From positions 1 to 64,000 of the forward strand of contig PBLA01000018.1 of the NCBI GenBank assembly GCA_002722245.1: a stretch of DNA of 64,000 bases, read 5' to 3'. Both the position numbers and the translations under genes were made by a program. Of this stretch, positions 1-64,000 are shown in pieces. The DNA comes from Flavobacteriales bacterium. Lineage in GTDB: Bacteria; Bacteroidota; Bacteroidia; Flavobacteriales_C; GCA-002722245. The notes beneath the pieces were generated by a model. That model ran no database searches. It worked only from the letters and a program-made list of their open reading frames with translations, and was not told where the DNA came from. Within the stretch, counting starts at the first letter, position 1; each line of letters begins with the position of its first letter.

Positions 1-90
1 AGCAAGCTAGAAATGCTGCCCCTCGACTTGCATGTGTTAAGCCTCCCGCTAGCGTTCATCCTGAGCCAGGATCAAACTCTTCGTTGTAAA
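1..90 (-). rRNA. 16S ribosomal RNA, 5' end only
   Basis: The reverse complement of this stretch contains the universal 16S start region, AGAGTTTGATCCTGGCTCAG followed by GATGAACGCTAGCGGGAGG and the CTTAACACATGCAAGTCGAG block. The gene is read on the minus strand and leaves the window at base 1, so only about 90 bases of the mature RNA are present. The exact mature 5' end is estimated from the usual 7-8 bases ahead of AGAGTTTGAT. The GGCAGCATTTCTAGCTTGCT segment is the start of the first variable region. Confidence 0.97.
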
Positions 91-170
91 TAAGAATTTT
101 AAATTTTGTAACTGGTCTTGGTTACTCTAACTATACAGTTAAAAGTAAACGCTGCTTCTATCTTCAATCT

Positions 171-181
171 TTCAAAGAACT
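171..181 (-). promoter_or_regulatory. boxA-like antitermination site in rRNA leader
   Basis: On the minus strand the leader reads AGTTCTTTGAA about 80 bases before the mature 16S start. This resembles the boxA element (TGCTCTTTGA type) used by the NusB/NusE antitermination complex in rRNA operons. The call rests on motif and position; a second boxA in the 16S-23S spacer lies outside the window. Confidence 0.55.
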
Positions 182-242
182 TTATATCTCTTGTCCTATT
201 GGACGATATCTCTTGTTCATGTCCGTTTTCAAAACGGGAGCG

Positions 243-273
243 CAAATTTAATGAACTATTTCTGAATTACAAA
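243..273 (-). promoter_or_regulatory. rRNA promoter P2 (Bacteroidetes type)
   Basis: On the minus strand a TTTG (-33 type) is followed after 19 bases by TAAATTTG, a perfect match to the Bacteroidetes -7 consensus TAnnTTTG. It lies about 155 bases upstream of the mature 16S end. Immediately downstream comes CTCCCGTTTT, which is also found after promoter P1. Confidence 0.65.
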
Positions 274-345
274 AATTAATGCCCAAAAAAAATTTACTTC
301 TCTTTGTTTTAATATTAAACGAACGTATTCCCGAAAACGGGAGGC

Positions 346-378
346 CAAAGATACAACAAAGCGTTTTTAACATCCAAA
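346..378 (-). promoter_or_regulatory. rRNA promoter P1 (Bacteroidetes type)
   Basis: On the minus strand TTTG is followed after 21 bases by TATCTTTG, matching TAnnTTTG. An A/T tract of about 35 bases lies directly upstream (about 379-415) and could act like an UP element. Directly after the -7 box the sequence reads CCTCCCGTTTTCGGG, containing the CCCG-TTTT-CGGG hairpin. It forms a tandem pair with P2. Confidence 0.62.
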
Positions 379-490
379 TGTTTATTCATGTTTTTTTTAT
401 TTTTTTTCTGCTCATCTTTTAATCTACTGATAAATAAGCTTCTAAATAAAAAAACAACCCTTTATTTACTTAAATAAAACATTTAGTCAT

Positions 491-515
491 AAAAAAAGGG
501 GCTATTAAAGCCCCT
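491..515 (-). terminator. Rho-independent terminator after cysN
   Basis: On the minus strand GGGGCTTTAATAGCCCC forms a short stem-loop followed by a run of seven T. It lies 25-50 bases past the cysN stop codon and would end the cysQ-cysC-cysD-cysN transcript before the rRNA promoters. Bases 87-539 contain no gene, only this terminator and the rRNA control region. Confidence 0.85.
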
Positions 516-539
516 TCACGAATTAATATATTTAAAAGG

Positions 540-1805
540 TTACAATACCATACCTGCGCCAACTGTTTCATTCGTTCCATTGTCCACTAAGATAATGGAC
601 CCTGTACCTCTATTTTTTGAGTATGAATCAACCATTAAAGGTTTGGAAACCTTAATTTTAGCTCTACAAATATCGTTTTTCCCAACTGTCTTGTCCTCGT
701 TAATTTCAGTAAGAGTATTAATGTCTACTTTATAGTCAACGTCTAAAACCATACCCATCGTTTCGTTTGACGTATGACGAACAGTATACTTTCCTCTGGA
801 TACAAGAGGTTTATCATTCATCCAACATAGCATGACATCTAACTCTTTCACTACACTTGGTGAATTGTCTGTTTTGGCAATAAGATCACCACGAGTAATA
901 TCAATTTCATCATGAAGCGTAAATGTTACACTCATCGGTGGATAGGCCTCAGGAATTTCTTTTTCCCCTAAGTAAATCTTTTTAATCGTAGATGATGTAC
1001 CAGATGGAAGTGCTGTAATCGAATCACCTACTTTAAAAACTCCTCCTTCTACTTTACCTGCAAATCCTCTAAAATCATGAAATTTTTCAGATTGAGGACG
1101 AATAACTCGTTGAACGGGAAATCTACCATCTTCGAAATTGATATCAGCATTAATCTCAACAGTTTCCAATGTTTCCATTAAGGTTAATCCTTTGTACCAC
1201 GAAGTATTGTCAGATCTTGACACAACATTATCACCTTTAAGTGCTGAAATCGGAATAAATCTAATATCAGGAACATTTAGCTTTGCAGAGAATTCCTCAT
1301 ACTGTGCCTTGATTTTTTCAAACTGTTCTTGAGAAAATTCTACTAAATCCATTTTATTGACACATACGACAATATGTTTGATACCCAACATATTTGCAAT
1401 AAAGGAATGACGACACGTTTGTTCTATAACACCATTTCTGGCATCTATTAAAATGATCGCCAAATTTGCTGTTGAAGCACCCGTAACCATGTTACGCGTA
1501 TATTCAATGTGCCCTGGTGTATCTGCAATGATAAACTTTCGTTTAGGTGTTGCAAAATAACGATAAGCAACGTCTATAGTAATTCCGGCCTCTCGCTCTG
1601 CTTTTAACCCGTCGGTAAGTAAGGCCAAATTCACTTGCTCATCTCCTCGCTTTTTGGAAGATTCCTCAATCGCCTCAATTTGATCTTCAAAAATTGATTT
1701 TGAATCATACATTAATCGACCTATTAATGTTGATTTTCCGTCATCAACACTTCCTGCTGTAGTAAATCTCAACAGGTCCATATCTAAATATCCTTGTGTG
1801 TCCAT
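540..1805 (-). CDS. cysN: Sulfate adenylyltransferase subunit 1 (GTPase)
   Basis: CysN is the regulatory GTPase of ATP sulfurylase; GTP hydrolysis drives formation of adenosine 5'-phosphosulfate (APS) by CysD. The 421-residue protein shows the EF-Tu-like GTPase motifs in order: GSVDDGKS at residues 18-25, DTPGH in the G3 position, and NKMD as G4. The rest is the beta-barrel EF-Tu domain 2/3 region. It is shorter than the roughly 475 residues of the enterobacterial enzyme, as is common in Bacteroidota. It is the last gene of the cysQ-cysC-cysD-cysN run on the minus strand, 55 bases after cysD, and is followed by a clear terminator. Confidence 0.96.
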   Translation of the reverse strand: MDTQGYLDMDLLRFTTAGSVDDGKSTLIGRLMYDSKSIFEDQIEAIEESSKKRGDEQVNLALLTDGLKAEREAGITIDVAYRYFATPKRKFIIADTPGHIEYTRNMVTGASTANLAIILIDARNGVIEQTCRHSFIANMLGIKHIVVCVNKMDLVEFSQEQFEKIKAQYEEFSAKLNVPDIRFIPISALKGDNVVSRSDNTSWYKGLTLMETLETVEINADINFEDGRFPVQRVIRPQSEKFHDFRGFAGKVEGGVFKVGDSITALPSGTSSTIKKIYLGEKEIPEAYPPMSVTFTLHDEIDITRGDLIAKTDNSPSVVKELDVMLCWMNDKPLVSRGKYTVRHTSNETMGMVLDVDYKVDINTLTEINEDKTVGKNDICRAKIKVSKPLMVDSYSKNRGTGSIILVDNGTNETVGAGMVL

Positions 1806-1860
1806 AGTTTACGTTTTATCAAATAACAATCATTGATGGAATACTGTCCCGATGATCAAA

Positions 1861-2763
1861 TTAAAAATATCCTTGTTTCTTTCTTTCCTCCATTGCTGCT
1901 TCAGAAACTTTATCATCTGCTCTATTTCCGCGTTCAGTTTGACGGGCAGAGGCAACTTCCTGAATAACTTTATCTAAGTCATCTGCATCACTTTCTATTG
2001 CACCAGTTATGGTCATGCACCCCAAGGTTCTGTATCGAATCGTTCTTTCTTCATACTTTTCTCCTTCTAACAAAGTATTGTATGGAGACTCTGCAATCAA
2101 AACTCCTTTTCGATCAACTACACTTCTTTTATGTGAAAAGTAAATTGAAGGCAGTTCAATTTCTTCTTTTTTAATGTATTGCCAAACATCCATCTCTGTC
2201 CAATTGGAGATTGGAAAAACTCGAAAGGATTCACCCATTGCTTTTTTTCCATTGTATAGATTCCAGAGCTCTGGTCTTTGATTTTTAGGATCCCATTCAC
2301 CAAAATCATTTCTATGCGAGAAAAAACGTTCTTTAGCTCTTGCTTTTTCTTCGTCTCTTCTTCCACCTCCAAAAGCAGCATCATATTCACCTTCTTCTAA
2401 TTTTTCCAATAAGGTGATAGACTGAAGTTGATTTCTTGATGGATTGATCCCAGGTTTCTCCTGAGCAGTTCCACGATCAATTGAGTCTTGAACCAACCCA
2501 ACATCCAAACGAACACCATATCGCTTTACAAGATTATCTCTAAACTCTAATGCTTCTGGAAAATTGTGCCCTGTATCTACATGTAAAAATGGAAATGGTA
2601 TTTTGGCAGGATAAAATGCTTTATAGGCCAAATGAACCATTGTTATAGAATCTTTTCCTCCGGAAAATAACAACACAGGGTTTTCAAACTGTTCTGCTAC
2701 TTCTCTAAAAATATGAATAGCTTCTGACTCAAGCTGTTCTAAATGACTTAGTGTATATGACAT
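1861..2763 (-). CDS. cysD: Sulfate adenylyltransferase subunit 2
   Basis: CysD is the catalytic subunit of ATP sulfurylase and transfers AMP from ATP to sulfate in the cytoplasm. The PP-loop motif SGGKDS is at residues 34-39, and the GRRDEEKARAKER segment typical of CysD follows mid-protein. The 300-residue length is standard. The start lies 2 bases after the cysC stop, so the two genes are almost certainly translated from one message. CysN follows 55 bases downstream and supplies the GTPase partner. Confidence 0.97.
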   Translation of the reverse strand: MSYTLSHLEQLESEAIHIFREVAEQFENPVLLFSGGKDSITMVHLAYKAFYPAKIPFPFLHVDTGHNFPEALEFRDNLVKRYGVRLDVGLVQDSIDRGTAQEKPGINPSRNQLQSITLLEKLEEGEYDAAFGGGRRDEEKARAKERFFSHRNDFGEWDPKNQRPELWNLYNGKKAMGESFRVFPISNWTEMDVWQYIKKEEIELPSIYFSHKRSVVDRKGVLIAESPYNTLLEGEKYEERTIRYRTLGCMTITGAIESDADDLDKVIQEVASARQTERGNRADDKVSEAAMEERKKQGYF

Positions 2764-2765
2764 AA

Positions 2766-3359
2766 CTAAAGTTGAATTTCTTTTAATACTATCTCGACTA
2801 ATTCGTTTTTACAGGTTTCTAAATCCTTTTCGTGCGTTCTTAATTCAATAAAAGGATTTTCAGAACCTTCAAAGGGAGAATCAAGCCCTGTGAAATTTTT
2901 GATTTCTCCAGCCAATGCTTTTTTATAAAGCCCTTTGACATCTCTCTCAGCACAAACATCGAACGGAGCATTTACATAAACCTCTCTAAATCCTTCACCA
3001 ATAATTTCTTCAGCTTGTTTTCTAATGGCTTTTGTAGGGCTTACCAGTGAGCATATCACAACATCTCCATTTTCCATGAACAACTTACTTACTTCAGCAG
3101 ATCTCCGGATATTCTCAATTCTATCTTCAAGAGAAAATGTAAGATTATTATTTACACCAGCTCGTAAGTTGTCACCATCAAGAAGTTTTGTGTGAATACC
3201 TCTTGAGTACAATTCATTTTCCAAAGCTCTTGCAATTGTACTTTTACCTGAACCTGATAAACCAAACATCCACAAGACTAAACCTTTGTGACCATTTAGC
3301 TTTTCTTTATCTGCTTGTTGAAGCAAAGTATCTTTTATGGGGAAAATATTTTCTTGCAC
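2766..3359 (-). CDS. cysC: Adenylylsulfate kinase
   Basis: CysC phosphorylates APS at the 3' hydroxyl to give PAPS, the activated sulfate used for sulfate reduction or for sulfation. The Walker A motif GLSGSGKS is at residues 33-40 and the DGDNLR motif, which binds APS, at 61-66. The 197-residue length fits the family. It sits between cysQ (1 base upstream) and cysD (2 bases downstream), in an obvious operon. No PAPS reductase (cysH) or sulfite reductase is in the window. Confidence 0.96.
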   Translation of the reverse strand: MQENIFPIKDTLLQQADKEKLNGHKGLVLWMFGLSGSGKSTIARALENELYSRGIHTKLLDGDNLRAGVNNNLTFSLEDRIENIRRSAEVSKLFMENGDVVICSLVSPTKAIRKQAEEIIGEGFREVYVNAPFDVCAERDVKGLYKKALAGEIKNFTGLDSPFEGSENPFIELRTHEKDLETCKNELVEIVLKEIQL

Positions 3360-3360
3360 G

Positions 3361-4137
3361 TTACTTCAATTTACTTGTACTGGTAGCCAAAAAAGGACCG
3401 TTTAACAAATTCTCTTTATTGTAGGTAAATACTTCTGTACAATCGGTATTTTTATATACTTCTCCACCAGCGGCTCTAACTATTGCATGTCCAGCAGCAA
3501 TATCCCATTCCATTGTTGGCCCAGATCGATAATACAAATCCGCACTTCCTTCTGCAACCATACAAAACTTCAATGAAGAGCCTACAGAAAACGTTTCTTT
3601 TACTCCAATTTCCTCATAATAGGCTTGCTCTTCAGGTTTTGCATGAGATTTACTCCCAACAGCAATCCAATCTCCTTTATTGGTATTAACTTTAAGCTCT
3701 TTCAACTCATCCTCACCTTCTTTTTTAAATGCACCAAGGCCATGTATACCAAAGTAAAACACATCTTTTACAGGAACATAGATTCCTCCAAAAGTTGGCA
3801 CACCGTTTTCTATCAAAGCTATATTCACAGTAAATTCTCCATTTCGATTTATAAATTCTTTTGTGCCATCGAGTGGATCCACACACCAGAATTTTTTAAA
3901 TTCCTTTCTTTCTTCGAATGAAATACTTTCTAATTCTTCTGAAACAATAGGATAATCGAAACTTGATTCTAAACCTGAGACAATTTCTTTATTGGAAGCC
4001 AAATCCGCTAGTGTGAGTGGAGAATTATCATCCTTATGATCAACAGCAATGTTTTCATCTGCATTGTATATCTCCATAATTTTCTCACCTGCATCCTTTA
4101 GAATAGGTCCAATAATATCTATTAACTCGTTGTTCAT
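3361..4137 (-). CDS. cysQ: 3'(2'),5'-bisphosphate nucleotidase
   Basis: CysQ removes the 3' phosphate from PAP, the by-product of PAPS use, and keeps the sulfate activation pathway running. The inositol monophosphatase-fold signature VDPLDGTKEF (residues 86-95) supplies metal ligands together with the EE pair at 67-68, and WDIAAGHAIV near residue 210 is the second signature. At 258 residues it is full length. It appears to be the first gene of the cys operon, with bshA ending 43 bases upstream on the same strand. Confidence 0.94.
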   Translation of the reverse strand: MNNELIDIIGPILKDAGEKIMEIYNADENIAVDHKDDNSPLTLADLASNKEIVSGLESSFDYPIVSEELESISFEERKEFKKFWCVDPLDGTKEFINRNGEFTVNIALIENGVPTFGGIYVPVKDVFYFGIHGLGAFKKEGEDELKELKVNTNKGDWIAVGSKSHAKPEEQAYYEEIGVKETFSVGSSLKFCMVAEGSADLYYRSGPTMEWDIAAGHAIVRAAGGEVYKNTDCTEVFTYNKENLLNGPFLATSTSKLK

Positions 4138-4179
4138 AAAATTGAATAAGGTGCAAAAGTAATGATTTAAGTTTAGAGT

Positions 4180-5322
4180 TTAAAGCTTTAATAATAAGTC
4201 TTTGTAGAGTCTTTCATATAATGGTAAAATATTGGAAATATTAAACCTTTTCGCTTTTTGAAAAGCATTTAAGGATATTTGATTGTAAAGAGCTTCATCC
4301 TTCAGAAGGTTTAGCAAATTTTTAGCCATATCATCTACATCACCAACATCACTTAAAAAGCCCGTTTTTCCATGCTCATTGACTTCGGGAATCCCACCTG
4401 TATTAGAAGAAATAACAGGTACACCTGCAGCCATGGCTTCTAATGCAGAAACACCAAAACTTTCCGTTTCACTAGTCATTAAATAAACATCTGCTGAACA
4501 AAGAGCCTTTTCTGTTTCTTTTATCTTGCCCAAAAAATATGTGGAATCTTCTACGTTTTGTTCTCTTGCTAACCGCTCCATACTTGAGCGCTCGGGGCCA
4601 TCTCCTATTAAAATCAAACGAGTCGCTATCTCCTTATTTACTCGTGCATGAATTTTAATGATATCCTGTATTCTCTTTACTTTTCGAAAATTAGAAATGT
4701 GCATTAAAATACGTTCACCTTCAGGAGCAAAAACAGCCTTTTTACAATCAGATTCCTTATTGTTGAATTTAGAAACACAAACAAAATTCGGAACAACTTG
4801 AATTTCCTTGGATACGTTAAAATGATTGTATGTGTCTTTTTTCAAGCTTTCTGATACAGAGGTGACTATATCTGACTGGTTAATCGCAAAAGATATAGTA
4901 GGTTCAAATTCAGGCTCCTTACCAACTAAGGTAATATCGGTTCCATGAAGCGTTGTTATGTAAGGGATTTTAATTCCTTGCTCGTTTAAAATTTGTTTTG
5001 CTAAATATGCTGCGGATGCGTGAGGAATTGCATAATGCACATGTAATAAATCAAGTTTTTCATATTTAACTACCTCTACAATTTTGCTGGTTAAAGCAAC
5101 CTCAAAAGGTTGATGTTGAAATAGCGGATAAGGGTTTAACACTACTTCATGAAAAAATATATTTTTTTCAAACACATTTAATTTTACAGGTTGACTTGAT
5201 GTGATAAAATGGACCTCATGTCCATTATTCGCTAATGCGGAACCCAACTCAGTAGCAATTACTCCACTTCCCCCAAATGTTGGATAACAAACTATTCCTA
5301 TTTTCAAATTGTTCCTTGCCAT
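4180..5322 (-). CDS. bshA: N-acetyl-alpha-D-glucosaminyl L-malate synthase
   Basis: BshA is the GT4 glycosyltransferase that joins UDP-GlcNAc and L-malate in the first step of bacillithiol synthesis. The N-terminus shows the family's [16 protein letters not shown] segment (residues 12-27), and the EX7E donor-binding motif is seen as [14 protein letters not shown] near residue 286. The length of 380 residues matches. Its start overlaps the end of the upstream membrane protein gene by 19 bases, suggesting translational coupling. Its place next to the cys operon makes sense because bacillithiol contains cysteine. Confidence 0.92.
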
Positions 5323-7325
5323 TTCCTAATTAACCATTCAATACTTATCAAACCTATAAGAAAATATAACATCCATGAATGCTTAAGCAATAAATCCGTG
5401 ATTGATTCCACATAAGTAATCGACTTAAATCTATTTGATTCCAAGAGATCAGATAATGTTTGATCCCTATCTTTCCATAAATTAAATGTTCCTTTGTCTG
5501 AAATCAATCTTAATCTTTCAAAATTTGAAGACAAATGTTCTGATTCCACTTTAATTTCTTTAACGATAAATCTTTTTTCTCGTTTTAATTGTTGACCGCC
5601 TTTTTCAATTTCAACCTTTACTTTATATACTCCCGGGATAAGTAATCCAAAATTGATTCTGTAAGCTGAGTCTGTCTTTAAAAAAGTTGATTGCTCAACG
5701 ATGGAATCATTTCTTATCAATATTGATTTCAATTCTCCAGAATTATCAAGCTCATTCGACTGATTTCGATATATAGCTTCAAACGACACGTCTTCACCCT
5801 GAAGAAATTCATCAAAGCCATTAATTTTTAGCTTAGAATTATCAATATGGACTGAAACAAAATCAATGGCTTTGTGTAACAAACTGGACATTATCTTCTC
5901 GCCTCTTAAACCATATCTCCAATATCCCTCACCTAAAAACATACAAAAAGAGACGCCCTGATGATGAGAAAAGGCAATCGCATCATAGTCAGTTTGGACA
6001 CCATTGATAGTCTGTTTTGCAAGAGAAGTTGATTCGCCTTGTATTACCCATTTTCCAAAAGGCATATTTACTCTTTGGTTTCCTTCAAGAAGCGTCTTGA
6101 TGCCATCTGTTCGTTTGAATAACGAAAATTGGTTAGGCAACCAAAGCCCAACATCATCATTTGAGTTATCCAATCGCACAAATTTCACAAACTCATTATT
6201 AAACGACCCTTTTGATCCTGTGACCCAAATAAAACCTGTTTTAGACGTTTTTATTTTTTCCAACCAATATTTTACATCTTCATTTTTTGTCGCATTACCG
6301 ATCATAATGACAGCGTTATACTCTGCACAGTCTTTTAATCGATCAGTAAAATTTGTAGAAACCACCTCTAAATGACTTAGGCCAAATAGAGCAGTTTTTG
6401 TCAATCGGACGTCTGGATGAGGAAAATCATAAACCATTAATATTTTTTGTTTCTTCTCCTTTACCTTAATGAAATGAATCAGCTTATTGTTATCAATTGA
6501 TTGTTCTTTTTGTGTATTACTCACTGTTACCTCTAGAGGATAAACGCCTTTTTCTTTTGCACTAATAAGGGATTTAAACTTGAAAAAATCCTTCATTTTT
6601 GTGGGAGTATAAGTACGCTCATCAACCACATCGCCTTGGAATTTAAGTTGAATTAACTGAGGCTGACCTTCACACGCTTCAAAACTAAGCACAGACTCAA
6701 CAGAAAACTCATTTTTTAAATAAACAACGTCATTATGAAAGGCCTTTTTTACTTTAGCGTCAGGAAAGGATGAAGAGTCTCCTACTCCAATGGTATAAAA
6801 TGGGTATTCCTTAGTTGGAATATTCATTTCACCTTGAGTTAATATACCATCGGATATCAATAAAGCTCCTCCTATATTACTACTTGGGAAAAGATCATCT
6901 AGTCCATTTAAAGTAGCGGACAAATTTGTTCCCTGACGATTGAATGTTAAAGAGTCCCCAATATTAATCCTCGATGAAAAAGGAAGCATTTTAATATCAA
7001 CCCCATTTAACGTTTTCTTTAACTGATTCTCAAAAAGGCTAAATTCATTCGAGAAAGCAGAATCCATCAATGAAATGGATCTTGAATTATCTATTAATAC
7101 AGGAAAAATAGGATCCTGAATTGTTTCCTTTTTACTCACAGAAAGAGGAGCGAAAAGGAAAAAAATAAGAATACTCACAATAAAAAAGCGACACATGAAA
7201 AGAATAATCCGAATTCCTTGTGCCGCCTCTTTTATTTTTTTGTCTTTGAAATAAAATATTGTAGCAGCAGAGATCCCAACAATAACGCTGGTTAATACTG
7301 CTAAAACAGAAGATTCTATATTCAA
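5304..7325 (-). CDS. VWA-like membrane protein with glutamine amidotransferase-like region
   Basis: This is a 673-residue membrane protein of unknown role that is common in Bacteroidota. Two N-terminal membrane helices (about residues 5-27 and 38-62) are followed by a VWA-like domain with a MIDAS-type DNSRS motif. A middle region starting at KILMVYDFPHPD resembles a class I glutamine amidotransferase fold used as a structural module. One C-terminal helix (about 650-668) precedes a short basic tail. The architecture recalls BatA/aerotolerance-type VWA proteins. It overlaps bshA by 19 bases and follows fabG by 18 bases. Confidence 0.8.
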   Translation of the reverse strand: MNIESSVLAVLTSVIVGISAATIFYFKDKKIKEAAQGIRIILFMCRFFIVSILIFFLFAPLSVSKKETIQDPIFPVLIDNSRSISLMDSAFSNEFSLFENQLKKTLNGVDIKMLPFSSRINIGDSLTFNRQGTNLSATLNGLDDLFPSSNIGGALLISDGILTQGEMNIPTKEYPFYTIGVGDSSSFPDAKVKKAFHNDVVYLKNEFSVESVLSFEACEGQPQLIQLKFQGDVVDERTYTPTKMKDFFKFKSLISAKEKGVYPLEVTVSNTQKEQSIDNNKLIHFIKVKEKKQKILMVYDFPHPDVRLTKTALFGLSHLEVVSTNFTDRLKDCAEYNAVIMIGNATKNEDVKYWLEKIKTSKTGFIWVTGSKGSFNNEFVKFVRLDNSNDDVGLWLPNQFSLFKRTDGIKTLLEGNQRVNMPFGKWVIQGESTSLAKQTINGVQTDYDAIAFSHHQGVSFCMFLGEGYWRYGLRGEKIMSSLLHKAIDFVSVHIDNSKLKINGFDEFLQGEDVSFEAIYRNQSNELDNSGELKSILIRNDSIVEQSTFLKTDSAYRINFGLLIPGVYKVKVEIEKGGQQLKREKRFIVKEIKVESEHLSSNFERLRLISDKGTFNLWKDRDQTLSDLLESNRFKSITYVESITDLLLKHSWMLYFLIGLISIEWLIRKWQGTI

Positions 7326-7343
7326 TGGACTTTTTTTAAAAAA

Positions 7344-8090
7344 TTACATGGACATTCCGCCACAAATATTAATAACCTGACCAGTAATATAGGCACTTCG
7401 ATCAGAACCTAAAAAAACACATAAATCAGCAACTTCTTCAGCTTGACCTGGCCTTTGCAAAGGAATTCCTTTAATCCAATCTGCCACAACATCTTCTCCT
7501 AATACTTCCGTCATTTCTGTAGCAATAAATCCTGGCGCAATTGCATTAGATCGTATATTCCTTGACCCTAATTCTTTTGCCACAGATTTTGTAAAACCGT
7601 ATATACCCGCTTTAGAAGCAGCATAATTTGCCTGTCCAGCATTTCCATTTACACCAACAACTGATCCAACATTAATAATTGAACCTTTTCTCGCTTTCAA
7701 AAACGTTCTTAACGCTCCTTTTGTTGTATTAAATACTGATTTTAAATTTGTAGCAATTACCTCATCAAACTGCTCCTCCGACATTCTCATAAGAAGATTA
7801 TCTCGCGTAATCCCTGCATTGTTCACAATGATATCTAACCCTCCAAAATCCTTAACGATATTAGCAATTAATTCTTCAGCTTGTGCATAATCTCCTGCAT
7901 TGCTTTTATACCCTTTTGCTTCTACACCAGCAGCCTTTAATTCTTCTTCAAAAGCTCTTGCTTTTTCCTCTGAACTTAAATACGTGAAGGCCACTTTAGC
8001 ACCCTCTAAAGCATACTTTTGCGCGATTGCTTTTCCTATACCTCTTGACGCACCTGTTATCAAGGCGACTTTACCTAATAATTGTCCCAT
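7344..8090 (-). CDS. fabG: 3-oxoacyl-[acyl-carrier-protein] reductase
   Basis: FabG is the NADPH-dependent ketoacyl-ACP reductase of fatty acid elongation. This 248-residue short-chain dehydrogenase has the TGASRGIG dinucleotide motif at residues 12-19, the NNAG motif near residue 90, and the catalytic Ser/Tyr/Lys arrangement ending in YAASKAG around 155-160. The C-terminal GQVINICGGMSM is typical of FabG. It is transcribed away from the beta-barrel gene at 8142, the two sharing a 51-base divergent promoter region. Confidence 0.94.
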   Translation of the reverse strand: MGQLLGKVALITGASRGIGKAIAQKYALEGAKVAFTYLSSEEKARAFEEELKAAGVEAKGYKSNAGDYAQAEELIANIVKDFGGLDIIVNNAGITRDNLLMRMSEEQFDEVIATNLKSVFNTTKGALRTFLKARKGSIINVGSVVGVNGNAGQANYAASKAGIYGFTKSVAKELGSRNIRSNAIAPGFIATEMTEVLGEDVVADWIKGIPLQRPGQAEEVADLCVFLGSDRSAYITGQVINICGGMSM

Positions 8091-8141
8091 TTATCCTAAA
8101 TAAAATATGTATTTTCGTGATTTCAATATTACAACTAAGAT

Positions 8142-8924
8142 ATGAGATTTTTGCTGTTTACCGTCTTTTCATTGTCCATTTCATTAAATTCTTTTGCACA
8201 GGGATGGGTAGACACTGGAATTAAAGGAGGTTATGGAAGTTCTGCACTTGTTAACCCGAATGTTTGGAACAATACAACTGTTGAACATTTATTATCTCCA
8301 GCATATACTTTTGGGGGAAAAGTTGGTCTAAACTTTAACATGAACTATCAAATCACACTTGACTTCTTGCACAAGGGATCAAGTCAGCGATACTTATTTC
8401 AACCCGAATTAAACACTGTGACAAACGGTGATGTTAGAACAAAATGGAACAAGACTGTGCGCTACAGTTCTTTTGACCTTCCATTGTTGTTTAGACACAA
8501 CAGTGACAACGGAAGCTTCTTTGAAATTGGACCGCAATTTTCATTTATGGGTAAAATTAATGAAACAACTGACGCCTCAGGAAGTTCAGTTGAAAGGGAT
8601 GTAAAAGACAATTTCAACTCCACAAATTTCGGTGCAGTTGTAGGTTTTGGAAGTTTTCTTTTAGGATCTCAAAACACGTATCTCGTTTTAGGATTTCGCG
8701 TCCATTATGGACTACAAGACTTAATTTCTGATAAAGGTGGAAAGGACCAAACCGTATATTATCCTATTAACAATCAAGAACTGGATTCTTACGAGCCAGG
8801 ATTTCAATTTGAAGATTACAAAGCAACCAATCCGTTGAGTGCTGTGGTTTATTTAGAAATAAATTATGACTTAGCCTACTTAACACGATCGGAATGTAAA
8901 AGAACGGCATTAAGATTTTTTTAA
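8142..8924 (+). CDS. Outer-membrane beta-barrel protein
   Basis: A 260-residue secreted protein. A clear signal peptide (MRFLLFTVFSLSISLNSFAQ) is followed by alternating aromatic and polar strands with glycines, such as GGKVGLNFNMNYQITLDF, as in the PorT/OMP_b-brl family of Bacteroidota. No enzymatic motif is seen. It stands alone on the plus strand, with fabG divergent upstream and mazG converging 5 bases downstream. The function is unknown; a small outer-membrane barrel is the best reading. Confidence 0.75.
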   Translation: MRFLLFTVFSLSISLNSFAQGWVDTGIKGGYGSSALVNPNVWNNTTVEHLLSPAYTFGGKVGLNFNMNYQITLDFLHKGSSQRYLFQPELNTVTNGDVRTKWNKTVRYSSFDLPLLFRHNSDNGSFFEIGPQFSFMGKINETTDASGSSVERDVKDNFNSTNFGAVVGFGSFLLGSQNTYLVLGFRVHYGLQDLISDKGGKDQTVYYPINNQELDSYEPGFQFEDYKATNPLSAVVYLEINYDLAYLTRSECKRTALRFF

Positions 8925-8929
8925 TCGAC

Positions 8930-9709
8930 TCAAGTGCGTTTTGCCTTTTCCCAGTAGACATCCATCTCTTGAAGATTCATATTTCTTAGGTCTTTTCCTT
9001 CCCTGTTTATCGATTCTTCCATAATTGTGAATCGGTTTATAAATTTCTTATTCGTTTTTTCGAGTGCATCCTCTGGGTTAATCCCAACAAAACGAGCATA
9101 ATTCACCAATGAAAACATTAAATCACCAAACTCTTGTTCCATGTTTTCTTGATTACAGGCATCTATTTCCTCTTTGAATTCATTTAATTCTTCTTTCACC
9201 TTGTCCCAAACTTGATCTTTATTATCCCAATCAAAACCAATTCCTTTTACCTTATCCTGTATTCTTATCGCTTTGACTAAGGAAGGCATACTCTTAGGAA
9301 GTCCCTCTAATACTGATTTCTTTTTCTTTAATTCCCCTTTCTCTTCAAGTTTAATCTTCTCCCAATTGGATTTCACCTCCTCCTCTGATAGAGCTTGAAT
9401 ATCACCATAAATATGTGGATGTCTACGAATAAGCTTTTCACACAAGAACTCTAACACGTCTGAAATAGTAAACGCTTTTTTTTCACTCGCAATCTTCGCA
9501 TAAAAAACCATATGTAAAAGAAGATCTCCTATTTCACCTTTTAGTTCATCTAAATCATTTTCAATAATTGCATCAGACAACTCATACGTCTCCTCAATTG
9601 TTAAATGACGAAGTGATTCAAGAGTTTGTTTTTTATCCCAAGGACATTTTTCCCTCAAATCATCCATAATATTCAATAGGCGCTCAAATTGAATTACACT
9701 CTTATCCAT
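8930..9709 (-). CDS. mazG: Nucleoside triphosphate pyrophosphohydrolase
   Basis: MazG hydrolyses noncanonical and regular NTPs to NMP and pyrophosphate, for house-cleaning. The N-terminal half carries the MazG signature with CPWD (residues about 22-25) and the metal-binding EETYELSDAI helix, followed by GEIGDLLLHMVFYA. The second MazG domain shows EFGDLMFSLVNYARF near residue 200. At 259 residues it is the usual two-domain form. It lies 16 bases downstream of the hypothetical gene at 9726-10973 and could share its transcript. Confidence 0.95.
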   Translation of the reverse strand: MDKSVIQFERLLNIMDDLREKCPWDKKQTLESLRHLTIEETYELSDAIIENDLDELKGEIGDLLLHMVFYAKIASEKKAFTISDVLEFLCEKLIRRHPHIYGDIQALSEEEVKSNWEKIKLEEKGELKKKKSVLEGLPKSMPSLVKAIRIQDKVKGIGFDWDNKDQVWDKVKEELNEFKEEIDACNQENMEQEFGDLMFSLVNYARFVGINPEDALEKTNKKFINRFTIMEESINREGKDLRNMNLQEMDVYWEKAKRT

Positions 9710-9725
9710 ACAAATAATTTATACT

Positions 9726-10973
9726 CTAATGTAAGAAGGATTCCAACAAAACTTCAAACTCTTTCTGAGATTTAAATGCAGGCTTAAGATTTACTGATTT
9801 TATAAACCCAATAGTAACCTGAGAATAAGCTACCATATATCCACCCTCAACTGACTTGTAAGCGATAACATGACCCGATTCACCTGAAGGTATTTTTGAA
9901 AACTTATATTGATTGCTATAATTTGAATTCAATAATCCGGGAACAATAGCATTTCTTCTATTCAAGGCCATTCGAACCGTAAACTCCTCATTTACTCCTT
10001 CTAAGACAATATCCAGATCGCTTGGGTTTTTAACATTTACAATACGATCACAATTTATCCATCCAATCCTTTTGCCAGTCAAAAGTAGTTTTTTAGGTGA
10101 CATTTTTTCATTCTCTTCATCGTTAGAACGAACTTTAAACGTGCTGCTTTCGCTCCTCTTTTCCATTAACTCGCCCTCATCAAACATACTCGTGTAAGCA
10201 TAAGACCTTTTATCTTCAAGCCATTTCACATTACCATTTTGAACAGTTCCATAATAGGCTTTAAAACCATCAGCATCTTCAGGACGATTCAAATATATTT
10301 TGTACGACTTCCCGTTTTGCAACTTTAATTTCATTTTATCCTGAAATCCTTGAATATAAAAAGTACTAGCAGTTTCCAATACCTCGTCTTCCCCTCCAGA
10401 TGTTAACTCACTAACAATCATATCCTTTTGCTTAAAAAACTCCCAAACGCATATGTTTACTTCACCATTTACAATAAATCCATTTTCTGAAATAAAGGAA
10501 TTTGGTTTGAACACAAAAATATTACCACTTTTCGTTTTAAAGTAAGACTGTTCATTCGTATTAATCTTAAAACACTGCTGTTCAATTTTGTTTAAATTGA
10601 TACGACCACTCATGGAGTAAAAGGCTTTTGGTTTAAATAACAGAATGCTCATCCCTCCAGATAAATCAAGTTTAACATTTTTAGATGCACAACCAATGCC
10701 CATGAAAAATTCACGAATCGAGAAGGCTCTTTTTTTCGCTAATTGTATTTTATCAAATTTTGCCCAATGCTCTTCGTCTTCTCCCTCTAGTCGAATCCGG
10801 GTGAAATTACGTTCAGGCAAACTATTGTAAATATCTGAAGCTTGCTTCATAACTGATTCCGTAAGTTTAATAACCCCTGTTGGAAATTTAATTTTATGAT
10901 ATTGCAAATTATTATTTGCAGCTGAAAATAGCGATATAAGTATCCCTATATAGAATAATACGTTCCTTAACAT
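9726..10973 (-). CDS. Secreted protein of unknown function, OmpA-like and ZU5-like segments
   Basis: A 415-residue protein with a short hydrophobic N-terminus that looks like a signal peptide. Residues about 60-110 include a stretch (KIQLAKKRAFSIREFFMGIG) that resembles the second half of an OmpA-type peptidoglycan-binding domain, but the usual diagnostic residues are not all visible. Residues about 140-260 (FVFKPNSFI, GEVNICVWEFF, SGGEDEVLETASTFYI) resemble the ZU5-like module seen in other secreted Bacteroidota proteins. Both resemblances are by eye. It lies directly upstream of mazG. Confidence 0.7.
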   Translation of the reverse strand: MLRNVLFYIGILISLFSAANNNLQYHKIKFPTGVIKLTESVMKQASDIYNSLPERNFTRIRLEGEDEEHWAKFDKIQLAKKRAFSIREFFMGIGCASKNVKLDLSGGMSILLFKPKAFYSMSGRINLNKIEQQCFKINTNEQSYFKTKSGNIFVFKPNSFISENGFIVNGEVNICVWEFFKQKDMIVSELTSGGEDEVLETASTFYIQGFQDKMKLKLQNGKSYKIYLNRPEDADGFKAYYGTVQNGNVKWLEDKRSYAYTSMFDEGELMEKRSESSTFKVRSNDEENEKMSPKKLLLTGKRIGWINCDRIVNVKNPSDLDIVLEGVNEEFTVRMALNRRNAIVPGLLNSNYSNQYKFSKIPSGESGHVIAYKSVEGGYMVAYSQVTIGFIKSVNLKPAFKSQKEFEVLLESFLH

Positions 10974-11036
10974 GCCCCCGAATTTTTTGTAGAATATGAT
11001 TAGAACGAAATAAAATAGTCTTTATTGCGATAGAAT

Positions 11037-11471
11037 CTATTTTTTATAAATAGCGTACCGACTTTTTTGGCCTAACTCATCCAAAAATGCAATCTTACAT
11101 TGGTATTGTCTTAATAAATCAAACTCCCCTATACCTATGTACAGCAAATTTCGCGTTGTGTAAAAACTAACCACCCCTTCCGTTTGTTGTGCTTTTGTCC
11201 AATCAAAGGGTACAATTAAATCAGAAATAACTTCAAACCCGCCTTCATCAAGCGGTTTTTCGAGAATTAGGTGAATATTTTCAATAACCGATGGATCAGA
11301 AGGAAGAGTGACCATATAATACAATTTGCATTTTAGTGCATTTTGGGCATCTCGATAACCGGTTAATGAAACTACCAAACTTTGCGGGGCAGGAACATTT
11401 TGAGCCCAAACAAAAGAAGGTGCAATAAAACACACGATCAAAAAGGAAATTATGAGCACAAGTTTTTTCAT
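11037..11471 (-). CDS. Small secreted protein of unknown function
   Basis: A protein of 144 residues from the preferred start. The upstream reading frame opens four codons earlier, but the internal start MKKLVLIISFLI gives a standard signal peptide ending near SFVWAQ. The mature part is rich in beta-strand-like sequence with no Cys or recognisable motif. It sits upstream of the 9726-10973 gene on the same strand with a 63-base gap. I do not recognise the family. Confidence 0.65.
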   Translation of the reverse strand: MKKLVLIISFLIVCFIAPSFVWAQNVPAPQSLVVSLTGYRDAQNALKCKLYYMVTLPSDPSVIENIHLILEKPLDEGGFEVISDLIVPFDWTKAQQTEGVVSFYTTRNLLYIGIGEFDLLRQYQCKIAFLDELGQKSRYAIYKK

Positions 11472-11558
11472 AGCAAAAAACAATAAACTGTCTGAGTACT
11501 ACGAAACTATTCAAAAATTGTTCTTTTGGTAATAAAAGAAGCAGTATTTATTGTCTCT

Positions 11559-11735
11559 CTAATTCAAGATTAAATATAACTTACCCAAATTTTCACTTTC
11601 TTCAATTGAAATACTTTTAGAGTAATTTAAAATAAAAGCGATTGTTTCTTTTTTTGGACCGATTTCTGGATTATTTAATTGGTTTTCACTTTTTGTTTTC
11701 GATGTTGAAATTTCCTTAGTGTATTGTTTAGCCAT
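11559..11735 (-). CDS. Small 58-residue protein downstream of the sigma factor
   Basis: An ATG at 11735 opens a 58-codon frame on the minus strand ending in TAG at 11559. The protein starts MAKQYTKEISTSKTKSENQL and carries the block PKKETIAFILNYSKSI, a pattern I associate with small conserved proteins of Flavobacteria of unknown role. It is soluble, charged and without Cys. It lies 75 bases downstream of the ECF sigma gene on the same strand, so it may be co-transcribed. Codon composition looks like real coding sequence, but conservation was not tested. Confidence 0.6.
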   Translation of the reverse strand: MAKQYTKEISTSKTKSENQLNNPEIGPKKETIAFILNYSKSISIEESENLGKLYLILN

Positions 11736-11810
11736 AAACTTAATTTTAGATGATTATTTTAATCAAAAACGAATCTTAAAAAACTTTATTGCCAAACTTT
11801 TAACATTTTT

Positions 11811-12407
11811 TTACAGTTCTAATGAAACACCATGTTCTTCAACCATTTTTCTCAAATTAATCAAGGCATACCTCATTCTTCCCAATGCTGTATTGATACT
11901 TACATTCGTATATTTAGAAATTTCACTAAAACTCATATCATAGTAATGACGCAGTTTAACCACCTCTTTTTGCTCCTCAGGTAATCGTTCTATTAACTCC
12001 TTTACATCACTCTTGATTTGAGTTTTAACCAATCTCTCCTCAACATTTAACTCTTCGTACTTAATTGTGTTAAAAATATCCAACTCCTCATTATCTCTGC
12101 TCCGTCCACTCACCTTTCTGAATTTCTTTTGTTTTCGAAAATGATCAATCATTAAATTATGAGCAATTCTCATCACCCACGGCAAAAACTTCCCTTCCTC
12201 ATTATACTTCCCTCCCTTTAACGTATTAATTACTTTAATAAACGTATCTTGAAAAAAATCTTCAGCCAGAGATTTATCTTTAATCGTGACAAGAATGTAG
12301 GAATATATTCTTGAGCGGTGACGATTAACTAATTCTTCTAGGGCAGTTTCACTACCTTTAATATAAACACTCACTAACTCCTGATCGGAAAGACTTACTA
12401 AGCTCAT
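11811..12407 (-). CDS. ECF-type RNA polymerase sigma factor
   Basis: A 198-residue sigma-70 family protein of the extracytoplasmic function group. Region 2 is visible as the DKSLAEDFFQDTFIKV and FLPWVMRIAHNLMIDHFRK segments (about residues 45-95). Region 4 is seen as RLPEEQKEVVKLRHYYDMSF with a helix-turn-helix continuing into NTALGRMRYALINLRK (about 140-190). No anti-sigma gene is adjacent. It is transcribed divergently from uvrA across a 217-base spacer that holds A/T-rich sequence but no promoter I can call with confidence. Confidence 0.92.
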   Translation of the reverse strand: MSLVSLSDQELVSVYIKGSETALEELVNRHRSRIYSYILVTIKDKSLAEDFFQDTFIKVINTLKGGKYNEEGKFLPWVMRIAHNLMIDHFRKQKKFRKVSGRSRDNEELDIFNTIKYEELNVEERLVKTQIKSDVKELIERLPEEQKEVVKLRHYYDMSFSEISKYTNVSINTALGRMRYALINLRKMVEEHGVSLEL

Positions 12408-12624
12408 AATTCCTCTGTTTTAAGGTTAATAATTAAATTTTATCAGAGTAATTATGCTTTATAGGCGAATGCGGTTTAAATTGGTGTAAACTTGTAAGTA
12501 TCTTAATTAACGTAGGCTAATGTAAATTATTGTAGTTCTTTAAAAAAATATTTAACTTTTTTTAAAGCTACCTTAATTTAAATATAATTTAATGAAAAAA
12601 CAAATCAAGTAGTTTGCAGTAAAT

Positions 12625-15411
12625 ATGTCTAAACAAACGAAAAGCAAAAAGTCTGATCAGGACATTATCATAAAAGGTGCAAAACTGCATAACCTAAAAA
12701 ACATTGACGTAGTTATACCAAGAAACTCCTTTACTGTAATAACTGGTGTTAGCGGTTCCGGTAAATCAACCCTAGCTTTTGATACACTTTATGCAGAAGG
12801 ACAGAGAAGGTATGTGGAGAGTTTATCCTCTTATGCCAGACAATTCATGGGGAAACTAGAAAAACCAGAGGTAGATTATATACAAGGTATTTCTCCAGCC
12901 ATAGCAATTGAACAAAAAGTAATCACCCGTAATCCCCGATCAACGGTTGGAACAACCACCGAAATATATGATTATCTTAAAATTCTTTTTGCTCGATTAG
13001 GAAAAATTATCTCTCCTGTTTCTGGCAAAGAGGTCAAACGAGACACAATTGAAGACGTATTCAAGTTTATTGATTCCCTCAAGGACGGCACAAAAGGAAT
13101 CATCTACTTAAAATATAACAATCCAACAGCGAAAACAATACAAAATCTGATTGAACTTGGATATTCTCGAGGGCGAGTTGACAATAAATTCATAGCACTT
13201 TCAGAAATATCCACTGGTGATTTTGATTTAATTATTGATCGCTTTTCTAAACAAAATTCAGAAGATTTTGAAAGCCAAATTACCGATTCAATACAAACTG
13301 CTTTTGATCAGATGAATGGGGAATGTTGGATCGATTCCTATGAAAATGAACACCCAACAACGCATTATTTTAGTCACAAACTTGAAGCCGATGGAATTCA
13401 ATTTCAGTCACCAACTCCTGAATTGTTTAACTTTAATAGCCCATTAGGTGCATGCCCTACTTGTGAAGGATTTGGTAAAATATTAGGAATTAGTGAGGAC
13501 TTAGTAATTCCTAATAAAAATGAATCAGTTTACTCCTATTGCGTAGCACCATGGAAAGGGCCGAAACTTGGGGAATGGAGAAAGCAATTTATTCAAAATG
13601 CCCACCACACTAACTTCCCTGTACATACCCCCTATAAAAATCTTAGTGAACAAGAAAAAGATCAACTTTGGAACGGTTCAGTTTATACTCTAGGAATTCA
13701 TCATTTTTTTGATGAATTACAAAAAAAGATATACAAAATTCAAAACAGGGTGATGATTTCGCGTTATAAAGGACGTACTGATTGTCACGATTGTAAAGGA
13801 CTGCGTTTAAAAAAAGAGTCATTAGCAATAAAAATTGGCACTAAGAACATCGCCGAAGTGTCATCAATGACAATTGATGAAGCATTTAATTTTATTCAAA
13901 ACCTTAACCTGACCAAAAGAGAATGGACAATTGGCAAACAATTGATTGAAGAAATTTCCAATCGATTGGCTTTTTTAATCAACGTAGGTGTTGGATACAT
14001 CTCGATTAATAGACTAAGTAATAGTTTATCTGGAGGAGAGTCACAACGTATTAATTTAGCTAGTAGACTAGGTTCAAGCCTTGTTGGATCGTTATATGTA
14101 CTCGATGAACCAAGTATCGGTTTACATCCTAAAGACACTCAACAACTTATAGAGGTGTTAAAAGGGTTAAATAAAATTGGAAATACAGTAGTAGTGGTTG
14201 AACACGATGAAGAGATCATGCGAGCAGCATCGCATATCATTGATATTGGTCCCAAAGCAGGAATTTATGGAGGAGAAGTTGTTTTTGAAGGAAACCACAA
14301 AAAACTACTTCAATCGAAAAAAAGCCTCACCTCTGACTACTTAAATGGTAAGTTGAGCATTAATATTCCCGAAAAGAAAAATCCCAAAAAACACATCACT
14401 CTAAGAGACTGCACATCCAATAACCTTAATATTAAAAAAGTAGAATTTGCCCTTCAATGTTTAACTGTAATTACAGGAGTAAGCGGTTCAGGGAAATCGA
14501 GTTTAGTGAAAAACGAACTTATTCCAGCCGTTAAAGCGTATTTAAACAATGATGGCTCAAACAAATTATCAGGAGATTTGACCGTGATTGAGTCCCTTGA
14601 ATATGTAGACCAAAATCCAATTGGTAAATCCTCGCGTTCTAATCCAGCAACATATGTGAAAGCATTCGATGAAATCAGGAACATATTCACCAAACTTCCT
14701 ATGTCTAAATTAAGGGGGTATAAACCATCTCATTTTTCATTAAATGTCCCCAATGGAAGATGTGAAAAATGTCAAGGTGAGGGTTTCATTACTATAGAGA
14801 TGCAATTTATGGCTGATCTTAAAGTCACCTGTGATGAATGCAAAGGAAAACGATACAAAGAAGAAATTCTAGAAGTAGAATATGAAGGAAAAAACATATA
14901 TGATGTATTGAATCTTTCCATTGATGAGGCCATTGAATTCTTTAAAAAGAATGCCGATCCAAATAGGAAAACAACCCTAGAAGGAAAATTGATGAATAAA
15001 CTTTTGCCTTTGCAAAAAGTAGGTTTGGGCTATATTAAACTTGGACAAGCGTCCAGCACGTTATCTGGCGGGGAGGCTCAAAGAGTAAAACTTGCCTATT
15101 TTTTGATCAAAGGCAATAATAGTAATAAAACATTATTTGTTTTTGACGAGCCTACAACAGGACTTCATTTTCATGATATTCATTTACTACTTGAATCATT
15201 TTATGCTTTAATAGACCAAGGTCATTCCATTATTGTTATTGAGCATAATACAGAAATCATGAAATGTGCGAATTGGTTAATCGATTTAGGGCCTGGAGGT
15301 GGAGAGCACGGAGGAACTCTTTGCTACTCCGGAATAACCGAGGAAATACGTTCATCTAAAACCTCCATTACAGCAAATTTCATAGCAGACAAACTGAAAT
15401 TAAATCCATAG
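12625..15411 (+). CDS. uvrA: Excinuclease ABC subunit A
   Basis: UvrA recognises bulky DNA lesions and loads UvrB in nucleotide excision repair. The 928-residue protein has two ABC ATPase modules: Walker A GVSGSGKS at residues 41-48 and again near 617-624, with signatures LSGGESQR near 468 and LSGGEAQR near 813. Zinc-binding pairs are seen as CPTC (about 277) with CHDC (about 389), and CEKC (about 713) with CDEC (about 736). Length and order match the family. It is a single plus-strand gene with an ECF sigma gene divergent upstream. Confidence 0.97.
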   Translation: MSKQTKSKKSDQDIIIKGAKLHNLKNIDVVIPRNSFTVITGVSGSGKSTLAFDTLYAEGQRRYVESLSSYARQFMGKLEKPEVDYIQGISPAIAIEQKVITRNPRSTVGTTTEIYDYLKILFARLGKIISPVSGKEVKRDTIEDVFKFIDSLKDGTKGIIYLKYNNPTAKTIQNLIELGYSRGRVDNKFIALSEISTGDFDLIIDRFSKQNSEDFESQITDSIQTAFDQMNGECWIDSYENEHPTTHYFSHKLEADGIQFQSPTPELFNFNSPLGACPTCEGFGKILGISEDLVIPNKNESVYSYCVAPWKGPKLGEWRKQFIQNAHHTNFPVHTPYKNLSEQEKDQLWNGSVYTLGIHHFFDELQKKIYKIQNRVMISRYKGRTDCHDCKGLRLKKESLAIKIGTKNIAEVSSMTIDEAFNFIQNLNLTKREWTIGKQLIEEISNRLAFLINVGVGYISINRLSNSLSGGESQRINLASRLGSSLVGSLYVLDEPSIGLHPKDTQQLIEVLKGLNKIGNTVVVVEHDEEIMRAASHIIDIGPKAGIYGGEVVFEGNHKKLLQSKKSLTSDYLNGKLSINIPEKKNPKKHITLRDCTSNNLNIKKVEFALQCLTVITGVSGSGKSSLVKNELIPAVKAYLNNDGSNKLSGDLTVIESLEYVDQNPIGKSSRSNPATYVKAFDEIRNIFTKLPMSKLRGYKPSHFSLNVPNGRCEKCQGEGFITIEMQFMADLKVTCDECKGKRYKEEILEVEYEGKNIYDVLNLSIDEAIEFFKKNADPNRKTTLEGKLMNKLLPLQKVGLGYIKLGQASSTLSGGEAQRVKLAYFLIKGNNSNKTLFVFDEPTTGLHFHDIHLLLESFYALIDQGHSIIVIEHNTEIMKCANWLIDLGPGGGEHGGTLCYSGITEEIRSSKTSITANFIADKLKLNP

Positions 15412-15471
15412 AACACCAAAATTACGTTCACCTTTTAATTTGGTTTATTTAAACTTGCAAAAAGTATAGAA

Positions 15472-16989
15472 ATGAAAAATAAAATTTTACTTGCTTGCAT
15501 ATTTTTGTTGTCAATTCAATTCAGTTACGCACAAATCTCTTACAAGAAAAGAATTGAATTCGAATTGAATAACGGATACACAAATGAAAAAATCTTAGAA
15601 TTTGGAGAAAATGGTTTCATTATTTCATCCAGAGCAGCTAAAACGAGTAAAAAAGGAAAAGAATGGAAATATGAAAAATTTGACACCAATCTAAAGCGTG
15701 TTAAATCAAAAAGTATATACCTTGGAAAAAAATTCTATTCCGATGAATCCTATACAAGCTCTACACGAAATCATCGCTTTTTTCGGGATAAGAAAGGAAA
15801 CTTTACCCTTGTCACCATAAACGCACTCAATCTTGAAATTGAAAAAGTATCTGGAGTACTCCCAAAAAAAACAAGTGTACGAGATATGGCCGTAATAGGA
15901 GATTTTGCATTTTTGAAAGCCGTTTCCAAAAAACAACCTTTTTTATTTTCTATAAATTGGAAAACTGGAGCCAAGCGACTTATACCTTTAGTTATTGAAG
16001 GCGCAAAAATGAAAAAAGTCTCGGTTAAGAACTTTCAAGTTTCAGAACAAAACAATGAAATTTATGTTTTTGTTAAGGTACCAAAATCTAAAAAAGCATC
16101 TGATCTTCATGTTATCCGTTTAAACAGTTTTGGAGAAAAGCAAGATCAATTCAACTTAACCGCAGAAATTGATAAAAACATCGTTGAAATAACAGCTTCA
16201 AAAGTTACAGATGATGAATATATCTACACAGGAACCTATTCCTCTAAATACATTAATCAATCAGAAGGAATCTTTTTTTGCACCGCTCAAAGAAATAAAA
16301 TAAATCAAATTGAATTTTATAACTTTTTGGACCTTGAAAACTTTTTGTCCTACTTACCCGAAAAAAGACAGGAAAAAATCAAAAAGAAACAACGAAAAAA
16401 AGCCAATAAAGGAAAGGAGCTTACTTTTAACTATAGTATTTGCCCGCATGATATAATTAAAACAGACGACGGATATATTTTCATTGGCGAAGCCTATTAT
16501 GAAACTTACCGAACAGAAACAAGACAAGTCACCTCAACCGTTAACGGTGTTACAACTACAAGAACTGAAACCTATCAAGTTTTTGATGGATATCAATACA
16601 CGCATGCCATGGTAGCTAAATTTAGTCATCAAGGCAAGCTAATTTGGGACCAAACCTTTGAAATGTGGTCAGCTTACAAGCCATTTTATGTTAAAAAATT
16701 TATATCTATTGCTGAGAAAAACCCTAAATCGCTTCAACTTGTTTATACCAGTCGAAACAAAATTTATGCTAAATCATTTGGTTATGATGGTCAAGTTCAA
16801 CATGCTTCATCCTCAAAAGAAATAAAAACTGGAAAAGAAGGAGACAAGGTTAAATACGCATTTTCTAATTTAGACTTTTGGTTCGATAACTTTTTCATAG
16901 CCTACGGAAAGCAAAAAATTAAAAACACAGCAACAGAGGGGAAACGAAAAAGAAAGGTGCTCTTCGTTAGTAAAATACAATACAAATAA
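15472..16989 (+). CDS. Secreted protein of unknown function
   Basis: A 505-residue protein with a clear signal peptide (MKNKILLACIFLLSIQFSYAQ). The mature part is Lys-rich and built of repeated beta-type segments such as GNFTLVTINAL, GEKQDQFNLTAEI and GYIFIGEAYYETY, which could form a propeller-like fold. A basic stretch (KIKKKQRKKANKGK) lies near residue 310. No sorting tail or enzymatic motif is seen. It follows uvrA by 60 bases and is closed by the bidirectional terminator at 17015-17047. Confidence 0.75.
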   Translation: MKNKILLACIFLLSIQFSYAQISYKKRIEFELNNGYTNEKILEFGENGFIISSRAAKTSKKGKEWKYEKFDTNLKRVKSKSIYLGKKFYSDESYTSSTRNHRFFRDKKGNFTLVTINALNLEIEKVSGVLPKKTSVRDMAVIGDFAFLKAVSKKQPFLFSINWKTGAKRLIPLVIEGAKMKKVSVKNFQVSEQNNEIYVFVKVPKSKKASDLHVIRLNSFGEKQDQFNLTAEIDKNIVEITASKVTDDEYIYTGTYSSKYINQSEGIFFCTAQRNKINQIEFYNFLDLENFLSYLPEKRQEKIKKKQRKKANKGKELTFNYSICPHDIIKTDDGYIFIGEAYYETYRTETRQVTSTVNGVTTTRTETYQVFDGYQYTHAMVAKFSHQGKLIWDQTFEMWSAYKPFYVKKFISIAEKNPKSLQLVYTSRNKIYAKSFGYDGQVQHASSSKEIKTGKEGDKVKYAFSNLDFWFDNFFIAYGKQKIKNTATEGKRKRKVLFVSKIQYK

Positions 16990-17014
16990 TAATGACTGAG
17001 TCGTTCTAAAATAG

Positions 17015-17047
17015 AAAAGCCATATTCAACTCGAATATGGCTTTTTT
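17015..17047. terminator. Bidirectional Rho-independent terminator
   Basis: A 12-base stem, GCCATATTCAACTCGAATATGGC with an A-run on the left and a T-run on the right, lies between two convergent genes (15472-16989 plus and 17069-17452 minus). The flanking A and T runs let it act in both directions. Confidence 0.9.
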
Positions 17048-17068
17048 GATGTAAAGACAATTTTTTAT

Positions 17069-17452
17069 TTATTCTTCTTCTACTTCAATCATTGTAAAGG
17101 GAACTTTTATAATGGCCTGATAATCTTCACCTGCCTCCAACATATCTTCGTCATCCTCTTCGTAATACCAATTAATCAAAACCTCATTACCTGCTTTATG
17201 AATTGCTTCAAGCTTCTTAAACAAATCAAGAATACATTTGGAAGAAGAAGTATTAAAATACTCCAATTGTATTTCAACTTTTGTAGCAGCCTTTGGTCCC
17301 TTAGAATATTCATCCAATGACTCTACAATAGGCTTATAAAATTCAATACTATTCTCTGGTATAGATCTTCCCTTTAACTCCATTAAACCGGCATCAGAAT
17401 CAAATAATACTGTTGGGGTTTTTGAAGTGCCTTCTATAGAAATCTTTCCCAT
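17069..17452 (-). CDS. siaC: SiaC family regulatory phosphoprotein (DUF1987)
   Basis: SiaC is the switch protein of the SiaABCD system of Pseudomonas, where its phosphorylation state on Thr68 decides whether it binds and activates the diguanylate cyclase SiaD. This 127-residue homologue keeps the family N-terminus (IEGTSKTPTVLFDSDAG) and the LEYFNTSSSK segment, in which the Thr falls at residue 68 as in Pseudomonas SiaC. The C-terminus is very acidic (EEDDEDMLEAGEDY). It is 9 bases downstream of the siaB-like gene, so kinase and substrate are co-encoded. Confidence 0.88.
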   Translation of the reverse strand: MGKISIEGTSKTPTVLFDSDAGLMELKGRSIPENSIEFYKPIVESLDEYSKGPKAATKVEIQLEYFNTSSSKCILDLFKKLEAIHKAGNEVLINWYYEEDDEDMLEAGEDYQAIIKVPFTMIEVEEE

Positions 17453-17461
17453 AATGCTTTT

Positions 17462-18019
17462 TTATTTTTGAGGGATTTTAATGTATAAACTAAAAAATGA
17501 ATACGTATCATCCACATCCATGAAATCGTAAACTAGTTTTTGTTTACTTTTTCGTGCAATATCAATAATACCCAGACCGCTTCCACCTTTTTCACTTCGT
17601 TCGTCATTATTAAGAACCTCTTTGTATAGCGATTTTAAACCATCTCTATCAAGGGAATTAACTTGATCTATTCGTGACTTGAGTTTAGAAACACGATCTG
17701 CTAAAATATAATTACCAGTAACAATGTTATAAGAAGAATCATCTCGTCCAATCATAAAAATAGCTGCACTTTCTTCATCTATCCCTTTTCGCTTCATCTC
17801 ATCACGGTGATGATAAAGATTCTGCAAACATTCCACTAGTACATTATATACTTTTCGCTTAACCTTGCTACCCTCTCCTAAATTTTCCAATTTAGTCTCC
17901 ATTATTTGAAGCATAGAGGTAAGCATTTCTGCGGTTACATCGCCTTTGAACGATAACATAATATCATTGCTTTCCATTTTTTGGTAGAAATCATAGATAT
18001 TTAGGTTCATAAACGACAT
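17462..18019 (-). CDS. siaB: SiaB family protein kinase
   Basis: SiaB is a GHKL-fold serine/threonine kinase that phosphorylates SiaC. The 185-residue protein has the ATP-binding N-box as NVLVECLQNLYHH (residues 59-71, Glu63 and Asn67) and a G-box as GGSGLGIIDIARKS near 145-158. It forms a two-gene unit with siaC. The matching phosphatase SiaA and cyclase SiaD are not in the window. The 180 bases upstream (18020-18199) separate it from a divergent methyltransferase gene and hold no gene. Confidence 0.87.
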   Translation of the reverse strand: MSFMNLNIYDFYQKMESNDIMLSFKGDVTAEMLTSMLQIMETKLENLGEGSKVKRKVYNVLVECLQNLYHHRDEMKRKGIDEESAAIFMIGRDDSSYNIVTGNYILADRVSKLKSRIDQVNSLDRDGLKSLYKEVLNNDERSEKGGSGLGIIDIARKSKQKLVYDFMDVDDTYSFFSLYIKIPQK

Positions 18020-18199
18020 AGCGGTGATAAAAATATAGTTTTTAATTCAAACTAAAAATAGTTTATGCAGACTTATAACGCCTATCACAACCTATAGTTT
18101 CATTTTCAGGAAAAATAAACGGAAATATTCTCTTTAAAACCTCATTATTTTTTCCTTTTCGATCACATAAATTAAGAACGCTCTTTTTATCTTTAAAGT

Positions 18200-18931
18200 A
18201 TGACAGATGAATGGTTTAAAAATTGGTTTGACACAAAATATTATCATATTTTATACAAGCACAGAAATTTTAGCGAGGCCGAACACTTCATTAATAAACT
18301 ACTTGATTTCTTAGCACCAAAAAAAGAGTCTAAATTTTTAGACATCGCATGTGGAAAAGGACGCCATTCATTATACATTAATGAAAAAGGCTTTCAAGTA
18401 GTTGGCTATGATTTATCAGAACAGAGTATACGCTCCGCAAATAGCCAAGCAAAAAATGGGGTAGAATTTTACACCCACGACATGAGGCAAATCTTTAGAA
18501 CCAACTACTTTGACTTCGCATTAAACCTGTTCACTAGTTTTGGTTATTTCAACACTGTCCGAGATGAATTGAATGCAATCAAATCATTCGCTGCTAATTT
18601 AAAGCCCGGTGGTAAATTAGTAATTGACTTCTTGAATAAACATAAAGTAATTTCGGAACTCCTTGCCCTCGAAACGAAAAGAATTGACAACATTGAATTT
18701 TTAATTCGAAAAAAAATTGAACAACAACGTGTAGTTAAGGATATTGAATTCCAAGATAAAGGAAGGAACTATACCTTTCAAGAATCAGTCAAACTTTTGG
18801 GACTGGAAGATTTTAAAAATTATTTACAAAAGGTTGATTTAAAAATAACTCATACATTTGGGAATTATAATTTGGATGATTTTAATACACATTCTGATCG
18901 TCTCATTATCATTGCTCAAAAAGTTGGATAA
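18200..18931 (+). CDS. Class I SAM-dependent methyltransferase
   Basis: A 243-residue Rossmann-fold methyltransferase. Motif I is FLDIACGKGRHSLYI (about residues 47-61) and the acidic loop is VVGYDLSEQSI; the DFALNLFTSFGYF segment matches the motif found in the Methyltransf_25/ubiE-like group. The substrate cannot be read from sequence. The end overlaps the likely start of the ZIP transporter by 8 bases, so the two are probably translated together. Confidence 0.88.
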   Translation: MTDEWFKNWFDTKYYHILYKHRNFSEAEHFINKLLDFLAPKKESKFLDIACGKGRHSLYINEKGFQVVGYDLSEQSIRSANSQAKNGVEFYTHDMRQIFRTNYFDFALNLFTSFGYFNTVRDELNAIKSFAANLKPGGKLVIDFLNKHKVISELLALETKRIDNIEFLIRKKIEQQRVVKDIEFQDKGRNYTFQESVKLLGLEDFKNYLQKVDLKITHTFGNYNLDDFNTHSDRLIIIAQKVG

Positions 18932-19640
18932 TCTAATTACACATATATTACTATTTACCATCACCTTTTTTTCCGGAGGTTTATTCTTATTTATCAATCT
19001 AAAGCAAGAACGATCACTTAAAATTTTACTCTCCTTTTCAGGTGCATTTTTATTCGGACTAACCATCTTACATTTTCTACCCGATCTTTTCTTGGATTAC
19101 GAACCTGTTTTTGGGCTGGTCATTTTGATAGGATTCTCCATTCAACTCATCTTGGAATTTCTTACTCAAGGCATTGATCACGGACATTATCACAAAGGAA
19201 AAGACGATAAAATTAAACTCCCAGCACTTATTGGCTTATTTTTACATGCACTTTTTGAGGCAACCCCTCTTGCATCAGGGCATGTTCATCATGGAGAAGC
19301 TCATTTTCATGAATATTTCATTACCGGTCTAATTCTTCATAAACTTCCTGTGGCTATTGTTTTTGGAAGTATGTTAAATCATTATATTGGACGATCAGCA
19401 AAATCATTTATTATCATAGGTCTCTTTGCGTTAATGGCTCCTTTAGGACTATTACTATCTGATCAAATTCCGTTCTTACAAGACTTCCATCATTACTTCA
19501 TGGCCTTAGTGATTGGTATTTTCCTATATATCTCAACCACTATACTGTTTGAGGTGAATGAAAATCATCAATTTAACACAGTTAAATTTGTATCTATCCT
19601 AATGGGATTTGGCATTGCAGGCGCATTCTCATTCCTGTAA
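18924..19640 (+). CDS. ZIP family metal transporter
   Basis: A predicted inner-membrane importer of zinc or another divalent metal. About seven membrane helices are seen. The His-rich loop HGHYHKGK lies between helices 3 and 4, and the metal-path residues appear as HALFEATPLASG (helix 4) and LILHKLPVAIVFG (helix 5); the usual HKLPEG Glu is replaced by Val. The frame is open upstream to an ATG at 18858 inside the methyltransferase gene, but a TTG at 18924 gives a sensible first helix and an 8-base overlap, so it is preferred. Confidence 0.85.
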   Translation: MDNLITHILLFTITFFSGGLFLFINLKQERSLKILLSFSGAFLFGLTILHFLPDLFLDYEPVFGLVILIGFSIQLILEFLTQGIDHGHYHKGKDDKIKLPALIGLFLHALFEATPLASGHVHHGEAHFHEYFITGLILHKLPVAIVFGSMLNHYIGRSAKSFIIIGLFALMAPLGLLLSDQIPFLQDFHHYFMALVIGIFLYISTTILFEVNENHQFNTVKFVSILMGFGIAGAFSFL

Positions 19641-19751
19641 TCAGTTTTCACTATCATTTTCTTAATGAAATTCTATCCTAGAAAACGTGCTTTTCACACC
19701 AATAGTCGTATACTTGTATGAACGGTAAACAAAAATTAAAATTATAATAAC

Positions 19752-20381
19752 ATGGCTGTATTAGTTGGAAAAAAAGCCCCGTCTTTTAGCACAGATGCTG
19801 TAGTGAATGGAGGTGAATTTGTAGAAAATTTTTCTTTGGAGCAATATAAAGGAAAAAACGTGGTTTTATTCTTTTACCCTTTAGATTTCACGTTTGTATG
19901 TCCTACCGAGTTACATGCTTTTCAAGCTAAACTTGCAGAATTTCAATCTAAAAATACTGAAGTAGTTGGATGTTCAATTGACTCAAAATTTTCTCATTGG
20001 GCATGGTTAAACACACCAAAGAATCAAGGAGGTATTCAAGGTGTAACGTATCCTTTAGTAGCTGATTTATCTAAAACGATCGCTGAAAATTATGATGTAC
20101 TAGCTGGAGAATACGATGTAGACGAAGAAGGAAATGCAGCATTCAGTGGTGCTCCAGTTGCCTACCGAGGTTTATTTTTAATTGACAAAGAAGGAGTTGT
20201 AAGACACCAAGTAATTAACGATTTACCATTAGGAAGATCAGTAGATGAGGCGCTTAGAATGGTAGATGCACTTAATTATTTTGAAGCTAATGGTGAGGTA
20301 TGTCCAGCAAACTGGAAAGAAGGAGAAGATGCAATGAAAGCAAATGCAGAAGGTGTTGCAAGCTATTTAGCGAATCACTAA
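19752..20381 (+). CDS. 2-Cys peroxiredoxin (AhpC/Prx1 type)
   Basis: A thiol peroxidase that reduces hydrogen peroxide and organic peroxides in the cytoplasm. The 209-residue protein has the peroxidatic Cys50 in DFTFVCPTE and the resolving Cys in the VCPANWKEG motif near residue 173. The typical FFYPLDFTFVCPTE block and the C-terminal arm place it with typical 2-Cys enzymes. A TATACTTG box at 19709-19716 is a one-mismatch candidate promoter element. It is followed by a strong terminator. Confidence 0.95.
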   Translation: MAVLVGKKAPSFSTDAVVNGGEFVENFSLEQYKGKNVVLFFYPLDFTFVCPTELHAFQAKLAEFQSKNTEVVGCSIDSKFSHWAWLNTPKNQGGIQGVTYPLVADLSKTIAENYDVLAGEYDVDEEGNAAFSGAPVAYRGLFLIDKEGVVRHQVINDLPLGRSVDEALRMVDALNYFEANGEVCPANWKEGEDAMKANAEGVASYLANH

Positions 20382-20407
20382 AACAATAATAAATAGAAAT
20401 TGTCCAG

Positions 20408-20434
20408 AAGCCGCTTTTCAAGCGGCTTTTTTCG
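20408..20434 (+). terminator. Rho-independent terminator after peroxiredoxin
   Basis: The stem AAGCCGCTT, a two-base loop and AAGCGGCTT followed by a T-run, lie 27 bases after the peroxiredoxin stop. Confidence 0.88.
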
Positions 20435-20487
20435 TTTATTAACGCTTATGATAACATCAGCCGAGAACACTGTAATTCAATCCCGTA

Positions 20488-23400
20488 TTAACTAATTAAT
20501 TCACTCTTTACCCCATCTACAAAGTACATTCCTAATTCTCCTCTATTTTTAGCGTAAATCTCCCCTCTATAGGTACAATTAAAAAAGGACTTCACTTCCA
20601 CATAGGTTTCCTTTGAAATATTTAATTTACCGGGTTCACTATTACTCTCCATTCTACTGGCCACATTAACCGTATCCCCCCAAACATCGTAGGCAAACTT
20701 TTTCTTCCCAACCACTCCTGCAATGAGTTCTCCTGTATGAACACCAACTCTAAGTTCCCAAATGGGTTCATTATTTGCGCTTTGTTTCTCGTTAAACTCA
20801 TTCATAATATCAATGAGCTGAAGCCCTGCTAGCACAATATTCTTTATTTGATCAGTAGAATTTTCATGAATACCTGAAACGCACATATATGCATCCCCTA
20901 TCGTTTTTATTTTCTCCAGATCATACTTTTCCATCACCTCATCAAACGCCCTAAAGATCTCATCTAATTTCCCTACCAGTAATTCAGGAGACATTTCAGA
21001 GGACATTTTAGTAAACCCTTTAAAATCCGTAAACAGCACAGCAGCCTTTTCATATTTACGTGTTTTTGCAGCCCCATTTAACTTTAATTCCTGAGCAACA
21101 TCTTGCGGTAGAATATTCAATAATAAATCTTCAGATTTTTCTTTCTCCGCATTTAAATCACTTGTTCGCTCATCAACAAGCAACTCCAATTTCAACTTCT
21201 CTCTTTCAAGCTTTCGAGTTCTTAATTTAAACACCATGAATAAAGAACCAGTAAACAGAAGGATAGCCAAAACCTGAAACCATGATCTCATCCAAAATGG
21301 GGGAGTAATTTCAAACGCAAACCTCATTGGATTTTCACTCCAATCCCCCCATTGAGTTTTGGCTGAAATTTTAATTTCATAATCTCCTGGACTTAAATCC
21401 ACAAATTCCTCATCCGTACGAGTAGTTTCAAAGTTAAAATCTTCCTGTCCAATTAAATCAATCTTATACAACACCTCATCTGGACTTTTTAAATGATATG
21501 ATTTATACTTAAATGTTAAATGATTCATCTTGTAAGGCAATTTTAAACCGTAAGGGATACCCTCAACAATTGAATCTGAATACTTAGACCAATCCATCCT
21601 CCTATTGTTGTATAAGATGTCATCAAGATAAACTTGTAAATCTCTTTTTACGCCCTTGTATGTTTTCGGCTTAATTTTTAATAAACCTCTTATCGTTCCT
21701 ACGAAAATATCACCATCCTCATTTTTTGTAACCGATGACTTCATTGCAGCCCCCCCCATAAAACCTTCATTCAAAGAAAAATATTTCAAATCGCATTTAT
21801 TTTTATTCAGAAAACAAACATGTAATATCCTACCCTTCAATCCTACCCAATACGAATTAACATCCTCTTTCAATAAAAACTTGATCTCTTCCGACTTCCT
21901 CAATTGCAATTCCCACACTAAACTATCCCCATCCATTTTAAATAATGTGTTTTTTCGAGTAAATCCGAAAACATGAAGCGAATCACCAATGATATTCGCC
22001 ACCTTATCAATTAAAATTTCCCGTTCAACTTCAACGGAGGTTTTCCCCACTTTTAAGGCACAAATAGAAGAATCACTCGTTACCCAAAACACATTGGACA
22101 TTACGCTAATACTTTTACCAACATCGGGAAAAAGTTGATTTAAACGCTGAGAAATTATGCGATCCAAATAAACCTCTCCAGAATCATTCAAATAAAATAA
22201 TTCATTATTAATTGTTACCCCTAAAACACCCTCTTCATTAGAGACAACATTGGTAATATGACTCCCCTTAAAAACACCGTCATAACTATCCCAAACTCTC
22301 TCTATCTCATTGTTTTTAACAAGATTTAAACCATCCACAGTTCCCACAACTGAACATCCTTTTTTCAAGTGGGCAATTGCAGTTACATGATTTTCCGACA
22401 ACCCATTCGATTTATTAATGAGGAGAGGCTCACCTTTAGTAAATACATCTAAACCATGATCATGAGTACCTAACCATATTGACGAATCCGTCTTATTCCA
22501 CTCTACCGCCATAATGACATTATCTAGTAACCCATTATTTTTATCATGCATTGAAAAAGATTCATTAAATAATCGATTCACTCCTCCAAAATACGTCCCC
22601 GCCCATAAAGCCTTAGATTCATCAACATACAAACATCGCACACGATTATTGCTTAACCCATTTTCATCATTAAACCACGAAACACTGAATTTTTTATTTT
22701 TTAAGGATTGTTTTGAAATCTTCCCTATACCCGAATGTGTGCCCATCCAAATGTCACCATCTACACCAATTTCAAGACACTTAACCCGCAAATCAACCAA
22801 TTCATTATTTGTTGATATATGCACTGTATCATGTTCTGAAATAGCCGTAAGTCCAGACTGCGTGCCGATCCAAACCGTTCCATTAGACTCTTTAATCGAA
22901 AGAATTTTATGATGTGTCAATCCATCAGATTCATTAAGTACTTTCTGAACTTTTCCATCCGAAATAATAGCAACACCATGATCAGTACCCACCCACACCT
23001 CATCATTTTCTCGAACATGAATAGCTCTACAATACAAACTCGGCATTCCACTTTTCTCATGAAAATTTCGAATCACTTCATTATCTTGAATCACAGAAAC
23101 ACCCCCACCAAAAGTAGCCACCCAAAACAGCCCCTTACGATCTTCTGCTATACCTCGAATATGATTAACAAATAATCCATCATCCGTTGTAATTTTTGTG
23201 CATCTATTTTTAGACAAAATAGATAATCCCTCATGCTCCGATCCAAAAACCATAGCATTATTAGAACTTTTCAAAATCGCTCGTACATTCGTCCCTATAA
23301 AATGATCGGAATAATGAACAATCTCCCAACCATCATAAATATTCACACCCTCTCCCTCCAAGCCAATCCATAATCTACCTTTAGGCCCTTCACAAATAGA

Positions 23401-23541
23401 GTAAACGCCCGGAGCAGACAACCCTTGCTCAACAGATATTTTCTTAAAATTATATAACTGACCAAGGCTTATATGGATAAATAAAAAAAGAGAAACCAAC
23501 ATTGTGATTTCTCTTTTTAGTATCAATTTGGTTCTATTCAT
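20488..23541 (-). CDS. Two-component-regulator propeller receptor fused to class III adenylate cyclase
   Basis: A 1017-residue transmembrane receptor. After a signal segment (about residues 10-27) there are at least seven propeller repeats of the Reg_prop type (for example GRLWIGLEGEG, DEVWVGTDHG, GTVWIGTQSG, SSIWLGTHDHG). A Y_Y_Y domain ends near SAKTQWGDWSENP, and one membrane helix follows at about 750-772. A coiled coil (EREKLKLELLVDERTSDL) leads into a class III cyclase at about 830-1010. Metal Asp residues are in FTDFKGF and KTIGDAYM; the Lys in KIKTIGD and the Asp in YDVWGD favour ATP over GTP, so cAMP is the likely product. A receiver and an HPt gene lie just upstream. Confidence 0.92.
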   Translation of the reverse strand: MNRTKLILKREITMLVSLFLFIHISLGQLYNFKKISVEQGLSAPGVYSICEGPKGRLWIGLEGEGVNIYDGWEIVHYSDHFIGTNVRAILKSSNNAMVFGSEHEGLSILSKNRCTKITTDDGLFVNHIRGIAEDRKGLFWVATFGGGVSVIQDNEVIRNFHEKSGMPSLYCRAIHVRENDEVWVGTDHGVAIISDGKVQKVLNESDGLTHHKILSIKESNGTVWIGTQSGLTAISEHDTVHISTNNELVDLRVKCLEIGVDGDIWMGTHSGIGKISKQSLKNKKFSVSWFNDENGLSNNRVRCLYVDESKALWAGTYFGGVNRLFNESFSMHDKNNGLLDNVIMAVEWNKTDSSIWLGTHDHGLDVFTKGEPLLINKSNGLSENHVTAIAHLKKGCSVVGTVDGLNLVKNNEIERVWDSYDGVFKGSHITNVVSNEEGVLGVTINNELFYLNDSGEVYLDRIISQRLNQLFPDVGKSISVMSNVFWVTSDSSICALKVGKTSVEVEREILIDKVANIIGDSLHVFGFTRKNTLFKMDGDSLVWELQLRKSEEIKFLLKEDVNSYWVGLKGRILHVCFLNKNKCDLKYFSLNEGFMGGAAMKSSVTKNEDGDIFVGTIRGLLKIKPKTYKGVKRDLQVYLDDILYNNRRMDWSKYSDSIVEGIPYGLKLPYKMNHLTFKYKSYHLKSPDEVLYKIDLIGQEDFNFETTRTDEEFVDLSPGDYEIKISAKTQWGDWSENPMRFAFEITPPFWMRSWFQVLAILLFTGSLFMVFKLRTRKLEREKLKLELLVDERTSDLNAEKEKSEDLLLNILPQDVAQELKLNGAAKTRKYEKAAVLFTDFKGFTKMSSEMSPELLVGKLDEIFRAFDEVMEKYDLEKIKTIGDAYMCVSGIHENSTDQIKNIVLAGLQLIDIMNEFNEKQSANNEPIWELRVGVHTGELIAGVVGKKKFAYDVWGDTVNVASRMESNSEPGKLNISKETYVEVKSFFNCTYRGEIYAKNRGELGMYFVDGVKSELIS

Positions 23542-23555
23542 ATTTTACACCATAC

Positions 23556-23933
23556 TTATTGACGATCTATCGAAAATAAAAAATCTTCTACAATTGCTTT
23601 TAAATTTTTTAGCACACTATCACTTTTCACTAAATAATAAGGCGTTCCCTCTGCTTGAACCGTTGAAATAACATCAATCTCTCTTTGCGCAGACACCACA
23701 ATGATCTTTGTTTTATCCGACTTTTTTTTGATCTCTTTAATTAAATCCAACCCATAGATATCTGGTAAGTTTAAATCAACAATCGCAATACTTGGACATT
23801 CATCTATTTTCTCCATTAATTCCGACCCCGTTTTAAAATGAGTCATTTCAAGATTTTTCACATTACTTAATGCCAAGCGAAGCAAAAAACCTTCCGTGGG
23901 ATTATCTTCAATTAAAAAAACCTTATGCTTCAT
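23556..23933 (-). CDS. Receiver-domain response regulator without output domain
   Basis: A CheY-like protein of 125 residues from the internal start MKHKVFLIEDN, which is preferred to a start eight codons upstream because it gives a standard receiver beginning and an 11-base overlap with the HPt gene. Acidic pocket residues are Glu9-Asp10, the phosphoacceptor is Asp53 (IAIVDLNLP), the conserved Ser is in VVSAQ and the Lys in YLVKSD. There is no DNA-binding or enzyme domain. It lies between the HPt gene and the cyclase receptor, 14 bases from the latter. Confidence 0.9.
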   Translation of the reverse strand: MKHKVFLIEDNPTEGFLLRLALSNVKNLEMTHFKTGSELMEKIDECPSIAIVDLNLPDIYGLDLIKEIKKKSDKTKIIVVSAQREIDVISTVQAEGTPYYLVKSDSVLKNLKAIVEDFLFSIDRQ

Positions 23934-24285
23934 AATACACCTTGTAATTTTTGGCAATAAACACCACTAAATCCTCATAAATTCTTTGCGCCTCATTCGT
24001 TAATTCGTCAGCAGAAGATAAATTAGATTGCTTTAAATCATCATTTAAAATCTTACACACCTCAAATAAAGCAGATGCTCCAATTGTTCCGCAGAGTCCC
24101 TTTAAGGTATGTACATCAAATTGAAGTTTTTGCCAATCCTCCGTATCCACAGCTTGACGAATATCCAATAATAATTCTTTTGATTCCTTAAGAAAGGACT
24201 GAAAAAGTTCTTCAATAACATGTTCGTTTCCCCCAGCCAATACACGAATAGTGTCAATTGTTTCTTTTTTCAAAAGAGGTTGCAT
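23923..24285 (-). CDS. HPt (histidine phosphotransfer) domain protein
   Basis: A 120-residue four-helix bundle protein with the phosphotransfer signature VHTLKGLCGTIGA, the phosphoaccepting His at residue 59. It overlaps the receiver gene by 11 bases, so the two are co-translated and probably form a phosphate-passing pair. No histidine kinase is encoded nearby; the nearest sensor is the adenylate cyclase receptor downstream. Confidence 0.9.
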   Translation of the reverse strand: MQPLLKKETIDTIRVLAGGNEHVIEELFQSFLKESKELLLDIRQAVDTEDWQKLQFDVHTLKGLCGTIGASALFEVCKILNDDLKQSNLSSADELTNEAQRIYEDLVVFIAKNYKVYYEA

Positions 24286-24371
24286 AGAAATAAAAATTTT
24301 TCATGTTACGCTTCCCATATAAAAAGGTTCTTCCAAACAAAAGCATACCAAATCATCCCTAAAAAACATAC

Positions 24372-24956
24372 TTACAAGCGAATATTTAATTTTTCAAAAA
24401 GTGGCTTTCTTTCAAGCTGGAGAATATCACCTGGTTGCATTGTTCCTAAATGTAATGACTCAATACTCGTTCGAATCAATTGTAAGGTAGGAAAACCAAC
24501 TTTAGCCGTCATTTTTCGCACCTGTCTATACTTCCCCTCTTGAAGAGAAAGCCTCAACCAAGAAGTATTTTTTTCTGAAGACTGAAAAACGGGTACAGAC
24601 TGAGGAGGGTTTCCTTTTTTCACTTTTGCAGGAAGCGTTTTGTAAACCACCCCCTTTGCAGAAACATGAACACCTTCACTTAATTCCTTAATTGCTTTTT
24701 TGGTAATTTGTCCGGAAAGTTGCGCCCAATAGGTTCTCCAATGTCCATTTGAAGGATCCAGTAATAATGAATTAAGCGACTTATCATTCGTTAAAATCAG
24801 TAATCCCTCCGAATCCTCATCTAGCCTTCCAACCGGATACACATCATTAGGAACATCAAAAAAATCACCTAATGCACGTTTACCATGCTCATTAGAAAAT
24901 TGACTCAAACACCCTTTAGGCTTATAAATTATATAATACTTCTTTCCTCTTGGCAT
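24372..24956 (-). CDS. rluE: 23S rRNA pseudouridine synthase, RluE-like
   Basis: A 194-residue RsuA-family pseudouridine synthase without the N-terminal S4 domain, as in RluE. The catalytic Asp46 is in GRLDEDSEGL. Further matches are the YYIIYKPKG start, the EGKYRQVRKMTAKVGFPTLQLIR segment read in two pieces around residues 145-165, and the NPPQSVP loop. RluE modifies U2457 of E. coli 23S rRNA; the site here is inferred. Its start overlaps the stop of the OmpA-like gene upstream by one base. Confidence 0.88.
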   Translation of the reverse strand: MPRGKKYYIIYKPKGCLSQFSNEHGKRALGDFFDVPNDVYPVGRLDEDSEGLLILTNDKSLNSLLLDPSNGHWRTYWAQLSGQITKKAIKELSEGVHVSAKGVVYKTLPAKVKKGNPPQSVPVFQSSEKNTSWLRLSLQEGKYRQVRKMTAKVGFPTLQLIRTSIESLHLGTMQPGDILQLERKPLFEKLNIRL

Positions 24957-25750
24957 TATTTCACCAGTATTTCTACCCTTCTGTTAAACTGCATTTCAAA
25001 TTCCGTTTTCGCATTTGGGTAAACCATCCTTGTATTCCCAAATCCAAGTGCAGATAAACGATCACGATTAATCCCTTTCTTAACAAGATAGTCTACAACA
25101 GCCTGAGCCCGTTGATTTGATAACACTTGATCTTTTTTTGAATTTCTTTTTCCAGGCCGATTCACATGCCCATGAATTTCCACGTCAACATCTCTATTTT
25201 GTTCAAGTAAACTAAAAAGCCGATTCAAATCTTTAAAACTCACTGATCGAAATTTAGCTAATCCCCCAACAAATAAAATTTTATCCAACCTTATTTTATC
25301 CCCCGATTTCAACCTCTTTTGATACCATTCCAATTGTTGTTCATTCAACTTATCCTTTACAAGCTCCAATTTTAAATCACTACCACCCACAACCTTAATA
25401 TATAAATCCTCATTAAGTGAAAACTTGGAGACTCGTTCAATACAAGTTGAACAATAACAAATCCCTGAATTAATCATATCCTCTGTAGGAAGGATTAAAC
25501 CCGTAGAATCAAGTTTAAAAGAATGTTGATTCGTTAAACACTCAAGCGGCTGAACTATGATCGATTTAAACCCCTCTTTAAAAAAAACACCACTTATCGT
25601 TGAATCACGTTGAATCTTAAAATACACTACCTCATCCGCAATTTTTAACCTATTCAAACTATCTGCTGAGATACTTAATGCTGACGAGCACGTGTTTTGG
25701 GCATGCAAACTTCCGAATATAAAAATCAAACACAGAATAAATAGTCTCAT
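24956..25750 (-). CDS. OmpA-like cell-envelope protein with Cys cluster (paralogue 1)
   Basis: A 264-residue secreted protein: signal peptide (MRLFILCLIFIFGSLHAQ), an N-terminal domain of unknown fold, then an OmpA C-terminal peptidoglycan-binding domain (about 150-264). The latter shows VEIHGHVNRPG, LSNQRAQAVVDYLVKKGI and a final RRVEILVK. An unusual cluster, GICYCSTCIERV near residue 130, has three Cys in the pattern CxCxxC. It is a tandem paralogue of the next gene and overlaps it by 4 bases. Confidence 0.85.
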   Translation of the reverse strand: MRLFILCLIFIFGSLHAQNTCSSALSISADSLNRLKIADEVVYFKIQRDSTISGVFFKEGFKSIIVQPLECLTNQHSFKLDSTGLILPTEDMINSGICYCSTCIERVSKFSLNEDLYIKVVGGSDLKLELVKDKLNEQQLEWYQKRLKSGDKIRLDKILFVGGLAKFRSVSFKDLNRLFSLLEQNRDVDVEIHGHVNRPGKRNSKKDQVLSNQRAQAVVDYLVKKGINRDRLSALGFGNTRMVYPNAKTEFEMQFNRRVEILVK

Positions 25751-26628
25751 TCCACAGCTGTTAATACAATTTCAACACGTCTATTTTCAGCAGCTTCAAA
25801 AGCATTCTTAGGCGAAGGGTAACGCATTTGGAAATTTGACATTCCTCTCGCATCCACACGATCTTCTTTTACACCATTTTCCACTAAGAACTTTTTAATT
25901 GTTTGCGCACGCTCATCAGAAAGCGATTGATAAAAAGAAGGTTTTGTTTGGGCAGGACCATTTACATGCCCCCTTACTTGCACCTTAAGCACCTCATACT
26001 TTTTTAGAAAAACTTCGAGCCTTTTTAATTCAGGAAGGGATTTAGGCAAATAATTTGGCGTAGCAGGAATAAAGAAGATCTCTTTCAATTGATAAACCAT
26101 ACCAACTTCCATTTCTTGAGGTGTTATACTATCAATGGAAAACTGAATTGGATTCAAAGAATCAACATCATGAAAAGTCAAATCAAATGAAAATGGAGCT
26201 CCTTCAGACAATACCCTAAGTAAATAAAACTCTCCTTGTTTTACACGTAAGTTTTGTTTCAATTTTGTGTTCATTTTTTGCAAGCAGGTTTCGCAAATAC
26301 AAACCCCATCCTCCATAAACTTTTCCCATATTTCTTGAGTAAGTATCGCATTCCCCTTTACTACACTTCTCAGCGGCATTACATTTCCCTTCTCTACTTT
26401 TTCACAAGTTGAAAAAGGATAAATTTCGTACTGAAATAAACTATCACTACCAACCAGCCGCCCTTTAAAATGTAAAAGATTTCCTTTAGCACGAAATTTA
26501 TACCAAACCTCATTACTTTGAGGCTCAACATCCATCTTATTTTTTTTCAGATATACCGCCGTTGAACAAGAGGATTGACCAAATGCATTCAAACCAAGAA
26601 AAAGACTAAAAAACAAGATAAAACGCAT
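25747..26628 (-). CDS. OmpA-like cell-envelope protein with Cys cluster (paralogue 2)
   Basis: A protein of 293 residues from the internal start MRFILFFSLFLGLNAFGQ, which makes a clean signal peptide; the frame is open 16 codons further upstream. It repeats the layout of paralogue 1: an early SSCSTAVYLKK block, a GVCICETCLQKM Cys cluster, and an OmpA domain with VQVRGHVNGP, LSDERAQTIKKFLVENGV and NRRVEIVLT. Transcribed first of the pair. The peptidoglycan link is inferred from the OmpA domain. Confidence 0.85.
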   Translation of the reverse strand: MRFILFFSLFLGLNAFGQSSCSTAVYLKKNKMDVEPQSNEVWYKFRAKGNLLHFKGRLVGSDSLFQYEIYPFSTCEKVEKGNVMPLRSVVKGNAILTQEIWEKFMEDGVCICETCLQKMNTKLKQNLRVKQGEFYLLRVLSEGAPFSFDLTFHDVDSLNPIQFSIDSITPQEMEVGMVYQLKEIFFIPATPNYLPKSLPELKRLEVFLKKYEVLKVQVRGHVNGPAQTKPSFYQSLSDERAQTIKKFLVENGVKEDRVDARGMSNFQMRYPSPKNAFEAAENRRVEIVLTAVE

Positions 26629-26707
26629 ACCGCAAATATATAGAATAACTGAACTTTGTTTAATAACGTCAAACATTGATTTTCATTACATAATTATTTC
26701 TATATCC

Positions 26708-27073
26708 CTAAGCAGGATCCATCCAAAAAGGAAGTTTAACCTCAATAGCCACTTTCCAAAAGCCCTCCTCCACTTTAGTAGGATAAACCTTTAATGCGTT
26801 TCCCGAAGTAGACATGTCTCTACCTGTATCCAAGTTAAACGCATACTTATGCCACGGACATATGATTTCATCTCCCTCGCAAACAGCGTGCTCAAGAGAC
26901 GCTCTTTGATGAGGACAACTTTTCTCAAAAACCTTTAATGAATTCTTCACATTCACGGACAAGCAAACGTGATCCTCAACTTTTACAGCCTTGATTTTTC
27001 CTTCTTGATACGTTTCCTTAAACTCTTTCTCTGTCATTAAATCTACCCAACGAATATGTGTTTTAAAAAACAT
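26708..27073 (-). CDS. Rieske [2Fe-2S] ferredoxin-like protein
   Basis: A 121-residue soluble Rieske protein of the NirD/BphF type. The cluster ligands are C53-x-H55 (SCPHQRAS) and C72-xx-H75 (ICPWHKYAF), and DTGRDMS follows. It is a small electron-transfer protein with no visible partner reductase or oxygenase in the window. The start ATG at 27073 is 1 base after the stop of the upstream gene; an alternative start is Met13. Confidence 0.9.
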   Translation of the reverse strand: MFFKTHIRWVDLMTEKEFKETYQEGKIKAVKVEDHVCLSVNVKNSLKVFEKSCPHQRASLEHAVCEGDEIICPWHKYAFNLDTGRDMSTSGNALKVYPTKVEEGFWKVAIEVKLPFWMDPA

Positions 27074-27074
27074 A

Positions 27075-28034
27075 CTATTGGTTTGTTAACTTAACCGACT
27101 GTCCCACCACGTAAAAATTATTATCCGTAGAAAACGCCCAGAGCCTTCCTCGAGCATCAACCCCATAAGAATCACCTCCTTTGGAAAAAATCCAATCAAA
27201 CCCTAGTTTATCACTATCTAACTTTTTACCAACAGCCTTATACGATCCAGCCACCTCTTGAACCACCAAATTATCCTTGTTTACAAAATAAATTGACTTA
27301 TCAATCGCTAGAAAAACCTCATAAACATAATCAGGATTATTTTTGATTCGATTATAATTTGCTGAATCCACGACCGCATTTGAACTAGAATCTACCTCTG
27401 CAGCCGAAACCTCCTTGATTATCTCCTTTTTTTCCATTAAAGTATCGGACATTAGCGTTTTGGCATTTTTCCACCCTTTCGTAAGTGAAGCTAATCTTGA
27501 GTTTTTTGAAATGCCCACTTCAACACTATCCTCTTGTATCACAATGTTTAATGCTTCAATCGCCTGATCCAAGTCAGCACCCATTTTGTAAAGAACAAAT
27601 CCCGCATACTTGTCTGCCTCTATCTCTTCCTCAATACTGGGAACACCATTTTCCAAATCATGATTCGATAAATGATGACCTATTTGTCGCGCTAAAACGG
27701 ACAATCCTGGCCAACCGCTATCTGTATTCAATTTTTCAATAAACTCAGGGTTATACTCCAAAACACGCTCATTATGTTCAACGTAAGCCTGAACATTTTT
27801 AACATCTCCAGGAAGCACCACAAAATTTTGAGCCAACCCTGTCTCACGAATAATATTCACAACCGTTTTGTAGGCTGCAATATCATCCGATAAACTTTTT
27901 GAGTAATCAATTTCAGAAACATCCTTTTGAGACACATCATTCCCACCTACTTCATCACTCCTACTTCCATTGTCGGTAGAGCAGGAAACCAATAAAACGA
28001 GACAGAAAATACAACTGAATAAACACTTTCTCAT
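27075..28034 (-). CDS. M48-like lipoprotein with degenerate metalloprotease motif
   Basis: A 319-residue predicted lipoprotein (lipobox LLVSC at residues 14-18). Residues about 48-160 look like the M48-like peptidase group of Bacteroidota, with a PGDVKNVQAYVE stretch and the third-ligand motif EADKYAGFVLYKMGA (Glu139). The expected HExxH is ARQIGHHLSNH, so both the first His and the catalytic Glu are replaced by Arg116 and Gln117. The C-terminal 80 residues are unrelated and repeat short beta segments. It is probably not an active protease. It ends one base before the Rieske gene. Confidence 0.78.
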   Translation of the reverse strand: MRKCLFSCIFCLVLLVSCSTDNGSRSDEVGGNDVSQKDVSEIDYSKSLSDDIAAYKTVVNIIRETGLAQNFVVLPGDVKNVQAYVEHNERVLEYNPEFIEKLNTDSGWPGLSVLARQIGHHLSNHDLENGVPSIEEEIEADKYAGFVLYKMGADLDQAIEALNIVIQEDSVEVGISKNSRLASLTKGWKNAKTLMSDTLMEKKEIIKEVSAAEVDSSSNAVVDSANYNRIKNNPDYVYEVFLAIDKSIYFVNKDNLVVQEVAGSYKAVGKKLDSDKLGFDWIFSKGGDSYGVDARGRLWAFSTDNNFYVVGQSVKLTNQ

Positions 28035-28061
28035 GACGTAATAAATGTATAAATTCTTTTA

Positions 28062-29717
28062 TTAAATCCTTACGCTCAGCGTTTGATACTTATCAACATT
28101 AAAATTCAGTCTTTTATTTCCCAAAGGAGAGTCAATACAAATTTTCACTAAAGAAATCACCTCAACTCGAACATCGTTTAACTCCAGTACATCACCTACC
28201 TGCAAAAAATAAACTCTTTTTTTAACCTTCAATTCAAAACCATTGGAAACCGATAAAACTCGCATCGGCAAACTATTGGGCACTAACACCCAAATACACG
28301 CTGATAAAAAAGCAAAATACAAAAATCGTTTTTGCACGAGTAAGCCCAAAAGCATAATGCAAAACCAACATACCACACCCCACAAAGAAAAACGAATATC
28401 CACCAAAAGAGGTATCTGTTCCGCCATCCAACTTAAAATAACCTCTACCGCATTCATAAGAAATTCAAACACTTGAAAAAGCGCCTTTCCTAATGGCGTG
28501 AATGAAAAGGACAACGTTAAAAACACCCCAAGATACATGGCAACTGAAACAATCGGAACTGTAATTAAACTCGCAGGAACACTTGTGAAATTAACTACAC
28601 CAAAATGATACGATAAAATTGGCATCGTAAAAAGAAACGCTCCTATATTCACTTTAATCAAATCCAGTAAAAAATTAAATCCTTTGTAATTAAAATTCGA
28701 CAACCAAGAATATTGAACAATTAATACAATTCCTATAACCGCTGAATAAGATAATTGAAAGCCAATATCCTGCCACAAAGTAGGATTATAAAACAACATC
28801 AATGAACATGAAATAAAAACAATATTCAATGTTTCAGTTTGTCGCGTAAACGAATGCCCAAACTGAATAAGCACAAACATCAGAACAGCTCGAATAACCG
28901 AAGGAGATAACCCCGAAATAAAAGCATAAGAAAACAAACAAAATGAAATACAAAAAAACACCAACTTTGGCGGGAAGCGTAAAACCTTGTGAAAGAAAAA
29001 AGACAAGGTCAAGAATAAAATTCCAACATGCAACCCTGAAATCGCCAAAACATGAACTACACCTGTTTCACTAAACAACGATTTATACTCACGGGTAAGA
29101 TAAGACTTATCACCTGTTATCAATGCAATTAACACTCCTTTTGTGGAAGGAGATATCGATTGAAAACTCAAATAATAATCAATTAATTTTTGTTTGATAC
29201 ACAAAGTAAAATAAGCAAACGAAGCAGAGTCACGATAAATCATTTTCGTCTCCTTGTTTAAAAAAGCAAACGAATCAATTCCATTTTCCTTAAGGTAATC
29301 AACATAAATAAACCCTTCCAAAGATTGAGGATCATTCACAACCTTTCGTTTGGAACTAAAGTGCCAAACATCATTTTTCATCACCTTTGGAGCATCACGA
29401 CTTACCTTAAGTAAAATCTTACTTCTTCCCTCCGCCCAGCATGATTGAGTTTGTCCATCTTTGCCAAAAACCTTTGTTATCCGATAGCAATTATCACACA
29501 GCCCATCATTGTTTTGAATAGAAACCCGCAAAAACACAAGCACCAAAACAATGAAGAAAACAAGTACATTCCTCGCCTCAACCTTAAAGATGAGCAGAAC
29601 AACAGCAAAAAAAATAAACGATAGAAGAACCCCTGGTAACCCAAAGAAATGAGCACTTAAAAAACCAAACAAAACCACCACCAGAATGCGCAATCCTGGG
29701 AAACGAGAAATCGCCAC
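28062..29717 (-). CDS. comEC: ComEC/Rec2 family membrane protein
   Basis: ComEC forms the inner-membrane channel for single-stranded DNA in natural transformation. The 551-residue protein has an N-terminal DUF4131 region with two helices and the competence core with the signature GVVHVLAISGLHVGILFL near residue 218, then about nine further helices. The C-terminal metallo-beta-lactamase domain of full-length ComEC is missing; only about 70 residues follow the last helix. Start and stop touch the neighbouring spoIID-like gene, so it belongs to the surE-lpxB transcript. Confidence 0.9.
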   Translation of the reverse strand: MAISRFPGLRILVVVLFGFLSAHFFGLPGVLLSFIFFAVVLLIFKVEARNVLVFFIVLVLVFLRVSIQNNDGLCDNCYRITKVFGKDGQTQSCWAEGRSKILLKVSRDAPKVMKNDVWHFSSKRKVVNDPQSLEGFIYVDYLKENGIDSFAFLNKETKMIYRDSASFAYFTLCIKQKLIDYYLSFQSISPSTKGVLIALITGDKSYLTREYKSLFSETGVVHVLAISGLHVGILFLTLSFFFHKVLRFPPKLVFFCISFCLFSYAFISGLSPSVIRAVLMFVLIQFGHSFTRQTETLNIVFISCSLMLFYNPTLWQDIGFQLSYSAVIGIVLIVQYSWLSNFNYKGFNFLLDLIKVNIGAFLFTMPILSYHFGVVNFTSVPASLITVPIVSVAMYLGVFLTLSFSFTPLGKALFQVFEFLMNAVEVILSWMAEQIPLLVDIRFSLWGVVCWFCIMLLGLLVQKRFLYFAFLSACIWVLVPNSLPMRVLSVSNGFELKVKKRVYFLQVGDVLELNDVRVEVISLVKICIDSPLGNKRLNFNVDKYQTLSVRI

Positions 29718-30842
29718 TTAATTCTCTTTAAAAAAAAGAAGCGCCCTTTGATTCACAATAAAAACTGAAGTATAGTAATACTTTAGAATATCCACGTAAC
29801 TGAATCCCTTTTTGGCCATTTCAATCCCTCCCTCCTGACATAAACCTACCCCATGACCAAACCCTTTTCCATATAGAATAACATCATCACCTAGAGGCTC
29901 AACAGAAAAGAAGGTTGAGTTCAAATTCAAATTGCTTCTTATTTTAGTTAATGGCGTTGAAAGTATACTTTTTTTGGGGAAACGTGCCGTATCTTGACAC
30001 AGACTTACTAAGCTGTTAAAGGATAACGAATCTGCGGGTTGATTTTGCGTATAACGTGTTTTAAAATTCGATTTACTCATTGTTTTTTGCCAGCGTGCGT
30101 GCGTTGAATTCCTGCAAAAAGTATCTTTAATCGATTTCAAATAACTCACCGGTTTTACCCATACATCCTCAGAATTACACGTTTGCCCCCCACAATTAGA
30201 ATGAAAAGTTGTATTAATAAGTTCTAAATCATGATCAACCACCACAAGACCACTCGTAGAAGCGGTAGATTTAACCACATCATTTACTCCACATTTATGA
30301 TGGTATACCTGGCAATGCACCTTATCACATAAATTAAATCCCTCATGTTGATGCCGAGATAAATTCTTAAGCGCATATGTTCTACACAAAATAGCCTGAA
30401 GTTTATAATACTCTAAAGGCAAATTATACCCAGCTTCAGCCTCCACAACACCCGCCACATAATGATCAAGATCAACATCATTTATAAATTCAAGGCGATT
30501 ATCCAACATAAAAACACGAAGATCATCATCAAACTTATACGAATGATTATCCGCATGGATTTCAAAATGATTAACATAGTCCCCTCCAATCAGATTAATA
30601 TTAGAGGCATTAAATGCCACTGAGTCCCCCCATTCAACCTTAAGTCCTTTTGTGATTTTTATTTGATCTCCCCCAACCAGAACATACACCTTACCATTTG
30701 AAGACAATGAATATGTACCCCGCTTAATTTCAATTACACATGAATGAATCCCTTTTCCTCCTAAAATAGATACCGCTACATTCCTAGAAACTCCAAAGAG
30801 ACTAAGCAGCATTCCGACCAGTAGAATTAAACGGCCTTTCAT
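29718..30842 (-). CDS. SpoIID/LytB domain protein
   Basis: A secreted 374-residue protein with a signal-like N-terminus (residues 1-20). The SpoIID/LytB domain, which in SpoIID is a lytic transglycosylase acting on denuded glycan, spans about residues 130-370: LDHYVAGVVEAEAGYNLPLE holds the candidate catalytic Glu, CRTYALKN follows, and the C-terminal GKGFGHGVGLCQEGGIEMA is the strongest match. In a non-sporulating Bacteroidota it presumably acts in cell-wall remodelling. It overlaps lpxB by 4 bases. Confidence 0.88.
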   Translation of the reverse strand: MKGRLILLVGMLLSLFGVSRNVAVSILGGKGIHSCVIEIKRGTYSLSSNGKVYVLVGGDQIKITKGLKVEWGDSVAFNASNINLIGGDYVNHFEIHADNHSYKFDDDLRVFMLDNRLEFINDVDLDHYVAGVVEAEAGYNLPLEYYKLQAILCRTYALKNLSRHQHEGFNLCDKVHCQVYHHKCGVNDVVKSTASTSGLVVVDHDLELINTTFHSNCGGQTCNSEDVWVKPVSYLKSIKDTFCRNSTHARWQKTMSKSNFKTRYTQNQPADSLSFNSLVSLCQDTARFPKKSILSTPLTKIRSNLNLNSTFFSVEPLGDDVILYGKGFGHGVGLCQEGGIEMAKKGFSYVDILKYYYTSVFIVNQRALLFFKEN

Positions 30843-31942
30843 GGCGTGTTTTTAATCGCATTTATAATTTTTTCGGCAGCCAATTTACTTGCTCCTTCCG
30901 TGCCAAGCTTTGATAATAAATCATTAAAATCATTCTCCATAACCAACGCACCCTCGCTTGTTTCAAACTTTTTTAGCTCTTTCACAATATTCTCTGGAGT
31001 CATTTCCTCCTGAATTAATTCCTTTGTGATTTCACGATCTAATATGAGGTTGGCTAACCCTAGAAACTTAACTTTCACAAACTTTTTTGCCAAGGCAACC
31101 ACCAATGCAGGACCATGATAACAAAGCACATGAGGCACTTTAAATATTGAAGCCTCTAGCGTTGCTGTACCACTCGTAATAATTCCTAAACTTGCTGAAT
31201 TAAGAAGTTTGTACGTTTCTCCTACCACAAAATTCGCATTTAAGTTACCAATTAACCCTTTGTAAAATTCAACCTCAAAATCTGGTGTTGCAGCAATATA
31301 CACCTCATAATCCTGTTCCATTAACTTCGCTGCCTTGGCCATAGTAGGCAACATTCGTTCCAATTCCATCTTTCTACTTCCAGGAAGTACTGCCAGTATA
31401 GGTTTTGATGAAGGAATCCTATCCGCAGTTTTCTGAAAAATTGATATTTGATCAAACAATGGATTCCCCACATAATCCACTTCCATTCCATGCTTTTTAT
31501 AAAAAGCTGTTTCAAAAGGTAAAATGGTAATCATTTTATGGACATAGGCCTTAATATCCTTAATTCTCTTCTCTTTCCAAGCCCATATTTTTGGAGAAAT
31601 ATAATAATGCACTTGAAGACCATGCTCAAAAGCAAACTTGGCAATTTTCAAATTAAACCCAGGATAATCAATCAAGATTAAAACGTCCGGCTGAAATGCC
31701 AATACATCTTGTTGACATTTTTTAATATTTCGTAAAATCGTTCGAAGATTTAAAATCACCGGAATAAAGCCCATAAAGGCCGTATCTTTGTAATGGTTAA
31801 CCAACTCACCACCCACAGCCTTCATCAAGTCACCCCCAAAAAATCGAAACTCTGCCTCGGCATCTTTTTTTAAGAGTTCTTTCATTAAATTGCTTCCATG
31901 CAAATCGCCTGAAGCCTCCCCCGCAACAATATAATATTTCAT
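30839..31942 (-). CDS. lpxB: Lipid-A-disaccharide synthase
   Basis: LpxB joins UDP-diacylglucosamine and lipid X to form the lipid A disaccharide, at the inner membrane. The 367-residue protein starts YYIVAGEASGDLHGSNLMKE, the family's N-terminal signature, and has the ISPKIWAWKEKRI block near residue 125 and LPGSRKMELERMLP near 195. It lies inside a tight run surE, small membrane protein, lpxB, spoIID-like, comEC, with gaps of 1 base or overlaps. Confidence 0.95.
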   Translation of the reverse strand: MKYYIVAGEASGDLHGSNLMKELLKKDAEAEFRFFGGDLMKAVGGELVNHYKDTAFMGFIPVILNLRTILRNIKKCQQDVLAFQPDVLILIDYPGFNLKIAKFAFEHGLQVHYYISPKIWAWKEKRIKDIKAYVHKMITILPFETAFYKKHGMEVDYVGNPLFDQISIFQKTADRIPSSKPILAVLPGSRKMELERMLPTMAKAAKLMEQDYEVYIAATPDFEVEFYKGLIGNLNANFVVGETYKLLNSASLGIITSGTATLEASIFKVPHVLCYHGPALVVALAKKFVKVKFLGLANLILDREITKELIQEEMTPENIVKELKKFETSEGALVMENDFNDLLSKLGTEGASKLAAEKIINAIKNTP

Positions 31943-31943
31943 A

Positions 31944-32297
31944 TTACAACAACCTTAATCCAACCAAGATCAATGCATAAATAGCCGTTGGTACAATAAT
32001 CCCATTAGCCAACGAATTCTCCTGCCTATTCGAAAAAAAGAAAACCAAAAGCATATTCACAGACAAACTAAAAAATGCTTGAAAAAAACTTGCACTCGTA
32101 GCGTAAACCCAAAAAACGCCAAATAAACTGGAGGCCCCAACAGTTAATTTAGTTACCTCATCCGTTAAATAAGGACGATCAAAAATGATTTTAAAATAGG
32201 CCATTACGCTCAAAACAAATAGAGCAACTACAGGCGCAACAGCACCAATAACAACCCCTTTAATCCTCTTTTTCTTTTCAATTTCAATTAAATTCAT
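31944..32297 (-). CDS. Small membrane protein between surE and lpxB
   Basis: A 117-residue protein with four predicted membrane helices (about residues 17-35, 45-65, 68-88 and 97-115). I do not recognise a functional family. It overlaps surE by 14 bases and is 1 base from lpxB, so it is translated with them; the position suggests an envelope-related role, which is inference only. Confidence 0.8.
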   Translation of the reverse strand: MNLIEIEKKKRIKGVVIGAVAPVVALFVLSVMAYFKIIFDRPYLTDEVTKLTVGASSLFGVFWVYATSASFFQAFFSLSVNMLLVFFFSNRQENSLANGIIVPTAIYALILVGLRLL

Positions 32298-33063
32298 CCC
32301 ATTGTTTTAATTCATGTATGGCGTCATACTCTGTTAAATCAAATTTTGTTGGAACAACAGAAACATAATTGTTTTTTAGCGCCCAAATATCCGTATCTTC
32401 TCCCTCATCTTTGTAAATAAATTCTCCAGCTAACCAATAATAACTTCCACCGTAAGGATCTTTACGCTCCTCAAACGTTTCGTTCCAATACGCTTTGGCC
32501 TGCCTACACACTTTAATTCCCTTTAACTCTTCCTCCGGAACATTTGGGATATTCACATTAAGCGCATAACCATCCGCACCTAACTTATTCAAAGCCTCAG
32601 TAATAATTGAGCGTACAACATTTCTACACGCAGAAAAATCAGCATCAAGCGCATGATTATCTAATGAAAATCCAATACTCGGAATTTGCTCCACCGCCCC
32701 CTCTACCGCAGCCGACATAGTACCGGAATAAATAACATTAATCGAAGAATTGGTTCCATGATTAATTCCACTAATTACTAAATCAACTGTTCTTCCCGCA
32801 GCTACTACCTTTGTACCAAACTTTACACAATCAACAGGAGTACCCGAACAACTGTAAGCCGTAACACCAAAATTATTTTCATATTTAGTTAAGCGCAAAG
32901 TTGAATTTATCGTAATGGCGTGCCCCATACCACTTTGAGCCTTATCAGGAGCAACTACAATCAGTTCTCCCAAATCTTTCACGTAAGAAATAAGCGCCTG
33001 AATACCAGGTGCCGTTATTCCATCATCATTTATAACTAGAATTAAAGGTTTTTCATTCATCAT
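32284..33063 (-). CDS. surE: 5'/3'-nucleotidase SurE
   Basis: SurE is a metal-dependent nucleotidase for 5' and 3' mononucleotides and short polyphosphates. The active-site NDDG is at residues 12-15, APDKAQSGMGHAIT holds the next conserved residues, and SGINHGTNSSINVIYSGT is the family signature near 98-115. The 259-residue length is normal. It is the first gene of the five-gene run ending in comEC. Confidence 0.95.
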   Translation of the reverse strand: MMNEKPLILVINDDGITAPGIQALISYVKDLGELIVVAPDKAQSGMGHAITINSTLRLTKYENNFGVTAYSCSGTPVDCVKFGTKVVAAGRTVDLVISGINHGTNSSINVIYSGTMSAAVEGAVEQIPSIGFSLDNHALDADFSACRNVVRSIITEALNKLGADGYALNVNIPNVPEEELKGIKVCRQAKAYWNETFEERKDPYGGSYYWLAGEFIYKDEGEDTDIWALKNNYVSVVPTKFDLTEYDAIHELKQWDEFN

Positions 33064-33203
33064 CTCACCGTAAAAGATTTACTTGTTTACAAACAAAACT
33101 ACTTAGTATATTCAAAAGTTTTCAACAAATACAAAAGAATCCATTAACATCTATCTTTTCATTGCAAAAGCTCATTAAATTTAGTTTTTTGATTACTACC
33201 CCT

Positions 33204-34775
33204 ATGAAAACACCACTTTTACTTTTATCACTTCTTTTAAACATTTCATTAATCGGTCAAACCACCCCTTCAATAAAAACAATAAAATTATTTACCGAAG
33301 GTGCAGAAATCACAAGAGCTCAAACCTTAAAAATAAATAAAGGCATTGATACATTGATCCTTGAAAACCTCTCTCCTTTTGTAGCCAATCAAACCATACA
33401 AGCCAAAATAAAAGGCGCGAAAATCCTTGATGTAGACTATACAATCAATCACCTTAAACCCAAAAAAGACCAACCTAAACTCGCCAAAATAAAAAGCCAA
33501 ATAAAAACCATAAACAAAGACCTCCTCAACTTAAACGATCAACTAACCTATTTAGAAATAGAAAAAGATTTAATCTTAAGCAACAAACAAATTCGAGGAG
33601 AAGACCCGCTTGATATCGATGACGTAAAAGACTTTGTTGAATATTATCAAAACAAATTACCCGATTTACTCTCTAAAATAACAGACACGGAACAGCAAAT
33701 TAAAAAATTTAAACAAGTACACAGAAAACTACTTGATCAAGAACGGGAACTGGAAAAAGTAAAAACAAAAAAAACGGGCGAAATTCAAATACTCTATCAA
33801 TCCGACAAAACACAAAACGGGAGTTTAGAAGTAAGTTACCATGTATATGGATGCGGATGGAAACCACTCTATACAATGAGAGCAACAAATATAGACGAGC
33901 CCATTCAGTTTGAATACCATGCGATGACCTATCAAAACACTGGCGTTAACTGGAATAACTGTGCATTAACCATCGCTTCAGGAAATCCAATTTTAAACGG
34001 TGATCAACCCCAGCTTTTTCCTTGGAGATTAAAAATACAAACAGCATCTGGCAACGAATATTTAATGAACAGCTCGCTCTACAGTAATGATGATAGAGTA
34101 TACGAGGAAGAAGGCCGAAGTAGAAATAAGTTAAATTTCAAACAAAGAGAAGTTGTTCAAACACAAAACCTCACCTTTACCTCATTTGAAATCCCACAAA
34201 AATTCTCATTAACCACAGGAGGAGGAGAAAAGAGAGTAAAAATGCTCATAAATAACCTACCCGCAACCTTCCATTACTATGCCGTTCCTAAAAAGTCAAA
34301 TAGCGTTTACCTCGTAGCCGATGTTACAGATTGGGAAAAAATGCCCTTAATACCCGGGCAGTCCCATATATATTTTGATGGAACCTTTGTTGGGAAATCT
34401 TTTATTAACCCCAAAACCATGGAAGACACCTTAACCATATCACTTGGTCAGGACCAAAGTATTCTCACCGAACGCATAAAACAAGAAGATAAATGCGTAA
34501 ACAATGTGTCTATTCTCGGAGTAAGTAAAAAAAGAGCATATGATGTTTCCATTAAAAACAACCGAAACAAACCCATTCAAATTGAAATTATTGACCAAAT
34601 ACCCATTTCCAAAAACAATAAAATTAAAGTCACCCATAAATTAGGGGACGGTTGGGTTCTTAAAGAAGAAACTGGTATATTAGAGTGGAACATAAATATC
34701 CCTGCAGGGGAAAAAGCTTCTACTTCCCTTGAATTTGAAGTAAAACACCCTAAAAAGTACAATGTACCCCTGTAG
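33204..34775 (+). CDS. DUF4139 domain secreted protein (MuiA-like)
   Basis: A protein of about 523 residues from the internal start MKTPLLLLSLLLNISLIGQ, which is a proper signal peptide (the frame is open 14 codons upstream). The N-terminal region matches the DUF4140 type (IKTIKLFTEGAEITRAQTL), followed by coiled coil (about 90-200) and DUF4139, with YHVYGCGWKPLYTMRATN and the terminal GDGWVLKEETGILEWNINIP. The family is called mucoidy inhibitor-like but no activity is established. Transcribed together with the barrel gene 17 bases downstream. Confidence 0.85.
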   Translation: MKTPLLLLSLLLNISLIGQTTPSIKTIKLFTEGAEITRAQTLKINKGIDTLILENLSPFVANQTIQAKIKGAKILDVDYTINHLKPKKDQPKLAKIKSQIKTINKDLLNLNDQLTYLEIEKDLILSNKQIRGEDPLDIDDVKDFVEYYQNKLPDLLSKITDTEQQIKKFKQVHRKLLDQERELEKVKTKKTGEIQILYQSDKTQNGSLEVSYHVYGCGWKPLYTMRATNIDEPIQFEYHAMTYQNTGVNWNNCALTIASGNPILNGDQPQLFPWRLKIQTASGNEYLMNSSLYSNDDRVYEEEGRSRNKLNFKQREVVQTQNLTFTSFEIPQKFSLTTGGGEKRVKMLINNLPATFHYYAVPKKSNSVYLVADVTDWEKMPLIPGQSHIYFDGTFVGKSFINPKTMEDTLTISLGQDQSILTERIKQEDKCVNNVSILGVSKKRAYDVSIKNNRNKPIQIEIIDQIPISKNNKIKVTHKLGDGWVLKEETGILEWNINIPAGEKASTSLEFEVKHPKKYNVPL

Positions 34776-34792
34776 GAACATGTCTCAAGAGA

Positions 34793-35533
34793 TTGAAAAA
34801 CTACCTGTTCATACTATTTGTTTTTGGAGTAATCCATTATCCTCTTTATGCCTGGAATTTTGCAAACAAAAATCCAAAAAACGGTATGCTTGGGCTCACC
34901 ATCACACCCATACTTCCAACCGGAGGTGATGGTCATTTATTTGATGATGAAAACGACAAACCACATGCAGAATATGGATTAGCAGGTGGAATTGACTATT
35001 GGAAGAGATACGGTAGAACATACGATGCACACCTGGGTTTAGACTTAAAATATCAGCAATATCATTTTCATTATGGAGCTGACGAAAAAAACGGTCAATT
35101 TCAATTCCTCCACTTATCCGTACCTGCGTCCCTAAATTATCCTATTCCTAACTATTCATACATGTTTCTTAAGCTAGGAGCTTCATTAAGCTCCGCAAAC
35201 CTTTATGTAAGCCGAACCGGATACGTTGGAAACAACAAATATTTCACCACATTTAAAACATTATGGTATCTCTATCCTGAAATAACCATAGGCGTAGACA
35301 TATTGGAAGAAAAAAATGCTAAATTTTATTTCAAAGCAGGCATTGACTACACCTTTATTCCATTTCCAAGAATGGCTGAATTTTCAGTTGCTGTGTCTGA
35401 TGGTGTTACAATTTATGATGAATGGGGAACATTCTCACCAAATAAATTTCAGCTTAGAATCGCCTTTTATCCAATATGGAAAAAGAGAATAAACACGTTA
35501 AAAGATGGTCACGACTGTCCAAACCCTTTTTAA
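34793..35533 (+). CDS. Outer-membrane beta-barrel-like protein
   Basis: A 246-residue protein with a signal peptide (MKNYLFILFVFGVIHYPLYA) and repeated amphipathic strands rich in Tyr, Phe and Gly, for example LKYQQYHFHYG and YSYMFLKLGASLSSANLYVS. It starts with TTG, chosen because it opens directly on the signal peptide 17 bases after the DUF4139 gene. Its 3' end overlaps the convergent pcm gene by 4 bases. No family recognised. Confidence 0.75.
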   Translation: MKNYLFILFVFGVIHYPLYAWNFANKNPKNGMLGLTITPILPTGGDGHLFDDENDKPHAEYGLAGGIDYWKRYGRTYDAHLGLDLKYQQYHFHYGADEKNGQFQFLHLSVPASLNYPIPNYSYMFLKLGASLSSANLYVSRTGYVGNNKYFTTFKTLWYLYPEITIGVDILEEKNAKFYFKAGIDYTFIPFPRMAEFSVAVSDGVTIYDEWGTFSPNKFQLRIAFYPIWKKRINTLKDGHDCPNPF

Positions 35534-36168
35534 ACCTTATCCTCTAACATTGGTACAAATGCACATTCACCAAGCTCCTGTTTGTTGAATGAAGTTTCCG
35601 AAACACGATCAATCACCGTCATAATTTGCTTCTCCGTTCCAACGGGAATAACCAATCTCCCCCCAATTTTAAGCTGTTGCAATAACGGTTTAGCAATAAG
35701 CGGAGCACCTGCAGTAACAATAATTTTATCAAAAGGCCCAAAAGCAGGAAGCCCCTTATACCCATCTCCATATTTCAAATGCGCTCTAAACCGCAACTCA
35801 TCCAACATTTTTTTGGTTTTATTGTGCAGCGCTTTTTGACGTTCAATACTATAGACCTTCGCACCTAAAAAGAATAAAATAGACGTTTGATAACCGCAGC
35901 CTGTACCAATCTCCAAAACCTTATCCCCTTTTTTTATTTGCAGCAGTTCAGATTGCTTAGCAACCGTATAAGGCTGAGAAATCGTTTGCTCACATCCAAT
36001 AGGAAATGCCTTATCCTCATAAGCAATCTCCAAAAAAGCATCATCCAAAAACCAATGACGAGGAACCTTATCCATCGCCTCTAAAACCTGCTCATCTTGA
36101 ATACCTTTTTTACGCAATAATTCCAACATATTTTTGCGCATTCCTTTATGTCTGTAGCTGTCTATCAT
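35530..36168 (-). CDS. pcm: Protein-L-isoaspartate O-methyltransferase
   Basis: PCMT methylates L-isoaspartyl residues of aged proteins so that they can be repaired. The 212-residue protein has the N-terminal PRHWFLDDAFLEIAYEDKAF block, ISQPYTVA near residue 60, the SAM motif VLEIGTGCGYQTSIL (about 82-96) and the GAPLIAKPLLQQLKIGGRLV region. It converges on the barrel gene and is divergent from the Gfo/Idh gene. Confidence 0.95.
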   Translation of the reverse strand: MIDSYRHKGMRKNMLELLRKKGIQDEQVLEAMDKVPRHWFLDDAFLEIAYEDKAFPIGCEQTISQPYTVAKQSELLQIKKGDKVLEIGTGCGYQTSILFFLGAKVYSIERQKALHNKTKKMLDELRFRAHLKYGDGYKGLPAFGPFDKIIVTAGAPLIAKPLLQQLKIGGRLVIPVGTEKQIMTVIDRVSETSFNKQELGECAFVPMLEDKV

Positions 36169-36263
36169 TCCACGATTTTAAAAAGTACTTGTTAATTCTT
36201 TACTAAAATACATGCAACATTCACCTAAAACGACAGTTACATTTGCTAAGTACAAACATTATC

Positions 36264-37226
36264 ATGTTGAGAATAGGCGTCATAGGAAAAGTTGAAGAAC
36301 TTCAAAAATTATGTTCTTCCATATCAGGAATGGAAGAAGTCCAATTTATTGGATTTCACGCTGTTGATGATCATAAATTCAGCAACAACTTTGCACGATT
36401 TAACTCCATTGACGAAATAATTACAGCAACTGATACCATATACATCAGTAGTAAAGCTGCAGACAAAGAGGATCTCATTGAAACCTGCATACGGAGCCAA
36501 ATTCACACCTTAGTAGAATTCCCTTTTATCATTGACAGTGAACGAGGAAACCTACTTATGAATCTTGCACATGAGGCAAACATAAAGCTTCAAGTAGGTA
36601 ATCCATTAAAATTTACACCGGTTTATCAAAACATAAAAGATCAGTTTGATGCACCCATGTTTATTGAGAGCCAACAACTCCAGTCATTAAATACCGAATT
36701 AACCAATACTTCCGTCATCCAAAATTTGATGTTAAAAGACATTGATATGATTCTAAGTATCGTTCAGTCATCGGTAAAAAAAATAAGTGCCAATGGAGTA
36801 GCTGTAGTAAATGGAATGCCCGATATCACAAATGCCCGAATTGAATTTGACAATGGCTGCGTAGCCAACTTAACGGCAAGCCGAATCAGCCTAAACCCCA
36901 TGCATAAAATGCGAATTTTTCAGAGAAATTCGTACATCAATATCAATTTTGAGGAAAACGAGGCACATATCTTTCAAACAGCCTTAGGTAAACAAGGAAA
37001 AGGAAAAATGACCTTAAAACTCTCGGATGGCATGGAAAAAGAAGTATTTTTCATCAAACCTGAGTTAGACAAAACCAATCCTATACAAGAAGAAATAAAA
37101 TCATTCATTGAAAGCATAAAGAATAATTTAGACAACGACCTCACAATTCCAAAAGCCTTAAATTCCATTGAAATAGCCCAAATGGTGGCTGAAAAAATCG
37201 CACAATCGTCAATGATTATGGAGTAA
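36264..37226 (+). CDS. Gfo/Idh/MocA-like oxidoreductase
   Basis: A cytoplasmic protein of about 320 residues from the ATG start MLRIGVIGK; a TTG seven codons upstream is possible. The N-terminal Rossmann fold replaces the usual GxGxxG with GVIGKVEEL, and the LVEFPFIID and DIDMILSIV segments are typical of the family. The dinucleotide motif is weak, so cofactor binding is uncertain. It is the last conserved core gene before the repeat island. Confidence 0.75.
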   Translation: MLRIGVIGKVEELQKLCSSISGMEEVQFIGFHAVDDHKFSNNFARFNSIDEIITATDTIYISSKAADKEDLIETCIRSQIHTLVEFPFIIDSERGNLLMNLAHEANIKLQVGNPLKFTPVYQNIKDQFDAPMFIESQQLQSLNTELTNTSVIQNLMLKDIDMILSIVQSSVKKISANGVAVVNGMPDITNARIEFDNGCVANLTASRISLNPMHKMRIFQRNSYININFEENEAHIFQTALGKQGKGKMTLKLSDGMEKEVFFIKPELDKTNPIQEEIKSFIESIKNNLDNDLTIPKALNSIEIAQMVAEKIAQSSMIME

Positions 37227-37298
37227 AAACTCCTTTCCTTAAACATTTTTTTTGGGGAGTGAGTTAAATCATGAACACAACAGAACCTAATCTCGCAG

Positions 37299-37340
37299 TT
37301 AAAAATTAAGCGGCACTGAATATCCATACTTAATTTTTAA
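37299..37340. repeat. AT-rich 12-bp perfect inverted repeat
   Basis: TTAAAAATTAAG and its exact complement CTTAATTTTTAA are separated by 18 bases, 73 bases after the oxidoreductase stop. It could be a weak terminator or mark the left edge of the repeat island. The rest of 37227-37368 has no gene; a 12-codon frame starting at 37272 is too short to call. Confidence 0.6.
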
Positions 37341-37368
37341 ATTTGAATCATTAATGACTTCTCTAAAA

Positions 37369-37428
37369 AGAAGGTTAGATACAATCTAACTTCATATTAA
37401 CCCAGTAGTTACAAACTACTGGGGGCGG
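37369..37428 (+). repeat. 60-bp double-hairpin repeat, copy 1
   Basis: Two hairpins in series, each with an ACA loop: GTTAGAT-ACA-ATCTAAC, then after ten or so bases CCAGTAGTT-ACA-AACTACTGG, ending in a GGGCGG tail. An inverted copy at 39467-39526 differs at only two of 60 bases. Such paired palindromes are typical of REP or IS200-like (RAYT-mobilised) sequences, but no transposase is in the window. Confidence 0.92.
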
Positions 37429-37458
37429 GATGAATTAAGTACAAAAAAGTAATTTAAC

Positions 37459-37926
37459 ATGAAACTAATTATCTCTTTTATAGTGTATTGCTTCCCGTGT
37501 CTTATGTTTGGAGCTAACTCGGAATTAATTCTCTCCCCCCCTGATAGTATTACTCAAGTTGATTCGATAAACACATTATTCAAACTTTCAGATGATTCAA
37601 TAATTATCGATAAAGTTAGGGTACTATCGAAATCTAATAGCTTAATCGAAGTGTCTAATATTAAACTAAATTTTAGAATAAATGATTGCAAAATAGATTC
37701 TATAAATACTGAATTTGGTTCAAAATTTAAATTGAGTATCATAGAACCTTTGTTGAAGAAAGCTATAAGGTACTCAGTTCGTGAGTTTGAAAACCCAACT
37801 AAAGAAGGCGTATTCTTTCATTTAATAAATGAAGAATCTATTATTGCAGAGTTGCATAAGAGGTACTTTTTGTTTATCAGTCTTGAGTTCGATATACTTG
37901 ATAAAAATATTCATTTAAAAAAGTAG
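37459..37926 (+). CDS. Secreted protein of unknown function in repeat island
   Basis: A 155-residue protein with a signal peptide (MKLIISFIVYCFPCLMFGA) and no recognised domain. The mature part is alternating beta and helix with many Ser, Asp and Ile. It begins 31 bases after repeat copy 1; between them an eight-codon in-frame end (GATGAATTAAGT..., stop at 37450-37452) looks like the tail of a lost gene. Together with the two other modules of the island this suggests a partner gene was cut away. Function unknown; an immunity-type role is only inference. Confidence 0.7.
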   Translation: MKLIISFIVYCFPCLMFGANSELILSPPDSITQVDSINTLFKLSDDSIIIDKVRVLSKSNSLIEVSNIKLNFRINDCKIDSINTEFGSKFKLSIIEPLLKKAIRYSVREFENPTKEGVFFHLINEESIIAELHKRYFLFISLEFDILDKNIHLKK

Positions 37927-37950
37927 AAAAGTATAAGAGTATAAGGTGCA

Positions 37951-37982
37951 CGACAGTAGAGGGACAGACACCCCGTCCCCAC
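37951..37982. repeat. GC-rich GGGAC/GTCCC hairpin related to the island repeats
   Basis: Reading plus, CAGTAGAGGGAC is followed by AGACACCCC and GTCCCCA. The GTCCC pairs with GGGAC, and the minus strand reads TGGGGACGGGG, matching the tail of the double-hairpin repeats. It sits between the convergent ends of the genes at 37459-37926 and 37985-38482. The relationship to the repeats is by eye and short. Confidence 0.5.
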
Positions 37983-37984
37983 AT

Positions 37985-38482
37985 TTAGAAGGGGTCTGAA
38001 ATGGCCATTGGCACATCGTCACGCATACCGTTTTTATATTTATACATTTTAATTAGTTTACCATTAATAAATATGTATTCTAGTGTTTTTTTTCCATTTC
38101 TATCTAACAATACCCACTTGTTGTCCTTTTTCAAATTCACCTTATTAATATTCCCTCTCAATTCTTTACCATTATCTAATAAAACTATAAAATTAAAAAG
38201 AGTGACTGAATCTAATTGGTCATAAAAGCTTATACCAGTTAACAAGTTATTTGTCTTAGGTGATGAGTAAGGAAACACCTCTTCAAAATTCGAAACCAGT
38301 ATCGAATCTTCTTTACCAATTGTTGATTTAATATAACTAACAGTAGCTGATTCAAATGAACTTTTACATCCAACTAGAATAAAAACAACAAATATCAACT
38401 TACTATTTAGAAGTACATGAATAACATTTTTTTGCATCTTTTGATTCTTTTTGGGTTCTTCTTTTATTATTTGACTTCCCAT
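37985..38482 (-). CDS. Lipoprotein of unknown function in repeat island
   Basis: A 165-residue frame. A start at Met16 (38437) gives an ideal lipoprotein signal ending ILVGC; the ATG at 38482 sits one base after the stop of a truncated upstream frame. The mature part ends DLDGKKTLEY-like beta segments (KWVLLDRNGKKTLEYIFING) similar to those of MORN/YwqK proteins. No family recognised. The genes around it are unrelated core genes, so it belongs to the accessory island. Confidence 0.72.
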   Translation of the reverse strand: MGSQIIKEEPKKNQKMQKNVIHVLLNSKLIFVVFILVGCKSSFESATVSYIKSTIGKEDSILVSNFEEVFPYSSPKTNNLLTGISFYDQLDSVTLFNFIVLLDNGKELRGNINKVNLKKDNKWVLLDRNGKKTLEYIFINGKLIKMYKYKNGMRDDVPMAISDPF

Positions 38483-38483
38483 A

Positions 38484-38567
38484 TTATTCTTTCAATTTCC
38501 CTGTTAATGAATCAACATTCCCTTTTGTTGTTTGAATTTTACTTTTTTCATCAGTCAACTCTCGCCT
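38484..38567 (-). pseudogene. Truncated 3' end of a gene, joined to repeat copy 2
   Basis: A frame of 27 codons plus stop (RRELTDEKSKIQTTKGNVDS then LTGKLKE) runs from the edge of repeat copy 2 to TAA at 38484-38486, one base before the ATG of the lipoprotein gene. It has no start codon of its own in a sensible place. The reading frame and the tight spacing to the next gene are what one expects from the last part of an upstream operon partner whose body has been lost. Confidence 0.55.
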
Positions 38568-38595
38568 CCAGTAGTTACAAACTACTGGGGACGGG
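38568..38595 (+). repeat. Half copy of the double-hairpin repeat, copy 2
   Basis: CCAGTAGTT-ACA-AACTACTGG followed by GGACGGG: the second hairpin and tail of copies 1 and 3, without the first hairpin. It is in the same orientation as copy 1 and ends 7 bases before the stop codon of the YwqK-like gene. Confidence 0.9.
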
Positions 38596-38602
38596 ATTAA
38601 AC

Positions 38603-39337
38603 TTAGTTTTTAAACTCTTTTTTAGATTTAACAACTCCATTTTCATATATAATTTTCTTAATTATCTTACCCTTTAGATTAAACTCCTTCCAAGTTCCTA
38701 CAGGAATCGAAATTCCTTTATCAACCGAAGAAGGTATATACTCCCCTGAAGTTTTTATTTTTCCATTTGGGTGATATTCTTTCCATAACCCAGACCAATA
38801 CACACCGTCAATCATTGTACCTGAAATCCAAACCTCCCCATTCTTATTTGCATAACATACTTTTTGTTCTTTTTTAGAATAATCTATCTCATATTTTAAA
38901 ACTCCATTATCCCACCATTCTCTAACAATTCCTATGTACTTTCTATTTTGCCTATTATACACCTTTTGAACTTGACCATTCTCATAATAATATACACCGA
39001 TAGACACACCTTCACTAGAAAAAACGAATGTTCGCATAGCTCCAGATTCGTACCACTCAATAAATGGCCCATCACTTTTACCATTAAGCTTATTTGACTC
39101 TAATTGCTTTTTTCCGCTTTTGTAAAACTTTATCGTTTTAACATGACTCTCATCTTTATAGAAATGAAGAAGTTTAATCGAATTATTATCATAAAAAACA
39201 GTATCCACCTTAATTTTACCACAACCTATTGGATGAGAATAAGATTTAAACGCTTTAAATAAAGTATCTGTCTCCTGCCCCTTTAATGAAAGCAGGCAAG
39301 TGCTAAATATAAAAACAAGTATTACTTTTCCTTTCAT
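38603..39337 (-). CDS. YwqK/MORN-repeat secreted protein
   Basis: A 244-residue protein with a signal peptide (MKGKVILVFIFSTCLLSLKG). It contains about six MORN-type (toxin-antitoxin YwqK family) repeats: KFYKSGKKQLES, FIEWYESGAMRTF, VYYYENGQVQKVY, EWWDNGVLKYEI, LWKEYHPNGKIKTSGEY, TWKEFNLKGKIIKKI. In Bacillus YwqK protects against the YwqJ toxin; whether this one is an antitoxin is inferred from family and context. ATG lies 3 bases after the stop of a truncated frame. Confidence 0.82.
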   Translation of the reverse strand: MKGKVILVFIFSTCLLSLKGQETDTLFKAFKSYSHPIGCGKIKVDTVFYDNNSIKLLHFYKDESHVKTIKFYKSGKKQLESNKLNGKSDGPFIEWYESGAMRTFVFSSEGVSIGVYYYENGQVQKVYNRQNRKYIGIVREWWDNGVLKYEIDYSKKEQKVCYANKNGEVWISGTMIDGVYWSGLWKEYHPNGKIKTSGEYIPSSVDKGISIPVGTWKEFNLKGKIIKKIIYENGVVKSKKEFKN

Positions 39338-39340
39338 AAT

Positions 39341-39463
39341 TTAAAACTCGTGCCAATCAGTGTAAATATCAACTGCAAAATCACCTGGAAGTAATCCAAC
39401 ACCAGGCAAACTTACTCTATTCTGATCAACTATCTGAACCGTAACATTATCACCATATACTGC
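39341..39463 (-). pseudogene. Truncated 3' end of a gene, joined to repeat copy 3
   Basis: Forty codons plus stop, beginning AVYGDNVTVQIVDQNRVSLP and ending VDIYTDWHEF, with no start codon; an in-frame TAA at 39464-39466 lies right at the repeat junction. The tail ends 3 bases before the YwqK-like ATG. The sequence is well-formed protein and reads like the C-terminus of a larger protein such as a toxin domain, but the family is not recognised. Confidence 0.6.
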
Positions 39464-39466
39464 TTA

Positions 39467-39526
39467 CCGTCCCCAGTAGTTTGTAACTACTGGATTAATA
39501 TGAAGTTAGATTGTATCTAACCTTCT
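39467..39526 (-). repeat. 60-bp double-hairpin repeat, copy 3 (inverted)
   Basis: Reverse complement of copy 1 with 58 of 60 bases identical; both hairpins (CCAGTAGTT-TGT-AACTACTGG in plus reading and GTTAGAT-TGT-ATCTAAC) are intact. It marks the right edge of the island. Bases 39527-39600 hold no gene. Confidence 0.92.
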
Positions 39527-39600
39527 CGCCAGAGAGGCTCACGCCTAAAGACTTATACAGAAACTTATTTTTTCCTTCATAATTTAATCTTGCCTCCCAT

Positions 39601-40179
39601 TCAACGCGCTGCCGAATTAAATTCGCTTAGCCGCCAACCTTCTTCTGTATTTATGAATTTCACGAATCCTGTGTAATGAATATGGTAGGATCGGGTGTCT
39701 TCCAGCGGTGTTTTTAAAAGGTAGGAAAGAACCGATCGAATAACTCCTCCATGGCAAACAATTGCAATGTTTTCTTCTGATCGCTCTAAAATGTTTTGCA
39801 GTTCTTCCACAACTCTTCGTTTTAACGCTGCGAAACTTTCTCCGTTTGGGGGGCTGTTCAAGGTATTTTTATACATCCAAAGATTTCCTCCTTCAACTGC
39901 GATATCCGCCCAACTTTTCTCTTCCCAATCACCGTAATTAACTTCCTTTAATTTCTCTTTAGTTTCTGGTTTATTATCAAATAGGTATGTCGCTAACTTA
40001 ACACACCTTTTAAGCGGAGAGCTTATGACAACATCTGGAACAAAATGCGCTAATTTAGACTTTAAATGCTCGGCCTCTGTGTTAAAATTAGAGGAAACAT
40101 CAATGTTTGAGTGCCCATAACATATACCTCGTGGTATAGATAAACTCGTATGTCTTATGAAAATGAGTTCTTTTGCCAT
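39601..40179 (-). CDS. Histidine phosphatase family protein
   Basis: A 192-residue phosphoglycerate-mutase-like phosphatase. The catalytic RHT is at the start (FIRHTSLSIPRGICYG), the second Arg in SSPLKRC, the Glu in EVNYGDWEEKSW and the second His in VCHGGVIRSV. The YGDWE motif is common in alpha-ribazole phosphatases, but the substrate is uncertain. First core gene after the island. Confidence 0.88.
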   Translation of the reverse strand: MAKELIFIRHTSLSIPRGICYGHSNIDVSSNFNTEAEHLKSKLAHFVPDVVISSPLKRCVKLATYLFDNKPETKEKLKEVNYGDWEEKSWADIAVEGGNLWMYKNTLNSPPNGESFAALKRRVVEELQNILERSEENIAIVCHGGVIRSVLSYLLKTPLEDTRSYHIHYTGFVKFINTEEGWRLSEFNSAAR

Positions 40180-40328
40180 TCAATTATACAAAGGTGGCAA
40201 TGAAAAATCATTCAAAAAAGAAGATGGTCAAAAAAATAAAAAACTCACACCGATAAATAAATTAATTTACTCAAAATCAATTATTTAACGATTATACAAG
40301 AATAAACAAATTAATGCACTGCTTCAAC

Positions 40329-40964
40329 TTATGGAACCCAAACTTTTTGAGTAGTCACTAATGAGGTTGAAGCAACTTTAATAATATACAGGCCTGTATT
40401 TGCGCGATAAATGTGTTTTGAGGCTTTTCCTGAGGAAACAAGTTGACCTTGTTGATTATATATTTGAATGGAATAATATTCCTTCTGCTTTGCAGGTGTT
40501 GAAATCTGTATTTGTTGATTGTGAACTCCTATTTTCACCTCATCAAACTCATGATTTGAAACTGACAAAACAGCATCGCAATCGCCCTCAGATGAATTTA
40601 GTTCAGCGTATGCATAAAGATGATTGTATCGTGTACAATGAATGGAAATGTACTTATAATCCGCTAAATTTACATCGTTAGGCACATCATATAATTGTTC
40701 TCCATTCAAAGATTTTAGAGCCCCTAGTTTTAAGCCTGTTGAAGAAGGGTTAATTTCGTTACTCAAATAGACATCTAAGTCTGGCCCTGGATCTGATTTA
40801 AAATCATTGCTTAATTGGACAACTAGTGTATCTCCTTGTTGAATTAATGTGGCGCTACCCGATACTTTTACATCTGTTTGTTGAAGATTGGCGGATCGCA
40901 TGCATTCCTGGGCAAAAAGTGTGGTAGATAATGCACTAATAAATAAAGTGATTAAAATTTTCAT
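40329..40964 (-). CDS. DM13-domain protein with T9SS type A sorting tail
   Basis: A 211-residue secreted protein: signal peptide (MKILITLFISALSTTLFAQ), a DM13 domain (about 25-125; KVSGSATLIQQGDTLVVQL, DPGPDLDVYLS) thought to be a redox or electron-transfer module, and a C-terminal T9SS sorting domain (IYNQQGQLVSSGKAS, GLYIIKVAS). The sorting tail sends it through the type IX system to the cell surface or medium. It lies 35 bases downstream of the Crp/Fnr gene and may be co-transcribed. Confidence 0.87.
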   Translation of the reverse strand: MKILITLFISALSTTLFAQECMRSANLQQTDVKVSGSATLIQQGDTLVVQLSNDFKSDPGPDLDVYLSNEINPSSTGLKLGALKSLNGEQLYDVPNDVNLADYKYISIHCTRYNHLYAYAELNSSEGDCDAVLSVSNHEFDEVKIGVHNQQIQISTPAKQKEYYSIQIYNQQGQLVSSGKASKHIYRANTGLYIIKVASTSLVTTQKVWVP

Positions 40965-40999
40965 ATTCGTAAATGGTGTTTAAATTGTTTTTATTCCGT

Positions 41000-41623
41000 T
41001 TAAAATTCTGGACTTATTACAAATGATGATCGATCCATTCTTAGTTTTCCTTGTTTTTGAAAGGAGCTAATGATGGAGGAAACGCATTGTCTTGAGGAAT
41101 TACAAATGAACGCTATTTCCTTATGTTTTAAATGCATTCTTACCATTTGCTCACCGGTGAGTAGTTTAATGGATTTTTTTGAGGCGAGCTCCTTGAGAAA
41201 CTGTTTTACACGCTCCTCTACGGACAGGGAGGCGTTTGATTCCATGATGGATTGAAGGGTTAGATTTCGGCGAAGTGCACTTTGAAGAACGGTTTTTTGA
41301 TGATTCAATGAATGCCAAAAGTTGCTTTCTTTATATTCTTCAATAAGTATTTCATTTGAAAAAGCAAGAGCGAAATTTAGCCGTGTATTCAAACCTCCAA
41401 TAACTTCATCTCCAAAAAATTCTCCCTCATGAATTAAACTTTTAAAAATCATTTTCCCTTCTTCCGTGATGGATCCAATTATTACGATTCCTCGAACTAC
41501 TCGATAATACTTAACTGCCGGATCTCCTTGCTGATAAACGGATTCATCTTTTTTAAATTCTTTGGTTACTTTTAGCTGTTCTTCCGAATAAGATGCGTTG
41601 ATATGACTTACTAAACTATTCAA
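41000..41623 (-). CDS. Crp/Fnr family transcriptional regulator
   Basis: A 207-residue regulator with an N-terminal cyclic-nucleotide-binding fold (about 20-115; GDPAVKYYRVVRGIV, EGEFFGDEVIGG) and a C-terminal winged helix (HLKHKEIAFICNSSRQCVSS). The pocket lacks the Arg-Ser/Thr pair expected after GE in cAMP-binding Crp (the sequence reads TRLNFALAF), so it may not bind cAMP. There is no Fnr-type Cys cluster. A tandem 11-bp repeat and a 13-bp inverted repeat lie upstream. Confidence 0.87.
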   Translation of the reverse strand: MNSLVSHINASYSEEQLKVTKEFKKDESVYQQGDPAVKYYRVVRGIVIIGSITEEGKMIFKSLIHEGEFFGDEVIGGLNTRLNFALAFSNEILIEEYKESNFWHSLNHQKTVLQSALRRNLTLQSIMESNASLSVEERVKQFLKELASKKSIKLLTGEQMVRMHLKHKEIAFICNSSRQCVSSIISSFQKQGKLRMDRSSFVISPEF

Positions 41624-41664
41624 AATGGTTACTTTTTAGGGTTACGATTCAAAAATAGAAGAGA

Positions 41665-41686
41665 AGTATCACGAAAGTATCACGAA
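41665..41686. promoter_or_regulatory. Perfect 11-bp tandem repeat upstream of Crp/Fnr gene
   Basis: AGTATCACGAA is repeated twice without a gap, 42 bases upstream of the regulator's start codon. One helical turn spacing suits a protein binding twice on the same face, so this is a candidate operator, possibly autoregulatory. Confidence 0.5.
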
Positions 41687-41719
41687 GAAATATCCAAAGT
41701 TTATCATTGGATATTTCTT
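41685..41719. repeat. 13-bp perfect inverted repeat
   Basis: AAGAAATATCCAA and TTGGATATTTCTT flank a 9-base loop. It overlaps the end of the tandem repeat and lies between the stop of the gliding-type gene (41805) and the start of the Crp/Fnr gene. It may be a terminator for the former or a dyad operator of the latter; no T-run follows directly on the minus strand. Confidence 0.6.
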
Positions 41720-41804
41720 GAAGCTATTGTCTTGCAGAATATTTTAATTAACTGTGCGCGATAAGATGGAAACAAAAGATGGATTCTGTTTTATGCTGAG
41801 TAAG

Positions 41805-44800
41805 TTATTTTGTAAGGTATATAAAACCGTTCACGGACTCGCTATCGTTTTTCAGTACATCCTTCATTACCACAAAATATGTCCCCGTTGACAGAGGTCT
41901 CCCAGCGGTTGATACTCCAGACCAGTCATTTTTATAATCGTCATCTTTGTATACTGACTCTCCCCAACGGTTAAATACCTCTATTGATATTATTTTACCT
42001 TCTGAATTCACAACTTCAAGCGCATCATTGTACCCATCTCCATTAGGAGAAAACAGGTTTGGCAATCGAATAGGTTCTCCTTCTATCAGCATACAATCAT
42101 TGTAAGTGTCCTCGCATCCAATTGGAGAAACTACTGTGAGTGTGTAACATTTTTCACCGTCTTGATCCGCCGTAATTTTAGGCAACAATGCGGTGGATAT
42201 GGTATCTTCCTCGGATAACCAATAAAATTCAGCGCCTCCAGAAACACCTGAAACATCAAGTTGAGGTGAGGTAATAACTTCTCCATACGTTACTGTGTCG
42301 GGAAGATTAAAATTAGCCGAAGGCCCCTCTAACACATTGACTTTATCAATGATTATATTGGTACAGCTATGTTTATCTGTTACAGTTAATGAAATGGTCT
42401 TCACGCCTAAAGAATCATAAGTGGTGGTTCCTGAATCTAAAATGCTGGAGGTTTCATTCCCTAAATCCCAAAGAAGAGAAGCTCCTTCATCACTGCGATA
42501 TACACTTGAATAGGAAACTTCTTTGTTCACACAGGTGTTTTTAGATCCTATAATAAGTGATTCGTTAGGCAGTTCTCTAATGTTAATAATTTTTGTCACG
42601 GTATCAACACAATTCAATTCGTTGACACTTACATGGGTTACCGTATAATTACCGGAGGGATTAAATGTTCGAACTCCTGTGGAATCGTTCCAATCAGTCC
42701 CAGACATTGGTAATTCATTAATAAACCACTCTGATGAGGTTAAACTTCCTACATTGGAGGATGCAAGTGAAGTGAATGTTGTTTCATCTCCAAAACAAGT
42801 ATCTGCATAAATAAATTCTGATTCTACAATACTTACTGTAATGTCAAATACATTTGAATCTCTGCAGCCATACACGTCATCAATGGCTGTAATCTTCATT
42901 TCTTTATCCTGATCAAAAAGCACTGAAACATTTAATCCTGAAAGTTCACCATCATTCCATAAATAAGTTATACTTTCTCCTGAACCGGCAGAATTGCCAG
43001 TGGATAAATCTACAAGTTCGCCTTGGCATCCACGTGAAACAAGTTCACTTGGTACTTGAATAAGTGGTTTACGCACAACTACTACTGAAACAGAGTCCAG
43101 CGCAGTACAACTCCCCTCTTCTATTTGAACATAATAGAGTAAGGTATCTAATTCTGTAGCTGATAGATAAGGAGTTATCACAACAGATGCTAAGGTAGTA
43201 TCCGCAATATAGGTACTTGGGTACCATGCGAAATCATTACCTGTGGCAGAGATTTCAACGGGTAATCCACTGCAGGTTAGTTTTTGAGAATTATCGTCAA
43301 TTTTTAACGTCAACTGATCAACTGCTTTTGCTAGGACAGCAACTCTATTTTCTCCAGGACAAACTCCTGCATAAACTGTGGAATCATTTTGAAGATTTGT
43401 AAGGTTAAAGGTTAAACCTTCGCCAATTTGATTTCCACCAAACGCCGCATCAAACCAGTAAATCGTTGAACCGTTTAAATTACTTGCCAACACACTTAAC
43501 TCTGCATTTTCCCCCGTACATACTGTATCGTTTTTGGCTAACAGGACCGGATCAGGAAGTACAGTTTGTATTACTACTATTCCTGTATCGCCAAAAGTGG
43601 CTCCATTGGGTTCAAATTTATCTTCTAAAATTCCAAAATCAGTCATTACACCATTTGCACCTCCTTCAATGTTTACAATGGGGCCCGATGATGATGTTCG
43701 AACATATCCTCCTGCGCCTCCTCCTCCTGGCCCTGTCAATCGATTGGGTGCAAAAATATTCGCATTGGTCACACTTCCGCCTGCTCCTCCATTAGCATTG
43801 ATGGCTATTGGAGCTATTGTTCCATTCGCTTCAACCACGATTGTTCCTCCTGCCCCGGCTCCACCACCGCCATAAAAACTGGTTACAAACGTTCCTTCTC
43901 CGCCTTTTCCATCTTCTCCGTTAGCACGCACTGTTCCTGTCCCAAGGACACTGCTGTATGATTTAATAATAATCATTCCTCCACCACTACCTCCGGCGCC
44001 TCCTAAACCATCGCCCGATAAAATAGCGCTATCCCATGATCCTCCATGCCCCTGGCCTCCGCCTCCGCCAAGAAATAATCGTTCGGAACTTTGCTCAAGT
44101 GGTCTACCTCCTAATCCTGCGGCTGCTGCTCTTCTCTCATTTCCACCCCATGCTGGCTCCCAAGGTGCGAGGGTTAAAGGGTCTTCCGAATTATCACTTA
44201 ACGTATATCCTCCTCTTCCACCGCCAGAGCTGCTTACAGTATCGATTCCAATGGATCGCTTATTTCCTTCAAGAGTCCAAGCTGTTGAATAATTTGGATC
44301 GGAAGTACGATCTGGAACTCCCCATCCTTCATAAATGGAAATATCTCCAACGTTAGATCCTCCTCCTCCTCCTGCATTGAGGGATACCCCCCCTCCTCCT
44401 GCATTGGCGGCAGCTCCTTGTCCAAATCGTCCTCCTAACGTGTCGTAGTCCGTGTGATAGCCTGCTATCCCTTCTCCTTTCAAAGCACCAATATCGTGAA
44501 CCGTTGTGGCATATTCATTAAAGGCATACAATCCTCCTCCGTTATTGTTGGTTGATCCTTCTGTTCCTCTAAAACCTTTTGCATCCATTTCTATTTCTCC
44601 CTCAACAGTAACATCTCCCTCTACTTCTACCACTATGACTCCTCCCTCATTTCCATTCCACGCTTCTCCCGTTAATGTTTGATTTAAGGGGATGGATAAA
44701 TCGGCATATCGAGGGACTCTGATTACGTTTACTTTACCGGATGCTTGATAATTATTCCTCAATGGACAACTCAGTTCGATTGTGGTTCCGTTGGAAACCC

Positions 44801-45143
44801 CTGATACTTCTGCATATTCATGTAAACCACAATTATTGTAGGCTATAATTTCACCCCAAGAGAAACTTCCTGTATCGGCAGATTCAATTGTTACTCCTTG
44901 CATTTGAATGATATATAACAAATCTCCTTCCTCCAGATTTCCCGAAAATCGTCCATTTGTGTTAAGCCCTGAATTGACTACTTCAAGAGTTGTTTCTCCA
45001 ATTGCTGCATCACTTACCAAACTGGTGTACTCGTTTACAATTTCAACGCCAGAGACTGTTTTTGAACCGTGTTTAGATTTTTGAGCAAATGTTGAACTAA
45101 AAAAAATAAAAAACAGGAGGGTTAGAGCAAGTATTACCTTCAT
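41805..45143 (-). CDS. Large surface protein with PKD-like domains and gliding-motility (T9SS type B) C-terminus
   Basis: A protein of about 1112 residues from the internal start MKVILALTLLFFIFFSSTFA, which is a clean signal peptide. The N-terminal 500 residues are strongly Gly-rich (for example AANAGGGGVSLNAGGGGGS), followed by Ig/PKD-like modules of about 80 residues each with paired Cys. The C-terminal 90 residues (PNLFSPNGDGYNDALEVVN, IEVFNRWGESVY) are the gliding-motility associated C-terminal domain, a T9SS type B sorting signal. It is probably a surface adhesin. Ligand unknown. Confidence 0.9.
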   Translation of the reverse strand: MKVILALTLLFFIFFSSTFAQKSKHGSKTVSGVEIVNEYTSLVSDAAIGETTLEVVNSGLNTNGRFSGNLEEGDLLYIIQMQGVTIESADTGSFSWGEIIAYNNCGLHEYAEVSGVSNGTTIELSCPLRNNYQASGKVNVIRVPRYADLSIPLNQTLTGEAWNGNEGGVIVVEVEGDVTVEGEIEMDAKGFRGTEGSTNNNGGGLYAFNEYATTVHDIGALKGEGIAGYHTDYDTLGGRFGQGAAANAGGGGVSLNAGGGGGSNVGDISIYEGWGVPDRTSDPNYSTAWTLEGNKRSIGIDTVSSSGGGRGGYTLSDNSEDPLTLAPWEPAWGGNERRAAAAGLGGRPLEQSSERLFLGGGGGQGHGGSWDSAILSGDGLGGAGGSGGGMIIIKSYSSVLGTGTVRANGEDGKGGEGTFVTSFYGGGGAGAGGTIVVEANGTIAPIAINANGGAGGSVTNANIFAPNRLTGPGGGGAGGYVRTSSSGPIVNIEGGANGVMTDFGILEDKFEPNGATFGDTGIVVIQTVLPDPVLLAKNDTVCTGENAELSVLASNLNGSTIYWFDAAFGGNQIGEGLTFNLTNLQNDSTVYAGVCPGENRVAVLAKAVDQLTLKIDDNSQKLTCSGLPVEISATGNDFAWYPSTYIADTTLASVVITPYLSATELDTLLYYVQIEEGSCTALDSVSVVVVRKPLIQVPSELVSRGCQGELVDLSTGNSAGSGESITYLWNDGELSGLNVSVLFDQDKEMKITAIDDVYGCRDSNVFDITVSIVESEFIYADTCFGDETTFTSLASSNVGSLTSSEWFINELPMSGTDWNDSTGVRTFNPSGNYTVTHVSVNELNCVDTVTKIINIRELPNESLIIGSKNTCVNKEVSYSSVYRSDEGASLLWDLGNETSSILDSGTTTYDSLGVKTISLTVTDKHSCTNIIIDKVNVLEGPSANFNLPDTVTYGEVITSPQLDVSGVSGGAEFYWLSEEDTISTALLPKITADQDGEKCYTLTVVSPIGCEDTYNDCMLIEGEPIRLPNLFSPNGDGYNDALEVVNSEGKIISIEVFNRWGESVYKDDDYKNDWSGVSTAGRPLSTGTYFVVMKDVLKNDSESVNGFIYLTK

Positions 45144-45298
45144 AATTAACCGGGTTAAACAGATCGCAAAGTTAATTAAATTCAATCAATGATTATGGGA
45201 ATGTTTTCAACATCTGAACTGAATAACCTCATAGGCAATGTTGAATTTAAATCCATCAAAATCGTTCAATAAAAGATTATCTTTTATTTTAGTTTACT

Positions 45299-48200
45299 AT
45301 GAATAATCAAGGTAAATTTCTTGTTTATAAATCGTCAGCAGGCTCAGGAAAAACATATACTCTTGTAAAAGAGTATTTAACGATTGCTTTATCTGGGGAC
45401 CACCCTGATCGATATAAAAACATTTTAGCAATCACCTTTACAAACAAGGCGGCGGCTGAAATGAAAGAGCGTGTCACGCTTTTTTTAAAATCATTCGCTT
45501 ATCCTGATGATATTAGTGGTGGTGAACTCCTGATGTTCCAAAATATTGGAACTGAACTGGGCATATCAAAAGATCAACTGAAAAAGCGGGCGTTTGCCAT
45601 GCTGCAATCCATTTTACACAACTTTTCAGATTTTAACATCACCACCATTGACAAATTCATATTGAGAATTATCAGAAGCTTTTCTTTTGATCTTCAGCTA
45701 CCCTATAACTTTGAAGTTGAACTTGATAGTGATGCGCTTTTAAATCAAGCGGTTAGTAACTTACTTACTGAGGCTGGACAAAATAAGAAACTTACGGTCT
45801 TTTTGGTAAACTACATGAAGCAGCTTGCTCAAGATGATCAGAGCTGGAATATTCAAAAAGGGCTAGTGGATATTGCAAAGGTCACGATGAATGAGGATGC
45901 GCTTCCCCATCTTAATGAACTTCGAAAACTACACTTGGAGGATTTTGTTCGAATTAAGGAAAAAATGGGACAGGATCTTCATTCTTATGAGCGCTTTATT
46001 TTAAAAAATAAGAAACTGGGTGAAGAGAAATTAAAAGAAGCGAATATCAATCCCGAATTCTTAATTGGAAAATCGAGAACGAATATTTGGGCGTATTTTA
46101 AACAAAAAGTTGACGCTAGTTTTTTTGAGCAAAAGGCAAAACCAAAATATGTTCAAACAATTGAAAAAGATGAATGGTGTAGCAAAGGTTTTGAAGGCTC
46201 TATTTCCGCTACGGATTACCAAGATTTGAAAAATTTGTTTTTTGAGATAGAAAATTACAAATCGGAAAATGCAAGTGCATACATCTTAAAATCAACTATT
46301 TATAAAAATTTATTTCAACTAGGTCTCATTAATGAGCTGGAAAAACAACTCACATATATTCGAGAGGATCAAAACTTTATCCATATTTCAGAATTTAACA
46401 AGAAAGTAGCTGAAGTAGTAATAAAGCAGCCAATCCCTTTTATTTATGAGCGTATTGGCGAAAAATTTAATCATTATTTAATTGATGAATTTCAGGACAC
46501 TTCTGTTCTTCAGTGGCAAAATTTGCTTCCGCTTATTGAGAATTCACTGGCCTATGACAACAAAAATCTTATTGTGGGAGACGCAAAGCAAGCGATTTAC
46601 AGATGGCGAGGAGGCGATGTTGATCAATTTGCCCAATTACCTGAAGCACCACAATTTGAGGGGAATGATATTATCCAAGAGCGCGTTCACACGCTAAAAA
46701 GACAATTTAACCCTAAAAATCTTGCCTGTAATTACCGATCAACACGAGAAGTGATTGAATTTAACAACCTTTTTTTTCGTGAATTAATTGGTAAACTACC
46801 GGATTTTTTTAAGCCCTATTACGCAGAATTCGAACAACAAATAGGGCTGGAAAAACGCGGTGGCTATGCCCAAATTAAAGTGCTGGAAAAAGACAATTAT
46901 CTTCACAATACGCTTTCGGAAATTCTGTCAACAATAACCGACTGTAAATCAAGAGGAAAGCGACTAAAAGACATTGCTGTACTTACTCGTAAAAATAAGG
47001 AACTGGCCCTTATTGCGGAACACTTAACGCAGCACAATATCCCTGTTATCAGTAGTGAGAGTTTACATTTAAATCAATCGGAAAGGGTTAACTTTTTGAT
47101 GAGTGTATTCACGTTAATTTTAAATCCAAGTGATCTTGAATCGTCGATACATGTGTGTAATTATTTGCATAAGATTAAACCCTTGAATGCTTTTGAAATT
47201 TTCACCTCTGGCGCTGATGTTTTTTCTAAAATTATTCATGTTTTACAGCGTCATCACAACCTTGAACTTCCCGGGTTATCTGGATTATCCTTATATGAGA
47301 GTTTTGAAGAGTTGATTATGACTTTTCAATTTGATAAGGCAGACCCATTCATTCAAACTTTTATGGATGTTGTAAAACAGCAAGCTCCTCTTTTAAGCGC
47401 CACTGAATTTATTGATTTTTGGAGGGAAAAATGTACGTCAATAAAAATTGCCTCCCCTCAAGATATTGATGCTGTTTCCCTCATGACTGTTCATAAATCA
47501 AAGGGGCTAGAATTCCCTGTGGTTATTTTACCTTTTGCAAACAAAAAACCAAAGCGTGATGGCTGGTTATGGTTAGATACAGACGAACAAAAAATTGGTA
47601 TTGGTCACTCACTGACAAAAAATTCAAAAAAGATTTTAGATACTGACTTTGCAAATCAAAGTGAGCGAGAAACGCTAAAGATCATGTTGGATGAACTTAA
47701 TGTGGTTTATGTTGCGCTTACTAGAGCTGCAGAAGAACTGTTCATTTTCATTGAAGAAGTTAAAGAGAATGCGGATATTAAAGGGGTGGAAAAGTATTTC
47801 CAACCGGTTCTTGGTGTGCTTCAAGAGTCAGAGGACAAGGTTTTCTTTTACGGTGAAAAATCCACAAAAAAAACAGACCTTCACCCCTATGCCTCAACAA
47901 AACAGCTGGATCAATTGTCCTCCTCTAATTGGCGTAAAAAAATTAAAATAAGCTTCTCTGCTCCAACGATTTGGAATGTCCCCTGTGACTCTGAAGAGGC
48001 TTTTTCGAATGTGGATCCCAGAGCGTTTGGGAATTTGATTCATATGGTTTTCGCTCAACTTGATTCTTCGCTTCAAATTGATCATACGATGGAACAGTTT
48101 ATTCAGAATGGACTAATTGAAAAAGGTAATATTCAGCGTATTAAAACTATTATTACTGATACACTCGCTTTATCGCCTCTCAAAGAAATCTGGACGAAAG

Positions 48201-48442
48201 GTAAACATCTTGTTGAAAAAGAAATTATTACAGCGGATGGTAAGAGTTATCGTCCTGATCGAATCATTGAGCACAATGGATGCTCCTATTTAATTGATTT
48301 TAAAACCGGTGAAGAAAAGGAAAGGGATAAAAAACAAATTAAAAAATATGCTGAGCTACTGATGGTTCTCAACTTTACGAATATTCAGCCATACCTAATA
48401 TACACCGACAAATTGAAGGCCAAACATATTTTATTAAAATGA
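45299..48442 (+). CDS. UvrD/AddA-like helicase-nuclease
   Basis: A 1047-residue superfamily 1 helicase fused to a RecB-type nuclease. Walker A is SSAGSGKTYTL (Lys18), Walker B is DEFQDTSVLQW near residue 395, and the helicase motif TVHKSKGLEFPVVI is near 730. The C-terminal nuclease shows AFGNLIHMVF and the PD-(D/E)xK core DRIIEHNGCSYLIDFKTG. This is the AddA layout for double-strand break repair, but no AddB partner is adjacent. Alone on the plus strand with a 113-base upstream spacer. Confidence 0.92.
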   Translation: MNNQGKFLVYKSSAGSGKTYTLVKEYLTIALSGDHPDRYKNILAITFTNKAAAEMKERVTLFLKSFAYPDDISGGELLMFQNIGTELGISKDQLKKRAFAMLQSILHNFSDFNITTIDKFILRIIRSFSFDLQLPYNFEVELDSDALLNQAVSNLLTEAGQNKKLTVFLVNYMKQLAQDDQSWNIQKGLVDIAKVTMNEDALPHLNELRKLHLEDFVRIKEKMGQDLHSYERFILKNKKLGEEKLKEANINPEFLIGKSRTNIWAYFKQKVDASFFEQKAKPKYVQTIEKDEWCSKGFEGSISATDYQDLKNLFFEIENYKSENASAYILKSTIYKNLFQLGLINELEKQLTYIREDQNFIHISEFNKKVAEVVIKQPIPFIYERIGEKFNHYLIDEFQDTSVLQWQNLLPLIENSLAYDNKNLIVGDAKQAIYRWRGGDVDQFAQLPEAPQFEGNDIIQERVHTLKRQFNPKNLACNYRSTREVIEFNNLFFRELIGKLPDFFKPYYAEFEQQIGLEKRGGYAQIKVLEKDNYLHNTLSEILSTITDCKSRGKRLKDIAVLTRKNKELALIAEHLTQHNIPVISSESLHLNQSERVNFLMSVFTLILNPSDLESSIHVCNYLHKIKPLNAFEIFTSGADVFSKIIHVLQRHHNLELPGLSGLSLYESFEELIMTFQFDKADPFIQTFMDVVKQQAPLLSATEFIDFWREKCTSIKIASPQDIDAVSLMTVHKSKGLEFPVVILPFANKKPKRDGWLWLDTDEQKIGIGHSLTKNSKKILDTDFANQSERETLKIMLDELNVVYVALTRAAEELFIFIEEVKENADIKGVEKYFQPVLGVLQESEDKVFFYGEKSTKKTDLHPYASTKQLDQLSSSNWRKKIKISFSAPTIWNVPCDSEEAFSNVDPRAFGNLIHMVFAQLDSSLQIDHTMEQFIQNGLIEKGNIQRIKTIITDTLALSPLKEIWTKGKHLVEKEIITADGKSYRPDRIIEHNGCSYLIDFKTGEEKERDKKQIKKYAELLMVLNFTNIQPYLIYTDKLKAKHILLK

Positions 48443-48490
48443 TATACGTATGACAAATGGATGGGTTATTATTTTGTTACTTCGTGCATT

Positions 48491-49003
48491 ATGCGAATAA
48501 TTCTATGTTTTATAGGCTTAATTCTATGTTTCAGTGTTGTTGCGAATGATTGTGAAAAAACGCATCTAAGTCATCCTCAATCGGACACAACCTATTTTAA
48601 GAAATATTGCAAGCGCTTAAATATTATTGAAGAAGGTTGGTTGATTCATGGAAAAAAAGAGGGCTTTTGGAAAAATTATTATACAAATGGTCAATTGAAG
48701 TCACAAGGTCATTTTGATAATGGTAAATTGTCGGGGTTTTGGGTATTTTTCTATAAAAATGGTCAGATCAAATCAGAAGGGAATTTTTTTGAGGGGGAGA
48801 AAGATGGTTATTGGAAACATTTTGATCTTCAGGGAAGATTATCTCGAGCAGGAGAGTATAATCAAAACAGTAAAGTAGGTTTCTGGAAAAATTATTCCAA
48901 TGGAATCATCCGCGATGAGGGATGGTATGAGGAGAATAAACCGGTTGGTTTTTGGAACTTTTATGATGAAAAAGGTAACTTCGCGTACGCTATTAAACAA
49001 TAA
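48491..49003 (+). CDS. MORN/YwqK-repeat secreted protein
   Basis: About 170 residues from the internal start MRIILCFIGLILCFSVVA, a clear signal peptide. It holds at least five repeats of the form GFWKNYYTNGQLKSQGHF, GFWVFFYKNGQIKSEGNF, GYWKHFDLQGRLSRAGEY and GFWNFYDEKG. Family members include YwqK-type antitoxins but many are uncharacterised. It sits between the helicase gene and the glycosyltransferase cluster, with the next gene starting 3 bases after its stop. Confidence 0.85.
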   Translation: MRIILCFIGLILCFSVVANDCEKTHLSHPQSDTTYFKKYCKRLNIIEEGWLIHGKKEGFWKNYYTNGQLKSQGHFDNGKLSGFWVFFYKNGQIKSEGNFFEGEKDGYWKHFDLQGRLSRAGEYNQNSKVGFWKNYSNGIIRDEGWYEENKPVGFWNFYDEKGNFAYAIKQ

Positions 49004-49006
49004 ATA

Positions 49007-49699
49007 TTGAATTCAATCATCCGGGTTATTATTCCTGCCTTTAATGAGGAAAATGCTGTTGGAAAGGTAATTGCAGAAATCCCTCCTATTGTAAAAGAAA
49101 TTATTGTGGTGAATAATAATTCAAACGATAATACGCGCACAATTGCCAAACAAGCGGGAGCTACAGTTATAGATGAACCGGTTCAAGGTTATGGGAGAGC
49201 ATGTTTGAAAGGAATCCAATACGTGAAAGAACGCTTTGAAAATACAGATATTATTGTTTTTTTAGATGCGGATTATTCGGACTATCCAGAAGAATTAACC
49301 ACTCTTGTTCAGCCCATTCTGGAGGAGGGGAAAGACCTTGTAATCGGCTCTAGAAAACTCGGGAAAAAGTCAAAAAAAAGTATGACTCCTCAACAAGTTT
49401 TTGGAAATTGGTTGGCTACGAAACTCATTAAACTATTTTATGGGGTAAAATTTACAGATTTGGGTCCATTTAGGGCTATTAAATGGGAAAAACTTGTAGC
49501 GTTGAATATGGCTGATCAAACCTATGGTTGGACAGTTGAAATGCAAGTGAAAGCGGCCAAACATAACTTCCAAATGATAGAGGTCCCTGTAAATTATAAG
49601 GCACGAATTGGTAAGTCTAAAATTTCTGGTACAGTAAAAGGAACTATTTTAGCAGGCTATAAAATCATCTCCACTATTTTAAGAGAATTAAAACGTTGA
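49007..49699 (+). CDS. Family 2 glycosyltransferase (DPM1-like)
   Basis: A 230-residue GT2 enzyme of the polyprenyl-phosphate mannosyltransferase type. The start is TTG at 49007, with an in-frame TAA at 49001-49003. The N-terminus IIPAFNEENAVGKVIAEIP, the metal-binding FLDADYSDYPEEL (DxD near residue 88) and GSRKLGKKSK are characteristic. The likely product is polyprenyl-phosphate sugar at the inner membrane. It overlaps the next gene's upstream frame and begins a glycan-synthesis cluster. Confidence 0.88.
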   Translation: MNSIIRVIIPAFNEENAVGKVIAEIPPIVKEIIVVNNNSNDNTRTIAKQAGATVIDEPVQGYGRACLKGIQYVKERFENTDIIVFLDADYSDYPEELTTLVQPILEEGKDLVIGSRKLGKKSKKSMTPQQVFGNWLATKLIKLFYGVKFTDLGPFRAIKWEKLVALNMADQTYGWTVEMQVKAAKHNFQMIEVPVNYKARIGKSKISGTVKGTILAGYKIISTILRELKR

Positions 49700-49701
49700 T
49701 C

Positions 49702-51159
49702 ATGCAGTATATTATTTTAGGCCTTTATATTTTTTTTATGGGGTTTATTTTTCTTTACAGCCTTATTCAGGGTCATCTTATCCTTTTGTATCGAAAAGCT
49801 AAAAAACAGCGACATCTTTTGCGTTTAGAAGATTCTAACTACACTCCTTGGGTGACGATTCAATTGCCGATTTATAATGAAAAATATGTGATTGAGCGTT
49901 TAATTGATCAAATTACCTTATTGGAATACCCTAAAGAATATTTGGAAATTCAAGTTCTTGATGATTCTAATGACGAAACCTCAACACTTGTTGAGCAAAA
50001 AGTAAATGAAATCAAATTATTGGGTTTTGACATTACGCATGTGAAAAGAGTTAAAAACATTGGTTTTAAGGCTGGTGCATTACAAGAGGGAATGCATCAA
50101 TGCAAAGGCGAATTTATTGCAATATTCGATGCTGATTTCATGCCTGAACCTGATTTTTTACGTAAAACTATTCCACATTTTAAAAACTCTAGTATTGGAG
50201 TGGTTCAAACGAGATGGGCCCATCTAAATGAAAACTACAGTTTACTTACCAAGTTGCAAGCTTTTGGTTTAAATGCTCATTTCACTATTGAGCAAAGTGC
50301 TAAAAATGTAGCCAAGCATTTTATTAATTTTAATGGAACAGCAGGGGTTTGGAGAAAATCCTGCATTATTGATGCTGGAGGCTGGCAAAGTGATACGATA
50401 ACAGAAGATTTGGATTTAAGTTATCGTGCACAAATGAAAGGATGGCAATTTGTATTTTTAGAAGAGGTCGGTTGTCCTGCTGAATTACCTGTTGCTATGA
50501 ATGCGTTAAAAAACCAGCAATTTAGATGGACAAAGGGAGCTGCAGAAACTGCAAAAAAAAACTTACTCACTTTTTTGAAAACGCCTGGGTTGGGTTTCAC
50601 CACCAAACTTCATGGTTTTTTTCATTTGTTAAATAGTTTTTTATTTGTTTGTATTCTTTTTACCGCTTTGTTAAGCGTTCCTATTTTGTATATTAAACAT
50701 TCATCTCCCAACTTATCATGGTTATTTAATGCTGCAGCACTCCTTCTCTTAAGTTTAATCATTCTTGGATTGTATTATTACATAACCCAAAAAAGAAGAA
50801 CGTATGAAAACTCCTTTTTAAAGAGTTTTCCTCTATTCCTAAGTGTGAGTATGGGGCTTTCTCTCCATAATGCTATTGCTGTAATAGAAGGTTATTTTGG
50901 CATTAAATCGCCTTTTGTACGAACACCTAAGTTTGCCATAACTGCTCAATCCGGCAGTTGGAAAGACAAAAGACAATACCTAAAATCTACATTTAACGTT
51001 TTAACACTTTTAGAGCTGTTAATGTGCTGTTATGCGTTTTATGGAATATACAGTGCGTTCAAACTGAATGATTTTGGATTATTACCTTTTCATTGTATGT
51101 TAGCTCTTGGTTTTGGCTATGTTTCATTTTTTTCCTACAAACACAGCTTAAGCGTATAA
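49702..51159 (+). CDS. Membrane family 2 glycosyltransferase (BcsA-like)
   Basis: A 485-residue processive-type GT2 enzyme. An N-terminal helix precedes the catalytic domain with IQLPIYNEKYVIERLI, FDADFMPEPDF (DxD) and the QxxRW motif as QQFRWTKGAAE; about four C-terminal helices complete it. The ATG at 49702 is preferred to a TTG two codons upstream. Such enzymes make or extend a surface polysaccharide or glycolipid. It follows the DPM1-like gene by 2 bases. Confidence 0.9.
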   Translation: MQYIILGLYIFFMGFIFLYSLIQGHLILLYRKAKKQRHLLRLEDSNYTPWVTIQLPIYNEKYVIERLIDQITLLEYPKEYLEIQVLDDSNDETSTLVEQKVNEIKLLGFDITHVKRVKNIGFKAGALQEGMHQCKGEFIAIFDADFMPEPDFLRKTIPHFKNSSIGVVQTRWAHLNENYSLLTKLQAFGLNAHFTIEQSAKNVAKHFINFNGTAGVWRKSCIIDAGGWQSDTITEDLDLSYRAQMKGWQFVFLEEVGCPAELPVAMNALKNQQFRWTKGAAETAKKNLLTFLKTPGLGFTTKLHGFFHLLNSFLFVCILFTALLSVPILYIKHSSPNLSWLFNAAALLLLSLIILGLYYYITQKRRTYENSFLKSFPLFLSVSMGLSLHNAIAVIEGYFGIKSPFVRTPKFAITAQSGSWKDKRQYLKSTFNVLTLLELLMCCYAFYGIYSAFKLNDFGLLPFHCMLALGFGYVSFFSYKHSLSV

Positions 51160-51171
51160 TTACAAAGAGTA

Positions 51172-52476
51172 ATGGTGCTATCAAACAATCAAAAAGTTGT
51201 CATCGGCTCAGCTTTGTTACTATGCTGCACGCTTATAATGGGGTATTTTGTTCCTCGCACCAATTTCTTGATTGAATTTTTACTATTTGCGCTTGGTCTT
51301 TTAGGTCTATGGTCTCTTAAGAATGTAGATAATGTATCCCAGATATTTAATATTGGACTTTTACTTCGAATCTGTTTATTCATTGCCATACCTACTCTTA
51401 GTGATGATTACTTTCGTTTTTTGTGGGATGGATTTTTAATTAGCGAAGGAATAAATCCTTTTAATTTTAAACCTTCAGAACTCATTGAAGGGTTTAAAGA
51501 TAATCCACTTGCGAACACGCTTTATGAGGGAATGAATTCAAAGGAATACTATTCCATATACCCACCTGTGAATCAATGGTATTTTTACTTGAGCAACTTA
51601 CCTGGTCATATTTTTGGCGGTGTGTTATTTTTAAGAACAACTATTCTAGTTTTTGAAATCAGTACGTTTTTCATTCTAAAAAGATTAATGATTCGCTACC
51701 GAATACCTCTGCAATCGCTCTCTTTGTATTGGTTAAACCCATTGGTTGTTTTGGAATTAACCGGGAATCTGCATGGGGAAGGTGTTCTCTTATTTTTCTT
51801 ACTATCTGGATTATGGAGTTTATCAAAACTGCAAGATTTTAAAGGGGGTGTTTTACTCGGCTTGTCCTTCTGTTCCAAGTTATTTAGTTTTATGTTTTTA
51901 CCGCTCTTATTGTTAAAAGGTAGAGCGTATCGCAGTAGTAAAATGCTTCTTGGAATTGTTCCTGTTTTAATTTTTGCATTTGTTCCTTTTATTAATTTCA
52001 CTACGATCTTCCACTTTTTAGAAAGTTTGAATTTATACTTTCAAACGTTCGAGTTTAATGGAAGTTTTTTTAATCTATTTAAAGCATTAGGAATTCAGCT
52101 TTACGGATATGACCCTGTTCAAACTGTTGGCCCGTTGCTTTCCATTTTTGCAGGGGGTATTATCCTACTTCTCTCCTGGAGGTATCGCTTTAGAAATCGT
52201 AAAGTCATCTTCACGGGTATTACGCTTATGATTTCTACGTATTTCTTTTTTTCGGCTATTGTTCACCCTTGGTATATAATTATCCCGCTTGCATTGAGTT
52301 TATTTACTCCGTTGAGGTTTCCTTTAGTATGGAGTTTTACAGTGTTTTTATCATATTCTTTTTACGATGATGATATAAATCTCCCGTTAAAATACGCACT
52401 CATTACCCTTGAATATGTTGTTGTATTTCTTGTTTTCTTCTTCGATGTTAAGAGGCTCCGATCATCTGTTGTATAA
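51172..52476 (+). CDS. Polyprenol-phosphate-sugar-dependent membrane glycosyltransferase (GT-C type)
   Basis: A 434-residue protein with about ten helices. The first periplasmic loop holds DDYFRFLWDGFLISEGINPF, a D-D motif followed by R-x-x-W-D-G as in GT-C mannosyltransferases that use polyprenyl-phosphate sugars. It would take the sugar made by the DPM1-like enzyme encoded two genes upstream. Substrate unknown. The stop lies 45 bases before the convergent mgsA gene. Confidence 0.82.
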   Translation: MVLSNNQKVVIGSALLLCCTLIMGYFVPRTNFLIEFLLFALGLLGLWSLKNVDNVSQIFNIGLLLRICLFIAIPTLSDDYFRFLWDGFLISEGINPFNFKPSELIEGFKDNPLANTLYEGMNSKEYYSIYPPVNQWYFYLSNLPGHIFGGVLFLRTTILVFEISTFFILKRLMIRYRIPLQSLSLYWLNPLVVLELTGNLHGEGVLLFFLLSGLWSLSKLQDFKGGVLLGLSFCSKLFSFMFLPLLLLKGRAYRSSKMLLGIVPVLIFAFVPFINFTTIFHFLESLNLYFQTFEFNGSFFNLFKALGIQLYGYDPVQTVGPLLSIFAGGIILLLSWRYRFRNRKVIFTGITLMISTYFFFSAIVHPWYIIIPLALSLFTPLRFPLVWSFTVFLSYSFYDDDINLPLKYALITLEYVVVFLVFFFDVKRLRSSVV

Positions 52477-52521
52477 AAAGTATTTTATCATTATCAATGA
52501 CAACAAAATAACCCACCTGAA

Positions 52522-52962
52522 CTAGACTTTTCTATTGTTATGTGTAGAATAATCCTCTACCTTTCGATTGTATTCTCCAGCAAAATGTGGCGAACTAAGG
52601 ATGAAATCAGCTGTTGATAAATTACAAGCTACAGGAATATTCCAAACAGCAGCAAGACGAATCAAGGCTTTTACATCTGGATCATGAGGTTGCGCTTCCA
52701 ATGGATCCCAAAAAAAAATTAAAATATCAATTTTATTTTCAGAAATTAAGGCGCCTAATTGTTGATCTCCTCCTAGTGGTCCCGATTGCAATAATTGAAC
52801 ACTCAACGCTGTTTCCTGATTAACAAGTCTTCCCGTTGTGCCTGTGGCATAAAAGCTATGTTTTTGAAAAGCTTTTTCATTCTTTTTTACCCACTCAATT
52901 AATTCTTTTTTCTTGTTATCGTGAGCAACTAAGACTATGCTCTTTGTACTATCCATTTTCAT
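52522..52962 (-). CDS. mgsA: Methylglyoxal synthase
   Basis: MgsA converts dihydroxyacetone phosphate to methylglyoxal in the cytoplasm. The 146-residue protein keeps the [12 protein letters not shown] start, the ATGTTGRLV phosphate-binding loop, [13 protein letters not shown] with the catalytic Asp, [20 protein letters not shown] and the ending [15 protein letters not shown] two codons inside (MDSTK) is a possible alternative start. Confidence 0.95.
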
Positions 52963-53125
52963 ATGTGAATTAGTATTGATATTCCTCTCTAAAATAGACT
53001 AAAATCCAAAGTGATGGTTAACTTTTAATTGAGCCAATGTCTTTTTTTGATTATCTTAGGCGCGCTTGGATGAAAACCCTAACTAGAATCTCAAGCCCTT
53101 AATATTAACTTTTAAACCTTATTTT

Positions 53126-55528
53126 ATGAAAAAAAGACTACTCGGAGTCCTTTTGGTAACCTGCGTAACGTTTGGACTACATGCACAAAAAATCATGGGG
53201 TATTACCCTACGTACAGCGAGGTAACAGAAATTCAATGGGATCATTACACCGACTTAGCGTATGCCTTCATTGAGCCTAATTGGAATGGTACCCTCGAGG
53301 TTAATGCGGCCTCCAATCAATCTGACAAATATCGACAATCCCATTGGGAATCATTTAGAACAGGTTGTACGAACAACGGTGTTAAATGCCATATTTCGGT
53401 GGGTGGAGCGGATAAATCAACCACACTTGCTAACGTGGCTGCAAATTCAACCTACAGAGCGACATTCGTGGCTGAAATAGTAAAGTTTGTTGCAGGTGAT
53501 CACCCTAATAACAACGTACCATTAGCAGGAATGGATATTGATTGGGAATTTCCAGAGCAAGTGGGAACAATAGCAAATCATTATACCTTGTTAAAAGATT
53601 TACGTGCTGCTTTAGATACTCGAGGAACTCAAGATGGTAGATACTACGAATTGGGAATCGCTGTTGGAGGGACTACACCAAACATGCCTTTTAATGCTGC
53701 AAACTACCACACCGATTATTTCAATCCGGACGTGATCAATTACATTGATTATTGTTTTCAAATGAACTACGATTTAGGGTACATGAATTATGCAAATAAT
53801 CATCACTCCTCATTAAAAGGTATGACAGATGCTTTTAGCTATTACGTAAACACATTAAAGTGGCCTGCCAATAAAATTTTAATGGGTATACCATTTTATG
53901 GAAGAGGAAGCAGCAATACAAATTCCACTGAGAACTATGTTAATTTTGCCAGTTCCGCGGCATATAATGACGCAGACGGTGTGTACAATGGATGGACCTA
54001 TAACTCAAAACCTGTGATTGAAGATAAAGTTGCTCATTTATGTTCGAATCAAGCTGGCGGTGTTTTAATTTGGGAAGTTACCTCCGATTCTAAAAACTCA
54101 TCACTCTCTCTAGGGAAAGTAATTAAAGATGCATTCGACAACTCGTGTGAATCATTAGCTTGTTCACAACCTGCGTTAGGTAATGATAAATCAATTTGTG
54201 AAGACCCTGTTACCCTTTCTGCAGGTGTAACCTTGCAATCTGATGAATCCATTAAATGGTATAAAAACGGAAGTGTAATTGGGGGAGCTACTTCCTCTAC
54301 ATATAGTGCTACTGAAGCGGCTACCTACAAAGCAGAAATAACGACAAATCAAGGGTGTAAAAAAACGGATGAAATTGTTGTAAAACAATCTGGAGATATT
54401 CAAGCCACTCCAACGAATAGCGGAAAGTTTTGTGCTTCCGGAACTACAAAATCAGTTACAATCAATGTGACTGGAGGAGGTGGATTTTATAATTTTTATG
54501 ACTCAAAAGAAGGTTCTTCGGTTATTTCATCAGGTGAAAGTTTAGTGGTGGATAAAGATTTAATTTCTGAGGGTTCTTCCAAAACGTTTTATGTGGAAGA
54601 AGCTGCAGGATCTGTCACTACGTTAGGTTTGTCTGAAAAACCAACCAAAAAATCAAGTTGGGCAAATCTTACAGAAGATTTAGGGTGGAATAATCATAAT
54701 CAAGTGTTCAGTACATATTCTAAAGTAACGTTAAAATCTATTGACTTTTTATTTGGTTATATCGGAGATCAAGAGCATACACTATCTATTAAAATTCTTA
54801 AATATGGGACTTCAGAAATTGTTTACAATAAAACATTCACGTATCCTGATTACGGGTCTGCGAACTGGAGCGCTATGAACACAGTGGTATTGGATGTTGA
54901 ACTCCCTAAGGGTCAATATGAATTAGCAACAATCGGCAGTAAAATGTTGATTTGGCAAACTGTAAATGACTCAGGAGATGATTTAGATTACAACAGCTGG
55001 TCAGAGCCTGGAGTTGCTTCTTTAGATGGTGCTATTAGTCCTGACAACCCAAGTTGGGGAGTATATAAAAATGCAAATCAGGGTACTTTTAACTGGAAGT
55101 TTTCAACGGGAGAAGAAGGCTCTGCTGCCTGTGGAAGAGTTCCTGTTTTTGTTGAGCATGAATCATGTGATAACAATGACGGATCAGATAATGGTGATGG
55201 GAATTCTGGGGATAACGGTGATGGGAATAACGGTGATGGGGATAACGGTGAAAATACTGTGGAGAATATTATCACCCAAACACTTGCTATTTATCCGAAT
55301 CCAGCTCATGACAATTTAAACGTGTCTTTTGAAATGAAAAGCGCGGATAATGTTTATTTGAATATCTATAATGCAGTAGGAGTATTAGTGAATTCAGCTA
55401 AATTATCAAATACCATTGGTGATCAGTTTGTGAGTTTTGATACTTCTGTAATGAGCGGAGGTCTTTACTTCATCAAAGTACAAACTTCAACTGGATCAAT
55501 TACGAAAACCATTTCAATTGTCAAATAG
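53126..55528 (+). CDS. GH18 chitinase with T9SS type A sorting tail
   Basis: An 800-residue secreted enzyme. Signal peptide (MKKRLLGVLLVTCVTFGLHA), then a GH18 domain (about 22-340) with the chain-A motif ISVGG near 93 and the catalytic MDIDWEFP around residue 141 (Glu). Ig-like and carbohydrate-binding-like regions (about 350-680) follow, then a Gly-Asp-Asn linker (GDGNSGDNGDGNNGDG) and a T9SS type A tail (LAIYPNPAHDNLNVSF, GGLYFIKVQT). It hydrolyses chitin outside the cell. Confidence 0.93.
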   Translation: MKKRLLGVLLVTCVTFGLHAQKIMGYYPTYSEVTEIQWDHYTDLAYAFIEPNWNGTLEVNAASNQSDKYRQSHWESFRTGCTNNGVKCHISVGGADKSTTLANVAANSTYRATFVAEIVKFVAGDHPNNNVPLAGMDIDWEFPEQVGTIANHYTLLKDLRAALDTRGTQDGRYYELGIAVGGTTPNMPFNAANYHTDYFNPDVINYIDYCFQMNYDLGYMNYANNHHSSLKGMTDAFSYYVNTLKWPANKILMGIPFYGRGSSNTNSTENYVNFASSAAYNDADGVYNGWTYNSKPVIEDKVAHLCSNQAGGVLIWEVTSDSKNSSLSLGKVIKDAFDNSCESLACSQPALGNDKSICEDPVTLSAGVTLQSDESIKWYKNGSVIGGATSSTYSATEAATYKAEITTNQGCKKTDEIVVKQSGDIQATPTNSGKFCASGTTKSVTINVTGGGGFYNFYDSKEGSSVISSGESLVVDKDLISEGSSKTFYVEEAAGSVTTLGLSEKPTKKSSWANLTEDLGWNNHNQVFSTYSKVTLKSIDFLFGYIGDQEHTLSIKILKYGTSEIVYNKTFTYPDYGSANWSAMNTVVLDVELPKGQYELATIGSKMLIWQTVNDSGDDLDYNSWSEPGVASLDGAISPDNPSWGVYKNANQGTFNWKFSTGEEGSAACGRVPVFVEHESCDNNDGSDNGDGNSGDNGDGNNGDGDNGENTVENIITQTLAIYPNPAHDNLNVSFEMKSADNVYLNIYNAVGVLVNSAKLSNTIGDQFVSFDTSVMSGGLYFIKVQTSTGSITKTISIVK

Positions 55529-55550
55529 TAAGTTTTGAAAAATATAAATT

Positions 55551-55578
55551 AGCCTCCATATTTTAATGGGGGCTTTTT
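55551..55578 (+). terminator. Rho-independent terminator after chitinase
   Basis: AGCCTCCAT-ATTTTA-ATGGGGGCT followed by a T-run, 22 bases after the chitinase stop. An ATG inside it (55566) opens the frame of the next gene but is not a credible start. Confidence 0.82.
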
Positions 55579-55592
55579 TATTTTTGCACATT

Positions 55593-55988
55593 ATGAACAT
55601 CAAGCTCACAATTTTAAACGGCTATTTTTTTCTTTCATTAATGGCTGGTTTTATAATCAAAATAAAATTCACCTCACTTCTTCCTGTGTCGAGTACTTAT
55701 TTATATGCTTTTTTTGTAACAATTCCTTTGTTTATTTTACAATTTGTAAGTATTTCTTCTTTTTCGAGAAAGGTAAAAAGAGGACATCCAAAGCTCTTTA
55801 AACAAGCTTGTAAAAGAGCTAACGGTAGCTCAGGTTCTTCCATAAATGTGGCCACATTATTTGACGAGAACAAAATATTTGATCAGTTAAAAAACCCTTC
55901 TCTTATTCGTGAATTTCACTTTGTAAAGCGTGTAGTGATCTTTTCAATGGTTTCATTTTTAACGCTTATTGTTTTGTATTTTGTATAA
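55593..55988 (+). CDS. Small membrane protein of unknown function
   Basis: About 131 residues from the ATG at 55593 (MNIKLTILNGYFFLS), preferred because the longer frame begins inside a terminator stem. Three predicted helices (about 5-25, 37-56 and 108-128) flank a central basic, Ser-rich loop. No family recognised. It is followed by phoH after 35 bases. Confidence 0.6.
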   Translation: MNIKLTILNGYFFLSLMAGFIIKIKFTSLLPVSSTYLYAFFVTIPLFILQFVSISSFSRKVKRGHPKLFKQACKRANGSSGSSINVATLFDENKIFDQLKNPSLIREFHFVKRVVIFSMVSFLTLIVLYFV

Positions 55989-56023
55989 TCGTTATATTTG
56001 ATAGAGGTTAAAGCGAAAATTAT

Positions 56024-56965
56024 TTGGAAGAGAATTACACGATTAAAGAAATAGACCCATTATTGCTCTTTGGGGCTAATAACCAAAGAATTAAACAGAT
56101 TATAAAACTATTTCCCAAGTTAAAGATTGTGGCGAGAGGCAATAATCTAAAGATTAACGGGAATGAGGAAGAGGTCATCCGTTTCACGAATAAATTAGAT
56201 CTTTTTGTAGCACACATTCTCCGCTATGGAGCTTTAACAGAAAATCAATTAGAGCGACTCATGGAGGAGGATGCGCAAGAAATTGTTCAGAACACCTCTG
56301 GTGGAGAAATCATTTTACATGGTGTAGGGGGAAAAGCCATAAAGGCGCAAACATCGAACCAACGAAAAATGGTTTCGGCCATGAAGAAAAATGATTTACT
56401 TTTTGCTGTAGGTCCTGCTGGAACTGGAAAAACATATACTGCTGTAGCGTTAGCTGTTGAAGCATTAAAAAATAAAAAAGTAAAAAGAATCATCCTTACT
56501 CGACCTGCAGTTGAAGCAGGGGAAAATCTAGGATTTCTTCCTGGAGATTTGAAAGAAAAACTCGATCCATACATGCAACCGCTTTATGATGCTTTGAGGG
56601 ATATGATTCCTGCTGAAAAATTAAAAGACTTTTTGGAGAGTGGAGTAATTGAAGTAGCGCCTTTGGCATTCATGAGAGGGAGAACGCTGGATAAAGCATA
56701 TTGTATTATGGATGAAGCACAAAATGCGACTGAGGGCCAATTCAGAATGTTTTTAACCCGAATGGGAAAATCGGCTAAGTTTATTGTTACAGGTGATGTA
56801 ACACAAATTGATTTACCTAAAAAACAAACATCGGGACTTACGCATTGTATTCATCTTCTGAAAGGAATTCAAGGCATTGAATTTGTTCAGCTGGATGGGA
56901 AAGATGTAATTCGGCATAAATTGGTAAAAAAGATTATTGAAGCATACGATAAAAACGAGCAATAA
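56024..56965 (+). CDS. phoH: PhoH-like ATPase
   Basis: A 313-residue PhoH family protein; related to SF1 helicase ATPases and linked to RNA metabolism. Walker A is GPAGTGKTYTAVAL near residue 130, Walker B is IMDEAQNATEGQ near 228, and RPAVEAGENLGFLPGDLKEK is the PhoH signature. The start is TTG at 56024 with an in-frame TAA at 56009-56011, so there is no ATG choice. It abuts the next gene by 1 base. Confidence 0.93.
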   Translation: MEENYTIKEIDPLLLFGANNQRIKQIIKLFPKLKIVARGNNLKINGNEEEVIRFTNKLDLFVAHILRYGALTENQLERLMEEDAQEIVQNTSGGEIILHGVGGKAIKAQTSNQRKMVSAMKKNDLLFAVGPAGTGKTYTAVALAVEALKNKKVKRIILTRPAVEAGENLGFLPGDLKEKLDPYMQPLYDALRDMIPAEKLKDFLESGVIEVAPLAFMRGRTLDKAYCIMDEAQNATEGQFRMFLTRMGKSAKFIVTGDVTQIDLPKKQTSGLTHCIHLLKGIQGIEFVQLDGKDVIRHKLVKKIIEAYDKNEQ

Positions 56966-57567
56966 TGAAAAGATTATTGACTACATTTCTTTTGTTTATT
57001 GTCCTTACCGCAAAAAGCTACACCCCTGAAATCTCATATGAATGGTTCAGTTTAGGTGGAGGTTTTTTATATTCAATTGAAGATCAATACCTCGGTTTAA
57101 ATGGTAAGATTAATTTACCACTAGGGAGTCATGTAAAGTTTGTTATGCAAGGTTCGCTCTTCCCGGAACAATTTCAAAATCCTGAGCGGAGTTATAATGA
57201 AATTAGGGCCAAATTTAATGTGGAATTCACTCCTGTTAAATTCAACAATTTTTATCTTACGCTTCAAACAGGATTTGATTACGGATATTGGCAGAGAACG
57301 TTTGAAGTATTAAATTCTACTTTAGGGACAAACTGGAAACGAGAGGAGAGCATGATGTTTGGAGGTATTTTAAATTACGATTTCCACAGATATCGATTAT
57401 ATCTTGATTACATGTATATGCCAGAAGTTTATAGTAATCATGTGGGAATTGGTATAACCATGCTCTTCTTTGAAGACAGTAGATTCCGACGATTATATTT
57501 TCAGCGAAGAAAATCAAAATCACCTACAAGAAGAAAATCATCCACTCGATCTCGATCTTCCGCTTAA
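56965..57567 (+). CDS. Beta-barrel-like secreted protein with Arg/Ser-rich tail
   Basis: A 200-residue protein with a signal peptide (MKRLLTTFLLFIVLTAKSY), barrel-like strands (YSIEDQYLGLNGKINLPLG, FYLTLQTGFDYGYWQ) and an unusual basic tail of about 20 residues (RRKSKSPTRRKSSTRSRSSA). ATG overlaps the phoH stop by 1 base. The tail is not a T9SS sorting motif. No family recognised. Confidence 0.75.
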   Translation: MKRLLTTFLLFIVLTAKSYTPEISYEWFSLGGGFLYSIEDQYLGLNGKINLPLGSHVKFVMQGSLFPEQFQNPERSYNEIRAKFNVEFTPVKFNNFYLTLQTGFDYGYWQRTFEVLNSTLGTNWKREESMMFGGILNYDFHRYRLYLDYMYMPEVYSNHVGIGITMLFFEDSRFRRLYFQRRKSKSPTRRKSSTRSRSSA

Positions 57568-57579
57568 AACTAAACTGTA

Positions 57580-58500
57580 TTGTATCAAATTTTTAGTCAA
57601 ATAACCCCTTTCTTTCTTTTAATTGGATTGGGATGGTGTATTTTTAAACTAAAAATTGGTTCTACCTCTTGGCTAAAACCCTTAGGAGATTTTGCATTTT
57701 TTATCGGGTTTCCCGCATTAATTTTTAGCAACTTAACTGCTAAAAACATAGATTATAATTTAATTGAAGGAAGTTTTCTTCGTTTGAGCAGTTTACTTTT
57801 TGGAACACTAGTGCTTCTGTTTGTCTTTCTAAAAAAACAGGTCAAATCAAACCAAATGAAAGCGACTTTAATTATTTGCTTTCTTTTTGGTAATGCTGCT
57901 TTTTTAGGTATTCCCCTTGTTACTAAATTGAATCCAGATATGGCTCAAGTGGCCTCCTTAAATGCTTCAATCATGCTTTTCTGGGTATTTTCAATCGGTT
58001 TAATTCTTGCAGAAAGCTACACGAAAAAAGATTATTCAATTAAACGCACATTGTACAGTTTAGTTAAAAATCCTTTATTACTTTCAGTAGTATTTGGAAT
58101 CAGTTTTAGTCTTGGAAAATTTTCGATTCCTGAGCTAATTCAGTACCCTATTAAAATGGTAGGAGAGGCTGTTACTCCTTTGGTAATGATAATGATTGGT
58201 TTATTTGTTGCTTCTCAACCCCCACCAACAAAAGAACGCTTAAAACATTCGTTCATTTTTAGTATTTTCAAATTATTCGTTTTTCCGCTTCTTGGATTAG
58301 TGGTGTTTTCACTCTTTAACAAACAGGAGCTAAGTTCTCTTGTTCAATTCGCAATGCCAACGGCAATTACACCGTTTATTTTAGCAGAAAGATATGAACT
58401 TGATCAAACATTTATTTCAAATAGTATCATTATTTCAACCTTATTGAGCTTTTTTACTATACCTGTTATCATTTACCTTTTTAACTTTGTAAGTATATGA
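57580..58500 (+). CDS. AEC family transporter
   Basis: A 306-residue inner-membrane permease of the auxin efflux carrier type (AEC), with ten predicted helices. Motifs such as NAAFLGIPLV and AVTPLVMIMIGLFVA match the family. The start is TTG at 57580, with an in-frame TAA 7 bases upstream, so no ATG is available before Met79-type residues. It overlaps ribD by 4 bases. Substrate unknown. Confidence 0.87.
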   Translation: MYQIFSQITPFFLLIGLGWCIFKLKIGSTSWLKPLGDFAFFIGFPALIFSNLTAKNIDYNLIEGSFLRLSSLLFGTLVLLFVFLKKQVKSNQMKATLIICFLFGNAAFLGIPLVTKLNPDMAQVASLNASIMLFWVFSIGLILAESYTKKDYSIKRTLYSLVKNPLLLSVVFGISFSLGKFSIPELIQYPIKMVGEAVTPLVMIMIGLFVASQPPPTKERLKHSFIFSIFKLFVFPLLGLVVFSLFNKQELSSLVQFAMPTAITPFILAERYELDQTFISNSIIISTLLSFFTIPVIIYLFNFVSI

Positions 58501-59534
58501 CGCACATTACCTACATGAAAATATGCCTGGATCTTGCATTGAAAGGAAAGGGTATGGTTGCTCCTAATCCAATGGTAGGATGCGTTATTGTTTATGAAGG
58601 ATCCATTATTGGGCAAGGATTTCATGAAAAATATGGTGCTCCCCATGCGGAAGTAAACGCTATTGAATCGGTTAGTGATAAAAGCTTACTCACCAAAAGC
58701 ACACTTTATGTAAATCTTGAGCCATGTGCGCATCATGGAAAAACACCTCCATGTTCTGATCTAATCATTGAAAAAAAAATTCCTCATGTAGTTATTGGGG
58801 CAATTGACACCCATTCAAAGGTATCCGGAAAAGGAATTGATAAACTTCAGAGAGCGGGTGTTCGTGTTGAGATCAATATTCTGGAAAAAGAATGTCTCCT
58901 TCTTAATAAACGTTTTTATAAATTTCATTCGCATGGGATTCCTTTTGTTATTCTCAAATGGGCTCAATCCATGGATGGCTTTATATCTAGAACGGAGGAA
59001 ATGATAAAAAAGGGAGCCTCCAATTGGATAACTGGCGAAAAAAGTCAGCGATTTGTTCACGAGCAACGAGCCACAGAACAGGCTATTCTTATTGGAAAAA
59101 ACACTGCATTTATTGATAATCCATCATTAACAACACGTCTAGTAGCTGGTAAAAACCCTTTACGTGTAGTAGTCAGTAATCAACCTATTCTTGATCGTTC
59201 CTTAACCCTTTTTTCAGATGATCACCCTACACTTAACTTCAATACAACGTTAAGTAAAAAAGAAGGAAAAAAGGAATGGATAAGGTTTGACGGAAATATT
59301 AAAAGTATTCTTGAAGAATTAGGAAAAAGAGAAATACAATCGATCATTGTGGAAGGTGGTTGTAAAATATTGAATCAATTTATCCAAGTCAATTTATGGG
59401 ACGAGGCCTATAATTTTGTTGGCAATGTGAATTTTCAGAAAGGGATCGAGGCGCCTAAAATAACCCTGAGAAAATCGAAAACGCATCAATTAGGGAGCGA
59501 TCAATTAAACGTGTATATTAAACCCATAATTTGA
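58497..59534 (+). CDS. ribD: Riboflavin biosynthesis deaminase/reductase
   Basis: RibD carries out the second and third steps of riboflavin synthesis. The N-terminal deaminase shows PNPMVGCVIV, the zinc site PHAEVNAIE near residue 50 and EPCAHHGKTPPCSD near 75-85. The reductase domain (from about 150) has LKWAQSMDGFISR and SIIVEGGCKILNQF. At 345 residues it is slightly short but complete. It overlaps both neighbours by 4 bases, implying coupled translation with the AEC and DMT transporters. Confidence 0.95.
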   Translation: MTHITYMKICLDLALKGKGMVAPNPMVGCVIVYEGSIIGQGFHEKYGAPHAEVNAIESVSDKSLLTKSTLYVNLEPCAHHGKTPPCSDLIIEKKIPHVVIGAIDTHSKVSGKGIDKLQRAGVRVEINILEKECLLLNKRFYKFHSHGIPFVILKWAQSMDGFISRTEEMIKKGASNWITGEKSQRFVHEQRATEQAILIGKNTAFIDNPSLTTRLVAGKNPLRVVVSNQPILDRSLTLFSDDHPTLNFNTTLSKKEGKKEWIRFDGNIKSILEELGKREIQSIIVEGGCKILNQFIQVNLWDEAYNFVGNVNFQKGIEAPKITLRKSKTHQLGSDQLNVYIKPII

Positions 59535-60391
59535 CGCTCTTATTTTCCATAATAGCCACTGCTTTACTTTTTAATATTTTTAAATATTTTGAAAAATATA
59601 AGGTAAATACCCTCAATGCGATTGTGATTAATTACCTGATCGCTTCTGTGCTTTCGTTTATTGTCCCACAAAGCACTCCTTCTGTTTCTTATGCTTTCCA
59701 TCAACCTTGGTTTTTTTATACAATTTTACTTGGTTTCTTATTCGTGACGCTCTTTCAATTAATGGCGTATGCCAGTCAAAAAATTGATATTTCCACCACC
59801 ACTATTGCCAACAAAATCACATTTATTTTCCCTACAGCGATGGGGATTTTATTTTTTAATGAAGCATGGAATTTTTTAAAAATACTTGGGTTTATTGTAG
59901 CCATTATTTCTATTGTTTTAATTACTGAAGACAAAAGCAAGCTTCCTAAATCATCCGGTGTTCTTATTATTTTACTATTGTTTTTTGGCGGTGGTGTGCT
60001 AGAATCAATTTTAAATTATTCAAACCAAAATTGGATTGAGCCTAATGACACGAGTCTCTTTTTTGGTTATCTCTTTTTTTTCGCGTTTTTATTTGGTGTA
60101 CTTATGATGATTTGGAAAAATATATTAGGACATCCTCTCCTTTCTAAAAAAGACTTTTTTTGGGGGACGCTACTTGGAATCCCAAATTATTTATCCATGT
60201 ATTTTCTACTCAAAAGTTTAGATGATTACCCCTCATCCTCTGTATTTCCTATTGCAAATATGGGTGTGATTTTATGTTCAACATTGCTATCCGTGCTCTT
60301 ATTTAAAGCACGTATTTCAAAGAAAAAAGCTTTTGCTCTCGGATGCTCAATTTTAGCTATTATCTTAATTTCTTACTTTGACATCTTGTAA
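59531..60391 (+). CDS. DMT superfamily (EamA-like) transporter
   Basis: A 286-residue membrane protein with ten helices in two EamA halves (ANKITFIFPTAMGILFFNE and SSSVFPIANMGVILCSTLLS ends of halves). The start is TTG at 59531, overlapping the ribD TGA as TTGA; an in-frame TAA at 59519-59521 rules out an upstream start. Substrate unknown. Confidence 0.83.
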   Translation: MTLLFSIIATALLFNIFKYFEKYKVNTLNAIVINYLIASVLSFIVPQSTPSVSYAFHQPWFFYTILLGFLFVTLFQLMAYASQKIDISTTTIANKITFIFPTAMGILFFNEAWNFLKILGFIVAIISIVLITEDKSKLPKSSGVLIILLLFFGGGVLESILNYSNQNWIEPNDTSLFFGYLFFFAFLFGVLMMIWKNILGHPLLSKKDFFWGTLLGIPNYLSMYFLLKSLDDYPSSSVFPIANMGVILCSTLLSVLLFKARISKKKAFALGCSILAIILISYFDIL

Positions 60392-60437
60392 CGATGTATT
60401 CTATTTCCACGAAATAAAAAGTGACCTTTTTTAAAAA

Positions 60438-62024
60438 ATGAAACAATTAGTCCTGATTCTGCTTTTAATTTTCTCGTTGCCCTCTAAAAGTCAACGCGCA
60501 TTTCTTCTTGAATCAACAAAAAGCCCTATAGGAAGTCATCATCTTTACCACGCTTCTTTTGAGGGACTCCCGGTATTCAATCAGTATATCAAAAAAAATA
60601 TTTTTCAGAATCAAGTAAATGTTTATAAAACTGAAATCAATCCAAGGCCTGTCAATAAAAAACTTAACTCAACTGATAAAATACTCCACACATCGAAAGG
60701 GTATATTCAATATAAAGACCATTTCATACGGGTTCAATCTACAACCTTCATAAATGATTCAGAAAGCTTTACACTTTTTATAACCGAGAACAATGAAACC
60801 ATACATCACATAAACCATAAAGTTCAATTCAAAGACACAATTATTTATGGATCTGTTTTTTTTCCTGACCCGATCACTACTAGCCAACAAAACTATGGCC
60901 CACCATATGTTGATGGAAATGATGAATCTAATGATGATTTAAATCGAGAATTGGTTGAAGTTTCCGTATCGACTCGCTTTGAAAATGATTCGTTTATATT
61001 GGAAAACAAACACATTAAAATCACAAATCAAAGTTCTCCAGACATCCTCCCCACAACAAAAGAAAATACTGATTTTAGATTCAACAGATCACAAATTGGA
61101 TTTGAGGAAGTTCATGCGCTTTATCACATAACTAATTTTGCTCAATATCTGAAAGACACACTAGGTTTTAACGCACTACTCAATGAACAAATTGATGTAG
61201 ATGTTTATGCGTTAAACGGAAAAGACAATTCTGAATTTATAAATTCAACGGCCCCCCCAAGGATTAATTTTGGCCAAGGTGGTATTGACGATGCTGAAGA
61301 TCCCGACATCCTGATTCATGAATATGCACATGCTGTATCTAACGCTGCTGCCCCAGGTAGCTTAGAGGGATATGAACGAAAAGCACTGGATGAAGGAATA
61401 AGTGATTATTGGGCCGCCGTATATTCCAAAAAATTAAATGCGTTTAATTATAAAAAAATTTTTAATTGGGATGGACATAATGAATTTTGGGAAGGTAGAT
61501 CACTGGAGAACGACAGAAAATATTCAGACGGATTGAATGGGAATAAATATGTTGATGGGGAATTATTTGGCGCTACTCTTTTAGATATAAGATCGTTGAT
61601 AAACGACACAGTATGTGATAAATTAATTATGCAATCCAACTACAGTTGGTTTCCTAACATGAGTTTTCCTCAGGCTGCTGAACAAATTATAAAAGCAGAT
61701 TCTATTTTGTATGCGGGTTATCATGCGAACTTACTCTTCACCATTTTTTACAATAGAGGCTTCTTTGATGAAGATTATGGAAATAGTACAAATGACAATA
61801 TTTGGGTCCCAATTTTAAATTATGATTTACTCCAAAAAGGGATAGTAAAAATTGAAAATAAATCAAATTCAATTCATGTTGAACTATATTCTCTTTCTGG
61901 ACAACTTGTTTGGCGGGAGCGTATACAGAGTAATTATGCTTATACCCTGCCCTCGCTCAGTAGAGGCATTTATTTCCTTCGTGTAAACAACCACTCCTTT
62001 AGAATGTACCTAGATGGAAACTAA
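60438..62024 (+). CDS. Secreted HEYAH zinc metalloprotease with T9SS type A tail
   Basis: A 528-residue secreted protein: signal peptide (MKQLVLILLLIFSLPSKS), a propeptide-like region, then a gluzincin-type active site ILIHEYAHAVSN near residue 293 with the downstream DEGISDYWAAVYS (third ligand Glu). This fits fungalysin/thermolysin-like families (M36-like). The C-terminus (VELYSLSGQLVW, GIYFLRVNN) is a T9SS sorting domain. Exported to the surface or medium. Confidence 0.87.
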   Translation: MKQLVLILLLIFSLPSKSQRAFLLESTKSPIGSHHLYHASFEGLPVFNQYIKKNIFQNQVNVYKTEINPRPVNKKLNSTDKILHTSKGYIQYKDHFIRVQSTTFINDSESFTLFITENNETIHHINHKVQFKDTIIYGSVFFPDPITTSQQNYGPPYVDGNDESNDDLNRELVEVSVSTRFENDSFILENKHIKITNQSSPDILPTTKENTDFRFNRSQIGFEEVHALYHITNFAQYLKDTLGFNALLNEQIDVDVYALNGKDNSEFINSTAPPRINFGQGGIDDAEDPDILIHEYAHAVSNAAAPGSLEGYERKALDEGISDYWAAVYSKKLNAFNYKKIFNWDGHNEFWEGRSLENDRKYSDGLNGNKYVDGELFGATLLDIRSLINDTVCDKLIMQSNYSWFPNMSFPQAAEQIIKADSILYAGYHANLLFTIFYNRGFFDEDYGNSTNDNIWVPILNYDLLQKGIVKIENKSNSIHVELYSLSGQLVWRERIQSNYAYTLPSLSRGIYFLRVNNHSFRMYLDGN

Positions 62025-62033
62025 ACGTTCCAA

Positions 62034-62171
62034 TTATTGAAAATGACGCTTCCTTTTTGATTTAAAGTATTTTTTAGGACTTACGACTTTGTAGCCAGGA
62101 CCACATGAATTTTTAACCACGCAGGAGTGCATGATCAACATACTTATTAGAACAGCAATTACCTTCCACAC
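62034..62171 (-). CDS. Tiny Cys-containing lipoprotein candidate
   Basis: A 45-codon frame from GTG at 62171 to TAA at 62034. It reads as a short hydrophobic signal with a lipobox-like SC, then KNSCGPGYKVVSPKKYFKSK and a basic end. It is 18 bases downstream of the M42 peptidase on the same strand. An in-frame stop lies six codons upstream, so the start is limited to GTG or an internal ATG. Small CxxxC-type lipoproteins like this are common in Bacteroidota; this one is a tentative call. Confidence 0.45.
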   Translation of the reverse strand: MWKVIAVLISMLIMHSCVVKNSCGPGYKVVSPKKYFKSKRKRHFQ

Positions 62172-62189
62172 ACCTTTTTCTGTTTTACT

Positions 62190-63281
62190 TTAACTAAAGT
62201 ATCTGAAATCGTGATTATTTTCAATTTTTAATAACGATTCGTAAATCAACTTAATGACATTTTCAATATCGTCTTTATGAGCCGCTTCAACAGTGGTATG
62301 CATGTAGCGTAAAGGCAATGAAATTAATGCGGAGGCCACCCCACCATTACTGTAGGCAAAAGCGTCTGTATCTGTTCCTGTTGCTCTTGAAACAGCCGCA
62401 TTCTGAAAAGGTATTTTCTGATCCTTTGCAGCGGTTTTAATTAATTTCAACAAATTATTTTGTACTGCAGGACCTGTAGGCAAACAAGGACCTTCTCCCC
62501 CTTTGATATCTCCTTGTGCTATCTTATCAATTTTTGGGGTTGAGGTATCATGACAAACATCCGTTACAATCGCCACATTAGGTTGAATCGTATCCGTAAT
62601 CATTTGAGCGCCTCTTAACCCTACTTCTTCCTGAACCGCATTTACAATATATAATGCAAAGGGTAATTTCTTTTTATTTTTATGCAATAGTCTCGCTACT
62701 TCAGCAATAATAAATCCACCTATTCGATTATCCAATGCTCTGCCTACATACCACCGATTATTCAACATGGTTAATTCATCTTGGTAGGTAATTACATCAC
62801 CTACCTGAATTCCCATACTTAAAACCTCATCTTTATCTTTTGCTCCTACATCCAAGCAAATATTTTTTAACGAAGGCGCTTCCTCTTTGCCATTATGTCG
62901 CGTGTGTATAGCTGGCCATCCGAAAACAGCCTCAACTACACCTTTTTCTGTATGAATATTCACTCTTTTTGAGGGTGCAATTTGATGATCTGACCCTCCA
63001 TTTCTTCTGAGATAAATAAATCCATCTGATGTAATATAATGCACAAACCAACTGATCTCATCAGCATGAGCTTCAATAACTACTTTGAATTTTTCATCAG
63101 GATTAATGATTGCAGCCACTGAACCATACGTATCAACAATATACTCATCCGTGTAGGGCTTAACATAATCTAGCCATATTTTTTGTCCTTCAGATTCAAA
63201 ACCGGTTGGAGAGGGATTGTTTAGATATTTTTCAAGAAATTTTTGAGCTGTTTTTGTAAGTATTGACTTCGCCATGAACAT
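62190..63281 (-). CDS. M42 family aminopeptidase
   Basis: A 363-residue cytoplasmic dinuclear zinc aminopeptidase of the glutamyl/endo-glucanase-like M42 family. Ligand motifs are VIEAHADEISWFV (His), RALDNRIGG (Asp), VQEEVGLRGA (catalytic and ligand Glu), VTDVCHD (Asp) and RYMHTTVE (His). TGTDTDAFAYSNGGVA is also characteristic. ATG at 63275 (MAKSIL) is an alternative start. Confidence 0.94.
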   Translation of the reverse strand: MFMAKSILTKTAQKFLEKYLNNPSPTGFESEGQKIWLDYVKPYTDEYIVDTYGSVAAIINPDEKFKVVIEAHADEISWFVHYITSDGFIYLRRNGGSDHQIAPSKRVNIHTEKGVVEAVFGWPAIHTRHNGKEEAPSLKNICLDVGAKDKDEVLSMGIQVGDVITYQDELTMLNNRWYVGRALDNRIGGFIIAEVARLLHKNKKKLPFALYIVNAVQEEVGLRGAQMITDTIQPNVAIVTDVCHDTSTPKIDKIAQGDIKGGEGPCLPTGPAVQNNLLKLIKTAAKDQKIPFQNAAVSRATGTDTDAFAYSNGGVASALISLPLRYMHTTVEAAHKDDIENVIKLIYESLLKIENNHDFRYFS

Positions 63282-63398
63282 TTGATTTACACTGCAAATT
63301 TAGTACTTAATCGTTAAAATTTGTAATTGAGTGAATAAAGTTGAAATAAGATTTTCACCTTTTGAAAACCCGTAAAATATTGAGTTATCCACGCCTAC

Positions 63399-64000
63399 TT
63401 AAAAACTCCATTTTAGGCGCATAAACCCATTTACCGATAAAAGAAGATCCTCGTTTAAAACACCTCCTAGGTTAATCATATGTATCGACCAATCTAAATT
63501 TTGAGCAACTGATCGGGTAATTGAAGGCATAAGTAATACGTAATTAACACCAGGCATGTACACAATTATACATGTATAATTAGTTAACCCATTAATTTCA
63601 CCCCCTATTGATGTCATTGTGGACCATCGCGTAGGCATTAAGGATTTAGCAGAAGTTTGAAAGGCTAACAATGATGAGGATACATCCATTCCTTTACTTA
63701 CTCCATTGGAAGAATATAGTCCACCCAATCCTATGAAATGATTGTTTTTTAAAATATATTCTCCTGAAATTGACAAACTGGTACCTGATGATTGTTTTTG
63801 AATTGGATTATGAAAATAACTTATCTCTCCTTTAAATCCCCAGTTTTTTATCCCGCCTGCCCAGCCACTTCCTAGGACAACATCATCAAAATATACTCCC
63901 CCCAATATTTGAAAATCATAATTCCAATAATTCCAGCTATATTTTGTGGCAGCAACAAAGGCTGTGTCTCTATTAATAGAGAGGGCTACTTCAACATCTG
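63399..64000 (-). CDS. Beta-barrel-like protein, 3' part (runs off the window)
   Basis: The frame is open from the window edge (DVEVALSINRDTAF...) to the stop at 63399, about 200 codons; the apparent start at 63905 is a TTG inside the gene, not the true start. The sequence alternates strands rich in Gly, Ser, Asn and aromatics (GFKGEISYFHN, SLSISGEYIL, SVNGFMRLKWSF) and ends in Phe, as outer-membrane barrels often do. Family not recognised. Confidence 0.72.
   Translation of the reverse strand, partial: DVEVALSINRDTAFVAATKYSWNYWNYDFQILGGVYFDDVVLGSGWAGGIKNWGFKGEISYFHNPIQKQSSGTSLSISGEYILKNNHFIGLGGLYSSNGVSKGMDVSSSLLAFQTSAKSLMPTRWSTMTSIGGEINGLTNYTCIIVYMPGVNYVLLMPSITRSVAQNLDWSIHMINLGGVLNEDLLLSVNGFMRLKWSF

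Follow-up and report, generated by a model that had tools for sequence, protein, structure and literature searches.

Two 60-bp sequences, inverted with respect to each other, lie about 2 kb apart in the 64,000-nucleotide stretch of Flavobacteriales DNA analyzed here, referred to below as the window. The locus raises the question of what kind of element these sequences represent, and of how they came to stand on either side of a small group of genes.

Anatomy of the repeated unit

The copies at 37369-37428 on the plus strand and 39467-39526 on the minus strand were identical at 58 of 60 positions (97% over 60 bp), and both hairpins described in an earlier sequence-only reading of this DNA were recovered exactly. 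GTTAGAT-ACA-ATCTAAC (termed H2) matched at 37374-37390 and 39505-39521, while CCAGTAGTTACAAACTACTGGGG matched at 37402, 38568, and 39471, where shuffles expect no match. The earlier reading had taken the 60-bp pair as the unit; the pair stood, but alignment with other copies revealed a homologous unit of 75 bp having an extra 5' hairpin, H1, and a third, partial copy was also present. The elements in the window are the following.

37358..37432, plus strand: full element W1 (91.5 bits), consisting of H1 (37358-37373), H2 (37374-37390), spacer (37391-37401), H3 (37402-37422), and G-rich tail (37423-37430)
39463..39537, minus strand: full element W2 (87.1 bits), inverted relative to W1, consisting of H1 (39522-39537), H2 (39505-39521), H3 (39473-39493), and tail (39465-39472)
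38568..38600, plus strand: third copy, partial, with H3 and tail alone (CCAGTAGTTACAAACTACTGGGGACGGGATTAA); exact H3 match, no recognizable H1 or H2
37291..37357, minus strand: tentative divergent partner half of W1, a weak TTAAAAATTAAG..CTTAATTTTTAA hairpin

The 75-bp element has the order H1 - H2 - spacer - H3 - GGGRCGG tail, with stems of 5 bp in H1 (arms CTTCT..AGAAG), 7 bp in H2, and 9 bp in H3, the latter two each closing a 3-nt loop. Folded as single-stranded DNA, W1 reached -15.3 kcal/mol, with a z score of -6.8 against shuffles. The ACA loop shared by the two hairpins had been considered a telling feature, which it proved not to be, as other copies carry GCA, ATA, TTA, or GAA and the last A alone is constant.

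The tails of W1 and W2 point towards each other, with 2030 bp between them. The candidate partner half of W1 received weak scores from the two models described below (R1, 14.3 bits, E 0.0054; R2, 9.7 bits, E 0.051; both over 2.4 kb). It would use the H1 and H2 of W1, as some overlapping doublets of the sister genus likewise appear to do.

Copies in the genome and conservation of the hairpins

The draft genome amounts to 3.0 Mb over 34 contigs, with 95.2% completeness, and the window represents its contig C19. A genome-wide count of copies, as the sequence-only reading had proposed, added three full copies to the two in the window, together with several that are partial or decayed, all on other contigs.

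C28:135471-135543: full copy
C28:146053-146125: full copy
C25:7531-7603: full copy
C32:8423-8496: distant copy
C28:96861-96918: partial copy
C25:2448-2515: decayed copy

The hairpin structures therefore recur genome-wide, with two full copies and one partial copy on C28, one full and one decayed copy on C25, the distant copy on C32, and three copies on C19. Copy number is nonetheless low, at about 10 spread over four contigs, and the independent insertions are fewer still, because two C28 copies sit within direct repeats of about 460 bp.

Alignment of the five full copies gave 105 pair cells, 97.1% of which held standard pairs, and this value fell to 32-59% when the pairing was shifted by one to three columns. 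Both sides had changed in 6 of the 21 stem pairs; H2, for example, has the arms GTTAGAT/ATCTAAC in some copies and GTAAGTT/AACTTAC in others. The compensatory changes at six stem pairs indicate that the structure is conserved, and it is therefore either selected or faithfully copied as a structure. Such changes fit DNA and RNA equally. The absence of any G-U pair from the 105 cells tilts the balance slightly, as weak evidence, towards palindromes that act at the DNA level.

A structured RNA, such as a 3' UTR stabilizer, a terminator-like element, or a small RNA, spread only via duplication of gene neighborhoods, would suit the compensatory changes as well as DNA does. It would also suit the intergenic position of the copies, some of them close to gene ends, and the two C28 copies inside longer duplicated segments. 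We nevertheless consider this explanation unlikely, since the orientation of the element relative to genes varies, no Rfam family matches it (the sole match in the window was to the end of a 16S rRNA), and, in relatives, elements built alike flank transposase genes, as described next. The scarcity of G-U pairs, none here and only two in H2 and H3 of the sister-genus set, weighs lightly in the same direction.

Elements of the same build beside RAYT genes in relatives

Two models were employed, R1 built solely from the copies of this genome and R2 solely from elements of the sister genus. R1 gave weak matches in sister-genus genomes and in G038, which belongs to another family; its search of the set termed "order" covered ten genomes. 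Applied to 20 Y1-gene loci, R1 found a single match, in G055, where an H3-like hairpin lies about 45 bp before a gene for a REP-associated tyrosine transposase (RAYT). We attribute this poor yield to stems that diverge quickly, and R2 was therefore built. The build of the sister-genus elements is exemplified by TTTTTCC-TGC-GGAAAAA / AGAAGCT-GAA-AGCTTCT / spacer / H3 / G-rich tail, with stem and loop sequences that differ from those found here.

RAYT genes with divergent elements at both sides were found at G008:C135, at G008:C106, where the elements are a variant of the same build, and at G005:C36. An element is present at one side of the RAYT gene at G006:C10, where the contig ends, and at G007:C31, again at a contig end, and G009:C59 has a weak element. 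At G038:C4, reading of the DNA revealed H2/H3-type structures at both sides of a RAYT gene (profile E 8e-56). Matches to NF047646, whose cut-off is 80 bits, scored 104.7 and 103.5 bits in G008 and 99.7 bits in G055; the G006 RAYT, cut by the contig end, fell below the cut-off. The RAYT proteins are about 180 aa long with NHVH, WQ, and YIH(N/Q/D)NP motifs, the G055 protein departing with NHLH and WV. At the level of motifs and length they agree with Table 1 of PMC6006769 for subclass 2.6, equivalent to RAYT group 5.

R2 counted 85 copies in G008, 45 in G006, 22 in G007, 13 in G005, and 2 in G009. Among the 150 sister-genus copies listed, divergent doublets made up 47 of the 53 neighbor pairs less than 300 bp apart. 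Covariation was strong, with 118 cells changed on both sides compared to 31 in shuffles, over 51 distinct elements in an alignment that was fitted to the structure and so leans towards it.

Reciprocal searches connected the two sets. At E<=1, R1 gave five matches in G006 and G008 together, and four of these coincided, on the same strand, with independent R2 elements; calculated by hand, these elements occupy about 0.1-0.2% of the two genomes. In the other direction, R2 found the copy at C28:135471 of this genome with 32.4 bits (E 7e-6 in 226 kb), and when run without filters on the 2.4-kb island that carries the pair, it gave E 1.5e-4 for W1 and 0.0046 for W2. The whole-genome R2 search at E<=0.1 reported no copy in this genome. 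Because these scores are modest, the link to the sister-genus elements leans on the shared architecture besides the scores. R1 matches at E 0.1-1 in G010, G019, G035, G039, G048, and G057 may be due to chance. The exact pattern GTAGTTNNNAACTACTGGGGACGG had no match in the database of genome contigs, nor did a slightly looser one in viral contigs.

The sequence-only reading had allowed that the element might occur only at this locus, with no tie to mobile elements. Instead it recurs on other contigs, and elements of its build, mostly in divergent doublets, stand beside RAYT genes in the sister genus and one other family, so that the resemblance to REP/RAYT systems suggested at that time is supported by the sequence comparisons. 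The proposed search for an IS200/RAYT-type gene with the same ends found RAYT genes beside same-build elements in relatives and none in this genome. The earlier remark that no transposase is present holds for the whole assembly, in which neither PF01797 nor a five-sequence RAYT profile at E<=1 detected a RAYT or Y1 gene, although one could lie in the few per cent missing from the 95.2% complete draft. With no RAYT detectable in the genome, the copies here are orphans. Y1 genes of another kind do occur in the sister species G001 and G004, with a YVELNP motif in G001.

The above considerations point to a non-autonomous REP-like repeat, probably (at roughly 0.72) of the "atypical" kind found with group-5 RAYT, or TnpAREP subclass 2.6, in Bacteroidota.

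Known systems and the island carrying the pair

Other classes of hairpin element fit less well. The core boxes of attC sites are ordered RYYYAAC ... GTTRRRY; the order in H2 is reversed (GTTAGAT ... ATCTAAC) and its loop is 3 nt, which rejects an integron attC. In general terms, the element resembles IS200/IS605 ends in its subterminal hairpins, which in those systems are processed by Y1 HuH enzymes, but no transposase lies between the elements, and they are paired in inverted orientation, whereas those insertion sequences have a left and a right end that differ and lie on one strand. Nor does an IS200/IS605 insertion sequence fit, as the assembled genome has no PF01797 match and the unit no Y1 transposase. 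In the canonical REP, a single hairpin is accompanied by a 5' GT[AG]G within 0-2 nt of its foot; none is found at the feet of H1, H2, or H3, and GTAG is present only within the H3 stem. CGTC-tagged REPs were likewise rejected, as the stems and loops given for them (PMC3733652) do not fit. Like REPINs or BIMEs (PMC3116915), the sister-genus elements are mainly close divergent doublets around RAYT genes, but their halves each comprise two to three hairpins lacking GTAG at the foot, and the two window elements converge, tails inward, across 2 kb.

The closest likeness is to the structures associated with subclass 2.6, or RAYT group 5 (Quentin et al. 2018, PMC6006769). As generally described there, these are palindromes of Bacteroidota without a GT[AG]G guide, which flank a RAYT of about 180 aa with NH[LIV]H, WQ, and YIH[QN]NP motifs, as do the relatives' genes here, and which have copies elsewhere. 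Measured against that general description, the window copies differ in residing in a genome without a detected RAYT and in the three-hairpin anatomy set out here. Atypical structures beside group-5 RAYTs were thus known earlier in outline as the "atypical secondary structures" of subclass 2.6, which automatic REP searches missed; the set-out anatomy and the orphan subfamily would be the new part.

Characterized TnpAREP enzymes cleave single-stranded REP hairpins (PMC8266576). By analogy, a RAYT acting in trans most likely uses the elements as substrates, to be copied or moved. A RAYT would recognize the hairpins in single-stranded DNA, for example at replication, and would cleave and transfer strands at intergenic sites, thereby copying or inserting the element. 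The orphan copies would then be remnants of a lost RAYT, or would have been imported with accessory gene islands, of which the 2.4-kb one holding W1 and W2 is an example. One point against this explanation is that the tails of W1 and W2 face inward, opposite to those of the doublets and of the RAYT-flanking pairs. The conserved multi-hairpin anatomy, together with genome-scale covariance models, makes the recognition rule testable, that is, which hairpin, which loop, and which cut site serve where a GTAG guide is lacking. The orphan copies also indicate that REP-like elements can persist in a genome without a detected transposase.

The island in which the pair lies comprises the following.

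37227..39608, no strand assigned: inserted island, absent in three sister species; right end approximate
37459..37926, plus strand: ORF of 155 aa, family not found
37985..38482, minus strand: ORF of 165 aa, family not found
38603..39337, minus strand: ORF of 244 aa, MORN_2 repeat protein (57 bits, cut-off 29.6)

In G001, G004, and G002, which have no island, the gfo/idh-like and histidine phosphatase genes are only a few bases apart. As G002, by identity the most distant of the three, also lacks the island, the simplest interpretation is that this lineage gained an insertion. The GC content of the island is 31.4% versus 35.1% for the window, and its DNA had no match among phages and plasmids. 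The elements may have arrived with the island or entered it afterwards.

The pair's position, with one element close to each end of a 2.4-kb insertion that three sisters lack, could suggest a composite mobile unit whose ends are the two elements and which moves the 2-kb gene segment whole. This is improbable, given that the insertion extends beyond the elements by about 130 bp and 70 bp, that the tails point inward, unlike those of RAYT-bearing pairs, and that the only comparable stretch between other full copies is a 10.5-kb Rhs-like array, whose copies are in direct orientation. The sequence-only reading had raised inversion of the 2.1-kb segment, for which 60-75 bp of near-identical inverted sequence could serve as substrate in homologous or site-specific recombination. 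This is very improbable, as the sisters lack the segment altogether, leaving no strain with the opposite orientation among those compared, and the element elsewhere occurs in non-inverted arrangements.

Under the preferred reading of REP-like RAYT substrates, it is conceivable, if a long shot, that three-hairpin group-5 RAYT elements act in trans as movable boundaries of accessory gene cassettes. If so, orphan pairs would enable genomes to capture and exchange small unknown genes as well as Rhs-like genes of the toxin/immunity type.

Several further features were observed. The C28 array (135-146 kb of the contig; 7395-18439 of locus L038) consists of ORFs that begin almost identically (MKKKLYI...FGITVTTTAPNTG) but end differently, resembling Rhs-type tips accompanied by immunity-like genes; one ORF scores close to the Pfam Gln_amidase cut-off, and the 460-bp direct repeats holding the element bracket the array. 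At G035:C2 (L117), many AGCAAGT-NNN-ACTTGCT hairpins surround a Y1-type gene, apparently another REP-like family. The start of a 16S rRNA gene lies at the contig edge (window 1-87, minus strand). A second type of repeat motif, based on GGGGACAG/GGGGACGG (e.g., TTGGGGA-CAG-TCCCCAA), occurs at 37960-37985 of the window, at 15140-15170 of L038, and at 979-995 of L110, and is also found about 240 bp upstream of the other-kind Y1 gene in G004.
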